Source: an uncultured Pelagibacteraceae bacterium (lineage in GTDB: Bacteria; Pseudomonadota; Alphaproteobacteria; Pelagibacterales; Pelagibacteraceae). From it: DNA of 56,843 nt. A program made the translations under genes and the position numbers. Positions 1 to 56,843 of the stretch are shown here, in pieces. Below the pieces are notes generated by a model. It worked only from the letters and a program-made list of their open reading frames with translations, searched no databases and was not told where the DNA came from. Numbering within the stretch: the stretch's first letter is position 1; each line of letters begins with the position of its first letter. The stretch is from the NCBI GenBank assembly GCA_902582385.1, contig CACHRX010000004.1:1-56843 (forward strand). Direction: 5' to 3'.

Positions 1-557
1 GGGGCATCGATAATTTCTTTTAATATACCTAATTCTTTTCCAAGTTTCCATACTTCAGTTTTATTACAATCTGCAATAGGAGATATATCAACGCCACCAT
101 CTCCATATTTTGTATAAAAACCCACTCCAAAATCCTCAACTTTATTTCCTGTCCCAACTACAATTCCTTTATTTGCAGCTGCAACTTGGTAAAGAGTGGC
201 CATTCTTAACCTTGCTCTTGAATTTGCATAACCATGTTCACTATCAAATTTATTTAATGTTGTTGAAAATGTTTCAAAAAGTTTATCTAAACTTAAGGTG
301 TGTGCTTCAACATTTTTAAAATTTTTAACTAACCATTGTTGATGCTTTAAACTAAGATCATGTTGATTTTCTTTTTGTTTAATCGGCATAGTTAAAACGA
401 TAGTTTTTATACCAGTCATCGCACTTAGAGTGCTTGAAACAGATGAGTCTATACCACCAGATATTCCAATAACCAATGATTGTGCCTTATTTGGCATTTG
501 ATCAACATATGTTTTGATCCAGTTTGAGATAAATTTAACTTTTTCTGAAGGTGACAT
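1..557 (-). CDS. nadE: NAD(+) synthase, C-terminally truncated by window edge
   Basis: Reverse-strand reading from ATG at 557: MSPSEKVKFISNWIKTYVDQMPNKAQSLVIGISGGIDSSVSSTL...; SGGIDSS P-loop pyrophosphatase motif and GTGNKVEDFGVGFYTKYGDGGVDISPI are typical of NadE. Not in the supplied ORF track because it runs off the edge. Confidence 0.9.
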   Translation of the reverse strand, partial: MSPSEKVKFISNWIKTYVDQMPNKAQSLVIGISGGIDSSVSSTLSAMTGIKTIVLTMPIKQKENQHDLSLKHQQWLVKNFKNVEAHTLSLDKLFETFSTTLNKFDSEHGYANSRARLRMATLYQVAAANKGIVVGTGNKVEDFGVGFYTKYGDGGVDISPIADCNKTEVWKLGKELGILKEIIDA

Positions 558-595
558 ATCAAATATTTAACTATCTTAGATTTTTATGCAATAGC

Positions 596-1981
596 TTAAG
601 ATGCCGCTTGAATAGCATTTTTAGAATAGCTGGTATTCTTTTTAATCTCATCTGAAATAAGAAACGCTAGTTCTAAGGCTTGATCTGAGTTTAGTCTAGG
701 ATCACAGTGAGTGTGGTATCTGCTTGATAAATCAGCATCAGATATTTTTCTAGCTCCACCAGTACATTCGGTTACATCTTGTCCCGTCATTTCAACATGT
801 AATCCTCCTGCATAGGACCCCTCGGACTGGTGAACTCCAAAAACATTTTTAACTTCTTTAACTACATCATTAAAAGGTCTAGTCTTAAAACCAGAGGTTG
901 ATTTAATTGTATTACCATGCATTGGATCACATGACCATACAACGTTAAGTCCTTCTTTTTTAATTCCTCTAATTAATTTAGGTAAAAATTTTTCAACATT
1001 CTGATGACCATATCTTGATATTAAAGTTATTTTACCTTTTTCATTTTTTGGATTCAAAACTTCACAAATTTTTGCTATCTCGTCGGGTTTTGAAGTTGGT
1101 CCACATTTAATTCCAATTGGATTTTCAATTCCCTTACAAAATTCAACATGACCTCCATCTAGCTGTCTAGTTCTATCACCAATCCAAACAAAATGTGCAG
1201 ACGTATCATGGTATTCACCTGTTGTAGAGTCAACTCTGGTCATACACTCTTCAAATGGTAAATGTAGTGCTTCGTGTGACGTCCAAAAATTTACTGTATA
1301 CATTCTATTATTAAAATCTGAAGTTATCCCACAAGCATCCATGAAAGCTAAAGCATCAGCAATCTTGTCCTCTAAATCTTTAAATTTTTTAGCCTGAGGA
1401 CTTTTTCTAATATAATCTAAGTTCCATAAGTGAACTTTATTTAAGTCAGCAAAACCACCTTTTGAAAAAGCTCTTAAAAGGTTAAGCGTTGAAGCAGATT
1501 GAGAATAAGCTTTAAACATTCTTTTTGGATCATATCTTCTTGCTTTTTCAGTGAAATCTATTGCATTAATATTATCACCCAAATAACTTGGTAATTCTTT
1601 ATCCCCAATTTTTTCTGTTGGAGCACTTCTAGGTTTTGAAAATTGACCAGCTATTCTTCCTAATTTAACAATAGGTACTGATGCAGAATAAGTCATTACT
1701 AAAGCCATTTGAAGAATAACTTTAAAAGTATCTCTTATATTATCAGGATGGAATTCAGCAAAACTTTCTGCACAATCTCCTCCTTGTAACAAAAATGCTT
1801 TACCATCTACAACTTTAGCTAGTTGCTCCTTAAGATGCCTAGTCTCACCAGCAAATACAAGTGGTGGAAATGTTTTAAGTTTATTTAAAACATTATTAAG
1901 CTCCTTTTCATCATCATACGTAGGTATGTGTTTGACAGGATAATTTCTCCAACTATTTACTTTCCAATTTTTCATGTTCAA
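596..1981 (-). CDS. Class II 3-deoxy-7-phosphoheptulonate (DAHP) synthase
   Basis: 461 aa; LLQGGDCAESF, GEYHDTSAHFVWIGDRTRQLDGGHVEF, CDPMHGNT motifs of plant-type DAHP synthases. Confidence 0.93.
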   Translation of the reverse strand: MNMKNWKVNSWRNYPVKHIPTYDDEKELNNVLNKLKTFPPLVFAGETRHLKEQLAKVVDGKAFLLQGGDCAESFAEFHPDNIRDTFKVILQMALVMTYSASVPIVKLGRIAGQFSKPRSAPTEKIGDKELPSYLGDNINAIDFTEKARRYDPKRMFKAYSQSASTLNLLRAFSKGGFADLNKVHLWNLDYIRKSPQAKKFKDLEDKIADALAFMDACGITSDFNNRMYTVNFWTSHEALHLPFEECMTRVDSTTGEYHDTSAHFVWIGDRTRQLDGGHVEFCKGIENPIGIKCGPTSKPDEIAKICEVLNPKNEKGKITLISRYGHQNVEKFLPKLIRGIKKEGLNVVWSCDPMHGNTIKSTSGFKTRPFNDVVKEVKNVFGVHQSEGSYAGGLHVEMTGQDVTECTGGARKISDADLSSRYHTHCDPRLNSDQALELAFLISDEIKKNTSYSKNAIQAAS

Positions 1982-2041
1982 CTCACGATTGTTGTACCAG
2001 AGTTTAAATATTATTCAATGTTATGGATTTGGCTAAATTTC

Positions 2042-2872
2042 TTAATAATAGTCGATTTCTTTTAGTTTTTCTTCAGCAACATACCATGCATCGAAAGCAG
2101 TCAAATTTCTAAAAATTCTTACATAATTGTTCGATTTCATTAAATGATCTATTTGATTTTGCTGATAAGTGAAATTATGCTCAATGGTAAATACTTTTGG
2201 TCTATAAATATCTAAATTAAAATATTTTAAAATTTCATATTCTGATCCTTCGGTATCTATTGAAATATATGAAGGTGTTATATTGTTGAACTCCTCTATA
2301 ATGACATCATTCAAAGAAATAGTTTCGACTGAAATTATTTTACCAGATTTTTTTCTCTCCAAAGTATTTCCTGGCATTGAGCTTTTATCACTTTCTACAA
2401 AATCATTTATTGTAGATAAAACACCTTGGTCTGACATAAAAAAATCTAATTTTTTTCCACTATGTGACCAAACACATTTAGTTATAATTTTTGCATCTTT
2501 TCTGTTTTTTTTAAGAGAATCATGCCATTGAATGCTCGGTTCTGATAAAACACCTCTCCAGCCTTTAGATTTTTCTAACATATAAGAATTAGATAATTCA
2601 AAGCCATCAGTAGCTCCAAATTCTAAAAATGTTTTGTCAGACTTTTTGCCTATTATAAAAGAAGCAAATACATCTTGGTAGAGTTGAGACTTAATTTCAT
2701 CGTTAGAATCAAAGCTATTGATAAAATTTTTAAGAAATTTTTTATTTTCATCATTTAAATAATTTTGTTCTAGAGCCTGGGTTAATAATATAATATTGTC
2801 AAAATTCTTTGCCTTAGCAAAAGATGCTAATTCCCAAAAATTTACATCTTTTTTAAAATCTATTTTTTTCAA
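2042..2872 (-). CDS. FkbM-family SAM-dependent methyltransferase
   Basis: 276 aa; FLEFGATDGFELSNSYMLEKSKGWRGVLSEPS ... YISIDTEGSEYEILKYF, FkbM hallmark. Confidence 0.85.
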   Translation of the reverse strand: MKKIDFKKDVNFWELASFAKAKNFDNIILLTQALEQNYLNDENKKFLKNFINSFDSNDEIKSQLYQDVFASFIIGKKSDKTFLEFGATDGFELSNSYMLEKSKGWRGVLSEPSIQWHDSLKKNRKDAKIITKCVWSHSGKKLDFFMSDQGVLSTINDFVESDKSSMPGNTLERKKSGKIISVETISLNDVIIEEFNNITPSYISIDTEGSEYEILKYFNLDIYRPKVFTIEHNFTYQQNQIDHLMKSNNYVRIFRNLTAFDAWYVAEEKLKEIDYY

Positions 2873-2874
2873 AT

Positions 2875-4695
2875 TTATTCAACTGTAACTGATTTTGCTA
2901 AATTTCTAGGTTTATCTATATCAAAACCTTTTTTTAGTGCAGAGTAATACGCTAATTTTTGAAGTGGTATTGTTAAAAGAAAAGGGAGGAGATCTTCATT
3001 TGTGCTCTCAACCTCTATCGTTTCCCAAATATTTTCAGAAACAATCTCATCTTTGCTTTTATTAGTGATTAATAAAACCTTCGCTCCTCTTGCAATAACT
3101 TCCTGCATATTTGAAATAGTTTTTTTGTAATAATTATCCCTTGGGGCTAAAACTACTACCGGTAAACCTTCTTCAATTAAAGCTAATGGTCCATGTTTCA
3201 TTTCACCCGCTGGGTAACCTTCTGCATGAATATATGATAACTCTTTTAATTTCAAAGCACCTTCTAATGCTATTGGATAAGAAAATCCTCTACCCAAAAA
3301 CATGGAGCCTTTTGCTTCATTAAAAGTGTTAGATATTGATTGGATTTTATTATCAGTTAACAAAGTTTTCTCAACTAGCTTTGGTAAATCTTTTAAATCC
3401 TTAAGTTTTTCAATAAATATTGCTTTATTAATATCAGTTCTTAAAAAACTAAGTTTTAAAGCTAGAATATACAATATAAGAATTTGTCCTAAAAAAGCTT
3501 TTGTAGATGCTACACCAATTTCAGTTCCACAATGAATGGGTAAAACAAATTCAGAATCTCTAGCAATTGAACTCTCAATTACATTTACAACAGCGCAGGT
3601 TTTCATATTATTTTTTTTACATAAATCTAAAGCAGCAAAAGTATCTGCTGTTTCACCTGATTGAGAAACAAAAACATACAGAGTTTCCTTCTTAAATCTA
3701 TTTTTTCTGTATCTAAATTCTGAAGCTATATCTACATTTACCTCTAAAGAAGTTAATTCTTCAAACCAATATTTAGCCATTAAACACGAATGATAGGCCG
3801 TACCACATCCAATTAAAGTAATTGATGAAATTTCATTTATTTTCCAGGGAAAATTGTAAATATTAATATCATTATTTGCATAATCTATATATTCTTTAAT
3901 TCCATTTTTAAGGGTTGTGGGCTGTTCTTCTATCTCTTTAGCCATGAAATGTTTGTAATCTCCTTTATCATATTTTTCCTCATCTGATGATAATTCTAAA
4001 ACTTTTTTATTAATCTTGTTTCCTTCTTCATTAAAAAATTCTACATGATCTTTTTTTAAAATACAGAATTCTCCATCACCTAAATAAGTTATTTTATTAG
4101 TCATTGATTTAAGAGCATACGAGTCTGAACCCAAATAATTTTCATTAGGACCATAACCTACAGCTAAAGGAGATCCCCTTCTTGCCCCAACAATTAAGTC
4201 TGGTTCATCTTTAAACATAATTCCTAGTGCAAAACTTCCATGAAGAGATTTAAGTGTTTTTTTAATTGAGTCTATAATATTATCAGTTTTTAAATTTTCT
4301 GTTATCAAATGAACAATAACTTCTGTATCAGTTTGAGATTTAAATTTATGTCCTTTACTAACTAAAAACTTTTTTAATAATGTTGAGTTTTCAATAATTC
4401 CATTATGAACTACAGATACATTTTGAGATGAATGAGGATGAGCATTTATACTGTTGGGTAAACCATGAGTTGCCCATCTTACATGTCCAATTCCTATCGT
4501 GCCTTGCATATTTTGGATTAAAGAATTTTTTTCAAGATTTTCAACTCTGCCTTCCGACTTTACTTCGTTAATTAAACCATTTGATAAAGTTGCAATTCCA
4601 GCTGAGTCATAACCTCTGTACTCTAACTTTTTTAAAGAATTAATAATTGTCGCTGAAACTGGTTTATTACTATTAATACCTATAATTCCACACAT
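2875..4695 (-). CDS. glmS: Glutamine--fructose-6-phosphate aminotransferase
   Basis: 606 aa; N-terminal MCGIIGI Ntn glutaminase, two SIS domains, C-terminal DKPRNLAKSVTVE. Confidence 0.97.
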   Translation of the reverse strand: MCGIIGINSNKPVSATIINSLKKLEYRGYDSAGIATLSNGLINEVKSEGRVENLEKNSLIQNMQGTIGIGHVRWATHGLPNSINAHPHSSQNVSVVHNGIIENSTLLKKFLVSKGHKFKSQTDTEVIVHLITENLKTDNIIDSIKKTLKSLHGSFALGIMFKDEPDLIVGARRGSPLAVGYGPNENYLGSDSYALKSMTNKITYLGDGEFCILKKDHVEFFNEEGNKINKKVLELSSDEEKYDKGDYKHFMAKEIEEQPTTLKNGIKEYIDYANNDINIYNFPWKINEISSITLIGCGTAYHSCLMAKYWFEELTSLEVNVDIASEFRYRKNRFKKETLYVFVSQSGETADTFAALDLCKKNNMKTCAVVNVIESSIARDSEFVLPIHCGTEIGVASTKAFLGQILILYILALKLSFLRTDINKAIFIEKLKDLKDLPKLVEKTLLTDNKIQSISNTFNEAKGSMFLGRGFSYPIALEGALKLKELSYIHAEGYPAGEMKHGPLALIEEGLPVVVLAPRDNYYKKTISNMQEVIARGAKVLLITNKSKDEIVSENIWETIEVESTNEDLLPFLLTIPLQKLAYYSALKKGFDIDKPRNLAKSVTVE

Positions 4696-4697
4696 AT

Positions 4698-5321
4698 TTA
4701 TTTTTTCTTTTTTTTATAATCTTTAATTTCTGTTTGTACACCTCTAGTCAAGGCTAATGAATTTTTTCTTACATTTTTTGTAATTACAGAGCCAGCTCCA
4801 ACTAAACTTCCTTCATTAATTGTAATAGGAGCTACTAAAGACGAGTTAGAACCTATAAATACTTTATCTTTAATATTTGTTCTGCTTTTCTTCACTCCAT
4901 CATAGTTGCAAGTAATAGTCCCAGCTCCAATATTTACTAATTTTCCAATTATGCTATCACCAATATAAGATAAGTGATTTGCTTTAGAATTTTTACCAAG
5001 GGTACTTTTTTTAATTTCAACAAAGTTTCCAATTTTAGACCCCTCTTTCAAAATTGTACCTGGTCTAATTCTAGCATAAGGACCTATATCCACTTTATTT
5101 TCAATTTTGCAATTTTCAAAGTGTGAAAAAGACTTTATGTTTACATTATTTCCAATTTTAACTTTAAGACCAAAAACAACAAAAGGCTCGATGGTTACAT
5201 TTTTTCCAATTTTTGTATCTTTAGAAAAAAAAATTGTATCAGGTCCAATCATTTTTACTCCTGACTTTAAAAATTTGTTTCTAAGTCTTTTTTGAAGTTT
5301 TTGTAAATTTAACTCTTTCAT
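4698..5321 (-). CDS. GlmU C-terminal-type left-handed beta-helix acetyltransferase (no uridyltransferase domain)
   Basis: 207 aa; hexapeptide repeats and [21 protein letters not shown] ... [15 protein letters not shown] typical of the GlmU acetyltransferase half; no N-terminal nucleotidyltransferase. Confidence 0.88.
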
Positions 5322-5386
5322 CTAGGAAATTCTTTATATTAAGTATATATCTTTCTTAATTCACAAAATATTTCTTAAAAATACTT

Positions 5387-6076
5387 TTGATAATGAAACA
5401 AAAATATACAATTCTTTTTGATCTTGATGGCACATTAGTGGATACTGCGCCTGATTTAATGCATGCGCATAATCATGTAATGAAGAAATTTGGATATCCT
5501 ACCAAATCAACACAAGAAATTAGAAATTTAGTTGGTCAAGGTGCAGGTGCTATGCTTGGTAGGTCAATATGGGGACAGGCAAAAAAAGAATTTGGCAAAG
5601 TGCGGGATCAAAAAGTTAAGAAAGAAATGGTCAAAGATTTTGTTGATTTTTATGGAAAAAATATTGTCAATGAAAGCACCTTAATTAATGGTGTTAAGGA
5701 TTTCCTAATATGGGCTAAAAAAAAAAATATTTCGATGGGTGTTTGTACAAATAAACAAGAACATCTAGCAGTCGATCTATTAAAGAAAATTGGTATATAT
5801 GATTTTTTTGAATATGTAGCTGGTCACAATACTTTTGATTATTGTAAACCTGATCCCAGACATTTAACATCAGTCATAGAAATTTTAGGTGGTAATATTA
5901 AAAAATCCTTAATGATTGGTGATAGTGAAACAGATGCAAATGCAGCTAAAGAAGCTGGAATGCCAGTAATTTTATTAGAAGACGGTTATACTGAAAAAAA
6001 TATAAGCGAAATATATCATAATCACCTAATAAAAGACTTTGTTGGTATTGAAAAAATTGTATTAGAATATCTTTAA
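5387..6076 (+). CDS. gph: HAD-family phosphoglycolate phosphatase-like hydrolase
   Basis: 229 aa; FDLDGTLVDTAPDL, GVCTNKQEHLA, MIGDSETDANAAKEAGMP. Confidence 0.85.
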   Translation: MIMKQKYTILFDLDGTLVDTAPDLMHAHNHVMKKFGYPTKSTQEIRNLVGQGAGAMLGRSIWGQAKKEFGKVRDQKVKKEMVKDFVDFYGKNIVNESTLINGVKDFLIWAKKKNISMGVCTNKQEHLAVDLLKKIGIYDFFEYVAGHNTFDYCKPDPRHLTSVIEILGGNIKKSLMIGDSETDANAAKEAGMPVILLEDGYTEKNISEIYHNHLIKDFVGIEKIVLEYL

Positions 6077-6130
6077 GATTGATTATTTTTTTTTAACTAT
6101 TAAAAACAATTTCGACAATTAGGAGTTATT

Positions 6131-7633
6131 TTGATAGTACATAAAGTAAAAGTTTGCCCCTCTAAAATTCATTTACCCAAAAAAAATCAACTTGCTTGGA
6201 AAATTGCTGAAATCGCAAGTGATAATGCAAAGTTAAATAAAGAAGCTGTTGAAATGACAATTAATAGAATTATCGATAATGCTTCTGTAGCTATCGCTTC
6301 TTTAAATAGAAGATCTGTTATTTCCTCTAGAGAAATGGCTTTAAAGCATTCAAGAAAAGGTGGGGCTACGTTGTTTGGTGTAAAAAGTAAGCTAAAATTT
6401 GATTGTGAATGGGCTGCTTGGTCAAATGGAACCGCTGTTAGAGAACTTGATTTCCATGATACATTTTTGGCAGCTGACTACAGTCATCCTGGAGATAATA
6501 TTCCTCCTTTGCTAAGTGTTGCTCAACAAAATAAAAAAAGTGGTTTAGATCTTTTAAAAGGAATAATTACATCATATGAAGTTCAGGTAAACTTAGTTAA
6601 AGGAATTTGTTTACATAAACACAAAGTTGATCACATCGCTCATCTTGGACCTAGTGTTGCAGCAGGCATAGGGACAATGTTAAAACTCAATACAGAAACA
6701 ATTTATCAAGCAATTCAGCAAGCCCTACACACTACTATATCAACTAGACAATCAAGAAAAGGTGAAATTTCAAGCTGGAAAGCATACGCTCCAGCTCATG
6801 CAGGAAAACTTGCTATTGAAGCAGTTGATAGAGTGATGAGAGGTGAAGGAGCACCAAGTCCAATTTATGAAGGTGAAGATAGTGTAATTGCTAGAATTTT
6901 AGATGGGAAAAAAGCTATATATAAAATTCCTTTACCAAAAAAAAATGAAACTAAAAAAGCAATTTTGGAAACTTACACAAAAGAATATTCTGCCGAATAT
7001 CAATCTCAAGCTTTAATTGACTTAGCAAAAAAACTTAGAAAAAATATTCAAAATTTAAATCAAATTAAAAAAATAGACATCTATACAAGTCACCATACTC
7101 ATTACGTTATAGGTACTGGAGCAAATGATCCTCAAAAAATGGATCCAAATGCTAGTAGGGAAACATTGGATCATTCAATAATGTATATATTTGCTGTAGC
7201 TTTAGAAGATGGTAGTTGGCATCACGTTAGATCTTACACAAGAGCTAGAGCAAAAAGAAAAAGTACTATTAAAATTTGGAGATCAATTAAAACCCATGAG
7301 GATAAAAAATGGACAAAAAAATATCATGATCCTAACCCTAAAAAAAAATCATTTGGAGCCAAAGTAGTTATAATCCTTAAGAATGGAAAAAAAATAATAG
7401 AACAACAAGATAAAGCTGATGCTCATCCTTATGGTTCTCGACCTTTTAAAAGACAAGATTATATTAATAAATTTTTAACACTAACTGAGAATATTTTAGA
7501 TAAAAAAGAAAGTGATAGATTTCTAAAAATTGTTCAAAACCTTAAAAAATTAAAACCTGGACAATTAGACAGATTAAATATTGAAGTTAAAAAAAGTAAA
7601 CTAAAAAGAAATTTAAAGAAAGGTATTTTTTAA
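6131..7633 (+). CDS. prpD: MmgE/PrpD family 2-methylcitrate dehydratase
   Basis: 500 aa; PrpD-like sequence ([24 protein letters not shown]) in operon with prpB and prpC-like genes; TTG start in ORF track. Confidence 0.9.
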
Positions 7634-8529
7634 TGCACTTTGTTGAAAAAAAACCTGCTCAAAAACGAGCTGATTTTTCAGAAAAATTAAAATCAAATAA
7701 AATTTTAAGAATTCCTGGAGCTTATAACCCTTTAACTGCTAAACTAATTGAAGAGATAGGTTATGATGCAGTTTATGTTTCTGGAGGAGTAATGGCTAAT
7801 GACCTTGGTTTTCCTGATATTGGTTTAACAACTCTTCAAGATGTTAGTACTAGATCATATCTTATTTCAAGAGTAACTAATCTTCCCACAATAGTAGATA
7901 TTGATACTGGTTTTAAGTCTTGTAAAGAGACAATTGAAACTTTTGAAGAATTCGGAATTTCAGCAGTTCATTTAGAAGATCAAATTGAAAGAAAAAGGTG
8001 CGGACATTTAGATAACAAAGAATTAATTTCAACTGAAGCAATGGTAAAGAAAATAAAAGAATGTGTAACAGCTAGAAAAGACAAAAATTTTAAGATCATT
8101 GCTAGATCAGACGCCAAAAGTGTAGAAGGAATTGATAAGATGATTGAGAGATGTAAAGCCTATGTAGATGCTGGAGCTGAAATAGTTTTTCCAGAAGCTT
8201 TGCAAGATGAAAAAGATTTTGAAAAAGTTAGAAAAGAATTATCTTGCTACTTGTTAGCGAACATGACTGAATTTGGCAAATCTAAATTATTTAATTATAA
8301 AGAATTAGAGGCCCTAGGTTATAATATAGTAATTTATCCAGTTACAACTCAAAGATTAGCAATGAAAAATGTTGAAGATGGATTGAGAGACATTTATGCA
8401 AATGGACATCAGAACAATATCATTGATAAAATGCAAACTAGAAAACGATTATATGAGCTTGTTGATTACGAAAAATATAATAGTTTAGATGAAAAAATTT
8501 ATAATTTTAGCACAGAAGGTCATGAATAA
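7633..8529 (+). CDS. prpB: Methylisocitrate lyase
   Basis: 298 aa; PEP mutase/ICL family, VSGGVMAND..., HLEDQIERKRCGHLDNKEL; overlaps prpD stop. Confidence 0.92.
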   Translation: MHFVEKKPAQKRADFSEKLKSNKILRIPGAYNPLTAKLIEEIGYDAVYVSGGVMANDLGFPDIGLTTLQDVSTRSYLISRVTNLPTIVDIDTGFKSCKETIETFEEFGISAVHLEDQIERKRCGHLDNKELISTEAMVKKIKECVTARKDKNFKIIARSDAKSVEGIDKMIERCKAYVDAGAEIVFPEALQDEKDFEKVRKELSCYLLANMTEFGKSKLFNYKELEALGYNIVIYPVTTQRLAMKNVEDGLRDIYANGHQNNIIDKMQTRKRLYELVDYEKYNSLDEKIYNFSTEGHE

Positions 8530-9653
8530 TGAGTGAAGATATTAAAAAAGGTTTACTGGGAATAGTTGTGGATGAAACAGAAGTTTCAAAAGTAATGCCT
8601 GAAATTAATTCTCTCACTTATAGAGGTTACGCTGCTCAAGACTTATGTGAATACTGTAAATTTGAAGAAGTTGCTTATTTAATTTTAAATAAAGATTTGC
8701 CAAATACTATACAACTTAAAAAATTTGAAAAAGAAGAAAGAAATAACAGAGATCTATCAAAAGAACTTTACGCTGCAATTAAAAGTATGCCAAAGAAATC
8801 ACATCCAATGGATGTGGCTAGAACTGCTGTAAGTATTATGGGTTTAGAAGATAAAGAAACAGGAAACTCATCACCTGAAGCTAATATGAGAAAAGCAATA
8901 AGGATTTTGGCAAAAACACCAACAGCTTTAGCTGCGTTTTATAGACTTCGAAAAGGAAAAAAAATTATTAAGCCAAAAAAAAGTTTAAATATGGCTGAAA
9001 ATTTTTTTTATATGTGTTTCAATAAGATACCTCAAAAAGAAATAGTTAAAGCTTTTGATGTTTCATTAATTCTATATGCAGAGCATAGTTTTAATGTTTC
9101 TACATTCACCGCTAGAACAATCACAAGCAGTCTTTCAGATATTCATGGGGCAATCACTGGAGCAATCGCAAGTTTAAAAGGTCCTTTACATGGTGGGGCA
9201 AACGAAGAAGTAATGCACATGATGAATAAAATAAAAAAACCAGAAAATGCATTAAAATGGATTAATAAAGCTCTTGATAATAAAGATGTTGTTATGGGCT
9301 TTGGACATAGAGTTTATAAAAGTGGAGACTCTAGAGTTCCCACTATGAGAGAATATTTTGGAAAAGTTGCAAAAATTAAGAAGGATAAAAAATTTGAAAA
9401 AATTTATGACATAGTTGAAAAGGTTATGATCAATAGAAAAAATATTCATCCAAATGTCGACTACCCTACTGGACCCACTTATCATTTAATGGGTTTTGAT
9501 ACTGATTTTTTTACACCAATATTTGTAATATCAAGAATAACGGGATGGTCAGCTCACATCATGGAGCAACACTCCGCCAATAAATTAATAAGACCCCTTG
9601 CAAGTTATAAAGGGAACCAACACAGAAAAGTTGTTCCAATAAATCAAAGATAA
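8529..9653 (+). CDS. prpC: 2-methylcitrate synthase / citrate synthase family
   Basis: 374 aa; LYAEHSFNVSTFTAR, GPLHGGANEEVM, GFGHRVYKSGDSR citrate synthase motifs; third gene of prpDBC. Confidence 0.92.
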   Translation: MSEDIKKGLLGIVVDETEVSKVMPEINSLTYRGYAAQDLCEYCKFEEVAYLILNKDLPNTIQLKKFEKEERNNRDLSKELYAAIKSMPKKSHPMDVARTAVSIMGLEDKETGNSSPEANMRKAIRILAKTPTALAAFYRLRKGKKIIKPKKSLNMAENFFYMCFNKIPQKEIVKAFDVSLILYAEHSFNVSTFTARTITSSLSDIHGAITGAIASLKGPLHGGANEEVMHMMNKIKKPENALKWINKALDNKDVVMGFGHRVYKSGDSRVPTMREYFGKVAKIKKDKKFEKIYDIVEKVMINRKNIHPNVDYPTGPTYHLMGFDTDFFTPIFVISRITGWSAHIMEQHSANKLIRPLASYKGNQHRKVVPINQR

Positions 9654-9654
9654 C

Positions 9655-10284
9655 TCAATATTTTTCGATTTTAACAAACCTAGAATTAAACAAGTATTCA
9701 CATTTGAAATTTTTATTTTTAACATACTCATCGATCGCTTTTTTTACTCCTGGTGCATAGTGTAAATTATAATCATCACATAAAATTGTTCCATCATTAT
9801 TAATAACTTCAACACAATTATTTAAATCATTTTTTACAGTTTTATAATCATGACCACCATCTAAAAAAACATAATCTATTTTACTCATATCAATTTTCTT
9901 TAAAACTTTGTTTGAATTTCCTTTTATTAAATGAATATTATTTTGAAATTTTTTTAGCAAATCTTTTACAGCCTCCAAAGTATAAGGATCTTGTCTTTTT
10001 ATATATGTAAAATAAATTTGCTTAAATGGATTTGAAAAATCTGTATTAGGTATTATCTCTGACTTATTTTCCTCATTTTTTTCAAATAAATCAATTCCTA
10101 TATATTTAAAATCTTCCTTATAAATTTGAAAGAGTAATTCACAAATATTTCTAGCTGTTACACCATGAAAAACTCCTACTTCTAGAAAGGTTTTTGGTTT
10201 TTTTAAAGAAACTTCTTTTAAAAAAAAGTCCCCTGCACCGTTTTGTTTAAGGCTAGTTTTTCTAAAGTACTTTTTATAGTTCAA
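9655..10284 (-). CDS. Class I SAM-dependent methyltransferase
   Basis: 209 aa; FLEVGVFHGVTARNI, DYVFLDGGHDYKTVKNDL, Methyltransf_24-like. Confidence 0.75.
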   Translation of the reverse strand: MNYKKYFRKTSLKQNGAGDFFLKEVSLKKPKTFLEVGVFHGVTARNICELLFQIYKEDFKYIGIDLFEKNEENKSEIIPNTDFSNPFKQIYFTYIKRQDPYTLEAVKDLLKKFQNNIHLIKGNSNKVLKKIDMSKIDYVFLDGGHDYKTVKNDLNNCVEVINNDGTILCDDYNLHYAPGVKKAIDEYVKNKNFKCEYLFNSRFVKIEKY

Positions 10285-10289
10285 GTGTA

Positions 10290-11315
10290 TTAACTAAATG
10301 CTTCTACCCAAGTTCCTTGCGTTGATGCTTTAGAATATTCTGTTGCACGACCTTCAAAAAAGTTCATATGTTCAACAGCATTTAACATTGTGTCTAACCA
10401 TGCTAATGGATTTTTTTGAACATCATAAATCGGTTCTAAACCTAGTTGAACTAATCTTCGATTTCCAATGAATCTAATGTAGTCTTTTACTTCTTTTGCC
10501 GTGAGTCCTTCCATTGGTCCCATTTCAAAAGCAAGATCTATAAAAGCATCTTCATGTTCAATAATAGTTCTGCATGCTTCATAAAGTTCTTTTTTAAGTT
10601 TTGGAGTCCATATTTCTGGATTTTCTTTTATGAATTCTTTAAAAATTCTTATCATTGAATTGCAGTGAAGAGTTTCATCTCTTACAGACCAGGTAACTAT
10701 TTGACCCATACCTTTCATTTTGTTGTGCCTTGGAAAATTTAAAAGAATAGCAAAGCTTGCAAATAACTGAAGTCCTTCAGTAAATGCGCTAAATACAGCA
10801 ACAGTTTTTGCTATGTCTTCTTTTGAACTCATGTCAAAATTTTGCATGTAGTCATATTTATCTTTCATTTCTTTATATTTCATGAAAGCAGAATACTCAG
10901 ATTCAGGCATACCAATTGTATCTAAAAGATGTGAATAAGCAGCAATGTGGACTGTCTCCATTGACGCAAATGCTGTCATCATCATTAAAACTTCTGTTGG
11001 TTTAAACACAGTTGTATAATGTCTCAAATAACAGTTACTAACTTCAACATCAGCTTGTGTGAAAAATCTAAATATTTGAGTTAATAAATTTTTCTCTGAC
11101 TGTGACAAATTTTTTTGCCAATCTCTAACATCATCACCCAAAGGCACTTCTTCGGGTAACCAATGAATTCTTTGTTGAGTTAACCACGCATCATAGCACC
11201 ATGGATATCTAAAAGGCTTATAAACTGGGTTTTCAACAAGTAGACCCATTTTTTTAGGTTGAACTATTTCTTTATTTGGTATTTTAATTTTTTTTGCTAT
11301 TGACATGATAGACAC
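10290..11315 (-). CDS. nrdB: Ribonucleotide reductase beta subunit (class I)
   Basis: 341 aa; ferritin-like RNR R2 ASMETVHIAAYSHLL, EGLQLFASFAILLNF, VRDETLHCNSMIRIF. Confidence 0.95.
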   Translation of the reverse strand: MSIMSIAKKIKIPNKEIVQPKKMGLLVENPVYKPFRYPWCYDAWLTQQRIHWLPEEVPLGDDVRDWQKNLSQSEKNLLTQIFRFFTQADVEVSNCYLRHYTTVFKPTEVLMMMTAFASMETVHIAAYSHLLDTIGMPESEYSAFMKYKEMKDKYDYMQNFDMSSKEDIAKTVAVFSAFTEGLQLFASFAILLNFPRHNKMKGMGQIVTWSVRDETLHCNSMIRIFKEFIKENPEIWTPKLKKELYEACRTIIEHEDAFIDLAFEMGPMEGLTAKEVKDYIRFIGNRRLVQLGLEPIYDVQKNPLAWLDTMLNAVEHMNFFEGRATEYSKASTQGTWVEAFS

Positions 11316-13237
11316 TCCTCGTATTCAGGTTCTTGGTTAGATTGTTTATTTTTAGATTTATATACATTAGCTGTAACATCTGTTGATTTAGCATCATTGA
11401 TATTTTCAGCTCTTTGAATTGATTTTGATCTACAGTAATAAAGGCTTTTTAAACCTTTTTTCCAAGCATCAAAATGAATCCTATGTAATTCTTTTTTATG
11501 AACATCAGCAGGTAAAAATAGATTAACCGACTGAGCTTGAGAGATATATGGTGTTCGATCTCCACTTAATTCAATAATCCATTTTTGATTTAACTCAAAA
11601 GCAGTTTTAAAAACATCTTTTTCTAAATCTGATAAAAAGTCTAAATGTGAAATAGACCCTTGATTAGTAGTTATTGAAGACCAAGTTTCATCATCATTTT
11701 TTCCATGACTTTCTAAGATTTCTTCCAAATATCTATTTCTAACATTAAAAGATCCTGACAAAGTTTTGTGAGTGTAACTATTAGCTGCAATCGGCTCTAC
11801 TCCTGGTGATGCTCCTCCACAAATTATTGAAATTGAGGCTGTTGGAGCAATTGCAGTTTTATTAGAAAATCTTTCTTTAAAACCATATTCTGCAGCATCA
11901 GGGCAAGCTCCTCTCTCTTCTGCTAAATCTTTCGAAGCTTGATTAACTTGTTCATCGATTTGTTTGAATATCTTTTTATTCCAAGATTTGGCCATTACAG
12001 ACTCAAGTGGAATTCTATTTTTTTGTAAAAAAGAATGGAAGCCCATTACTCCTAATCCAACACTTCTCTCTCTTTCAGCTGAGTATTTTGCATCTTTAAA
12101 TTGATCTGGGGCTTTATTTATAAAATCTGATAAAACGTTATCTAAAAATCTCATAACGTCACTAATCATATTAGGATCATCTTTCCACTCATCATACTTT
12201 TCCAAGTTTAGGGAAGATAAGCAACAAACTGCAGTTCTATCTCTACCATCTTTATCTATTCCTGTTGGCAAAGTTATTTCACTACATAAGTTAGAAGTTT
12301 TAACAGTAAGATTAGCCAACTTATGATGTTGTGGTATTTGTCTGTTAACTGTGTCGATATAAATAATGTAAGGTTCACCTGTTTCAATTCTTGCAGTCAA
12401 TAATCTAATCCATAAATTTCTTGCCGATATTGTTTGTTGAATAGTTCCATCTGCAGGACTTTTTAATGCCCACTGTTCATCAGTTTCTACAGCTCTCATA
12501 AAAGCATCTGATATTAAAACTCCATGATGTAAATTAAGTGATTTACGATTTGGATCTCCTCCCGTTGGTCTTCTCATTTCAATAAACTCTTCTATTTCTG
12601 GATGATCAATAGGAAGATAACAAGCCGCTGAGCCTCTTCTTAAGGAACCTTGACTAATAGCCATTGTTAACGAGTCCATTACTTTAATGAAAGGAATTAT
12701 TCCTGAAGTCTTACCCACTCTTCCAATTTTTTCTCCAATAGACCTTAGATTTCCCCAGTAACTTCCGATCCCTCCGCCTTTTGCAGCTAACCAAACATTT
12801 TCACTCCATAGATCCAAAATACCGCCCAAACTATCGGATGCTTCGTTTAAAAAACATGAAATAGGGAGTCCTCTTTTAGTTCCACCATTAGATAGAACTG
12901 GAGTAGCTGGCATAAACCATAAATTGCTGATGTAATTGTAAATTCTTTGTGCATGTAAATTGTCATCTGAATAAGTGCTTGCGACTCTTGCAAATAAATC
13001 CTGGTAAGATTCATTTTGACCCAAGTATCTATCTTTTAAAGTAGCTTTTCCAAAATCTGTGAGCTTAGTATCTTTTGAACGATCAATCTTAATAATTATA
13101 CCCTTCTCATTTTGAAAAAGCTCGGTTTCATTATTTAATGAGAAAAGATCTGGTCTATTATTCTTAGTTACTTCTCTAATTTCTGGGCTATATTCGGAGA
13201 CAGCTTTCTTCAGTGCTTGAGATAGAATTTTATTCAT
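11297..13237 (-). CDS. nrdA: Ribonucleotide reductase alpha subunit (class I)
   Basis: 646 aa; TPVLSNGG, GGGIGSYWGNLRSIGE, NLCSEI, PTASISIICGGASPGVEP, C-terminal CLSC pair. Confidence 0.95.
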   Translation of the reverse strand: MNKILSQALKKAVSEYSPEIREVTKNNRPDLFSLNNETELFQNEKGIIIKIDRSKDTKLTDFGKATLKDRYLGQNESYQDLFARVASTYSDDNLHAQRIYNYISNLWFMPATPVLSNGGTKRGLPISCFLNEASDSLGGILDLWSENVWLAAKGGGIGSYWGNLRSIGEKIGRVGKTSGIIPFIKVMDSLTMAISQGSLRRGSAACYLPIDHPEIEEFIEMRRPTGGDPNRKSLNLHHGVLISDAFMRAVETDEQWALKSPADGTIQQTISARNLWIRLLTARIETGEPYIIYIDTVNRQIPQHHKLANLTVKTSNLCSEITLPTGIDKDGRDRTAVCCLSSLNLEKYDEWKDDPNMISDVMRFLDNVLSDFINKAPDQFKDAKYSAERERSVGLGVMGFHSFLQKNRIPLESVMAKSWNKKIFKQIDEQVNQASKDLAEERGACPDAAEYGFKERFSNKTAIAPTASISIICGGASPGVEPIAANSYTHKTLSGSFNVRNRYLEEILESHGKNDDETWSSITTNQGSISHLDFLSDLEKDVFKTAFELNQKWIIELSGDRTPYISQAQSVNLFLPADVHKKELHRIHFDAWKKGLKSLYYCRSKSIQRAENINDAKSTDVTANVYKSKNKQSNQEPEYEECLSCQ

Positions 13238-13396
13238 AATTTAAGTATTATATTTTGTTAATATAGCGAAAACAACTACATGTTGTATGCGCTTTTAGTT
13301 ATTATACTATATAAACAACAAATCAATAGAACATTTATAGAACACTGTAAAAAAAAATCAATAAAAAAATTAAAAAAAAGGTAAGTAATTAACAAA

Positions 13397-14851
13397 ATGT
13401 CCACAAATTTAAAAATAGACCCATATGGATTTAGAGAATATGACGCCAGATGGCTGTATGAAAAAGACATTAATCTTCTAGGTATTACGAATCTGGGTAA
13501 AGGTTTAGGAAGTCAAATTATAAATCATACCAAGAAAAAAAATCCAAGGGTAATAGTAGGTCACGATTATAGATCTTATAGTGAGGAAATAAAAAATTCT
13601 CTTAAAAAAGGACTAATATCAACAGGATGTTATGTTGAAGATGTTGGTCTTTCTTTATCACCAATGGTTTATTTTGCACAATTCAATTTAAATGCAGATG
13701 CGGTTGCTATGGTAACAGCAAGCCATAATGAAAATGGTTGGACAGGAGTAAAAATGGGTATTCAAAAAGGTTTAACTCATGCTCCCGAAGAAATGAAAGA
13801 GTTAAAAGAAATTACTTTAAACGAAAAATTCATAAAAGGTCAAGGTAAAGAAGAAAATATTAAAGGAATTCAAGATATTTATAAAAACGATTTAATAAAT
13901 AAAAATAAAATTAAAAAAAAAATTAAAGCAGTTGTTGCATGTGGAAATGGTACTGCAGGTATTTTTGCACCCGATATTTTAAGAGGTATTGGATGTGAGG
14001 TAATTGAATTAGATTGTAATTTAGATTGGACTTTTCCAAAATATAATCCTAACCCTGAAGATCTTGAGATGTTACATGAAATTGCAAAATCAGTAAAAGA
14101 AAATAATGCAGATATCGGATTTGGTTTTGATGGAGATGGAGATAGGGTTGGAGTAATTGATAACAGTGGTAATGAAATTTTTTCCGACAAAATAGGATTA
14201 CTTATTGCGAGAAATTTATCAAATTTTCATCAAAACTCAAAGTTTATAGTAGATGTCAAATCAACTGGTCTATTTTCTACTGATGTTATTCTAAAAAAAA
14301 ATCACTGTAAAACTTTATATTGGAAAACAGGACATTCACATATTAAAAGAAAAGTACACAAAGAAAATGCGTTAGCTGGATTTGAAAAAAGTGGACATTT
14401 TTTTTTCAATGAACCATTAGGTTATGGTTATGATGATGGAATAAATTCAGCTATTCAAGTTTGCCATTTGTTACAAAATCAAAATAGAAAAATGACAGAA
14501 ATTATCAGTGAATTACCTATAACTTACCAATCACCAACAATGGCTCCTTATTGTAAAGATGAAGAAAAATATAAAGTTGTTGATGATCTTGTTGCTAAGT
14601 TTAAAGAAATAAAAGATCAAAAAATTAAAATTGATAATCAAGAAATAAGTGAAGTTCTTACTGTAAACGGTATCAGGTTCACATTTAAGGACGGTTCTTG
14701 GGGTTTAATAAGAGCCTCTTCTAACAAACCCTCGCTAGTTGTTGTTACAGAAAGTCCAACATCCGACAAAAGAAAATTAAACATTTTCAAATTTATTGAC
14801 GAAACTCTTCAAAAGACAGGTAAGATAGGAGAATATGATCAGAAGATATAA
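13397..14851 (+). CDS. Phosphomannomutase/phosphoglucomutase
   Basis: 484 aa; VTASHNENGWTGVKMG, GFGFDGDGDRVGVID, FEKSGHFFFNEPLGYGYDDG. Confidence 0.92.
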   Translation: MSTNLKIDPYGFREYDARWLYEKDINLLGITNLGKGLGSQIINHTKKKNPRVIVGHDYRSYSEEIKNSLKKGLISTGCYVEDVGLSLSPMVYFAQFNLNADAVAMVTASHNENGWTGVKMGIQKGLTHAPEEMKELKEITLNEKFIKGQGKEENIKGIQDIYKNDLINKNKIKKKIKAVVACGNGTAGIFAPDILRGIGCEVIELDCNLDWTFPKYNPNPEDLEMLHEIAKSVKENNADIGFGFDGDGDRVGVIDNSGNEIFSDKIGLLIARNLSNFHQNSKFIVDVKSTGLFSTDVILKKNHCKTLYWKTGHSHIKRKVHKENALAGFEKSGHFFFNEPLGYGYDDGINSAIQVCHLLQNQNRKMTEIISELPITYQSPTMAPYCKDEEKYKVVDDLVAKFKEIKDQKIKIDNQEISEVLTVNGIRFTFKDGSWGLIRASSNKPSLVVVTESPTSDKRKLNIFKFIDETLQKTGKIGEYDQKI

Positions 14852-14933
14852 TTCTACTTATGCGTGTTTTTTTTAAAAAATAATTAAAAAATTATAAAGT
14901 TAAATTTACAGAGAATCAGGTAATAGCATTCTC

Positions 14934-15263
14934 ATGTTAAATAAATTAAAAAATTCTATATATTTATTATTATTATTACTATTGAATAATTGTATGACCT
15001 CTGGAACAGCATTATTAGGTCCTATATTTACAGGAGCTAAAACTGGCAGTATCTATCAAGCTTCTTTATCTTATGGTTCGGGAAAAATAATGAGAAAAAT
15101 CAATGTTTCCAGTATTTTTGATGAAGAAAAATTGCTTATTGCAAAAAAAAATAAGGTATTAATTGAGATACATAGCTTTGATAAAGAACCAATTATCCTA
15201 ACATCTTATAAAGTTGATAAGATATTATATTCTGAAATAATTGAACCAGAACCACTTCCTTAA
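14934..15263 (+). CDS. Putative small lipoprotein/hypothetical protein
   Basis: 109 aa; hydrophobic N-terminus followed by LNNC lipobox-like site; no recognised family. Confidence 0.55.
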   Translation: MLNKLKNSIYLLLLLLLNNCMTSGTALLGPIFTGAKTGSIYQASLSYGSGKIMRKINVSSIFDEEKLLIAKKNKVLIEIHSFDKEPIILTSYKVDKILYSEIIEPEPLP

Positions 15264-15339
15264 ATAATTTGTCAATAAACTTTAAATACAACTATTAAGT
15301 GTTGAAATAATTAAAAAGAATCAATTAAATTTTAATTGT

Positions 15340-15377
15340 GAGGTGATGGAGGGAGACTGAAGTCACCTCTTTTTTTT
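15340..15377 (+). terminator. Terminator-like hairpin GAGGTGA-N16-TCACCTC followed by T8, abutting the next ATG
   Basis: Perfect 7-bp arms at 15340-15346 and 15363-15369, then TTTTTTTT at 15370-15377 and ATG at 15378. Confidence 0.75.
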
Positions 15378-15578
15378 ATGGCAGATAAAAAAATTAGATC
15401 AGTTGCCAAAACTTTTTCCTGGAGATTTTTTATTTTCGTTTATTGGATGATTTTTGGTTATATTTATACTGGCACCTTAACGGGTGCTGGAATACTTGGA
15501 GTAGGCTCAATTATACCTCTTCTGTTCTATTATTTTCATGAAAGAATTTGGAACAAAATAAAATGGGGAACTGATTAA
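15378..15578 (+). CDS. DUF2061 family small membrane protein
   Basis: 66 aa; RSVAKTFSWRFFIFVYWMIFGYIYTGTL...HERIWNKIKWG matches the DUF2061 pattern. Confidence 0.85.
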   Translation: MADKKIRSVAKTFSWRFFIFVYWMIFGYIYTGTLTGAGILGVGSIIPLLFYYFHERIWNKIKWGTD

Positions 15579-15592
15579 ATTTTTTTAGTATT

Positions 15593-16429
15593 CTAACTAA
15601 TTGATAAATATTCAATAAATGACCTTATAGACACAATAACTAAAAATGTTCCAAAAATTTTACTCAATAATTTTTTATTTATCTTATAAACCGCTTTAGC
15701 ACCAATCCTTGCCATAATCATTGTTACTGGAACAAATACTATAAAACCTAATAAATTAATATACCCAATACTATATGGAGTATTAACGTTGTCTATTATT
15801 CTACCACCGGTTATCATAGTGATCGTTCCGCTTACAGCTATCAAGAAACCAACAGCAGCAGCAGTACCAATAGACTTTCTTATATCATAGCCAAATGTCC
15901 TCATAAAAGGAACCATCAAAGAACCACCACCAATTCCAAGTGGTACTGAAATAAAACCAATTATTATTCCAGAAATATTTTTTATTAAATCAGATATTTT
16001 TTTTGGATTTTCCATAAGTTTTTCTCTAACAAAAATAAAAAATAATCCTACAATAAATGCAAACATTGAAAAAAATAAAACTAGAGCTGGTGTTTTTAAA
16101 TTTACTGCTAAAAAAGTTCCAGCAATTACACCAAGAAGAATAAATATACCAAATGATTTTACCATTTTAAAATCAACTGCATCATATTCCATATGTGTTT
16201 TGGTTGAGATAATAGACGTTGGTATAATAATTGCCAAAGATGTCCCAACTGACAGATGCATACGTGTTACAATATCAAAATCTAAAACTGTAAAAGCATA
16301 ATACAATGCTGGCACCATTATAATTCCTCCCCCTACGCCAAGTAACCCTGCCATAAAACCAGCAACTGCTGCTGCAGATGCTAGAACAATTAATAAGTTA
16401 ATTAATTCAGATGAATTTAATATTTCCAT
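15593..16429 (-). CDS. TauE/SafE family sulfite exporter-like permease
   Basis: 278 aa; repeated GLLGVGGGIIMVPAL and PLGIGGGSLMVPFM motifs. Confidence 0.88.
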   Translation of the reverse strand: MEILNSSELINLLIVLASAAAVAGFMAGLLGVGGGIIMVPALYYAFTVLDFDIVTRMHLSVGTSLAIIIPTSIISTKTHMEYDAVDFKMVKSFGIFILLGVIAGTFLAVNLKTPALVLFFSMFAFIVGLFFIFVREKLMENPKKISDLIKNISGIIIGFISVPLGIGGGSLMVPFMRTFGYDIRKSIGTAAAVGFLIAVSGTITMITGGRIIDNVNTPYSIGYINLLGFIVFVPVTMIMARIGAKAVYKINKKLLSKIFGTFLVIVSIRSFIEYLSIS

Positions 16430-17434
16430 TTAAGAGCTAACTTGATTAGCTTTTTCGTTATTTTGAACAATTGTCATTATATGTTTTGCTTTTTGAAAAT
16501 CTGAGTCTCTAGCCATCATATTATCACTTAAATATCTTTTCCATTCTTTTGACCCTACTTGACCATGATACAGACCAACTGTATGTCTCATTATGTGATT
16601 TACTTTGGTTCCCAATTTTACTTCTCTATCTAGATACTCTAACAGTTTTTCAGCTACTTGTTCTCGAGATGGATTGTCTATTGTTTTAAATATTTCTTTT
16701 TCAATTTCAATTAAAGAGTAAGGGTTTTGATAAATTGATCTACCAATCATTACCCCATCACAAAAGTTTAAATGTTTATTTATTTCTTCAACTTTTGTTA
16801 TACCTCCATTTATGATTATCTCTAATTCTGGGTTTTCTTTTTTTATGTTATAAACCATGTCATAGTTTAATTTAGGTATATTTAAATTTTGTTTTGGAGA
16901 CAAACCAGAAAGAATAGCTTTTCTTGCGTGTAAAATGAATGTTTTTGATCCAGCATCCCGCATTTTATGAATAAAATTATTTAGATAATCGAATTCTTCG
17001 GTGTTATCAAAACCAATTCTAGTTTTTGCTGTTACGGGAATTTTACATGCATTAACCATAGAATTAATACATTCAGCTACTAAGTCCGGCTCTTTCATTA
17101 AACATGCACCAAACATATTCTTTTGAACTTTTTTACTTGGGCAGCCTAAGTTAATATTAATTTCATCATATCCCATGTCCTCAGCAATTTTAGCCACTTC
17201 TGCTAATTCATTTTTATCTGATCCTCCTACTTGTAAAGCTAAAGGTTTTTCTTCTGGGCTATATGATAAGATTTTTTTTCTATCACCATGAATTGCTGAT
17301 TTTGTAGCTACCATTTCAGAATAAAGCATGACATTTTTACTCATTAATCTTAAAAAAAAACGATCATGTCTATCAGTACAATCCATCATCGGAGCTACTG
17401 AAACTTTTCTGTTAACTTTTTTTTTAGTATCCAA
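16430..17434 (-). CDS. dusA: tRNA-dihydrouridine synthase A
   Basis: 334 aa; VAPMMDCTDRHDRFFLRL, ININLGCPSKKVQ, HARKAILSGLSPKQN, NGGI. Confidence 0.93.
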   Translation of the reverse strand: MDTKKKVNRKVSVAPMMDCTDRHDRFFLRLMSKNVMLYSEMVATKSAIHGDRKKILSYSPEEKPLALQVGGSDKNELAEVAKIAEDMGYDEININLGCPSKKVQKNMFGACLMKEPDLVAECINSMVNACKIPVTAKTRIGFDNTEEFDYLNNFIHKMRDAGSKTFILHARKAILSGLSPKQNLNIPKLNYDMVYNIKKENPELEIIINGGITKVEEINKHLNFCDGVMIGRSIYQNPYSLIEIEKEIFKTIDNPSREQVAEKLLEYLDREVKLGTKVNHIMRHTVGLYHGQVGSKEWKRYLSDNMMARDSDFQKAKHIMTIVQNNEKANQVSS

Positions 17435-18755
17435 GAGGTTTACCCATTATTTTATCTGGAAGCCATGTCACTATTTCTGGAAAAATACACAAGATTAATA
17501 TAGCTAAAGCCATAATAATCATAAACGGTATAGATCCTTTTAAAATTTCTGACAAACTAACATCTGGGGTAATTCCTTTAATTATATAAAGATTTAATCC
17601 CACAGGTGGTGTGATTAATCCTATTTCCATGTTGATTGTAAATACAATGGCAAACCAATAAGGGTCGAACCCTAATGTTGTTATAACTGGTAATAATATT
17701 GCTGAGGTCATAACAATCACAGCAACGGGAGGTAAAAAGAAACCAGCTATTAAAAGAAATATATTGATTAAAATAAATACAACCCACTTATTTGAGCTTA
17801 ATTCTACCATGCTCTGAGCTAAAGACTGTGTTACGTAAAGTTGTGAAAGAGTAAATGCAAAAAGATAAGAGGCAGCAATAATGAACATAATCATTACACT
17901 TTCTTTCATTGAAACTTTAACAATATTCCATATTTTTTTTGGCTGATAAATTTTGTAAACGACGGCGATTAATACAAAAACAAGAAATGCTCCCACACCT
18001 GAAGCTTCAGATGGTGTTGCAACACCTCCGTATAAAACATACAAAACACCTACTATAATAGCTAGAAAAGGAAAAATTCTTGGTAATACCTCAAGTTTTT
18101 CTTTTAAAGTTGGAGGTGTTCTATTTTTCAGAGCTTTGGCAGAGTCTTTATCAATAAAATAACTGTGTATGAGAGCCCATACAGCAAACATTCCTGCTAA
18201 CATAAAGCCAGGCACAAGACCACATAAGAACAATCTTCCAATTGAAGTACCAGTTGCAATTCCATAAACAATTAAGACAATACTTGGTGGAATTAAAACT
18301 CCCAATGTTCCTCCAGCAGCAATTGTCCCAGTAGCTATTTGATCAGAGTATCCTCTTTTTCGCATCTCAGGAATCCCCATAGTTCCAATTGCGGCACAGG
18401 TCGCGGGACTAGAACCACTCAAAGCTGCAAAAATTGAACAAGCACCTATATTCGAAATAACCAATCCTCCTGGAACTCTCCAAAGCCACCTATCTAAACC
18501 AGTATATAAATCTTTTCCCGCTGGAGAATTAGCAACCGCCATCCCCATTAAAATAAACATTGGTATCGAAAGCAAAACAAATGAGTTAAGTCCAGCATAA
18601 AATGTTTCTGCAAACACATCTAACATTTGAAAACCTTCAAATGATACTAAAAGAACTATTGATACAAAACTTAAACCAAAAGCTATGGGAATCCCTGAGA
18701 AAAGAACTATCAAAGTAAAAACTGCTACTATTATTGCTATTATTAATGGATCCAT
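17424..18755 (-). CDS. TRAP transporter large permease (DctM family)
   Basis: 443 aa; multiple TM, SGSSPATCAAIGTMGIPEM, GTLGVLIPPSIVLIVYG, EIGLITPPVGLNLY. Confidence 0.95.
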   Translation of the reverse strand: MDPLIIAIIVAVFTLIVLFSGIPIAFGLSFVSIVLLVSFEGFQMLDVFAETFYAGLNSFVLLSIPMFILMGMAVANSPAGKDLYTGLDRWLWRVPGGLVISNIGACSIFAALSGSSPATCAAIGTMGIPEMRKRGYSDQIATGTIAAGGTLGVLIPPSIVLIVYGIATGTSIGRLFLCGLVPGFMLAGMFAVWALIHSYFIDKDSAKALKNRTPPTLKEKLEVLPRIFPFLAIIVGVLYVLYGGVATPSEASGVGAFLVFVLIAVVYKIYQPKKIWNIVKVSMKESVMIMFIIAASYLFAFTLSQLYVTQSLAQSMVELSSNKWVVFILINIFLLIAGFFLPPVAVIVMTSAILLPVITTLGFDPYWFAIVFTINMEIGLITPPVGLNLYIIKGITPDVSLSEILKGSIPFMIIMALAILILCIFPEIVTWLPDKIMGKPLGY

Positions 18756-19249
18756 TAATTAATATCCTTTTCATCAGTTAATTTAATAATTTCAGCTATG
18801 TATTGTAATATCATCAATATAGCCCCTAACATCATTGAAGAATAAGGTATCCATAATGGTGGATCCCAAACTGTTCCTGTAGAGTAATTTTTTGTAAATG
18901 CCTCTTCGACCATTAAAAAACCAAAATAAAATAAAATCAAAAAAAATAATAAACTTAAAAGAGATGTAAAAATTTTTAATCTAATTACATTTTTTTTTGA
19001 TAAAAAGTCATATATCCACTCCATACTTACGTGAGCTTTTTCGCTAAGAACGTAAGCGCTACCTATAAAAGTGGAGGCTACTAAAAGCATAGTCACAAGT
19101 TCTGTTTGCCATGTAATTGCTCTTTGAAAAAAATATCGTTCAAATACAAGTTCTACGATCACTAAAATTGATAAAAGCAGAGCTAAAACTGCAAATGCAC
19201 CACATGCTTTTGCAATATAATCACAAAATTTAAGATATTTATTTTTCAT
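18755..19249 (-). CDS. TRAP transporter small permease (DctQ family)
   Basis: 164 aa; 4 TM DctQ-like protein between DctP and DctM genes. Confidence 0.92.
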   Translation of the reverse strand: MKNKYLKFCDYIAKACGAFAVLALLLSILVIVELVFERYFFQRAITWQTELVTMLLVASTFIGSAYVLSEKAHVSMEWIYDFLSKKNVIRLKIFTSLLSLLFFLILFYFGFLMVEEAFTKNYSTGTVWDPPLWIPYSSMMLGAILMILQYIAEIIKLTDEKDIN

Positions 19250-19250
19250 A

Positions 19251-19286
19251 AAAAAAACCCCTACTTAAAAAGAATAAATAGGGGTT
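19251..19286 (-). terminator. Intra-operon hairpin with U-tract between dctP and dctQ
   Basis: Minus strand: AACCCCTA-N15-TAGGGGTT then TTTTT, directly before the dctQ ATG (19249). Confidence 0.8.
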
Positions 19287-19300
19287 CTTTATATATTATT

Positions 19301-20311
19301 TTATTTAACTGCTAAAGCCATTTCCATTAGCTTATCGCCACCTGGAACTTTATCAGCAAATGCCTTGTGAGAAGATTTTTTTGCTATCTCTACCCATGCA
19401 GCATGATCTTTTGCATCCATATATACTAACTTAACACCAGCAGCTTTGTAAGCATCTTCAAACTTTTTATCTAAGTTTTCTACTTGTGCTGTCATGTATT
19501 TTTCAGCTACTTTTCCAGCTTTCATTAAAGCTTTTTGTTGCTTAGAATTTAATGCATCAAAAGACTTTTTAGACATAAGAATTGGTTCATACATAAACCA
19601 TAAACCAAATTTTCCTGGAGGAGTTGCACATGAAACTTGTTCATATATTTTGTAACTAACAAAACTTCCTGAACTAGTATTTGCACCTGTTAATACACCA
19701 GTTTGTAATCCAGTATAAATTTCAGATGATGGCATACTTTGAATACCTGCTCCTGCAGCTTCTAACATTTGGTTAAATGCTTTTCCAGCAGCTCTCATGA
19801 CTTGTCCTTTTGCATCGCTAGGGTTTTTAATACATTTTGTTTTTGAAGCAAAACCACCTCCTAACCAAGCGTCAGATAAAACTACAACACCAGCATTATT
19901 AATTATATTTTTAATTTCAGTCATCATTGGACCTTTATTAAATCTTAATGCATGTTCGTGGTTTTTAACAGTTCCTGGCATTAACGTAGCGTCAAACTCA
20001 GGATGAAACTTTGATGCATATGCTAATGGGAATGCAGAAATGTCCAATTGGCCAGTTGTCATTGGCTTCCACTGTTCTTTAGGTTTATACAAAGATTTAG
20101 CTGGATAAATTCTAATATCTATTCCAACATTTGCTTTTTTTACCTCGTCTGCAATGATTTGAACCATTTCGTGACGTGGGTCGAATGATCCATCAGCTCT
20201 TGGAGTTCCTGGCCATTGGTGACTAGCTTTTAGTGTAACTGCAAAAGCAGAACCAACAGTAGTAAAAACAAAAACTAATGAAGTTAAATATAAAGATATT
20301 TTTTTTAACAT
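19301..20311 (-). CDS. TRAP transporter substrate-binding protein (DctP family)
   Basis: 336 aa; signal peptide, LKASHQWPGTPRADGSFDPRHEMVQIIADEVKKANVGIDIRIYPAKSL. Confidence 0.93.
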   Translation of the reverse strand: MLKKISLYLTSLVFVFTTVGSAFAVTLKASHQWPGTPRADGSFDPRHEMVQIIADEVKKANVGIDIRIYPAKSLYKPKEQWKPMTTGQLDISAFPLAYASKFHPEFDATLMPGTVKNHEHALRFNKGPMMTEIKNIINNAGVVVLSDAWLGGGFASKTKCIKNPSDAKGQVMRAAGKAFNQMLEAAGAGIQSMPSSEIYTGLQTGVLTGANTSSGSFVSYKIYEQVSCATPPGKFGLWFMYEPILMSKKSFDALNSKQQKALMKAGKVAEKYMTAQVENLDKKFEDAYKAAGVKLVYMDAKDHAAWVEIAKKSSHKAFADKVPGGDKLMEMALAVK

Positions 20312-20408
20312 TATTTTTTCCCTCTATTGTTATTTTTAATAATTCAATTAAAATAAACTTATTAATAAGAGTCAAGCCGGCAAAAGAACATTTAATAAAC
20401 AGAAACCT

Positions 20409-21551
20409 ATGGATGGACCTTTAAAAAACCTATTAGTTGTTGATTTGACCAGAGTATTAGTAGGTCCCTACTGCACGATGATATTGTCAGACCTTGGTGC
20501 AAGAGTAATAAAGGTTGAGGCCCCAGAAATTGGAGATGACTCAAGAAAGTTTGGGCCTTTCATAAAAGATTATTCAGCTTATTTTATGTCGTTAAACAGA
20601 GGTAAAGAAAGTATCGCTCTTAATCTTAAAAATACTGATGACAAAAAAATTTTTGATAAAATTTTGTCTAAGGCAGATATTCTTGTTGAAAATTTTAAAC
20701 CAGGTACCTTGGAAAAATGGGGATATGGTTGGAAAGATATTAACAAAAAATATCCAAAGTTAATTTATGCTTCTGCCTCAGGTTTTGGGCAAACAGGTCC
20801 TTTAAAAGAATTACCTGCTTATGATATGGTTGTACAAGGTATGGGTGGTTTAATGAGTGTAACAGGTCAACCTAACTCTGAACCTACAAGAGTTGGAACA
20901 TCTATTGGAGATATTACGGCAGGTTTATTTACAACTATTGGAATTAATGCTGCGCTTTATGATAGACAAAAAACAGGCAAAGGTATGTACATAGATGTTT
21001 CTATGCTTGATTGTCAGATAGCTATTTTAGAAAATGCTATAGCGCGTTATCTGGCAAAAAATGAAATTCCAAAGCCAATGGGGTCTCGACATCCTTCAAT
21101 TGCACCATTTGAGGCTTTCAAAACTCAAGATAGCTATATAATTATTGCTGCTGGTAACGACAAACTATTTGAAAAACTTTGCACTCTTTTAAAATTACCA
21201 GAATTAATTCAAGATCCAAAATTTTCTGATAACTCATCAAGAGCTCAAAATATGAATGAACTTAAAAAAATTTTAGAAAATAAATTATCTTCAAGAAAAA
21301 CTAAAGAATGGGTTAAGGATATGGAAAAAGAGAAAATTCCTTGTGGTCCAATATTCAATATTAAAGAAGCTGTTGAAAATCCTCAAGTAGACTCTAGAAA
21401 CATGATTGTTAAAGCTTACCATAAAGTCATTGGAGATTTTAAATTAGCAGGTAATCCTATAAAAATGTCAACTTATAAGGATGAAAAAACTAGAGGTGAC
21501 ATTCCTGATTTAGATGAACATAGAGAAAAAATTTTAAAAGAATTTAGTTAA
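20409..21551 (+). CDS. CaiB/BaiF family (family III) CoA-transferase
   Basis: 380 aa; [46 protein letters not shown]. Confidence 0.93.
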
Positions 21552-22075
21552 TTCTGTTCTGAGTCTTCTGTAGGATTTTCAATTTCCTGATCTTCGGCTT
21601 CTGAGACTTGGTCAAGAGAAATATCTTCTTCATTAGTATTTTCATCAGAACTTTGTGTCTCTACATCAGGTTGAGCTGTTTTGGAAAGTTCTGCTAAATC
21701 ATCTTGAGAAACTTGTATTTTTTCTGGAGTTTTTCTAGCTCTTTTAGAGGGTAATATAGGTGTTCCACTTTTTGATATTTCACCTTTATATAAGCTTTCA
21801 AAATCATCACCTACTTCCTCATCTTCTTCTGAACCTTCATCGACTTGTTCAATATGTTTTCTTAATTTATAAACTGCACTTTCAGTTAAATCAGGAACTT
21901 TAATTTTTTCATCAGCTATTTCTCTTAAAGCTACGACAGTATTTTTGTCATTGTCTCTGTCTATTGTAGGTTCCATGCCTGAATTTAGTTGAGTGGCTCT
22001 TTCTTTAGCAACCAGAACTAACTCATAAGGACTATCAACTTTATCTACACAATCTTCTACTGTTACTCTTGCCAT
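21548..22075 (-). CDS. rpoZ: DNA-directed RNA polymerase subunit omega with long acidic C-terminal extension
   Basis: 175 aa; [30 protein letters not shown]...[14 protein letters not shown] core, followed by a ~100-aa extension rich in D/E. Confidence 0.93.
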
Positions 22076-22119
22076 GCGCAGTATCTATACAGTGAGATAT
22101 AAAAAATCAAGAAAATTTT

Positions 22120-23328
22120 TTAGATATATTGAGGATTGAGCTTTTTTCTAACAATAAATAGAAGGATAATAGCTATAAAAATATAAGTAAAAGATACTAA
22201 TGAGATTTGTTCAATTAAAAATCCTCTATCAATTAAAATACCAAATAGAGCAGTTCCAAATGCAGTAGAAAATACCATTAATGCAGTGGAGAGAGCTTTA
22301 ATAGACCCAATATATTTTACTCCATAAATTTCTGCCCAGGTAGAAGAACCTAATACATTTGCAAATCCATTAGATATACCAATCAAACCCAAAAATATAA
22401 AAGCAGTAATCGAAGTATCAAAAAAAATCAGAACTAAAGTAGAAATCAAAAGTGGAATATTCATGAAAATTAGTAGTTTTCTACTTGTAAATTTGTCAAT
22501 TAAGAACCCTGAAACTAATAAAGTAATAACAGATAATATTGAATATACCATGAAAGATTGTGCAATTACATATGTACCCCAATCCTTAGACTCTGTGATA
22601 AATGATTGATAAACAAACACTCCTGTTGCTATCCAAGGCATAGCTAACATATTTAAACAGATTATATAAAATCTATAATCTTTTAGAACTTCTATTCTTT
22701 TCCATTGCTTTACATTTTTTTCTTTTGAGTTATTTTCCGTTGTTCCCTCTCTAGAGTTAAAATTCAAATCTTTAATTAAAGTGAAAGATATCATTGGTAA
22801 AAATATTAAAACAATCAATGAAATTAAAATCCAAATATTTTGCCAAGTGGTAATGGTCAATAAGAATACAATTAAAACAGGTAAAATAAATTCTGCTGTA
22901 GACAGACCAAACCAACTGGCACTTAATGCTTTACCTCTTGATTTTGTAAAATATCTTGAAATAGTAGTAGTTGCAGTATGAGACATCATCCCCTGACCTG
23001 AAAATCTCATAAAAAATATAGCAAAAAATAGAAATGTAATTGATGATATTTTGGAAAAGAAAAAACATGAAAAAGAAAGAAGCAATGTTACAAAAAATGC
23101 AAATTTAAAAATATTTATGTCATCTATTTTTTTTCCAACCCAAATCAAAAGAAAGCTACTTAATAATGTTGCTGAAGCATAAATTGATCCAAATTGTCCC
23201 TGTGTGATGGAAAGTGTATCACGTATACTTGAATTAAATAATCCAAGAAAAAAACTCTGTCCAAAGCTAGAAAAAAATGTAAATATAAACCCAAATATAA
23301 TTACTTTTAAACTTAAACTCTTAAACAT
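22120..23328 (-). CDS. MFS transporter
   Basis: 402 aa, ~12 hydrophobic segments, FSSFGQSFFLGLF start typical of MFS. Confidence 0.88.
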   Translation of the reverse strand: MFKSLSLKVIIFGFIFTFFSSFGQSFFLGLFNSSIRDTLSITQGQFGSIYASATLLSSFLLIWVGKKIDDINIFKFAFFVTLLLSFSCFFFSKISSITFLFFAIFFMRFSGQGMMSHTATTTISRYFTKSRGKALSASWFGLSTAEFILPVLIVFLLTITTWQNIWILISLIVLIFLPMISFTLIKDLNFNSREGTTENNSKEKNVKQWKRIEVLKDYRFYIICLNMLAMPWIATGVFVYQSFITESKDWGTYVIAQSFMVYSILSVITLLVSGFLIDKFTSRKLLIFMNIPLLISTLVLIFFDTSITAFIFLGLIGISNGFANVLGSSTWAEIYGVKYIGSIKALSTALMVFSTAFGTALFGILIDRGFLIEQISLVSFTYIFIAIILLFIVRKKLNPQYI

Positions 23329-23339
23329 AAAAAAAATTT

Positions 23340-24209
23340 ATGACTTGTAATGTTGCTTTCATAGGTCTTGGTGTCATGGGTTATCCAATGGCTGGTTATA
23401 TATCAAAAGGTGGTCACAATGTAACTGTTTTTAACAGAACTAAATCTAAAGCAGAAAAATGGATTAAAGAATACAAAGGTAAAATGGCAATAACTCCAGC
23501 AGATGCTGCAAAAGATGCAGAATATATTTTTACCTGTGTTGGAAATGATAATGATTTAAGAGAAGTGACTTTTGGTGGTAACGGTATTTTTAAAACTATT
23601 AAAAAAGGATCCGTTTATATTGACAACACAACAGCTTCAGCAACAATTGCAAAAGAAATTTACGACTATGCGAAAAAAAATGGTTTTGGCTCATTAGATG
23701 CTCCTGTGTCTGGTGGTCAAGCTGGTGCAGAGAGCGGTGCATTAACAGTTATGATCGGTGGAGATCAAGATGATTTTGATAAAGCAAAAGATAAAATTGA
23801 TTGCTACAGCAAAAAAATGAAATTACTTGGCAAAGCTGGTTGTGGTCAATTAGCTAAGATGGTTAATCAAATTTGTATTGCTGGATTAGTTCAAGGACTT
23901 TCTGAGGGAATTAACTTTGGAATAAGAGCTGGATTAAATATGGAAGATGTTATTGAAGTAATTTCAAAAGGTGCTGCTCAATCATGGCAAATGGAAAATA
24001 GATACAAAACAATGATTGATGATAAATTTGATTTTGGATTTGCAGTTGATTGGATGAGAAAAGATTTAAAGATTGCAATGGATGAGGCAAAAAATAATGG
24101 TTCATTGTTACCTGTAACTGAGTTAGTTGACAAGTATTATGGTGAAGTCCAAGAAATGGATGGAAACCGTTGGGATACCTCAAGCTTAATTAAAAGATTT
24201 AGAAAGTAG
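23340..24209 (+). CDS. NAD(P)-dependent oxidoreductase, 3-hydroxyisobutyrate dehydrogenase family
   Basis: 289 aa; AFIGLGVMGYPMAGYISKGGHNVTVFNRT, DAPVSGGQAGAESGALTVMIGG, GQLAKMVNQ. Confidence 0.92.
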   Translation: MTCNVAFIGLGVMGYPMAGYISKGGHNVTVFNRTKSKAEKWIKEYKGKMAITPADAAKDAEYIFTCVGNDNDLREVTFGGNGIFKTIKKGSVYIDNTTASATIAKEIYDYAKKNGFGSLDAPVSGGQAGAESGALTVMIGGDQDDFDKAKDKIDCYSKKMKLLGKAGCGQLAKMVNQICIAGLVQGLSEGINFGIRAGLNMEDVIEVISKGAAQSWQMENRYKTMIDDKFDFGFAVDWMRKDLKIAMDEAKNNGSLLPVTELVDKYYGEVQEMDGNRWDTSSLIKRFRK

Positions 24210-24212
24210 TGT

Positions 24213-24812
24213 ATGCATCCAGCATACTACGAAGACTTAGGAGAAATTCAAAATAAGTATTGGTCAATGCTTAATGATGCTGTAACCAATAGAGGTTCAC
24301 CGTTTAGAATTCCTGTCTTTATATGTGCTAATCAAAATGAGGTGGATGGTAGAATTATAGTTTTACGTAAATCAGATAGAGAAAATAGTCTTTTACAATT
24401 TCACACTGACCTAAGATCACCAAAAGTAAATATTCTTAAAAAGAATAAAAATGCCTCTCTGGTCTTTTATGATAAAGAAGAAAAGATACAACTAAGAGTC
24501 AAAGTAGAGTGTGAAGTTAATAATCAAAATTCTATAACAGAAGAATCATGGAAAAAAACTCAACATATAAGCAGACGTTGTTATTTAACTGATAGCCCCC
24601 CAGGAACAAAGTCAGACAATCCGACATCAGGAATGATATCTAAATTAGAAGATTTTGATTATACAATGGATCAAAGCGAGGAGGGTTATAAAAACTTTAC
24701 TGTAATAAAATGTAATATAAAAACTATTGAATGGCTGTATCTAGCTTCCAAAGGTCATCGAAGAGCTAAATTTAATTTAGAAACAAATAAGAATTCTTGG
24801 TTAGTGCCCTAA
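24213..24812 (+). CDS. Pyridoxamine 5'-phosphate oxidase-like flavin-binding protein
   Basis: 199 aa; RIIVLRKSDRENSLLQFHTDLRSPKV ... NASLVFYDKEEKIQLRVK, PNPOx-like. Confidence 0.8.
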   Translation: MHPAYYEDLGEIQNKYWSMLNDAVTNRGSPFRIPVFICANQNEVDGRIIVLRKSDRENSLLQFHTDLRSPKVNILKKNKNASLVFYDKEEKIQLRVKVECEVNNQNSITEESWKKTQHISRRCYLTDSPPGTKSDNPTSGMISKLEDFDYTMDQSEEGYKNFTVIKCNIKTIEWLYLASKGHRRAKFNLETNKNSWLVP

Positions 24813-24890
24813 CAAAGACTTTTGAATAAATTTTTCAATCAAGTCTAAATATCGCAGTGAAATAAAAATGTAATTATTTATAAAGATATT

Positions 24891-25013
24891 ATGGAAACAT
24901 ATATTCTAATAATTTTAGTAATTGTTGTAGGATTTGTACTTTTTAGACCTATCTCAAAAAAAGAATTGGACAGGTATAATGATAAAGATAATTGGTCAAA
25001 CATGGGATTTTAA
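24891..25013 (+). CDS. Small single-TM protein (40 aa), hypothetical
   Basis: ATG to TAA: METYILIILVIVVGFVLFRPISKKELDRYNDKDNWSNMGF; absent from supplied ORF track (size cutoff). Confidence 0.55.
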   Translation: METYILIILVIVVGFVLFRPISKKELDRYNDKDNWSNMGF

Positions 25014-25024
25014 TAAATTGATTT

Positions 25025-25537
25025 CTAAAAAATTGATTTAGAGTATTTTTTCCAATTATCCTGATAATGCTTAGTGTTTTCAAGCACTGCTTTTTTTTCT
25101 TCTTCAGTTACCTCTCTCACAACCTTTCCAGGTGAACCAATTACAAGAGAATTATCTGGTATTTCTTTGTTCTCTGTAATTAGAGCTTTTGCTCCTATGA
25201 TACAATTTTTTCCTATCTTAGCGTTGTTAAGAATTACTGCACCAATTCCAATTAAACTATTATCTCCTATTGTACATCCGTGAAGCATAACCATGTGTCC
25301 TATTGTTACATCTTTTCCAATTCTTAATGGATATCCTGGGTCAGTATGGAGTACACTTCCGTCTTGAACATTTGATCCTTCACCTATGTAAATATTTTCT
25401 ATATCTCCTCTGAGAGTTGCATTAAACCAAATACTTGAGTTTTTTTCTAAGGTAACGTCACCTATTACAGTTGCATTTGGGGCTACCCAATTTTCGCCAG
25501 AGTTTTTTGGTTTTTTATCTTTTAAATCGTAAAACAT
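25025..25537 (-). CDS. Gamma-carbonic anhydrase family protein
   Basis: 170 aa; hexapeptide repeats, [45 protein letters not shown]. Confidence 0.92.
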
Positions 25538-25557
25538 AATTTATATATTATTACATT

Positions 25558-26109
25558 ATGCCAATTCAAACTCCAATATGTGATTTTGGTCAAAAAGCTC
25601 ATAACTTTGAATTAAAATCTACTGACAACAAAATATTATCTTTAAATGATATTAAAGGCAAAAATGGAACTTTAATTATGTTTATTTGTAATCATTGCCC
25701 ATACGTCAAAGCTGTTACGAAGGATATTGTTGAAGATTGCAATGAATTAAAAAAAATTGGAATTAATTCAGTAGCTATATGTGCAAATGATGCTCAAAAT
25801 TATCCAGAGGACTCTTTTGAAAACATGATCGAATTCGCGAAAAAAAATCGATTTGGTTTTCCCTATTTAAATGATGAAACTCAAGAAATAGCTAGAACAT
25901 ATGATGCAGTATGTACGCCCGATTTTTTTGGTTATAATAAAAATCTAGAACTTCAATACAGGGGTAGATTAAGAGAACTGAAAAACTTAGTTCCTGTTAG
26001 AAGTGGGGAGAGTGATTTACTTAAAGCCATGAAACAGATAGTAGAGACAGGGAAAGGTCCTGAGACCCAAATACCTAGCGCTGGATGTGGCATTAAGTGG
26101 AAACAATAA
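25558..26109 (+). CDS. Thioredoxin-fold AhpC/TSA-like protein
   Basis: 183 aa; FICNHCPYVKAVTKDI, GIPxxx-type C-terminus GCGIKWK. Confidence 0.85.
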   Translation: MPIQTPICDFGQKAHNFELKSTDNKILSLNDIKGKNGTLIMFICNHCPYVKAVTKDIVEDCNELKKIGINSVAICANDAQNYPEDSFENMIEFAKKNRFGFPYLNDETQEIARTYDAVCTPDFFGYNKNLELQYRGRLRELKNLVPVRSGESDLLKAMKQIVETGKGPETQIPSAGCGIKWKQ

Positions 26110-26112
26110 TTA

Positions 26113-27195
26113 ATGTATTTAATTATAACTAGAGCTTTTCCACCAGAATTAGGTGGCATGCAAAATCTAATGTGGGGTTTAGCAAAAGAAATGTCTAAAA
26201 ACTTTATGATTAAAGTTTTTGCCGATTATAATGAAAATCACAAACAATTTGATCAAAAAGAAAATTTTTCTATAGAAAGAATTGGTGGAATGAAATTCTT
26301 TAGAAAGATTAGAAAAGCACAATTGATCAATGAATTTTTAAAAGAAAATAAAGTTAAAGGAGTAATTGCTGATCACTGGAAGAGTTTAGAATTAATTAAA
26401 ACAGATCAAAAAAAATACTGTTTAATCCACGGTAAAGAAATAAACCATCCTAATGAAAGTTCTGTAAACAAAAGAGTTATTAAAGTTTTAAATAATGCTA
26501 ACAAAGTTATTGCAAATTCGAAATATACAAAAAATTTAGCTATCGATAAAGGAGTGGATCAAAATAAAATTATAGTTATTAACCCTGGTATTTACCCAGA
26601 TAAAAATATAGATAAAAAATCAAAGGAGAAAGTTGAAAGTTTATTTAAAGTAAAATCACCTCGTTTAATAACTGTATCAAGATTTGATAAAAGAAAAAAT
26701 CATGAAAAGGTAATAATGGCTTTACGAAATTTAAAACAACGTTATCCTGATATAGTTTATGTTTGTGTTGGTTATGGAGATGAAGAAAATAATTTAAAAA
26801 AACTAGTTAAAGAACTTGATTTAACTGGTCAAGTTATGTTTTTTAAAGATATTAGCGACAATCTTAAAAATGCCTTAATAGCAAAATCAAATATTTTTGT
26901 CATGCCATCAATCATTCATAAAACTTCAGTGGAAGGATTTGGAATTGCATATATTGAGGCTGCTCAATACGGTATTCCATCTATTGGTGGGAAAGATGGA
27001 GGAGCATCAGACGCAATAGAACATGATAAAACTGGACTTATATGTGATGGAAATAATTTGGATGATGTTTATTCATCCTTAAATTCATTAATTGAAAATA
27101 AAAAATATCTAGAATTTGGAAAAAATGCAAAAGAATTAGTATCTAAATTTTATTGGCAAGAAATATTTGAAGAATATAAAAAAATTCTTAACTAG
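26113..27195 (+). CDS. Glycosyltransferase family 4
   Basis: 360 aa; TRAFPPELGGMQNLMWGLAKEM, SRFDKRKNHEKVI, EGFGIAYIEAAQYGIPSIGG. Confidence 0.9.
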   Translation: MYLIITRAFPPELGGMQNLMWGLAKEMSKNFMIKVFADYNENHKQFDQKENFSIERIGGMKFFRKIRKAQLINEFLKENKVKGVIADHWKSLELIKTDQKKYCLIHGKEINHPNESSVNKRVIKVLNNANKVIANSKYTKNLAIDKGVDQNKIIVINPGIYPDKNIDKKSKEKVESLFKVKSPRLITVSRFDKRKNHEKVIMALRNLKQRYPDIVYVCVGYGDEENNLKKLVKELDLTGQVMFFKDISDNLKNALIAKSNIFVMPSIIHKTSVEGFGIAYIEAAQYGIPSIGGKDGGASDAIEHDKTGLICDGNNLDDVYSSLNSLIENKKYLEFGKNAKELVSKFYWQEIFEEYKKILN

Positions 27196-28133
27196 TCTAT
27201 TGCATGAACTAATTTTTCAAAAACTTTTTTTGCACTTAAGTTACCTAAATCAGAAACTTGTATAGCTTTAAAATTTTCTGTTTCTATGCTCACTTTGTAT
27301 GCAGTGGTATGTTTTCCAAATAAAGTTAGCCCTTTACTGCCCACATGGGCTGCAATATGAGCTGGTCCTGTGTCATTAGAAACAACAAAAGAACTGTCTT
27401 TTATAAAACTAGTCAGTTGTGAAATATTTAAAGATTTACCTTTATCAAGTAAAGCTAATGCATCAATATCTTTTGTGGATTCTATTTCAGAAGGTCCAGG
27501 TGCTGTAACAATTTTATACTCTTCACCGTAATGATTTAAAATTAGTTTAATTAATTCATTATAATAAGGCCATTTTTTTATTATCAAATGAGGAGAGCAA
27601 AAAGGAAATAATAAAATATATTTATCTATTTTATAATAGTTTTTAATTTCACTTATATCTTCCATCGCCCAACTAAAGTCCGGTTGAAGTGTATTCATAG
27701 TTTTTAAGCCTGAGGTTTTTAATTGGAAATCTAATCTTTCCAGAACTGAATTTTTATCAAATTCAATTTTTGTTGTATCATTTGGTAGTGTCGTTCGAGA
27801 ACTAGACCAAATTTCATAATTTGCCTTTGGAAAAAGAATATTTTTGTAAAAAGTAGTTCTAGAAGAATTCTGGAGGTCAAAAACTTTTGAAAATTGATAT
27901 TTTTTAATTTCACGCATCAAAAAGTATAAATAAATCAAATTATATCTCGGTAGTCTTTTGTCTAAAATTACTTGATGAATAAAAGGATTTTTATTAAATA
28001 ATTTAAAAAAAGGTTTTGTGGTTAATAGATAAATTTGATCATTTTTATGGTTCTCAGATATATCTTGAATTGCACCACTAGCTTGCGCTATATCTCCTAA
28101 AGAACCATGTTTTATAATTAAAATATTAGACAT
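27192..28133 (-). CDS. Glycosyltransferase family 9 (heptosyltransferase-like)
   Basis: 313 aa; ILIIKHGSLGDIAQASGAIQDI, SNDTGPAHIAAHVGSKGLTLFG. Confidence 0.88.
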   Translation of the reverse strand: MSNILIIKHGSLGDIAQASGAIQDISENHKNDQIYLLTTKPFFKLFNKNPFIHQVILDKRLPRYNLIYLYFLMREIKKYQFSKVFDLQNSSRTTFYKNILFPKANYEIWSSSRTTLPNDTTKIEFDKNSVLERLDFQLKTSGLKTMNTLQPDFSWAMEDISEIKNYYKIDKYILLFPFCSPHLIIKKWPYYNELIKLILNHYGEEYKIVTAPGPSEIESTKDIDALALLDKGKSLNISQLTSFIKDSSFVVSNDTGPAHIAAHVGSKGLTLFGKHTTAYKVSIETENFKAIQVSDLGNLSAKKVFEKLVHAID

Positions 28134-28164
28134 TATTTGTTAAGATAGCATAGTATTAAATTTT

Positions 28165-28554
28165 ATGAATAAAATTATAATAGAAGTTTCAATAGGTGAA
28201 CTTTTAGATAAAATTTCAATTTTAGAAATTAAAAAAGCAAAAATTAGGGATACAGAAAAACTTAAATATATCAAAAATGAACATTCAATTTTGAAAAAAC
28301 AACTAGAAAATAACGTAAAGTATGATGATAAGATAAATAAACTTTTTGAATCACTTAAAGATATAAATTCTAAGCTATGGATTATTGAGGACGATAAAAG
28401 ACAGTGTGAAAAAGATAAAAATTTTGGTGAAAAATTTATAAAACTTTCTAGGGATGTTCATTTTTTAAATGACGACAGAGCAAAAATTAAATTGGAAATC
28501 AATAATCTTACTGGATCTATAATTAAAGAGATTAAAGAATATACTAGTTATTAA
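28165..28554 (+). CDS. DUF6165-like hypothetical protein
   Basis: 129 aa; IIEVSIGELLDKISILEIKKAKI...LNDDRAKIKLEIN, resembles a conserved family near glycosyltransferases. Confidence 0.6.
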   Translation: MNKIIIEVSIGELLDKISILEIKKAKIRDTEKLKYIKNEHSILKKQLENNVKYDDKINKLFESLKDINSKLWIIEDDKRQCEKDKNFGEKFIKLSRDVHFLNDDRAKIKLEINNLTGSIIKEIKEYTSY

Positions 28555-28562
28555 ACTAATTA

Positions 28563-29714
28563 ATGGCTCTCCATTTTTCAAACGAAGAATTTTTACTCAG
28601 AAAATCTAAGGTTATCAAGTCTATGAAGGAAAAAAATTTAGATGCATTATTAATGTTTAGACAAGAGTCGATGTATTGGCTCACTGGATATGATACTTTT
28701 GGCTTTGTTTTTTTTCAAACATTAATTTTAGATAAAAATGGAGAAATCATTCTTTTAACTAGAGCTCCAGATTTAAGACAAGCACAAAATACATCAAATA
28801 TAAAACATATTAAAATATGGATAGATAGAGATAAATCCAATCCAACAGATGATCTTAAGATAATTTTAAATAACCTTTCTCTAAAAGGAAAAAAAATAGG
28901 TATTGAATATGAAGCTTACGGTTTGACTGGTCGTAATGCTTTAAGACTAAATGAATCTTTAGAAAACTACTGTGATTTTGAAGATCAATCTGAATTAATT
29001 ACAAAACTTAGAGTCATTAAATCTCAGGAGGAGATTATTTATGTGAAAAAAGCAGCAGAGCTTGCAGATAATGCTTTAGACCAAGCTTGGATACATACTA
29101 AAGCTGGTGTGAGTGAAGCAAAAATTTTAGCAGAAATGCAAAAAGTAGTTTTAGAAGGTGGTGGTGACTACCCAGCTAATGAGTATATTATTGGCTCAGG
29201 ACATAATGCTCTTTTATGTAGATACCAAGCAGAAAAAAGAAATTTATCAAATCAGGATCAATTAAGTATTGAATGGGCTGGTACTTATAAACATTATCAC
29301 TCTGCAATGTTTAGAACTATCCTTATCGGAAAAACTAATCCAAAACACATCAAAATGCATGAAGCTTGCGTTGAAGCTTTAAAAAATTGCGAAAAAAAAT
29401 TGAAACCTGGAAATAAAGTTGGAGAAGTTTTTGATATTCATGCAAAAACACTAGATGATCTCGGGTATAACAAATCAAGAATGAATGCTTGTGGCTATTC
29501 ACTAGGATCGACTTTTGCACCTAATTGGATGGATTGGCCAATGTTATATACTGAAAATCCCTATAAAATAAAGCCTGGTAATATTTTTTTTATGCACATG
29601 ATACTTATGGATTCGGATAATCAATTAGCAATGAATCTTGGCGAAACTTATTTAGTAACTGAAAAAGGAAATGAAAGATTAGGAAATCAAAAGTTAGATC
29701 TTGTTATAAAATAA
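28563..29714 (+). CDS. M24-family (creatinase/prolidase fold) hydrolase with degenerate metal site
   Basis: 383 aa; creatinase N domain plus M24 fold (KLRVIKSQEEI, GYSLGSTFAPNWMDWPMLY...MNLGETYLVT). Confidence 0.85.
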   Translation: MALHFSNEEFLLRKSKVIKSMKEKNLDALLMFRQESMYWLTGYDTFGFVFFQTLILDKNGEIILLTRAPDLRQAQNTSNIKHIKIWIDRDKSNPTDDLKIILNNLSLKGKKIGIEYEAYGLTGRNALRLNESLENYCDFEDQSELITKLRVIKSQEEIIYVKKAAELADNALDQAWIHTKAGVSEAKILAEMQKVVLEGGGDYPANEYIIGSGHNALLCRYQAEKRNLSNQDQLSIEWAGTYKHYHSAMFRTILIGKTNPKHIKMHEACVEALKNCEKKLKPGNKVGEVFDIHAKTLDDLGYNKSRMNACGYSLGSTFAPNWMDWPMLYTENPYKIKPGNIFFMHMILMDSDNQLAMNLGETYLVTEKGNERLGNQKLDLVIK

Positions 29715-29719
29715 TTTAA

Positions 29720-30547
29720 TTAAAACTTTCCTAATTTTTTTGATCCGCTGTAGAATATTTTAGATAATTCATCGTTAGCTTTCTTTTGTAAGAAAATTTC
29801 ATTTTTTCCCATTAATTTTAAAGGTCTTTCTATATATTGATGAAATCTATATTCATCCTCTCCCCTTGCTTTTTGTACGTACATTTTTCCTAAAACTTGG
29901 TTAACATTAGTTCCTATATAACTTTGGATCACAAAACCTATTCTCCTATCATTACTAAGATTTAATCCTGAACCATGAACAATTGTTGGATGATGCAATG
30001 ATACCTCACCTGCTTTAAGAATTATTGGATCTGTGTTGTCTAAAGAAACATTTTCAATTGTTTGACCTCGAGTTAAAAGATTGTTGTCATCAAATTTTTG
30101 TTTATGATATTTAAGATTATCCTTATGAGAGCCTGGCACCATTCTCATACACCCATTATCTTCATTTGCATCTGTGACTGCTACCCAAACTGTGACCCAA
30201 TTATAGGGTTCTAAACCTATGTATTTTGCATCTTGATGAAAACTAACAAATCCTTTTTCATTTGGATCTTTTATAAAAAGTGTCGTACCACAAATAAGAA
30301 TATTTTTTCCAATAACGCTTTCGACTGCATCTAAAATATTTTTATTAAAACAAATTTTATTTAGAACAGGTGAAACTAGATGAACATAATTCCGATTAAT
30401 TCCTTCTAAAGAACCTGGCCAATTTTTTTCAATTTTCTCTATTTCGTCTCTTATTTCTTTTGCTTCGTTTGAACTAAAAGCACTTACAGGTGAGACATAT
30501 CCTTTACTTCTATAATGTTCTAATTGTTTAGTTGTAAGACCTGTCAT
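29720..30547 (-). CDS. Phytanoyl-CoA dioxygenase (PhyH) family protein
   Basis: 275 aa; FVSFHQDAKYIGLEPYNWVTVWVAVTDANEDNGCMRMVPGSHK, HHPTIVHGSGLNLSNDRRIGF. Confidence 0.9.
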   Translation of the reverse strand: MTGLTTKQLEHYRSKGYVSPVSAFSSNEAKEIRDEIEKIEKNWPGSLEGINRNYVHLVSPVLNKICFNKNILDAVESVIGKNILICGTTLFIKDPNEKGFVSFHQDAKYIGLEPYNWVTVWVAVTDANEDNGCMRMVPGSHKDNLKYHKQKFDDNNLLTRGQTIENVSLDNTDPIILKAGEVSLHHPTIVHGSGLNLSNDRRIGFVIQSYIGTNVNQVLGKMYVQKARGEDEYRFHQYIERPLKLMGKNEIFLQKKANDELSKIFYSGSKKLGKF

Positions 30548-31221
30548 TGAGAAAAACCATATCTTTTTTCTAAGAATTTAATCACATTATGAATAATAAA
30601 AGTCATAAAAAGATATATTCCTCCTGCTACTATAAATACTTCAATGGGTTTAAAAGTTGTGGAAATTATATATTTCGCAACACCAGTTAGATCCATTAAC
30701 GTAACTGTACTTGCCAAAGATGTCCCTTTCATCATTAAAATGATTTCATTTCCATATGCTGGTAGGGATTGTCTAATGGCTATCGGTATTTGAATTTTAT
30801 AAAAAATAATTTTACTTGGGATTCCTAAGCTTTTGCCGGCCTCTATCATGCCTGGTTTTATTGTTTGGAATGCAGATCTTAAAATCTCTGAAGTATAAGC
30901 CCCAGTATTTAAAGCAAAGGCAATAATAGCACACCAATAAGGTTCTTTTAAAATAATCCATAAAAAGGTAGATCTTAAATATTCAATTTGGCCTAATCCA
31001 AAATAAATAATAAAAATTTGAACCAACAAAGGTGTTCCTCTAAAAACATATGAATATCCATAAGCAAATCTGTTTATAAAAATATTTTTATTTAATCTTA
31101 AAATTGCAAATATTAAACCAATGAGTAAACCAATTATTAATGATACTGATAATAATTTTAAAGTAATAATGGAGGCGTTTAATAATTTTGGAAAACTATT
31201 TATCATTAACTCAAGATCCAT
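30544..31221 (-). CDS. Polar amino acid/opine-type ABC transporter permease (HisM-like)
   Basis: 225 aa; GTPLLVQIFIIYFGL, GMIEAGKSLGIPSKIIFYKIQIPIAIRQSLPAYGNE EAA loop. Confidence 0.92.
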   Translation of the reverse strand: MDLELMINSFPKLLNASIITLKLLSVSLIIGLLIGLIFAILRLNKNIFINRFAYGYSYVFRGTPLLVQIFIIYFGLGQIEYLRSTFLWIILKEPYWCAIIAFALNTGAYTSEILRSAFQTIKPGMIEAGKSLGIPSKIIFYKIQIPIAIRQSLPAYGNEIILMMKGTSLASTVTLMDLTGVAKYIISTTFKPIEVFIVAGGIYLFMTFIIHNVIKFLEKRYGFSQ

Positions 31222-31913
31222 TAATAACCCCTGCTATATTTGATCTCTAATCTATTAATTAATTTCAAACTTAAAAATGTAAGCAATAAATATAGAACTG
31301 CAGCGAAAGAATAAAAGAACAACGGATCCCTAGTAGAGCCTGCAGCAACATAAGACTGTCTCATAATTTCAACCAATCCAGTAACTGATATTAAAGAAGT
31401 GTCTTTTAAAGTAATTTGCCAAACATTACTTAAATTTGGTATTGCTAGTCTTAAAGTTTGAGGAAGAATGATTTTAAAAAATTGAAAAAATTTATTTAAT
31501 CCTAAAACTTTTGAAGCTTCAAATTGACCTTTATCAATTGACTGAATTGCGCCTCTAAATACCTCAGTTGAGTAAGCACCTGAAATAATTCCAATTGCAA
31601 ATGCTCCTGTTATAAAAGCATTTATCTCTATATATTCATTATAACCAAAAATTGAAGCAACATACATTACAGCTCCTGTTCCTCCAAAAAAGAAAAGGTA
31701 TATAACTAATAATTCTGGCACCCCTCTAATTATTGTAGTGTAAGTATTTGCAATAAAATTAAAAAATTTATTTTTTGACAATTTTAGAGGTGTAAATATT
31801 AAAGCGAAAAAAAAACCTATCAACATAGCTGTTATCGAAACAGCAATTGTCATCAGTGTAGCAATAAATAATTCATCACCCCAACCTGTTTTTCCAAATG
31901 CTAGAAGTTCCAT
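31221..31913 (-). CDS. Polar amino acid/opine-type ABC transporter permease (HisQ-like)
   Basis: 230 aa; RGVPELLVIYLFFFGG, GQFEASKVLGLNKFFQFFKIILPQTLRLAIPNLSN. Confidence 0.92.
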   Translation of the reverse strand: MELLAFGKTGWGDELFIATLMTIAVSITAMLIGFFFALIFTPLKLSKNKFFNFIANTYTTIIRGVPELLVIYLFFFGGTGAVMYVASIFGYNEYIEINAFITGAFAIGIISGAYSTEVFRGAIQSIDKGQFEASKVLGLNKFFQFFKIILPQTLRLAIPNLSNVWQITLKDTSLISVTGLVEIMRQSYVAAGSTRDPLFFYSFAAVLYLLLTFLSLKLINRLEIKYSRGY

Positions 31914-31917
31914 AATG

Positions 31918-31943
31918 AAAAGGCGATTAATTAAATAATCGCC
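31918..31943 (-). terminator. Intra-operon hairpin between binding protein and permease genes
   Basis: GGCGATTA-N6-TAATCGCC (31922-31943), minus-strand TTTTC follows then ATG of permease at 31913. Confidence 0.65.
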
Positions 31944-31958
31944 ATTTCAAATAATTTA

Positions 31959-32789
31959 TTACATAGAAGCGTCGAAACCAAACCATTTAGTGGCAATTCT
32001 ACTAATGTCTCCATTTTTTCTTGCTTGATTAATAGCTTTATTAAATGATTTTAAAAGCTCAGTATCATCTTTTCTAATACCAACTCCAACACCATTACCA
32101 AATGCTCCTCCTGAAAAAGTTGGACCAACAAGTACAACTGGTTTTCCTGATTTTTCAGAATAATCAGTAAAAGCAACAGCAGCTGCTAGCGCAACATCAC
32201 ATCTTCCCGAAGCTAAATCTAAGTTAACTTCATCTTGAGTTTTATAGGTTCTTAAATTTATTTTACCTACATCACCTGACTCTAAAAAGTTTTGGTGAAT
32301 AGTTGCAGTTTGAGTACAAACAGTTTTTCCTGCAAGAGCACTCGTTAAAGTTTTAAGAGCTTTGTTGACAGTTGAACCACCTAAAGTAAGATTTACACCT
32401 TCAGGTGTATCTATTCCTTCTAGGTCTGAACCTTTCATTACTGCTAATGATGCTACTTCATCGGCATAACCTTGAGAAAAACTAATTGCTTTTTGTCTTT
32501 CTGCAGTAATTGACATTCCTGCCATAATCGCATCAAACTTTCTCATAATTAATGCAGGAATCATACCATCCCAATCTTGTTCTACTATTGTGCATTGTTT
32601 TCCCATGTATCTACATAGTGACCAAGCCAACTCTACTTCAAATCCAATTAATTTACCTGAAGCATCTTTTGAATTCCATGGAGGATAAGCACCTTCGGTT
32701 CCAATTTTTATTTTATCAGAAGCACTCACATTTCCAATGATTAACAATGAAGCAAGAACTGAAAAAATAGTTTTTTTAAATATATTCAT
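31959..32789 (-). CDS. ABC transporter substrate-binding protein (polar amino acid family 3)
   Basis: 276 aa; signal peptide, IKIGTEGAYPPWNSKDASGKLIGFEVELAWSLC. Confidence 0.94.
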   Translation of the reverse strand: MNIFKKTIFSVLASLLIIGNVSASDKIKIGTEGAYPPWNSKDASGKLIGFEVELAWSLCRYMGKQCTIVEQDWDGMIPALIMRKFDAIMAGMSITAERQKAISFSQGYADEVASLAVMKGSDLEGIDTPEGVNLTLGGSTVNKALKTLTSALAGKTVCTQTATIHQNFLESGDVGKINLRTYKTQDEVNLDLASGRCDVALAAAVAFTDYSEKSGKPVVLVGPTFSGGAFGNGVGVGIRKDDTELLKSFNKAINQARKNGDISRIATKWFGFDASM

Positions 32790-32852
32790 TATTTTCTCCT
32801 TTAATAAATTTGAGTTAAGTATTTCACAAATTAAAGAAATTAAAAAGAAAAA

Positions 32853-33893
32853 TTAATGATTTATTGAAGACGAAAAATTCCAAGAACAATCAAAACTTGG
32901 TATGTAAACTCTAGCTAAATTTGTATTTCCAAAATGATGGTTAAATACATTAAGCCAATTTTCAACTTGAAGAGGTTTTTTATCCTGGCTCCCTACTTGA
33001 GCTGTTATAACTCCTTTTGGTTTTAAAATTCTGACTAAGGATTCCATATTTTTAGCAGCTAAATCTATACAAAATTGATCATCGTTCAAATCCACAAATA
33101 TATGATCGTAGGCATCATCACTAACTGACTTTATACTTTCAAATGCATCTCCCCATACACATTTAACTGAATTTTTTTCAGTAGCTTTTTTTCCTATTTC
33201 TCCTAAATGCCTACTACAAACATCAACAACTTCAGGATCAAGTTCGTACCAGTCAACAAAATTAAATTTTTTAGAGATACATTCTCTTGCAACACCACCA
33301 TCACCGCCACCTATTATCGCTGCTCTTTCATTTTTTTTATTTAATTTTAAACCAGCTCCAACAAAAGTTGAGCTATACAAATGTTCATCTGAAGCAGCCA
33401 CCTGTATTTCTCCATCTATAAATAATGATTTACCAAATTCTTCTAGTTCTAAAATTTCTATGTGTTGACCAACTTTAGATTTAAAATCTTCTAAAACCTC
33501 ATTAACAATATATGATTTTTGTAATCCAGGTGAGCTATAGATGTCATGATAAAGAGATTGGGTATCTCTATTAAATTCTTTTTTTACAATTCTTTTGTGT
33601 TTAAATTCTTTTTTAACAATATCAATTGCCACTGATGGGCTAACTTTTCCACAGGTAAAAAAATCAAAACTAATTATTCCCTTTTCTGGAAATGTATGAA
33701 AGCTAATGTGGCTTTCTGCTAATAAAGCTAAAATAGTAAAGCCCTGAGGTTCAAATTTATATTTAGAAATATTCAGGATAGTCACGTCTGCCGCTTTAGC
33801 GATTTTATTTATGATTTTTTCAAAAACTGAGGGATCGTACTCTTTTGTAGTACCTATAATATCTAAAGTAATATGCTCCCCAACTTTAATCAT
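32853..33893 (-). CDS. Fused S-adenosylmethionine decarboxylase (class 1B) - spermidine synthase-type aminopropyltransferase
   Basis: 346 aa; N-terminal LLAESHISFHTFPEKGIISFDFFTCG (AdoMetDC processing site), C-terminal AAIIGGGDGGVARE...ELDPEVVDVC...DHIFVDLNDD. Confidence 0.93.
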   Translation of the reverse strand: MIKVGEHITLDIIGTTKEYDPSVFEKIINKIAKAADVTILNISKYKFEPQGFTILALLAESHISFHTFPEKGIISFDFFTCGKVSPSVAIDIVKKEFKHKRIVKKEFNRDTQSLYHDIYSSPGLQKSYIVNEVLEDFKSKVGQHIEILELEEFGKSLFIDGEIQVAASDEHLYSSTFVGAGLKLNKKNERAAIIGGGDGGVARECISKKFNFVDWYELDPEVVDVCSRHLGEIGKKATEKNSVKCVWGDAFESIKSVSDDAYDHIFVDLNDDQFCIDLAAKNMESLVRILKPKGVITAQVGSQDKKPLQVENWLNVFNHHFGNTNLARVYIPSFDCSWNFSSSINH

Positions 33894-33894
33894 C

Positions 33895-34551
33895 TTACCC
33901 TTTTTTATAATTCTTAGCCTTATCTAAAACTTTTTTCATTTCTTCAAATGAAAGTATCTTAGGTTGTCCTAATTTTAAAGCAATAGTGTATTGATGACAA
34001 ATATTTTCTATCTCTTGTGCAAGTTCAAATGCATCCTCTAAATTCTTTCCAAAAGCAACCTGGCCGTGATTAGACATTAAACAAGCAGATCTATTTTCTA
34101 AAGCTTTAGTTACATTTTTAGATAATTCCTTTGTTCCAAAAGTTGCATATTCAGCACATTTAATGTCATCTCCTCCCGCTAGAGCAATCATGTAATGAAA
34201 AGGTGGAATTGATTTTCCATGTGAAGATACAGCTGTTGCGTGAGGAGAATGAGCATGAACAATAGCATGTGCTTCTTTTTTATTTGCATAAATATCTCGA
34301 TGAAATCTCCATTCGGATGATGGTTGGTTGGTTTTATCAATTTTTTCTTCTTCCTCATTTAAACCCATAAAAACAATATCTTCAGGCTTTAGTGTTTCAT
34401 ATTTTTTTCCTGATGGAGTAATTAAGTATCCCTCAATATCATCTTCTCTTCCTCTCAATGATATATTGCCTGATCTAAGAGGTGAAAGATTTGTAGAATT
34501 TAATTTTATCGAATATTCAATAATTTGATTTCTTTGATCTAAATTCTTCAT
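33895..34551 (-). CDS. Class II aldolase/adducin family protein (FucA-like; MtnB or DHAP-shunt aldolase candidate)
   Basis: 218 aa; SGNISLRG, AIVHAHSPHATAVSS, ACLMSNHGQVAFG; ATGA overlap with mtnA. Confidence 0.9.
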   Translation of the reverse strand: MKNLDQRNQIIEYSIKLNSTNLSPLRSGNISLRGREDDIEGYLITPSGKKYETLKPEDIVFMGLNEEEEKIDKTNQPSSEWRFHRDIYANKKEAHAIVHAHSPHATAVSSHGKSIPPFHYMIALAGGDDIKCAEYATFGTKELSKNVTKALENRSACLMSNHGQVAFGKNLEDAFELAQEIENICHQYTIALKLGQPKILSFEEMKKVLDKAKNYKKG

Positions 34552-35618
34552 TTGAATAATTCTTTAAGTCCTTTTTCTGATGCTTCACATACACCTTTTT
34601 CAGTAATTAATCCTGTAACATATTTTGCTGGGGTTACATCAAAAGCTAAATTCATAGCTTTACTTTTTTTTGGATAAATTTGTATTTTCTTTATGTCTCC
34701 TTTTTCATCTAAACCTTCCAAATGAGATAATTCCTCTGAATTTCTCTTTTCAATCGGAATATCTTTGTGATCTTTTATATTCCAGTCAATTGTTGAACTT
34801 GGTAGTGCAACATAAAAAGGAACTTTATTATCATGAGCCGCAAGTGCTTTAAGATAAGTTCCAACTTTATTACAAACATCTCCATTGGCTAGAGTTCTAT
34901 CTGTTCCAACAATACACATATCAACCTCACCTCTTTGCATTAATATGCCGCCTGTATTATCTGCAATGATTGTATTCTTTATTCCCTCTTCATTTAATTC
35001 ATAAGAGGTAAGATTTGCTCCTTGATTTCTTGGTCTAGTTTCATCTGCCCACACATGAACTGGAATTCCTTTTTTGTGTGCATGATAAATTGGAGAAGTT
35101 GCGGTCCCCCAATTTATTGTTGCAAGCCAACCTGCATTGCAGTGAGTTAATATATTAATTGTATCTTTTTTTTTATTATAGATTTCTTCAATTATCTTTA
35201 GACCATTTAATCCAATACTTTTACAAAATTGAATATCTTCTTCACATATATCTTTTGCTTCATTCAAAGCTATCTCTAAAATTTTATTACTATTAACGCC
35301 TGATAATTTATTCATCATTCTATCAACAGCCCAATTTAAATTTATTGCTGTTGGTCTTGAATTAATTAAATCTTCTGCAGATTTCTTTAAAAATGATTGG
35401 TCATTATTTTCAATTATAGCTAAAACCATTCCATATGCTGCTGTAGCTCCTATTAGAGGCGCACCTCTTACTTCCATTACTTTGATTGCATTTATTGCAT
35501 CATTAATATTTTTAAGATCTTTAATAATAAATTGATGTGGAAGTTTTGTTTGATCAATAATCTTTACAATATTATTTTCAAACCAAATAGTACGATATTC
35601 TTTTCCTTCTATTCTCAT
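34548..35618 (-). CDS. mtnA: S-methyl-5-thioribose-1-phosphate isomerase
   Basis: 356 aa; EVRGAPLIGATAAYGM, NILTHCNAGWLATINWGTA, WADETRPRNQGANLTSYEL, VGTDRTLANGDVCNKVGTY. Confidence 0.96.
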   Translation of the reverse strand: MRIEGKEYRTIWFENNIVKIIDQTKLPHQFIIKDLKNINDAINAIKVMEVRGAPLIGATAAYGMVLAIIENNDQSFLKKSAEDLINSRPTAINLNWAVDRMMNKLSGVNSNKILEIALNEAKDICEEDIQFCKSIGLNGLKIIEEIYNKKKDTINILTHCNAGWLATINWGTATSPIYHAHKKGIPVHVWADETRPRNQGANLTSYELNEEGIKNTIIADNTGGILMQRGEVDMCIVGTDRTLANGDVCNKVGTYLKALAAHDNKVPFYVALPSSTIDWNIKDHKDIPIEKRNSEELSHLEGLDEKGDIKKIQIYPKKSKAMNLAFDVTPAKYVTGLITEKGVCEASEKGLKELFK

Positions 35619-36487
35619 TGATTTAAAACTCTACCAGCAACAGTTTTAAGTTTTTCTATTGTCTTTTTTGTTCTTTTCTCAGGTGCTGTGATAATTGCTA
35701 CATCTAAACAACTATTAGTTGGATCTTTAGGATCGATATGTTCTTCAAAATTATTAATTAAATTTTTAATCATATTTTTTGCCTTAGCGGCATTACCTAA
35801 GAGAACCTTTATAACTTGCTGAACATCAACATTTTCATGATCAGGATGCCAACAATCATAATCAGTAACCATTGAAACAGATGCATATCTTATTTCTGCC
35901 TCTCTTGCTAACTTAGCCTCTGGCATATTTGTCATCCCAATTACATCAGCTTTCCATGATCTATATAAATTTGACTCAGCTAATGTTGAAAATTGAGGTC
36001 CTTCCATAACAACATATGTTCCATTTCTTTGATACTCAATTTTTTCTTTTTTCATAGCCTCTTCACAAGCATTCATTAAACCATTTGATGTAGGATGAGC
36101 CATAGATACATGAGCTACTATTTCATCGTCAAAAAATGTTTTTTCTCTTGCAAATGTTCTATCAATAAACTGATTTACAATAACAAATTTTCCAGGTGGT
36201 AAATCTTCTTTCAAAGATCCTACCGCAGAAATTGATACTATGTCGGTTACCCCTAACTGCTTTAGTGCATCAATATTGGCTCTAAAATTTATCTTAGTAG
36301 GTGAAATAAAATGACCTCTTCCATGTCTTGGTAAAAAGTAAATTTCTTTATTATTATAGTTAGTTTTTAAAATTTTATCAGATGTTTTTCCCCAAGGAGT
36401 ATCTAATTCCAGAAGTTCTCTTTTTTTAAATTCTTCTACATCATATAGACCACTTCCTCCTATTATTGCTAATTTATTTATTGCCAT
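35615..36487 (-). CDS. mtnP: S-methyl-5'-thioadenosine phosphorylase
   Basis: 290 aa; IIGGSGLYD, FLPRHGRGHFISPTKINFRANIDALK, VVMEGPQFSTLAESNLYRSW, GMTNMPEAKLAREAE. Confidence 0.96.
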   Translation of the reverse strand: MAINKLAIIGGSGLYDVEEFKKRELLELDTPWGKTSDKILKTNYNNKEIYFLPRHGRGHFISPTKINFRANIDALKQLGVTDIVSISAVGSLKEDLPPGKFVIVNQFIDRTFAREKTFFDDEIVAHVSMAHPTSNGLMNACEEAMKKEKIEYQRNGTYVVMEGPQFSTLAESNLYRSWKADVIGMTNMPEAKLAREAEIRYASVSMVTDYDCWHPDHENVDVQQVIKVLLGNAAKAKNMIKNLINNFEEHIDPKDPTNSCLDVAIITAPEKRTKKTIEKLKTVAGRVLNQ

Positions 36488-36525
36488 GTTTAAAAATTAA
36501 TTTATTTATAGTTTAATAAACTATT

Positions 36526-37053
36526 ATGAATTTAAAAGATTTTATTCGATCTATTCCAGATTATCCTAAAAAAGGGATATTATTTAGAGATATAACTACT
36601 CTAATAAAAGATGAAAATGCTTTTGCAGAAACAATTAATCAAATAATCGAAAAATCAAAAAAATATAAATTTGATAAAATAGCAGCTATAGAGTCTAGAG
36701 GATTTGTATTTGCTTCAGCAGTTTCTTATATTTTAAAGAAGCCTTTTATAATGCTTAGAAAAAAAGATAAATTACCAGCTGATGTGCATTCAGTAGATTT
36801 TGAACTTGAGTATGGAACTGCCACCATAGAAGTCCACAAGGATTCTATTAATCAAAATGATAAAGTATTAATAATAGATGATCTAATAGCTACTGGTGGA
36901 ACAGCAGAAGCATCAGCAAAATTAATTGAACTTTCAAAAGGCAAAGTTGCTGCTTTTATTTTTGTTATTAATTTATTTGATCTAGGTGGTTCAGATAATT
37001 TAAAAAAAAATGGTTACAAAACAGAAAACTTAATTGATTTTCCAGGACATTAA
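36526..37053 (+). CDS. apt: Adenine phosphoribosyltransferase
   Basis: 175 aa; IRSIPDYPKKGILFRDITTLI, ESRGFVFA, VLIIDDLIATGGTAEA. Confidence 0.96.
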   Translation: MNLKDFIRSIPDYPKKGILFRDITTLIKDENAFAETINQIIEKSKKYKFDKIAAIESRGFVFASAVSYILKKPFIMLRKKDKLPADVHSVDFELEYGTATIEVHKDSINQNDKVLIIDDLIATGGTAEASAKLIELSKGKVAAFIFVINLFDLGGSDNLKKNGYKTENLIDFPGH

Positions 37054-37054
37054 A

Positions 37055-37131
37055 TGGTAGCGGGAAGTGGGATCGAACCACTGACCTCAGGCTTATGAGT
37101 CCTGCGCTCTAACCAACTGAGCTACCCCGCC
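37055..37131 (-). tRNA. tRNA with CAT anticodon (probably elongator tRNA-Met)
   Basis: Reverse complement GGCGGGGTAGCTCAGTTGGTTAGAGCGCAGGACTCATAAGCCTGAGGTCAGTGGTTCGATCCCACTTCCCGCTACCA folds as cloverleaf, encoded CCA, anticodon loop CTCATAA. Confidence 0.93.
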
Positions 37132-37193
37132 ATTAAGATAATAATGATATATACTACTTTTAAATTTTGATGCAAATAACTAAAATTGAGGTA

Positions 37194-37400
37194 TTAAAAA
37201 ATCAAAATACCAAATGATATAATGACAAAAAAAGCTCCAAATAAAAACACTATTTTTTTTACACTCTCTTTTTTTTGATCTAATCTGACCCTATTTAATA
37301 GGACATTTATGTTGGTACTTTTTGAATAATCAAGTTCTCTATCTTCAAACGAGTATTTTGATAAAAATTTTTTTTTAAGCGATGATAATGAATTTTTCAC
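37194..37400 (-). CDS. Small C-terminally anchored membrane protein A (68 aa), hypothetical
   Basis: Single C-terminal TM; shares INVLxxRVxxxQ motif with the adjacent ORF. Confidence 0.6.
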   Translation of the reverse strand: MKNSLSSLKKKFLSKYSFEDRELDYSKSTNINVLLNRVRLDQKKESVKKIVFLFGAFFVIISFGILIF

Positions 37401-37440
37401 GAACTTATTTAACCATTAAACTAAATTTTTTACAAATATT

Positions 37441-37683
37441 TTATGTTGATAAATAAATTCCTAAAGAGCCTAAAATAGTTAAAAACAAAATAAATATCGC
37501 TAGATTTTGTTTTTTCTCTTTGTTTTGTTCTTGCTGGACTCTAGATTTGAGAACATTAATATCTACTCTTCTTTTAATCATAATGTTTTCTTCATCATCT
37601 GGTTTTAAAGGCTTATTGAAATTGTTTTCTGTATCAGGGGTCTGATTTGTCAAAGTTTCAATTTCAAAGCCTTTAAATTTCAT
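37441..37683 (-). CDS. Small C-terminally anchored membrane protein B (80 aa), hypothetical
   Basis: RRVDINVLKSRVQQEQNKEKKQNLAIFILFLTILGSLGIYL resembles the adjacent 68-aa ORF. Confidence 0.6.
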   Translation of the reverse strand: MKFKGFEIETLTNQTPDTENNFNKPLKPDDEENIMIKRRVDINVLKSRVQQEQNKEKKQNLAIFILFLTILGSLGIYLST

Positions 37684-37796
37684 GAGTTTATTAAATCATA
37701 CCCATATTAGATAAACAATTTTAAAAAGTTCAAAGTGGGTCACTATTATGTTGACATATGTCCATTTTGGGTCTCATACTTAAAATTCGTAAAATT

Positions 37797-38834
37797 ATGA
37801 ACATCAGACAAATAGATTTTTCAAAAGTAATTAATGATGAACAAGTTTATGATCATATGATGGCCAACTATGATCAATTGGGAAATGATTGGATCAATCA
37901 TCAATGGAAATGGATCAATGCAGTTTATCAAGCTTTCAAGGATCACTATAAATATATGATTATCATTTGTCTTATTGAGAAAACTTTACAATTTTATGAT
38001 CAGATGAATATTAAATTATCATATGATCAATTTTATTCAAAAAATTTCCTTCAAATAGATAAATTTAGTATCACAGAATTATGTGAAAAATTGCAATTAC
38101 CAAAAGAAACTATAAGAAGAAAAGTTTTAGAACTTGAAAAATTAGGCGTTCTTAAAAGACAGAAAAAACAAATTATAATTGATCGTAGCTCATTTACCTT
38201 TGTTAAACCTGAAAAGCAAATGAAATATACAGCTGGTTATATTTTGAAAATCTCAGAAATACTTAACAAAGAAAAACTTTATTCAAAAAAACTTGAAACA
38301 AAAATAATTGAAAATGTTTTAAAGAAAAATTTCTCTATTACTTGGAGATGGTTTTATAAAATGCAAATTCCTATGATTATAGGATATCATGATATGTTTA
38401 AGGACTTAACAACATTTCACGTTTGGGGAACAGTTTGTATGAACCAAGCTTTTAATTATAAAACAGCTTTAAATAAAAGGAACGGTTCCAATCAAACCCA
38501 TGGGTATATAAATTTTCAAAGAGAACTATTTAAAGGTGATTATAATAAATATAATGAGTCATTAATATTAGGTGAAAAAGCTAAAAGTAATGGTGTTAGT
38601 GCTATGTCTGTTTCTGACATGACTGGGATACCTCGAGCAACAGTAATTAGAAAATGTAAGTTTTTAATAAAAAATGATTACTTAAAATTAAATGAAAAAA
38701 AACAATATATTTTATCAGGTTTTAATGTTCGAAGAGTTATTCCATATCAAAAATTAATTTTCAAAAATAAAGCTAAATTCATTAGAAAAGTTCTTAATCT
38801 GTTAACAATTTCATTAGGAGAGGGATGGAAGTAG
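37797..38834 (+). CDS. Putative transcriptional regulator with two winged-HTH segments
   Basis: ORF track starts at 37758, but ATG at 37797 (MNIRQIDFSKV) is a plausible alternative start. HTH-like: SITELCEKLQLPKETIRRKVLELEKLGVLKRQ and MSVSDMTGIPRATVIRKCKFLIKNDYLKL. Confidence 0.6.
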   Translation: MNIRQIDFSKVINDEQVYDHMMANYDQLGNDWINHQWKWINAVYQAFKDHYKYMIIICLIEKTLQFYDQMNIKLSYDQFYSKNFLQIDKFSITELCEKLQLPKETIRRKVLELEKLGVLKRQKKQIIIDRSSFTFVKPEKQMKYTAGYILKISEILNKEKLYSKKLETKIIENVLKKNFSITWRWFYKMQIPMIIGYHDMFKDLTTFHVWGTVCMNQAFNYKTALNKRNGSNQTHGYINFQRELFKGDYNKYNESLILGEKAKSNGVSAMSVSDMTGIPRATVIRKCKFLIKNDYLKLNEKKQYILSGFNVRRVIPYQKLIFKNKAKFIRKVLNLLTISLGEGWK

Positions 38835-39676
38835 TAACAAAAATTGCACCAATTATACTCGCACTAATAATGTTGGGTTTGGGGTTGGGTTTAAAAGTTG
38901 AGGATTTTACGAGAGTACTAAAAACCCCAAAAGATTTTTTTGTAGGCTTTGTTTCTCAACTGATTATTCTTCCAATAGTTGCTTACTTATTAATTATTAT
39001 TTTAAAAATACCAGCTGAAATAGCAATTGGAGTTATGATTATTGCTTCTGCCCCAGGTGGGGTTACATCAAATATATTAACTAAGTTTGCTAATGGAGAT
39101 GTTGCTTTATCTATTACTTTAACAGCAGTAATTAGTTTAATTAGTATTATTACAGTTCCACTTATAATTTTTACATCTGCAGATATATTTGGAATAACAA
39201 ATATCTCTCAAAATATCTCAATGACTGGTATTGCATTTAAAATGTTTTTGGTTGTAACTTTGCCAGTTATCTCGGGAATGATTTTGAGAAAATTTGCTGA
39301 AAACTTTATAAACTCAAAAATTCAGATATTTGAAAAACTCAATATAGTATTATTTGTTATTTTTTTCATAGCAGCATTTTATGAGGAGAGAGAAAGTTTT
39401 TTAAATTTTTTAATGGAAGCAGGTTTTATTACTTTAACTCTTAACATAACAATGATGATTATAGCTTATTACCTTGGTAAAACTTTTGCCTCAGGAGTAA
39501 GACAACAAAAATGTATTGCTTTAGAATGTGGATTACAAAATGGTACATTAGCGATATTTGTTTCTACACAAATATTTGGTACAGATATAGTTTACATAAC
39601 TCCAACAGCTGCATATGCTTTAATTATGTATATAACTGGTTTTATATTTGTTTTTCTTCTAAAAAATAAAGTTTAA
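38825..39676 (+). CDS. Bile acid:sodium symporter (BASS) family transporter
   Basis: 283 aa; MIIASAPGGVTSNILTKFANGDVALSITLTAV, ALECGLQNGTLAIFV. Confidence 0.9.
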   Translation: MEVVTKIAPIILALIMLGLGLGLKVEDFTRVLKTPKDFFVGFVSQLIILPIVAYLLIIILKIPAEIAIGVMIIASAPGGVTSNILTKFANGDVALSITLTAVISLISIITVPLIIFTSADIFGITNISQNISMTGIAFKMFLVVTLPVISGMILRKFAENFINSKIQIFEKLNIVLFVIFFIAAFYEERESFLNFLMEAGFITLTLNITMMIIAYYLGKTFASGVRQQKCIALECGLQNGTLAIFVSTQIFGTDIVYITPTAAYALIMYITGFIFVFLLKNKV

Positions 39677-42117
39677 CCATTTTTAAAATTTGTTTGTTTT
39701 AAAGGTTTGCTGATTAATTCTATGGGATATTTCTTTTTTTCTACTTCAATATATAAATCTCTATTTTGAAGTTCCTCATTAGAAAAATCATTATTTATAT
39801 ATCCAAATACTAAGTTCTTTTTGAAATTAAATGAATAGTTCCCTGATGTAGATCTTCCTATAATTTTTTCACCTTTATAAATTGGTTCATCATGGAGTAA
39901 TAATGGTTCTCCAGGTTCACTTTTTTTTAAAGTAAACATTGAAAATCTAGTTTTTATTTTACCTTGTTTGATTCTTTCAAGTGCTTGTTTGCCTATAAAA
40001 TCAACTTCTTTTTTAGAGCCAATTGTATAAGATAATCCTGCTTGGTACTGATTTTCTTCAGGGGAAATGTCATGGCCCCAATGTAAAAAACCGCTTTCCA
40101 TTCGCATAATATCCATCGCATGCATACCGCAATTGGAAAGATTAAAATCTTTACCTTTTTCTATAAGTAATTCGTAGATTTTTTTTGTGTCTTTTAGATT
40201 AACATATAGCTCGTAACCTAATTCACCAACGTAAGATAATCTTTGTGTCCAAATTTTAACCCCATCGATTGTAATAAACTTTGCAAATCCAAATCTAAAT
40301 TGATCATTTTCAAAATTATCTTCACTTAAAGTTTTAATTAAATCTCTGCTTTTAGGACCAAACAAACCAAAAACACACAAATCATCTGTTATATCTTTTA
40401 ATTCAATATCTTTAGAGAGATGTTTTTTTATATGAAATTTATCTCTTTCTCTTGTTGCTGCAGAACTTATTACTCTAAAATGATTTTTTTCAACACATAC
40501 AACTGTTAAATCTGTCTCTATTCCACCATCAGAATTTAACATATGAGTATAAACACATTTACCAGGTTCATTTTTAATGTTTGCTGTACAAATTTTCTGT
40601 AATTCTTGATGTGCTTTATCAGACTTTAACTCAAATTTAGAAAAAGGAGTTAAATCATATAAACCAACATTTTTAATAGTGTTATTGGTTTCATATTCCG
40701 CTGATGGGTACCAACTTTGGAAATTATAACTATATTCATACTCAGCTTTTTCTCCGTCTAAAGCAAACCACATAGGTCTTTCATAGCCACCCGAAACTCC
40801 AAAACATGCTCCAAAACTCTTTAGATTTTCATGATGAGGTAAGGTTTTAATATTTCTAGAAGTTTTATGTTGTTTAAATGGCCAATGCATTCCATAAAGA
40901 TCGCCTAATGTCTCAGTTATTCTTTTTTTAATAAAATCCAATTCTGAATGAAATTTTTGAAACCTTTTAATATCATAACTAAAAATGTCCTCATTTATGT
41001 GGCCATTTATCAACCACTCAGCTGTAACTTTACCCACGCCTCCTCCACTTCCAATTCCAATACTATTCAAACCACAACAAACAAAAAAGTTTTTAACCTC
41101 GGGTACTTCTCCCAGAAGAGTATTTGTATCTGGTGTGAAAGATTCAGGTCCAGAGAAAAATTTTCTTATTCCTGCATTTTCTAAAACTGGAAATCGTTTA
41201 ATAGCAGATGCTAAGTAAGGTTCAAAATGTTCAAAATTTTCCTGAAATTCACCAAATGAAAAATCTTCTGGTACTTTATTTGTGTCATTCCAGGCAGGAA
41301 TTGAATTTCCCTCAAAAATTCCAACTAATATTTTACCTGCATCTTCTTTAATATAAGTTCTATTATCAAAGTCCCTTATTACAGGTAATGTTTTAGATAA
41401 ATTTTGTATTGGTTCAGTAATAATATAAAAGTGTTCAGCAGGATAAAGTGGAATACTTACTCCAGCTTTCTCTCCAATTTGTCTTGACCACATTCCAGAC
41501 GCTAAAACAATATATTCACATTCAATTTCTTGGCCATAAACTTTTACTCCTGAAATTTTTCCATTCTTAATTAAAATTTCATCTACAGGAGATTTTTCAA
41601 AAATTTGTGCTCCTTCTTTTCTTGCAGCTTTAGCTAACATATGAGTAACACCTGATGGATCAGCAGCGCCATCTCCAGGCATTAAAATTCCACCAATGAC
41701 ATCATCAGTATTAATAATTGGATAATCTTTTTTAATTTGATTTTTGTCTAAAATTCTTACATCAACATCGTAAAGTTGTGCAGTAGTTGCCTGTCTTTGA
41801 AGTTCTTGCCATCTTCCTTTATTTTGTGCAATTGAAAGTGCACCGTTTAATCTTAAACCAGCTGAATGATCTACTTCTTTTTCAAGTTTTTTATATAAAT
41901 CTAATGTATATTTTCTTATTTTAGTTATTGCTGCAGTTGGACCTAATTGACTAACAAGCCCTGCTGCATGCCATGTTGTTCCTGAAGTTAGTTGATCTCT
42001 TTCTAAAAGAATTGTATCCTTCCAGCCAAATTTGGCTAAATGATAAGCCACAGAGCATCCCACTACTCCACCTCCAATTACAATTACTTTTGTTGATTTA
42101 GGAATTTTTTTAGACAT
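39673..42117 (-). CDS. Dimethylglycine/sarcosine dehydrogenase-like FAD oxidoreductase - GcvT fusion
   Basis: 814 aa; N-terminal VIVIGGGVVGCSVAYHLAKFGWKDTILLERDQLTSGTTWHAAGL, C-terminal GcvT domain (YVGELGYELYV). Confidence 0.92.
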   Translation of the reverse strand: MSKKIPKSTKVIVIGGGVVGCSVAYHLAKFGWKDTILLERDQLTSGTTWHAAGLVSQLGPTAAITKIRKYTLDLYKKLEKEVDHSAGLRLNGALSIAQNKGRWQELQRQATTAQLYDVDVRILDKNQIKKDYPIINTDDVIGGILMPGDGAADPSGVTHMLAKAARKEGAQIFEKSPVDEILIKNGKISGVKVYGQEIECEYIVLASGMWSRQIGEKAGVSIPLYPAEHFYIITEPIQNLSKTLPVIRDFDNRTYIKEDAGKILVGIFEGNSIPAWNDTNKVPEDFSFGEFQENFEHFEPYLASAIKRFPVLENAGIRKFFSGPESFTPDTNTLLGEVPEVKNFFVCCGLNSIGIGSGGGVGKVTAEWLINGHINEDIFSYDIKRFQKFHSELDFIKKRITETLGDLYGMHWPFKQHKTSRNIKTLPHHENLKSFGACFGVSGGYERPMWFALDGEKAEYEYSYNFQSWYPSAEYETNNTIKNVGLYDLTPFSKFELKSDKAHQELQKICTANIKNEPGKCVYTHMLNSDGGIETDLTVVCVEKNHFRVISSAATRERDKFHIKKHLSKDIELKDITDDLCVFGLFGPKSRDLIKTLSEDNFENDQFRFGFAKFITIDGVKIWTQRLSYVGELGYELYVNLKDTKKIYELLIEKGKDFNLSNCGMHAMDIMRMESGFLHWGHDISPEENQYQAGLSYTIGSKKEVDFIGKQALERIKQGKIKTRFSMFTLKKSEPGEPLLLHDEPIYKGEKIIGRSTSGNYSFNFKKNLVFGYINNDFSNEELQNRDLYIEVEKKKYPIELISKPLKQTNFKNG

Positions 42118-42119
42118 AT

Positions 42120-43178
42120 CTATCTAGATCTATCAATCTCAAATTTTATCATCTGTTCTATAGAATTTTTTAAAGTATTGGTTATTTTCCATTTCGGATA
42201 ATCCTTTTTAAATTTAGAATTATCAGAAATCCACCAAATATGATCTCCGAGCCTATTTTTTTTCAATATTCTATATTTACTTTTTTTAGAGCTTATTTCT
42301 TCTATTAAATTTATTGCTTCCAATATTGAACAACTATTATTTCTACCGCCTCCTAAGTTATAAGTTTTCCCACCAGATTTAGGTGATTTTATGAATTCAT
42401 TGAAAGCTGAAATTACATCTAAACTGTTAATATTATCTCTAACTTGTTTACCTTTATATCCAAAAATTGAATATACATTTTCATTGACTATAGATTTAAC
42501 CAAAAAAGATAAAAAACCGTGTAACATAGCACCAGAATGATTTTCTCCAGTCAAACAACCTCCTCTGAAACACGCAGTATTTAAATTAAAATATCTTCCA
42601 TATTCTTGCACTAACAAATCTGCTGATGTTTTAGATGCTCCAAATAAAGAATGTGTAGTATCGTCAATTGACATTTTTTCATTAATTCCATTCTTAAAAT
42701 ATTTGTGTTTTTTTTTAATTTCATACCTTAATTTTTTTTCTTCGAAAGGTAAATTATTGGGATTGTCTCCGTAAACTTTATTAGTCGAAGTAAATATAAA
42801 TGTTGCATCAGGACAATATAGTCTAAAAGCTTCTAATAAATTTAATGTTCCATTTGCATTAATATTAAAATCAGTGAAAGGTTCTTTAATAGCCCAATCA
42901 TGAGATGGTTGGGCAGCAGTATGAATAATTGCTTTAATTTTTTTTGAATTTTTTTTAAAAACATCAAATATCTTATTTTTGCTTCTAATATCTATATCAT
43001 AATGAGTATAAAACTTATTATTATTTATTATCTTTTTTTTCCATTTATTGGAGCTATTTTTTCCAAAAAAATATGACCTCATATCATTGTCAATTCCTAT
43101 AACTTTATGATTTTTTTTTGAAAAAAAATCACAAGCAGAATAACCAATTAAACCAAGAGATCCTGTAACTATTATCAT
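42120..43178 (-). CDS. NAD-dependent epimerase/dehydratase (CDP-tyvelose/paratose epimerase-like)
   Basis: 352 aa; IIVTGSLGLIGYSACDFF, FTSTNKVYGDNPN, SLFGASKTSADLLVQEYGRYF. Confidence 0.87.
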   Translation of the reverse strand: MIIVTGSLGLIGYSACDFFSKKNHKVIGIDNDMRSYFFGKNSSNKWKKKIINNNKFYTHYDIDIRSKNKIFDVFKKNSKKIKAIIHTAAQPSHDWAIKEPFTDFNINANGTLNLLEAFRLYCPDATFIFTSTNKVYGDNPNNLPFEEKKLRYEIKKKHKYFKNGINEKMSIDDTTHSLFGASKTSADLLVQEYGRYFNLNTACFRGGCLTGENHSGAMLHGFLSFLVKSIVNENVYSIFGYKGKQVRDNINSLDVISAFNEFIKSPKSGGKTYNLGGGRNNSCSILEAINLIEEISSKKSKYRILKKNRLGDHIWWISDNSKFKKDYPKWKITNTLKNSIEQMIKFEIDRSR

Positions 43179-43280
43179 AAATAATAATTATATATGTATA
43201 GGAAAAAATAAGAATTTATATACAATATAATAAAAATTAATAACTTTTTATAAGAAATGCTTATTATAGAATAAATTTAA

Positions 43281-44282
43281 ATGGAAAAAATTTGCATAGT
43301 TTATACTCATCATAAATTAGGAGATTTAATTTGGCAATTGCCCTATATTAAGGCAATTAGTCAATATCATAAAAAAAAAATTGATCTTATTGTTAGAGAA
43401 AAAACACAAGCAAAAGATATATTAAAAGATTTAAATCATATAGATGAGATTTATTATAATAATTTTAGAAAAAGTATCTATTATTGGATAGATGTTTTCA
43501 AAATTTTTCAGATATTTTTGAAAAAAAAATATGATTTCGTCTATTTATTAGACAAAGTAAATAAACCTGCTATTGCAGCTAAATTTGCAGGTATAAAAAA
43601 TATAATTGGTCCAGGAATAAAAAATCAAAAAAAATGGATTACAAATAAAAATTTCTTAGAAGAAAGTGATTGGGAAAAAAATTATTCTGAACAATCTCAA
43701 AAATTACTCGAGTTAAACTCAATACCAATTGAAAATTTAATACCTGAAATTGAAATTAACGTAAGAAGTCTTGAAGAAAAAAATTTGGATTTATTAAAAC
43801 CTGGTAAAAAAATTTCATTCGGAGTTGACTCCTTTGAGGACTATAAAATGTGGTATGAAGAAAATTTTATTGAATTAGCTGATTTGTTATATAAAAAGAA
43901 ATTTTTTGATTATGTATATTTAATATGTAGTTCTCAAAAATCATATATTGCAGAAAAGATAATTAAAGACTCAAAAAAAGAATATTTTATAAATTGCTCT
44001 AATAAAAATCTTTCAGGGATAGTTTTGGCACTAAAGAAATCAGCTTTTTTTGTTGGAAATAATTCAGGCCCTCTAAACTTGGCTGCGGCTTTAAAAATTA
44101 AATCATTTGGATTGATTGCGAATGACCCTATTAGTGAACTGAAATTTAGCAAAATTACTCCTATTACACCTGACGAATATGTTGATAATGTATGGACGAG
44201 AAATAGAGTTGGTATGCGCAAACTCACTGCAAAAAAAGTGTACAGCTTTATAATTAATAACTTTGCAGAGGGATTAAATTAG
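43281..44282 (+). CDS. Glycosyltransferase family 9-like protein
   Basis: 333 aa; HHKLGDLIWQLPYIKAIS, FFVGNNSGPLNLAAALKIKSFGL. Confidence 0.78.
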   Translation: MEKICIVYTHHKLGDLIWQLPYIKAISQYHKKKIDLIVREKTQAKDILKDLNHIDEIYYNNFRKSIYYWIDVFKIFQIFLKKKYDFVYLLDKVNKPAIAAKFAGIKNIIGPGIKNQKKWITNKNFLEESDWEKNYSEQSQKLLELNSIPIENLIPEIEINVRSLEEKNLDLLKPGKKISFGVDSFEDYKMWYEENFIELADLLYKKKFFDYVYLICSSQKSYIAEKIIKDSKKEYFINCSNKNLSGIVLALKKSAFFVGNNSGPLNLAAALKIKSFGLIANDPISELKFSKITPITPDEYVDNVWTRNRVGMRKLTAKKVYSFIINNFAEGLN

Positions 44283-44307
44283 GTTTCTGTCTATTATCCA
44301 AAATTAC

Positions 44308-44330
44308 AAAGCCCCTGAGGGAGGGGCTTT
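44308..44330. terminator. Hairpin AAAGCCCC...GGGGCTTT
   Basis: Perfect 8-bp arms around a short GC-rich loop in the convergent intergenic region; no strong U-tract on either strand. Confidence 0.55.
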
Positions 44331-44361
44331 GAAGTTAACTAACTAGAGAGAAAAGTTTTTA

Positions 44362-44411
44362 GGGGGCTCTTCGATTAGTAATCGCGGAGATACAGAGAGC
44401 GAAGAGCCCCC
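44362..44411. other. 50-nt hairpin with perfect 12-bp stem, 3' of amtB
   Basis: GGGGGCTCTTCG (44362-44373) pairs with CGAAGAGCCCCC (44400-44411). Confidence 0.7.
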
Positions 44412-44428
44412 TTATTGTTTATTAACAA

Positions 44429-45730
44429 TCAGTCACGAATTGCATATGCAATTACGCCTGTTTCAGTAACGTCAGTACCTTTAGTTTCAGCTTCTTTACT
44501 TAATCTGATACCAATTGTAGCTTTCATGATTGACCATACAATTAAAGCAACCACAAAAACAAAAACGTTAATTGAAATCACGCCTATTAATTGAGTTCCA
44601 AATGCAGTATCTGGATTTGTAATCGGCACTGCTAAAGTACCCCAAATACCAGCAAATAAGTGAGCCGGTATAGCTCCAACTACATCATCAATTTTTAATG
44701 TGAATAATAGTTTAGTACCATAAACTACGATTACACCACCAACTGCACCAATTAAGATTGCAGCTAAAGGTGAAGGCATCAATGGCTCAGCAGTAATAGC
44801 AACTAATCCACCAATACACCCATTTAACATTTGAACAACATCTGTTTTTCCAAAATTTAATCTTGTTACAGTTGCTGCAGCCATTACACCACCAGCACCT
44901 GCTAAGAAAGTATTTAGAAATATTGTTGAAACGGCAATTGCATCATCAGCTGAACCAATAGCTAATTGAGAACCACCATTAAATCCAAACCAACCTAACC
45001 ATAGAATAAATACACCTACAGTCACTAATGGAATTGAGGATGCTGCGAAGGGTTTAAGCGGCGCAGGAGTACCAGATTTGGTAAACCTACCAAGCCTTGG
45101 ACCTAACATTAAAGCACCTGCTAGAGCTGCTGCTCCACCTGTTGAGTGTACTAATGTTGATCCAGCAAAATCTGAGAATCCCATAGCTGCTAACCAGCCA
45201 CCACCCCACTGCCAACCCATTACGATTGGATAAATAATTCCTGATAAAATTGCTGCAAATAAAAAGAATGGCCAAAGTTTAATTCTTTCAGCTAAAGTTC
45301 CCGATACAATAGATACTGTTGTTGCACAGAATACCATTTGGAAATACCAATCTGATCCATCTGCATAACCAGTATCAACCGCACTAGAATCTGACCATGG
45401 AATGAAGCTACCTATATATCCACCTTCTGGAATCCCATAAGCTAGATTGTAACCAAACATCCAGAACATTATTCCAGCAATTGATATTAAACCTATATTT
45501 TTAGCACAAATAACGGATACACTTTTAGATGTAACCATACCTGATTCTAACATTGCAAATCCACAGGCCATAAAAAAGACCAAGAATCCACAAATTAAAA
45601 ATAGCAAGGTATTAAATATAAAACCTATTTCAGCAGAAACTGTTGTCTCCGCCATTCCTGCACTACTCATGTTTAATAAAAGAATTAAACTTGTGAGCGG
45701 CAGACTTAATTTACTTATTAATTTAGTCAT
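44429..45730 (-). CDS. amtB: Ammonium transporter
   Basis: 433 aa; signal-like N-terminus, GCGFAMLESGM-like (ACGFAMLESGMV), DFAGSTLVHSTGGAAALAGALMLGPRLGR. Confidence 0.97.
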   Translation of the reverse strand: MTKLISKLSLPLTSLILLLNMSSAGMAETTVSAEIGFIFNTLLFLICGFLVFFMACGFAMLESGMVTSKSVSVICAKNIGLISIAGIMFWMFGYNLAYGIPEGGYIGSFIPWSDSSAVDTGYADGSDWYFQMVFCATTVSIVSGTLAERIKLWPFFLFAAILSGIIYPIVMGWQWGGGWLAAMGFSDFAGSTLVHSTGGAAALAGALMLGPRLGRFTKSGTPAPLKPFAASSIPLVTVGVFILWLGWFGFNGGSQLAIGSADDAIAVSTIFLNTFLAGAGGVMAAATVTRLNFGKTDVVQMLNGCIGGLVAITAEPLMPSPLAAILIGAVGGVIVVYGTKLLFTLKIDDVVGAIPAHLFAGIWGTLAVPITNPDTAFGTQLIGVISINVFVFVVALIVWSIMKATIGIRLSKEAETKGTDVTETGVIAYAIRD

Positions 45731-45802
45731 AAGACCTCCCTGTTAAGTAAATATTTATATTTTTTTTAAATATTAAAAACTAACGCTTATTGGGAAAACA
45801 GG

Positions 45803-45821
45803 ATATGCATAATTTGCATAT
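45803..45821. promoter_or_regulatory. Inverted repeat ATATGCA-TAATT-TGCATAT upstream of amtB
   Basis: Perfect 7-bp arms, 5-nt spacer, about 73 nt upstream of the amtB start. Confidence 0.45.
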
Positions 45822-45824
45822 AGT

Positions 45825-45861
45825 AACAGCCTTAATGCAATTTTAGATCATTAAGGCTGTT
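45825..45861. terminator. Hairpin AACAGCCTTAATG-N11-CATTAAGGCTGTT downstream of HU gene
   Basis: Perfect 13-bp arms 45825-45837 and 45849-45861. Confidence 0.7.
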
Positions 45862-45869
45862 AAAAATTT

Positions 45870-46145
45870 TTACTTATTAAATACTTCTTTCAAAGCTTTT
45901 GCTGGCAGGAATTTTACTTTTTGAGAGGCAGCGATTTGTATTTGCTCCCCTGTTCTTGGATTTCTTCCAACTCTTGCTTTTCTTTTAGCCACTTTATAAG
46001 TGCCAAATCCAGCTATTTTTACTGAGTCATCTCCTTTTAAAGCATCTAAAATAGTATTAGTAATAGTATCAAAAGTTCTTTCTGCATCTGCTTTACTTAA
46101 ATTTAAAGCTCCAGAAAGTTTTACTATTAGTTGTTTTTTGTTCAT
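45870..46145 (-). CDS. HU family DNA-binding protein
   Basis: 91 aa; MNKKQLIVKLSGALNLSKADAERTFDTITNTI, VGRNPRTGEQIQIAASQKVKF. Confidence 0.95.
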   Translation of the reverse strand: MNKKQLIVKLSGALNLSKADAERTFDTITNTILDALKGDDSVKIAGFGTYKVAKRKARVGRNPRTGEQIQIAASQKVKFLPAKALKEVFNK

Positions 46146-46304
46146 TTTAGCTCCGGTTTTATTAGGTTATTTGCTATCATTATCAAAAGTGTTGATAAAT
46201 CAAGACTTTTTTTAGTGTTTTAAAAAAAGTTATACACAATATGTTGTAAAATATAGATAAAAGTATTGATTTTATTGAATTTTTTTTAATTGAAGTAAAA
46301 TAAA

Positions 46305-47417
46305 TTAATTTATTAAACCTATGTCTTTTAGGTCATTAAAAGTGGTGAAAAGCATCAATGACAACAATATAAACAAGCCGATTCGAAAAAAACCTTCTTG
46401 TGTTTTTTGCGATAACGGACGACCCAGAACTTTCTCAAATGCATAAAACATTAAATGTCCTCCATCTAACATAGGGATTGGAAACAAATTAACTAGTCCA
46501 AGACTAATTGAAATGTATGCCATCATGCTTATAAAGGCCAAAATACCAAATTCTGCTACCTGTCCTGAAATTTTCGCTATTCTAATAGGTCCTCCAAGCT
46601 GAGATGTATCAGCCTTACCAAAAATCATTGCACCTATATATTTGAGAGAGGAAATACTCACATAATAAACCTCATTAACTGCATGATAAATCGATTGAGC
46701 AGGCCCTAATTTTATATGATTAATTTCGTTATTATAGGCTCCTAATTTTATTCCCACTATTCTTTTGTTTAATTTATTACCTAAATTATCTTCACCCAGA
46801 ACTGTGTTTGGTTTTACTTTGAAAATTAATTCATCGTAAGATCTTTTAATTTTAAAATCGATGATCTCATCTGTAGACATTGTGATAAATTTGGAAACAT
46901 CCATGATACTTTCGACTTTATTGCCATCTATTTCCAAAATTATATCATTTTGTTTTAATCCCCCAACCATAGCTGGACTATCTTTTTGTACTTCGTTGAT
47001 TACAGCTGGTGTAAAGTCTTTACCAATAAATGTATAAATTGAAAAAAATATTACCAAAGCTAGTAAAAAATTTGCTAAAGGACCACCAAATACAATTAAA
47101 GTTCTTTGATATAGAGGTTTTAAAATAAATAATTTTTTTTGTTCTTCTTCATTATACTTTTCTAAAATCTCTTTATGGTCGGCTTGAGAGTATACATTCC
47201 TATCTCCAAAAAATTTTACATAACCTCCAAGAGGTATCCAACATATTTTCCATCTTGTACCGGATTTATCATTCCAGCCAAAAATTTCTTTACCAAACCC
47301 AATTGAAAAGTCAGTAACTCCAACACCATATTTTTTTGCAAAATAGTAATGACCATATTCATGTATAAATACAACAATCAAAATAAGAATAACAAAAGGT
47401 AATAAATAATTTAACAT
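46305..47417 (-). CDS. rseP: RIP metalloprotease (site-2 protease)
   Basis: 370 aa; VVFIHEYGHYYFAKKYGVGVTDFSIGFG HEXXH, PDZ, LGLVNLFPIPMLDGGHLMFY. Confidence 0.93.
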   Translation of the reverse strand: MLNYLLPFVILILIVVFIHEYGHYYFAKKYGVGVTDFSIGFGKEIFGWNDKSGTRWKICWIPLGGYVKFFGDRNVYSQADHKEILEKYNEEEQKKLFILKPLYQRTLIVFGGPLANFLLALVIFFSIYTFIGKDFTPAVINEVQKDSPAMVGGLKQNDIILEIDGNKVESIMDVSKFITMSTDEIIDFKIKRSYDELIFKVKPNTVLGEDNLGNKLNKRIVGIKLGAYNNEINHIKLGPAQSIYHAVNEVYYVSISSLKYIGAMIFGKADTSQLGGPIRIAKISGQVAEFGILAFISMMAYISISLGLVNLFPIPMLDGGHLMFYAFEKVLGRPLSQKTQEGFFRIGLFILLSLMLFTTFNDLKDIGLIN

Positions 47418-47418
47418 A

Positions 47419-48480
47419 TTAATATTCTATAATATCTTTCATTTTAGAAATTTGACCAATTTTGAAAATGATCGCATCTTTTTTTTTAAATCCATACTTT
47501 TCAGCATTATCTTTAAACCTTATAGGGGGTTCCATTATTGGTTCCAATGATAAAACAAATGTTCCCCAATGCATACCTAAAACTTTTTTACTTTTCAAAT
47601 CTCTCCCTATACTCAGGGCTTCCTCAGGATTTGTATGATAAATAGATTTATCTTTATATGGCATAATCGGGTAAAAATTATATGCACCTATATTTATAAT
47701 TGTGAGATCAATTGGCCCATACTTGTCACCTAAATCCTTATAAATATTCCCAAGTCCAGTATCGCATGAGAATAGTATTTTTTTTCCATTGTACTCTATT
47801 AAGAAATTTCCCCACAAAGTTTTATTGGTGTCAGTTAAGCTTCTTTTTGACCAGTGCACAGCAGGAAGAAATGTGATTTTTAAATTTTCATTAATCTTAA
47901 TTTCATCATACCAGTCCATTTCGTTAATATCTTTGTATCCATTAGTTTTGAAATATTTACTCAATTTTAATGGAACTAATACTTTTGCATCTTTAAAAGG
48001 AAATCTTCTAATTGTCATCATATCTTGATGATCATAATGATTATGGGTAAGTAAAAATAAATTAATTTCGGGTAATTGGTTCAACTTTAAAGCTGGGTCT
48101 GTAAATCTTTTAGGTCCAAATATGAGAGGTCCTGCATTTTTAGAAAATACTGGATCTGTTATAATTGTAGTTTTTCCCAATTTGATAATAAAGGTTGCAT
48201 GACCAATCCAAGCTATATAGTCATCATCTTTAAATTTTTCTAAATCACTTAACACTTGGTCTTTGTTTAAAACATGTCCATCAGACACGGTCATATCTAA
48301 TTTTTTCTTTTCTTTATTGAATATTTTATAAGACCATTTTACATTAGGATCTCGTTTAGGTGATCCTTCAGGGTTTCTAAAAGTTCCATCAGGAAGGTGA
48401 TGATAAGGTTTTTTTTCCAAAGCAGTAACTAAGTTATTTAATGTAAAAGTTAAAATTAAAACGCAAAAAAATTTAATCAT
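47419..48480 (-). CDS. MBL-fold metallohydrolase (NAPE-PLD/UlaG-like)
   Basis: 353 aa; AWIGHATFIIKLGKTTIITDPVF, LLTHNHYDHQDM, SCDTGLG, GMHWGTF. Confidence 0.9.
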   Translation of the reverse strand: MIKFFCVLILTFTLNNLVTALEKKPYHHLPDGTFRNPEGSPKRDPNVKWSYKIFNKEKKKLDMTVSDGHVLNKDQVLSDLEKFKDDDYIAWIGHATFIIKLGKTTIITDPVFSKNAGPLIFGPKRFTDPALKLNQLPEINLFLLTHNHYDHQDMMTIRRFPFKDAKVLVPLKLSKYFKTNGYKDINEMDWYDEIKINENLKITFLPAVHWSKRSLTDTNKTLWGNFLIEYNGKKILFSCDTGLGNIYKDLGDKYGPIDLTIINIGAYNFYPIMPYKDKSIYHTNPEEALSIGRDLKSKKVLGMHWGTFVLSLEPIMEPPIRFKDNAEKYGFKKKDAIIFKIGQISKMKDIIEY

Positions 48481-48515
48481 GTATATAACTTTTTTAAATA
48501 TAGATTCAAAATTTT

Positions 48516-49214
48516 TTATTTTTTTATGATTTCGTACTCAAAATTTTGAGAATTTTCATTCACTTGTAGAAGCTTTGCACCATTTTTGCTATGAAATTTT
48601 GTCGCCATTTCAGTGAGAGGAGAAAGTGTAACTAATCTATTTAAGTGATTTGATCTTTTAATTTTTTTAAACACTTCATTAACAATTAATTTTCCGCCCC
48701 CCTTTTTTTTAGACCAAACAGTGTATGCAATAGCAATTTGACCAACGTTTTGTCCTCGAAGAGTACTTTGTAGATGTGCATCTTGGCTAAATTTATCCAA
48801 TTCCTCAACATTCTTAGGAACTTTATTTGTAAAAGCAAAACACATAACTGCATGGATTTCTTTTTTATATTTTACACCATAAATTTTTCTTCCATTACTT
48901 GTACGGAAAGAAACATCCAATTCTGGTCTTACCGGGTCCTCAGCTGTATTACATTGTTTAAGCTCAACTAATTCTGCTCCCTTGATCCAACCAAAAAAAT
49001 TATCAAGATTTTTATTAATTATCTGCTTATTTTTTCTCAATCTAGCTTTTATTCTAGGTTTAAATTTTTTAGTATTTTTAGATGTTTTTTTTTCAAGATA
49101 TTTGGTAGTTAATCGATTTTTTACATCTTTGAGTATATTGCCACTTTTTAGACTATTATTATCCAAATATTTGGATGCTAATTTTTCTTTTACATTTTTA
49201 AATATTTCTTTCAT
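48516..49214 (-). CDS. Hypothetical protein with N-terminal repeat and GNAT-like C-terminal region
   Basis: 232 aa; repeated VKEKLASKYLDN / VKNRLTTKYLEK; IAIAYTVWSKKKGGGKLIVNEVFKKIKR...LVTLSPLTEMATKFHSKNGAKLLQ acetyltransferase-like. Confidence 0.5.
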   Translation of the reverse strand: MKEIFKNVKEKLASKYLDNNSLKSGNILKDVKNRLTTKYLEKKTSKNTKKFKPRIKARLRKNKQIINKNLDNFFGWIKGAELVELKQCNTAEDPVRPELDVSFRTSNGRKIYGVKYKKEIHAVMCFAFTNKVPKNVEELDKFSQDAHLQSTLRGQNVGQIAIAYTVWSKKKGGGKLIVNEVFKKIKRSNHLNRLVTLSPLTEMATKFHSKNGAKLLQVNENSQNFEYEIIKK

Positions 49215-49238
49215 ATTTAATCTTTCATTAGCAACTAA

Positions 49239-49403
49239 TTAAAAATACAATAAAGTAAAAATTGCTCCTAAAATTGCAACAATAATTATTGCAATAATGT
49301 AGTTTATTTTGATATTAAATTTCTCATAGACTAATTTATTTATATTTTCCCAAAAAAGAACAATTAAGAAAACAATAATTGCTGGTATTATAAATTTAAT
49401 CAT
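49239..49403 (-). CDS. Small membrane protein (54 aa), hypothetical
   Basis: Reverse reading MIKFIIPAIIVFLIVLFWENINKLVYEKFNIKINYIIAIIIVAILGAIFTLLYF-stop; below ORF track cutoff. Confidence 0.5.
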   Translation of the reverse strand: MIKFIIPAIIVFLIVLFWENINKLVYEKFNIKINYIIAIIIVAILGAIFTLLYF

Positions 49404-49414
49404 AAAACTTTAAA

Positions 49415-50848
49415 TTAAGAATTTTTATCTCCAACGTATACTGAAACACCTCTAGAATTAATATCAACATCAAATTTTTTGTGTAATGGAGGAAAAGCTC
49501 TTTGAGAACAGTCTAATCTATCACATGTCCTACATGACACACCTATTGGTATTTCTGTAGATTTATCGTTAATGTTTAAATTTTCAGAGTAAATAAACTC
49601 TTTAGCATATTTCGCTTCGCATCCCAATCCTATAGATAAAATACTTTTCGATTGTCCAAATCTTCCAATTCCTTTTTCAACTGTTCTAGCAATACATACG
49701 TACTTTTCACCATTAGACATTTTGCTTACTGCAGCTTGAATAACCCCTGGTCTCGTCAAAGCTGAGTAAACGTTCCAGCGTGGACAAGCACCACCATATC
49801 TTGGGATTTCTATTCCAGATAATGAAAATCTTTTTGAAATATTTCCAGCCATATCCACTCTTAAAAAATGAAATGGTATTCCTGGTAATTTTGGATCTTG
49901 TAAACAAGTTACTCTGTGAGCTACCTGTTCAAAAGAAGTTGCAAAGGTGTTTTGCAATAATTCTAAATCATATTTTAATTTTTTACATTCCGCATGAAAT
50001 AATTTATAGGGCATTAGTATTGCTGCTCCACAATAATTTAGTAATGCAACTTTAGTTAATTTTTTAGATTCATCTGAAGGAAATTTAAATTTAGTTAAAT
50101 ATTCCTCAATTTCTTTATCTGAGCCCTCTTGAGCTATTTGAGCCGCCGCATGTAATTTTTTTGTTTCCAAAGAGCTATAATCACTTAATAAAAGTTCTTT
50201 TTTATTTTTTCGATAGATTTTAGAAAAAGGTTTTTTTTCTTCGGGAATGACATCTTTTACAGATATACCATATTCTGATTTTAAATAATCGCACAGGGCT
50301 ATATATCTTGTTCGATTATTTTTTTGAACTTTTTCAAAAACTTCGTTTGCAAAATCTTCTAATTTTGGAAAATAGTTTTTATGCTCTTGTAAAAAATCTG
50401 AAATAACTTCACCTGGAAATGAATTTTTTCTATTATCAACAATTTTACCAGATATTGTCTCAATTTTATTGATCATTTCGTGATCTTTTTTTTTTAAAAT
50501 ATCTCCAAGTCTTACTATTGCTCTGCCAATTTTTGGATTCGTGCCAACAAGATCTTTAACTTCTGGACCTAAAATATCTAAATCTTCAAACAGTTTGTCA
50601 TCAAGAATTTCTGACAAAGTATTTTCTAAGTTAATATCAGTTTTTGAGGTTAATTGAGAAAGCTCAATATTCAGCTTTTCACAGATTTTTAAAAGTAAAT
50701 CTCCATCAATTTTTCTTTTTCCACCCTCTATTAAGTTTAAATAACTAGGTGAAATATTTAATTCCTCAGCTAATTTATTAGCTTGAAGACCTAATTGTCT
50801 TCGAAAAGCCTTGATTTTTGGTCCTATTTTTAAATCTAATTGACTCAT
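49415..50848 (-). CDS. XRE-family regulator with ImmA/IrrE-like and DUF2083 C-terminal domains (RamB/ScfR-like)
   Basis: 477 aa; IKAFRRQLGLQANKLAEELNISPSYLNLIEGGKRKIDGDLLLKI HTH; C-terminal IPIGVSCRTCDRLDCSQRAFPP signature. Confidence 0.9.
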   Translation of the reverse strand: MSQLDLKIGPKIKAFRRQLGLQANKLAEELNISPSYLNLIEGGKRKIDGDLLLKICEKLNIELSQLTSKTDINLENTLSEILDDKLFEDLDILGPEVKDLVGTNPKIGRAIVRLGDILKKKDHEMINKIETISGKIVDNRKNSFPGEVISDFLQEHKNYFPKLEDFANEVFEKVQKNNRTRYIALCDYLKSEYGISVKDVIPEEKKPFSKIYRKNKKELLLSDYSSLETKKLHAAAQIAQEGSDKEIEEYLTKFKFPSDESKKLTKVALLNYCGAAILMPYKLFHAECKKLKYDLELLQNTFATSFEQVAHRVTCLQDPKLPGIPFHFLRVDMAGNISKRFSLSGIEIPRYGGACPRWNVYSALTRPGVIQAAVSKMSNGEKYVCIARTVEKGIGRFGQSKSILSIGLGCEAKYAKEFIYSENLNINDKSTEIPIGVSCRTCDRLDCSQRAFPPLHKKFDVDINSRGVSVYVGDKNS

Positions 50849-50856
50849 ATTTGCTA

Positions 50857-50876
50857 TTTGTAAATTTTGTAAATTT
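50857..50876. repeat. Operator-like tandem repeat copy 1: TTTGTAAATTTTGTAAATTT
   Basis: 9-nt tandem TTTGTAAAT, just upstream of the regulator start codon. Confidence 0.7.
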
Positions 50877-50929
50877 ATTTTTACAAAATTTTTCTTTGAT
50901 TTACAAGCCTTTTATACTTTTTAGTAGAT

Positions 50930-50948
50930 TTTGTAAATTTTGTAAATT
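50930..50948. repeat. Operator-like tandem repeat copy 2: TTTGTAAATTTTGTAAATT
   Basis: Identical 19-nt word to copy 1, 73 nt away, upstream of the 53-aa ORF/aceA. Confidence 0.7.
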
Positions 50949-50959
50949 ATAAGATTTAC

Positions 50960-51121
50960 ATGGACGAAAAATTAAAAAACACTGAAAACGAAGCTCAAAT
51001 CATCAAACATGAGGATCTAGCTAGACATAATAGCAGAGGAATTTACATGCGAGATGATCATTGTGACTGGGGTTCTAGTGGAATGAACGATTTAGCTGAG
51101 ACACTAACTGACTCAAACTAA
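50960..51121 (+). CDS. Small soluble acidic protein (53 aa) upstream of isocitrate lyase, hypothetical
   Basis: ATG-TAA: MDEKLKNTENEAQIIKHEDLARHNSRGIYMRDDHCDWGSSGMNDLAETLTDSN; not in supplied ORF track. Confidence 0.55.
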   Translation: MDEKLKNTENEAQIIKHEDLARHNSRGIYMRDDHCDWGSSGMNDLAETLTDSN

Positions 51122-51184
51122 ATCTTATAAATTCTACTAAATTTCATTTTTCAATAATAGCTTTTAAAACCAAAGGAAACAAAG

Positions 51185-52459
51185 ATGAGTGCTGAAAACA
51201 TCTCATACGACTTAAAAAGATTTGCAGGTATTAAAAGGGATTATACTCCAGAAGAAGTTGAAAGACTTAGAGGTTCAATTAAAATTGAATATTCACTTTG
51301 TAAACAACAATCCACGAAACTATGGAAATTGTTAAATACTGAAAATTATGTAAATACTCTTGGGTCTTTGTCAGGTAACCATGCAGTCCAACATGCGAAA
51401 GCTGGTTTGAAAGCAATTTATTTAAGTGGTTGGCAAGTAGCTGCTGATGCTAATACCGCAGGTGAAATGTATCCTGATCAATCATTGTATCCTTATGATA
51501 GTGCTCCTAAATTGGTTGAGTCTATGAATAATGCATTAATTAGAGCAGATCAAATTCAACATATGGAACTAAAAGATGGTGACATGAAGAAAGAAAAAAG
51601 AATTGATTACATGCTTCCAATTATTGCTGATGGAGAAGCAGGTTTTGGTGGCCCTTTAAATGTATTTGAACTTGCGAAAAAATTTATTAAAGCAGGCGCT
51701 GCTGGCGTTCATTTCGAAGATCAATTAGCGAGTGAAAAAAAATGCGGACATATGGGTGGTAAAGTATTAGTTCCAACAGGTACTATGATTAAAAACTTAA
51801 AAGCAGCGAGATTAGCGGCTGATATCGCAGATGTACCTTTAATAATTTTAGCCAGAACAGATGCAAACGCAGCAAAATTAATTACAAATGATCATGACGA
51901 TAATGATAGACCTTTCTTAACTGGTGAAAGATCACCAGAGGGATTTTATTATGTAAAAGCTGGAATTGATCAGGCTATATCTAGAGGTTTAGCATATGCA
52001 CCATATTCGGACTTAATATGGTGTGAAACAGCAACTCCGAATTTAGAGGAAGCAAAAAAATTTGCTGATGCTATACACGAAAAATTTCCTGGAAAGTTTT
52101 TAGCTTATAATTGTTCACCATCTTTCAATTGGAAAAAACATTTATCAGATGCTGAGATAGCTTCTTTCCAAAAAAAAATTAGTGCAATGGGTTACAAATT
52201 TCAATTTATTACCCTTGCAGGATTTCATACTCAAAATATTGCAATATTTGAACTCGCAGAAAAATATAAAAAAGAAGGTATGTCTGCTTATTCAAAAATT
52301 CAAGAACAAGAATTTGCTCGTGAAAAAGATGGTTATACTAGTGTAAAACATCAAAGAGAAGTAGGTACTTCTTATTTTGATGCAGTTTCTAATACAATAA
52401 GTAGCGGAAAAAGCTCAACAACAGCAATGGAAGGCTCAACAGAGTCAGAACAGTTCTAA
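51185..52459 (+). CDS. aceA: Isocitrate lyase
   Basis: 424 aa; [48 protein letters not shown]. Confidence 0.97.
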
Positions 52460-52486
52460 TAAAAACAATCCTCTTGTATATTAGTA

Positions 52487-52518
52487 TTAACTGGCCCGTA
52501 AAAGGGTCAGTTAATTTT
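52487..52518 (+). terminator. Intrinsic terminator after aceA
   Basis: TTAACTGGCCC-N6-GGGTCAGTTAA followed by TTTT. Confidence 0.8.
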
Positions 52519-52535
52519 ATTATTTGATATCTTAA

Positions 52536-53696
52536 ATGCGTATGCTAAGAGCCCCTATGGTAAATAAAAATTTTGGTTTTGGTACTCAAATAAAAAAGTC
52601 TCCTTTCTTTAAGTCTACTGTAAAGTGGGGTGCAACTGGATTTTCAGTGTATAATCATATGTATATCCCCAGAGATTTCGGTAACCCAGAGCAAAATTTT
52701 TGGAATTTGATTGAAAAATCTATACTATGTGATGTTGCGGTTGAAAGACAAGTAGAAATTACTGGTCCAGATGCTTATAAATTTATTCAATTATTAACAC
52801 CTAGGGACCTATCCAAATTATCAGTTGGACAATGTAAATATGTACTAATTGTAAACGAAAAAGGTGGAATAATTAACGATCCTGTACTCTTAAGACTAGC
52901 TGAAAATCATTTTTGGCTTTCTCTTGCTGACAGTGATGTATTATTATGGGCACAGGGAGTGGCCGTAAATTCAGGATTAAATGTTAAAATTTCAGAACCT
53001 GATGTATCTCCACTTCAGTTACAAGGTCCTACTTCAGCTGCAATAATGATTAAATTATTTGGTGAAGATATTAAAAATCTTAAATATTATTGGTTTAATA
53101 AATATGAATTAGATGGGATACCTCTAATTGTTTCAAGAACTGGTTGGTCTAGTGAGTTTGGATATGAGTTATTCCTCAGAGATGGCTCAAAAGGTGATCA
53201 ACTTTATGAAAAAATAATGGAAGCAGGAAAAGAGCATGGTCTTAAACCAGGTCATACATCATCTATAAGAAGAATTGAAGGTGGAATGCTTTCTTATCAT
53301 GCAGACGCAGATATCAATACAAATCCATTTGAACTTGGTCTTGATAGATTAGTTAATTTAGATAATGAAGTTCACTTTATAGGTAAAGAGGCTTTGAAAA
53401 AAATAAAACAGAATGGAATTAAAAGAAAACAAATCGGTTTAGAATTAAATTGTAAACCTTTAAAAGGACCAAATACCACTTTCTGGCCAATATATAAAGA
53501 TAGTAAAAAAATTGGCAAAGTTACTTCTGCTGTATATTCGCCTAGATTAAAAAAGAACATTGCACTAGCAATAGTTGAGATTGAAAATTCTATTATTGGG
53601 AATAAATTAAAAGTTATTATAAACGGTGATGAGATTAGTTCTAAAGTAATTGAAAAACCTTTTTATGATCCAAGAAAAAAGATAGCTTCTTCTTAA
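52536..53696 (+). CDS. GcvT-fold aminomethyltransferase family protein, DmdA-like
   Basis: 386 aa; VYNHM, GPDAYKFIQLLTPRDLSKLSVGQCKY, INDPVLLRL, SRTGWSSEFGYELFL, IRRIEGGMLSY. Confidence 0.85.
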   Translation: MRMLRAPMVNKNFGFGTQIKKSPFFKSTVKWGATGFSVYNHMYIPRDFGNPEQNFWNLIEKSILCDVAVERQVEITGPDAYKFIQLLTPRDLSKLSVGQCKYVLIVNEKGGIINDPVLLRLAENHFWLSLADSDVLLWAQGVAVNSGLNVKISEPDVSPLQLQGPTSAAIMIKLFGEDIKNLKYYWFNKYELDGIPLIVSRTGWSSEFGYELFLRDGSKGDQLYEKIMEAGKEHGLKPGHTSSIRRIEGGMLSYHADADINTNPFELGLDRLVNLDNEVHFIGKEALKKIKQNGIKRKQIGLELNCKPLKGPNTTFWPIYKDSKKIGKVTSAVYSPRLKKNIALAIVEIENSIIGNKLKVIINGDEISSKVIEKPFYDPRKKIASS

Positions 53697-54460
53697 GATT
53701 TAATATTATAACCTTTTTTCAATAGTATTGAGACAGCAATCACACATATCACTAAAAACGACACCATTGAACCTACACTTATCAAGATATTAAAATCTGA
53801 TATTCCATAAAATGAAAATCTTAAGCCATCAATTAGATAAACTACTGGGTTAAAATAAGAAATAGTTTGCCAAAAAGGTGGTAACATATCTAAAGAGTAC
53901 AAACTTCCTCCTAAAAAAACCATTGGTGTAATAACTAATGATGGAATGATAGACATTTGTTCGAAGTTTTTACTAACAACACCAATTAAAAAACCAAATA
54001 ATGCAAAAGTAAAAGAGACCAATACTAACAAGAATATCATTAGCATTGGATATTCAACGGTTACCTCAGCAAAAAATGAGGCTGTAACATAAATTACAGC
54101 TCCGACAATTAAAGTTTTGGTAGCTCCTGCTCCAACAAAAGCTAAAACTGTTTCAAGTGTTGAAATAGGTGCCGCTAAAATTTCATTAATAGTTCCGTTA
54201 AATTTTGGAAAAAATATGCCAAATGAAGTGTTACTTATTGATTGGGTAAGCAATGTTAACATTAATAATCCTGGAACGATATAAGAACCATAGCTTACAC
54301 CATCAATCTTTTGAATATACCCACCAATGACTGAACCAAAAACTACAAAATATAAAGATGTAGATATTACTGGTGAGAGAAGAGACTGTCCTACTGTTCT
54401 GTAGAATCTATTCATCTCATGAAAATATATGGCTTTAAAACCGTAATAATTAAATTTCAT
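53693..54460 (-). CDS. ABC-2 type transporter permease
   Basis: 255 aa; [50 protein letters not shown]. Confidence 0.93.
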
Positions 54461-55385
54461 TATTCTCCTTAACTAAATTAACAAATATTTTTTCCAGATT
54501 ACTTTGCTCTGTTTTTAAATCTCTTAACTTTAAACCAGTATCTTTTAAATCTTGTAACAAATTAGTAATGCCAGTTTTTTCGGTGCCAACATTATAAGTA
54601 TAAATTAAAGACATATGTTCATCATCTATTTCGAGATTATATTTGTCTAAATCTTTAGGAATTACAGTAATTTTTTCCTGTAATTCAATATTTAATTTTT
54701 TATGACCCATTTTCTTAATTAGCTCTTTTTTATCTTCTACAACTATAATTTCACCTTGATTAATAACGGCAACACGGTCAGCAATAGCCTCTGCTTCCTC
54801 AATATAATGAGTAGTTAAAATTATAGTAACCCCTGTTTTTCTCAGATCATCAACAACCATCCACATATCTCTCCTAAGCTCAACATCGACTCCAGCTGTT
54901 GGCTCATCTAAAAATAATATTTTGGGTTCATGAGACAAGGCTTTGGCAATTAAAACTCTTCTTTTCATTCCACCAGATAGTTGTCTTAATCTTTGATCTT
55001 TTTTATCCCATAAACTTAGGTCTTTTAAAATTTTTTCTATATGTTTTGGTTTTGGAGATTTACCATATAAACCTCTTGAATATGATACAGTGTCAAATAC
55101 TGTTTCAAAAGATTCTAAACTTAATTCTTGAGGAACCATTCCAATTCTAGATCTAGTTTCGCGATAATCTTTAATTATATCAAAACCATCAACAGTAACA
55201 GAGCCAGATGTTGGGGTAACAATCCCACAAATTATACTAATTAAAGTTGTCTTTCCTGCACCATTTGGTCCAAGCATTGCAAGAATTTCACCTTGTCTTA
55301 CATTAAGATTAATTTTTTTGAGTGCATTAAAGCTATTATCATAAACCTTTGAAAGATCATTAATAATTATTTGATTGTCTATCAT
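54450..55385 (-). CDS. ABC-2 type exporter ATP-binding protein
   Basis: 311 aa; [43 protein letters not shown]. Confidence 0.95.
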
Positions 55386-55432
55386 TGAAACAGTTATATA
55401 GCTATTAATTCATTTAATACAATCTAGTAATA

Positions 55433-56842
55433 TTAAAACTTTTTAGCTTTAAGAACCATTAAAGGTAAAAAAGTTGCAATCACAAAAGATAAAAACAATA
55501 ATGATTGTGCTACAAAAGGTCCAAACAGATCTTTGGGCATTAAGATTCCAACTAGTAAACTTTTTGAAAAATCAGGTGAAGGGAACATTAAAAACCCTCC
55601 AATTAATCCTATTATAATTGAAACATATGCGGTTTTTTCATTAATATTTTTATTATAAAAGCTGTAAAAAATAGTTAAAACAAAAGCACAACAAAATAAG
55701 TCAGCCAATAAAAATAAATATAAAATATCAAATCCTTTAGACGAAATAATAAAAGAAATCAAAGATAAAAATAAAATTATATATTTAGAAAGATTTAAAT
55801 AATTTATTTTTTTACTTAAACTAAAAGTTGCCTTACCGTCTATAATAATTAGGCTTGATATTGCATTTACTAAAGTGTCAACTGTAGAAATTGTTAACGC
55901 TAAACCAAGCATAATAACAAAAAAAGATAACAACTCTGCTTGTCCTTTAAGTAATAATGTAAAAAATCCTAGATCAGGTCTGGTTGTTGGATCTATTGAA
56001 AAAGAGACCAGTCCTGTAAATCCCATATAAAAAACTACTGGAATAATAATAAAAAACGATAAAATTAAGCTTTTCCTTAAAGTTTTAAAATTTTTTGCTG
56101 CATATACTCTTTGCCAATTACCCTGATGAAATAAGTTAGTAGCAGCAACTGCAATAAAAAAAGTTAAGCCAGCAGTGTAGCTTGGTATATACAATGGACT
56201 TAAAAGTTGAGGATTTTTTTCTTTTATAAATTTAAAGGAGAATTCAGATCCTGTAAAAGAATTTATATATACAAATGAAGTCAATAAAAGAATTCCGATT
56301 ACAACCATTTGTATATTGTCAGTAAATATTGATGCTCTTAGACCACCATATAAAGTATATGTAAGCGTAGATAGTAGCACAATCAAAGTAGTAATCCAAA
56401 GCTCAGTGCCTGATATGTAATTTACTAAGACAGCGACAGCTGTAACTTCAGCACACAAAAAGATAAACATATAAAAAATTGTCATTAATAAAATTAGTCT
56501 AAATAAACTTTTTCCAAACTTTTTTCTCATAAACTCAATTAAAGAAGATCCTTTAGGAAATTCTTTTCTAATTTTTTTTCCTAAATATATTAGAAAAAAC
56601 ATTGGAAAAGCTGTACCTAATGAATACCCTATGATAGCACCTATTCCTCCCCATGTTGCTGCTGAGGCTGGACCAAATAAAATCCATGCTCCTAAAGCTG
56701 AAGCAGTCAAACTAGTTGTTAGAGAAAATAATCCAATATTTCTATTGGCAGTTAAGTAGTTATTTAGTCCTTGATATTTTTTTGAATTATAAAGGCCTAA
56801 GAAAACAAATATTAAACTTATAACAATTACTAATATTAATGA
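55433..56842 (-). CDS. Sodium:solute symporter (SSS) family transporter, N-terminally truncated by window edge
   Basis: Supplied ORF begins at an internal TTG (56710), but the frame stays open to the window edge: SLILVIVISLIFVFLGLYNSKKYQGLNNYLTANRNIGLFSLTTSLTASALGAW... Confidence 0.88.
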   Translation of the reverse strand, partial: SLILVIVISLIFVFLGLYNSKKYQGLNNYLTANRNIGLFSLTTSLTASALGAWILFGPASAATWGGIGAIIGYSLGTAFPMFFLIYLGKKIRKEFPKGSSLIEFMRKKFGKSLFRLILLMTIFYMFIFLCAEVTAVAVLVNYISGTELWITTLIVLLSTLTYTLYGGLRASIFTDNIQMVVIGILLLTSFVYINSFTGSEFSFKFIKEKNPQLLSPLYIPSYTAGLTFFIAVAATNLFHQGNWQRVYAAKNFKTLRKSLILSFFIIIPVVFYMGFTGLVSFSIDPTTRPDLGFFTLLLKGQAELLSFFVIMLGLALTISTVDTLVNAISSLIIIDGKATFSLSKKINYLNLSKYIILFLSLISFIISSKGFDILYLFLLADLFCCAFVLTIFYSFYNKNINEKTAYVSIIIGLIGGFLMFPSPDFSKSLLVGILMPKDLFGPFVAQSLLFLSFVIATFLPLMVLKAKKF

Positions 56843-56843
56843 C

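Follow-up and report, generated by a model that had tools for sequence, protein, structure and literature searches.

A predicted SAR11 operon for spermidine synthesis and methylthioadenosine removal, with a putative DHAP-shunt aldolase and a candidate replacement in relatives

SAR11 bacteria are among the most abundant marine cells and depend on reduced sulfur. How they handle methylthioadenosine (MTA), the by-product of aminopropyl transfer, is the question raised by a compact locus in an uncultured Pelagibacteraceae bacterium, and we found no description of it in the literature searched. MTA is also excreted by Prochlorococcus (PMC11698098). The window, meaning the whole stretch of DNA analysed, spans 56,843 nucleotides of contig CACHRX010000004.1, and the genome to which it belongs (G000) is 82.6% complete.

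Gene content and order

The locus comprises five genes and one short intergenic region:

32853..33893, minus strand: speD-speE fusion, 346 aa, AdoMet decarboxylase plus aminopropyltransferase, predicted source of MTA (PF02675, PF01564)
33895..34551, minus strand: FucA/Ald2-type class II aldolase, 218 aa, proposed aldolase for 5-methylthioribulose-1-phosphate (MTRu-1-P) and also 5-deoxyribulose-1-phosphate (PF00596)
34548..35618, minus strand: mtnA, 5-methylthioribose-1-phosphate isomerase, 356 aa (TIGR00512, NF004326)
35615..36487, minus strand: mtnP, 5'-methylthioadenosine phosphorylase, 290 aa, transcribed first in the operon (NF006492, TIGR01694)
36488..36525, no strand: divergent apt/mtnP intergenic region, 38 nt, in which or close to which both promoters must begin
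36526..37053, plus strand: apt, adenine phosphoribosyltransferase, 175 aa, which would recover the adenine from MtnP (TIGR01090)

All five reading frames of an earlier, sequence-only reading of this DNA are present in the ORF listing, and its account of their spacing held: mtnP and mtnA overlap by 4 nt (35615-35618), as do mtnA and the aldolase (34548-34551), the gap between aldolase and speDE is 1 nt (33893/33895), and apt diverges from mtnP at a distance of 38 nt. Its statement that the operon ends in the class II aldolase has to be corrected, as the order of minus-strand transcription is mtnP, mtnA, aldolase, speDE, with speDE last.

The four other genes were assigned to families as follows. 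MtnP scores 443.5 bits to NF006492 (cut-off 437) and 308.5 to TIGR01694 (cut-off 274.85), MtnA 455.7 bits to NF004326 (cut-off 271) and 420.4 to TIGR00512 (cut-off 279), and Apt 200.6 bits to TIGR01090 (cut-off 185.85). MtnA residues C160 and D240, which we take to be catalytic, are invariant in the SAR11 alignment. The speDE gene holds AdoMet_dc (PF02675, 97 bits) and Spermine_synth (PF01564, 78 bits) domains within a single ORF; that SAR11 carries a SpeE fusion was previously known, according to PMC8437039, which cites its ref. 69 for it.

Of 80 named Pelagibacteraceae loci, 49 have the aldolase after mtnA, and the same order is kept in the aldolase-bearing SAR11 genera examined. Because this order recurs across Pelagibacteraceae and SAR11 loci, the mtnP-mtnA-aldolase-speDE arrangement is not a product of chance. 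The mtnP-mtnA order and the divergent apt/mtnP pair are likewise kept across the SAR11 loci compared, and speDE follows the aldolase immediately in most aldolase-bearing ones. An Rfam search of the window returned a tRNA only and no riboswitch, and a promoter scan gave no excess of matches over shuffled sequence.

Identity of the aldolase after mtnA

The predicted fold of the 218-aa protein is FucA-type beyond doubt, since its similarity to E. coli FucA is strong (E about 1e-47). It scores 177 bits to PF00596 in the domain search and is the sole protein of that family detected in its own, incomplete genome. FucA provides its top-scoring models and solved structures, and the FucA residues E73, H92, H94, Y113, F131, H155 and Y209 are kept in the alignment, so that the zinc and acid/base residues expected of a FucA/Ald2-type aldolase are present. 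The protein is under purifying selection (dN 0.026, dS 0.338 against locus L205). It falls under the cut-off of the FucA equivalog TIGR01086 (171.9 against 400.25 bits), as does E. coli Ald2, an enzyme that also scores FucA-like in the model search. Since FucA and Ald2 are inseparable by sequence alone, the assignment to Ald2 rests on gene context.

Could the protein instead be MtnB, the dehydratase of universal methionine salvage, with the later genes located on sequence that the assembly lacks? The two share a superfamily, MtnA and MtnP are common to both pathways, the genome is incomplete, and there is a weak match to the MtnB model. That match, however, is 68 bits against a cut-off of 137.05 (range for the aldolases scored, 54.8-68.4), and both MtnB proteins aligned (n=2) lack the HYM motif and the C-terminal Tyr. 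The sequence-only reading had proposed a class II aldolase tree that included MtnB; in ours, built without Bacillus DrdA and without R. rubrum or R. palustris Ald2, the window protein stands apart from MtnB with support of 100/100 and very long branches, inside a group of alphaproteobacterial aldolases that adjoin mtnA. E. coli Ald2 clusters with E. coli FucA in this tree, nearer to it than the SAR11 enzyme is.

The genes that would have to follow MtnB were sought across 147 genomes of the family, of which 53 have a completeness of 90% or more. Neither mtnC nor mtnD (ARD) was found over the curated cut-off in any of the 147, the window's own genome included. Of the conditions under which the sequence-only reading would fall, the two open to computation, grouping with MtnB and the presence of mtnC and mtnD elsewhere, thus both failed. 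Weak matches to the MtnC model in 89 genomes (best 26 bits, cut-off 128) were taken as other HAD phosphatases, and those to ARD, seen in three genomes with 22 bits at best, as other proteins of the cupin type. On score, tree and the lack of mtnC and mtnD we ruled out an MtnB identity, and the universal-salvage explanation is close to refuted. By its sequence the window aldolase is FucA/Ald2-like, as first described, and not MtnB.

A different objection is that the enzyme serves sugar breakdown as a normal L-fuculose-1-P or D-ribulose-1-P aldolase and sits in the operon by chance, as its best models and structures are FucA and FucA and Ald2 differ little. Against this, the gene is translationally coupled to mtnA, and in SAR11 it occurs without mtnA only in two genomes (G091 and G093), where the contig start cuts the aldolase. 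In SAR11 it is also replaced one for one by a fusion protein, described below, which in other Alphaproteobacteria has a linkage to mtnA of its own. We therefore regard a sugar-breakdown role as highly improbable.

The proposed route for MTA

We put at roughly 0.8 the probability that the operon combines spermidine synthesis with removal of MTA through a DHAP shunt of the MtnP-MtnA-Ald2 type. SpeDE would make decarboxylated SAM and transfer its aminopropyl group, leaving MTA; phosphorolysis by MtnP would give MTR-1-P and adenine, the latter recovered by Apt; and MtnA would isomerise MTR-1-P to MTRu-1-P. The aldolase, with MTRu-1-P as its likely in-vivo substrate, would then release DHAP to central carbon together with 2-(methylthio)acetaldehyde. 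The shunt proposed in the sequence-only reading is thus supported as far as these two products, by the separation of the aldolase from MtnB, the lack of mtnC and mtnD and the mtnA-adjacent kin, and up to that point the operon offers a concrete answer for MTA handling in SAR11. Gene identities, order and conservation, the absence of universal salvage genes and the exclusivity and swap of two aldolases were computed; from there we infer which substrates are used, which way the reactions run, what the dehydrogenase produces and where the sulfur ends up.

Other MTA routes share part of this gene set. Universal methionine salvage (MtnB-MtnC-MtnD-MtnE) has MtnP and MtnA in common with SAR11, which unlike it has no MtnB, MtnC or MtnD over cut-off. 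The MTA-isoprenoid shunt (RuBisCO-like protein plus cupin) also begins with MtnP and MtnA, but we ruled it out as no RuBisCO-like protein is present in the window's own genome, and only 1 of the 147 family genomes has one. A route through MtnN and MtnK was set aside, as MtnN was found over the curated cut-off in none of the 147.

The closest parallels are bacterial DHAP shunts. Other Alphaproteobacteria share the order mtnP-(apt)-mtnA-aldolase (L110, L111, L112, L122, L123 and L127), and papers on Rhodospirillum rubrum, Rhodopseudomonas palustris and E. coli establish this arrangement as the DHAP shunt. The MtnP/MtnA/Ald2 shunt has been proven genetically in R. palustris, and in R. rubrum its genes form one operon (PMC5893883). 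SAR11 shares the three steps, the lack of MtnB, MtnC and MtnD and, as in R. rubrum, the placement of all three genes in one operon; it differs in that the operon adds the speDE fusion and faces apt, and in that the host is a streamlined marine bacterium. E. coli Ald2 is an MTRu-1-P/5dRu-1-P aldolase (PMC10986504), encoded in E. coli S88 in an mtnK-mtnA-ald2 cluster (leuX island) that likewise joins MtnA to a FucA-like aldolase. E. coli, in contrast, uses the Pfs nucleosidase and MtnK kinase where SAR11 has MtnP, and its shunt serves carbon use and not salvage of its own MTA (PMC10986504).

The same chemistry may also turn 5'-deoxyadenosine into DHAP and acetaldehyde, which raises the alternative that radical SAM enzymes, through the 5'-deoxyadenosine they release, supply the main substrate as 5-deoxyribulose-1-P and that MTA comes second. 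Among the structure matches is 6btd, a solved fuculose phosphate aldolase that is DrdA, the 5-deoxyribulose-1-P aldolase of Bacillus thuringiensis. Both substrates are processed by the shunt of E. coli (PMC10986504). In most SAR11 loci that have the aldolase, speDE, the predicted MTA source, comes right behind it; this favours MTA and leaves room for 5'-deoxyadenosine as well, and we consider the alternative improbable. It should also be considered that an MtnB-type enzyme can act as an aldolase on 5-deoxyribulose-1-P (PMC6079011); class II aldolases are to that extent promiscuous, which counts against our preferred reading.

A fused aldolase in the same slot, and the fate of the aldehyde

Among the 109 SAR11-family genomes with mtnA, 66 carry Ald2, 41 carry a fusion protein, none carries both and two carry neither. 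The fusion, 677 aa in length and exemplified by L073:2647-4677, joins a class II aldolase domain to a dehydrogenase of the short-chain type, in which YxxxK and NAD-binding motifs are present. It occupies the Ald2 slot near mtnA, lying 40-2603 bp from it in all 41 cases. Sister loci that are 92% identical in their flanks differ only by an exact Ald2/fusion swap, and the MtnA tree requires at least six such switches. Nine mtnA loci (L264, L268-L274 and L281) have neither aldolase within the 6 kb compared. The fusion is distantly related to Ald2 and, judged from sequence, points to a second enzyme for the same step: the slot after mtnA would need an MTRu-1-P aldolase, and a RhaEW-related fusion would fill it in about a third of mtnA-bearing SAR11.

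The fusion is widespread in Alphaproteobacteria, and the only characterised relative we found is RhaEW, which cleaves a deoxyketose-1-P to DHAP and then oxidises the aldehyde, and is reported always to lie inside rha loci (PMC3870299). One might then argue that the fusion is an ordinary enzyme of rhamnose or another deoxysugar, placed beside mtnA in SAR11 by an accident of insertion, and its strand, opposite to that of mtnA in SAR11, would fit; being on opposite strands, fusion and mtnA share no transcript there. RhaEW (B. subtilis YuxG, Chloroflexus) does share the two-domain architecture, but the mtn-linked fusions form their own clade and score 441 and 456.8 bits to the RhaD_aldol-ADH equivalog, under its cut-off of 567.75, compared with 1026.8 bits for a rhamnose-type relative (L300). 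To a distinct model, NF006192, the fusion scores 901.7 bits (cut-off 639). Of 39 loci outside SAR11 that carry a member of its clade, 25 have it next to mtnA/mtnP and in the same direction, whereas none of the 11 rhamnose-type fusions, a separate clade, is mtn-linked. Together with the repeated switches with Ald2, this makes a rhamnose role unlikely. What counts against a role of the fusion on MTRu-1-P is that L-rhamnulose-1-P, on which RhaEW relatives act, has a different C4 configuration.

We find it reasonably probable, from these comparisons, that the DHAP shunt has in the NF006192-type fusion a further MTRu-1-P/5-deoxyribulose-1-P aldolase, not orthologous to Ald2, which is joined to an enzyme acting on the aldehyde product and was exchanged with Ald2 on those six or more occasions in SAR11. 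Our literature search, whose coverage stopped short of the bifunctional-shunt paper of 2020 (PMC7237333), found no report of the fusion together with MTA or the DHAP shunt. By analogy with RhaEW the dehydrogenase domain would probably also convert the aldehyde, by oxidation to methylthioacetate or acetate. This is of interest as, for the aldehyde-converting enzyme of the R. palustris shunt, the description goes no further than a putative alcohol dehydrogenase (PMC5893883); the fusion is a candidate for such an enzyme, and if our reading is true, related SAR11 cells may route MTA sulfur and carbon to different end products.

A compatible extension of the operon's proposed role is full sulfur salvage, in which methylthioacetaldehyde would go on to methanethiol and methionine and sulfur would be salvaged as methanethiol, beyond mere disposal. 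R. palustris does this aerobically (PMC5893883), and SAR11 requires reduced sulfur, e.g., methionine or methanethiol (PMC8437039). However, the R. palustris paper assigns no enzymes to the conversion of methylthioethanol to methanethiol (PMC5893883), the E. coli shunt salvages no sulfur (PMC10986504), and the window holds no candidate for the step after methylthioacetaldehyde; we give this extension somewhat less than an even chance. The operon also bears on a published proposal in which SpeE of SAR11 works in reverse and breaks spermidine down (PMC8437039): as the reverse reaction needs MTA, coupled MTA removal would oppose it.

The operon in the window and the identity of its aldolase

Transcription of the operon, on the minus strand, runs from mtnP through mtnA and the gene for a 218-aa class II aldolase to a speD-speE fusion. 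Two of the junctions are 4-nt overlaps and the third is a 1-nt gap; apt is divergent from the operon across 38 nt. The positions of these five genes in the sequence-only reading matched exactly; that reading had the operon ending in the aldolase, but by transcription order mtnP is the first gene and speDE the last. The genome itself comprises 973 kb at 82.6% completeness, and its closest MtnA matches among named genomes, at 92-94% identity, come from uncultured Pelagibacteraceae (SAR11). Two features of the window are referred to here:

33895-34551, minus strand, 218-aa class II aldolase
30544-32789, minus strand, Lys/Arg/Orn-type ABC transporter genes, which in the window's genus come about 60 nt after speDE

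This amino-acid transporter likewise follows the operon in many SAR11 genomes and perhaps imports a putrescine precursor; in another SAR11 genus the position after speDE belongs to a carbon-nitrogen hydrolase.

The aldolase, the sole PF00596 protein found in its own genome, reached 68 bits with the MtnB model, against a cut-off of 137; FucA models gave it 172-200 bits, likewise under their cut-offs. A maximum-likelihood tree of 46 proteins set MtnB apart at 100/100 on very long branches, and the SAR11 aldolases formed a supported group with two more mtnA-adjacent aldolases, which next joined others mostly found beside mtnA. Identity as MtnB is thus ruled out by the sub-cut-off score and the 100/100 split. 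Because E. coli Ald2, the FucA-like aldolase of the DHAP shunt, clusters with E. coli FucA in this tree, Ald2 and FucA are inseparable by sequence alone. Every SAR11 sequence that covers these positions retains the FucA catalytic and zinc residues E73, H92, H94 and H155, as well as the tyrosines at Y113 and Y209. FucA position F206, which we take to be part of the aldehyde pocket, is relaxed in SAR11 Ald2, the window's included (mostly A, V or T, sometimes Phe), and is Phe in most mtnA-adjacent relatives and E. coli Ald2; one might speculate that the relaxed position leaves room for the methylthio group.

Other MTA routes and known DHAP-shunt systems

A search of 147 family genomes, of which 53 have a completeness of at least 90%, gave no ARD (mtnD), mtnC or MtnN over cut-off and hence no trace of the rest of the universal methionine salvage pathway. 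A RuBisCO-like protein occurred in one of the 147, not the window's own genome. The DHAP-shunt interpretation of the sequence-only reading is supported and extended by the analysis as a whole.

The MtnP-MtnA-Ald2 shunt has been proven for R. palustris and also for R. rubrum, in which all three genes lie in one operon (PMC5893883). It is likewise proven for E. coli, with Pfs and MtnK standing in for MtnP (PMC10986504), and we read the E. coli cluster directly in strain S88. The order mtnP-(apt)-mtnA-aldolase also occurs in other Alphaproteobacteria (L110, L111, L112, L122, L123, L127). The SAR11 operon is of the same kind as the known clusters, its distinctive feature being a built-in MTA source; the SpeDE fusion was already known in SAR11 (PMC8437039). 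MTA sulfur passes through 2-(methylthio)ethanol to methanethiol in R. palustris by unknown enzymes (PMC5893883) and is not salvaged by the E. coli shunt (PMC10986504); in SAR11 it may return to methionine.

As a side observation, a short MtnN-like protein (under the TIGR01704 cut-off) was carried by nine genomes, eight of which lack mtnA (Fisher p = 8e-5), and is possibly another route of MTA disposal in mtnA-less SAR11. The eight family genomes concerned are G026, G078, G140, G143, G005, G012, G028 and G040.

Exchange of Ald2 for an aldolase-dehydrogenase fusion

What would surprise a specialist is the swap of Ald2 with a fused class II aldolase/short-chain dehydrogenase, through which the aldehyde step of the DHAP shunt becomes directly testable. 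Among 109 family genomes with mtnA, 66 carry an Ald2-type aldolase, 41 the fusion (roughly 677 aa), none both and two neither (Fisher p = 5e-28 for exclusivity, the genomes not being independent). Of the two exceptions, G092 is truncated by the end of its contig and G100 contains an inserted sugar-transport block. A named sample of 80 SAR11 loci agrees with these counts (49 Ald2, 20 fusion, 0 both, 11 neither nearby). In all 41 genomes the fusion is encoded on the strand opposite mtnA, at a distance of 40-2603 bp; it occupies the Ald2 slot beside mtnA at L072-L075 and further SAR11 loci. Between two sister genomes, G109 and G101, DNA identity is 92% over apt-mtnP-mtnA and also from the very start of speDE onward; what lies in the middle is an exact exchange of ~650 bp (Ald2) for ~2.14 kb (fusion). 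A tree of 83 MtnA proteins calls for at least six such switches, though some inner nodes are weakly supported, which makes the exact number uncertain. Between mtnA and the fusion, L068 and L079 hold enoyl-CoA hydratase and CoA-binding protein genes, and L069, L070 and L081 a small multidrug-resistance-type protein gene.

Nine SAR11 mtnA loci (L264, L268-L274, L281) have neither aldolase within the fetched 6 kb, nor speDE within that stretch. At those inspected, the gene after mtnA belongs to the sulfatase family (PF00884), and TRAP-transporter-like and FAA-hydrolase genes come next; several have a PhyH gene between mtnP and mtnA. These sulfatase-type loci are a third arrangement.

Nature of the fusion

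The fusion matched NCBIfam NF006192, 'bifunctional aldolase/short-chain dehydrogenase', at 901.7 bits (cut-off 639), and reached 441 bits on the rhamnose model TIGR02632, under its cut-off of 567.75. The fusion's characterised relative, RhaEW, splits L-rhamnulose-1-P into DHAP and L-lactaldehyde and uses NAD+ to oxidise the L-lactaldehyde (PMC3870299). In Alphaproteobacteria outside SAR11 (L165-L203), 25 of 39 members of the fusion clade have mtnA and/or mtnP within 6 kb and invariably on their own strand, in orders such as mtnP-apt-mtnA-fusion (e.g., L177, L178, L183, L184, L195) or mtnK-mtnA-fusion (L201). This clade is separated from the rhamnose-type fusions, none of which (0/11) is mtn-linked; one of the latter adjoins an L-rhamnose isomerase gene and another scores far above the rhamnose-model cut-off. 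On the most economical reading, the fusion performs the Ald2 step and also acts on the aldehyde, which it would turn into methylthioacetate if, like RhaEW, it is an oxidising enzyme. Exclusivity is not absolute outside SAR11: besides its mtn-linked fusion, G345 encodes a separate protein of the FucA/Ald2 kind. A small alphaproteobacterial genome of 1.4 Mb (L126/G176) carries an Ald2-like gene and, next after it, the gene for another class II aldolase, 340 aa long and related to the fusion's aldolase half.
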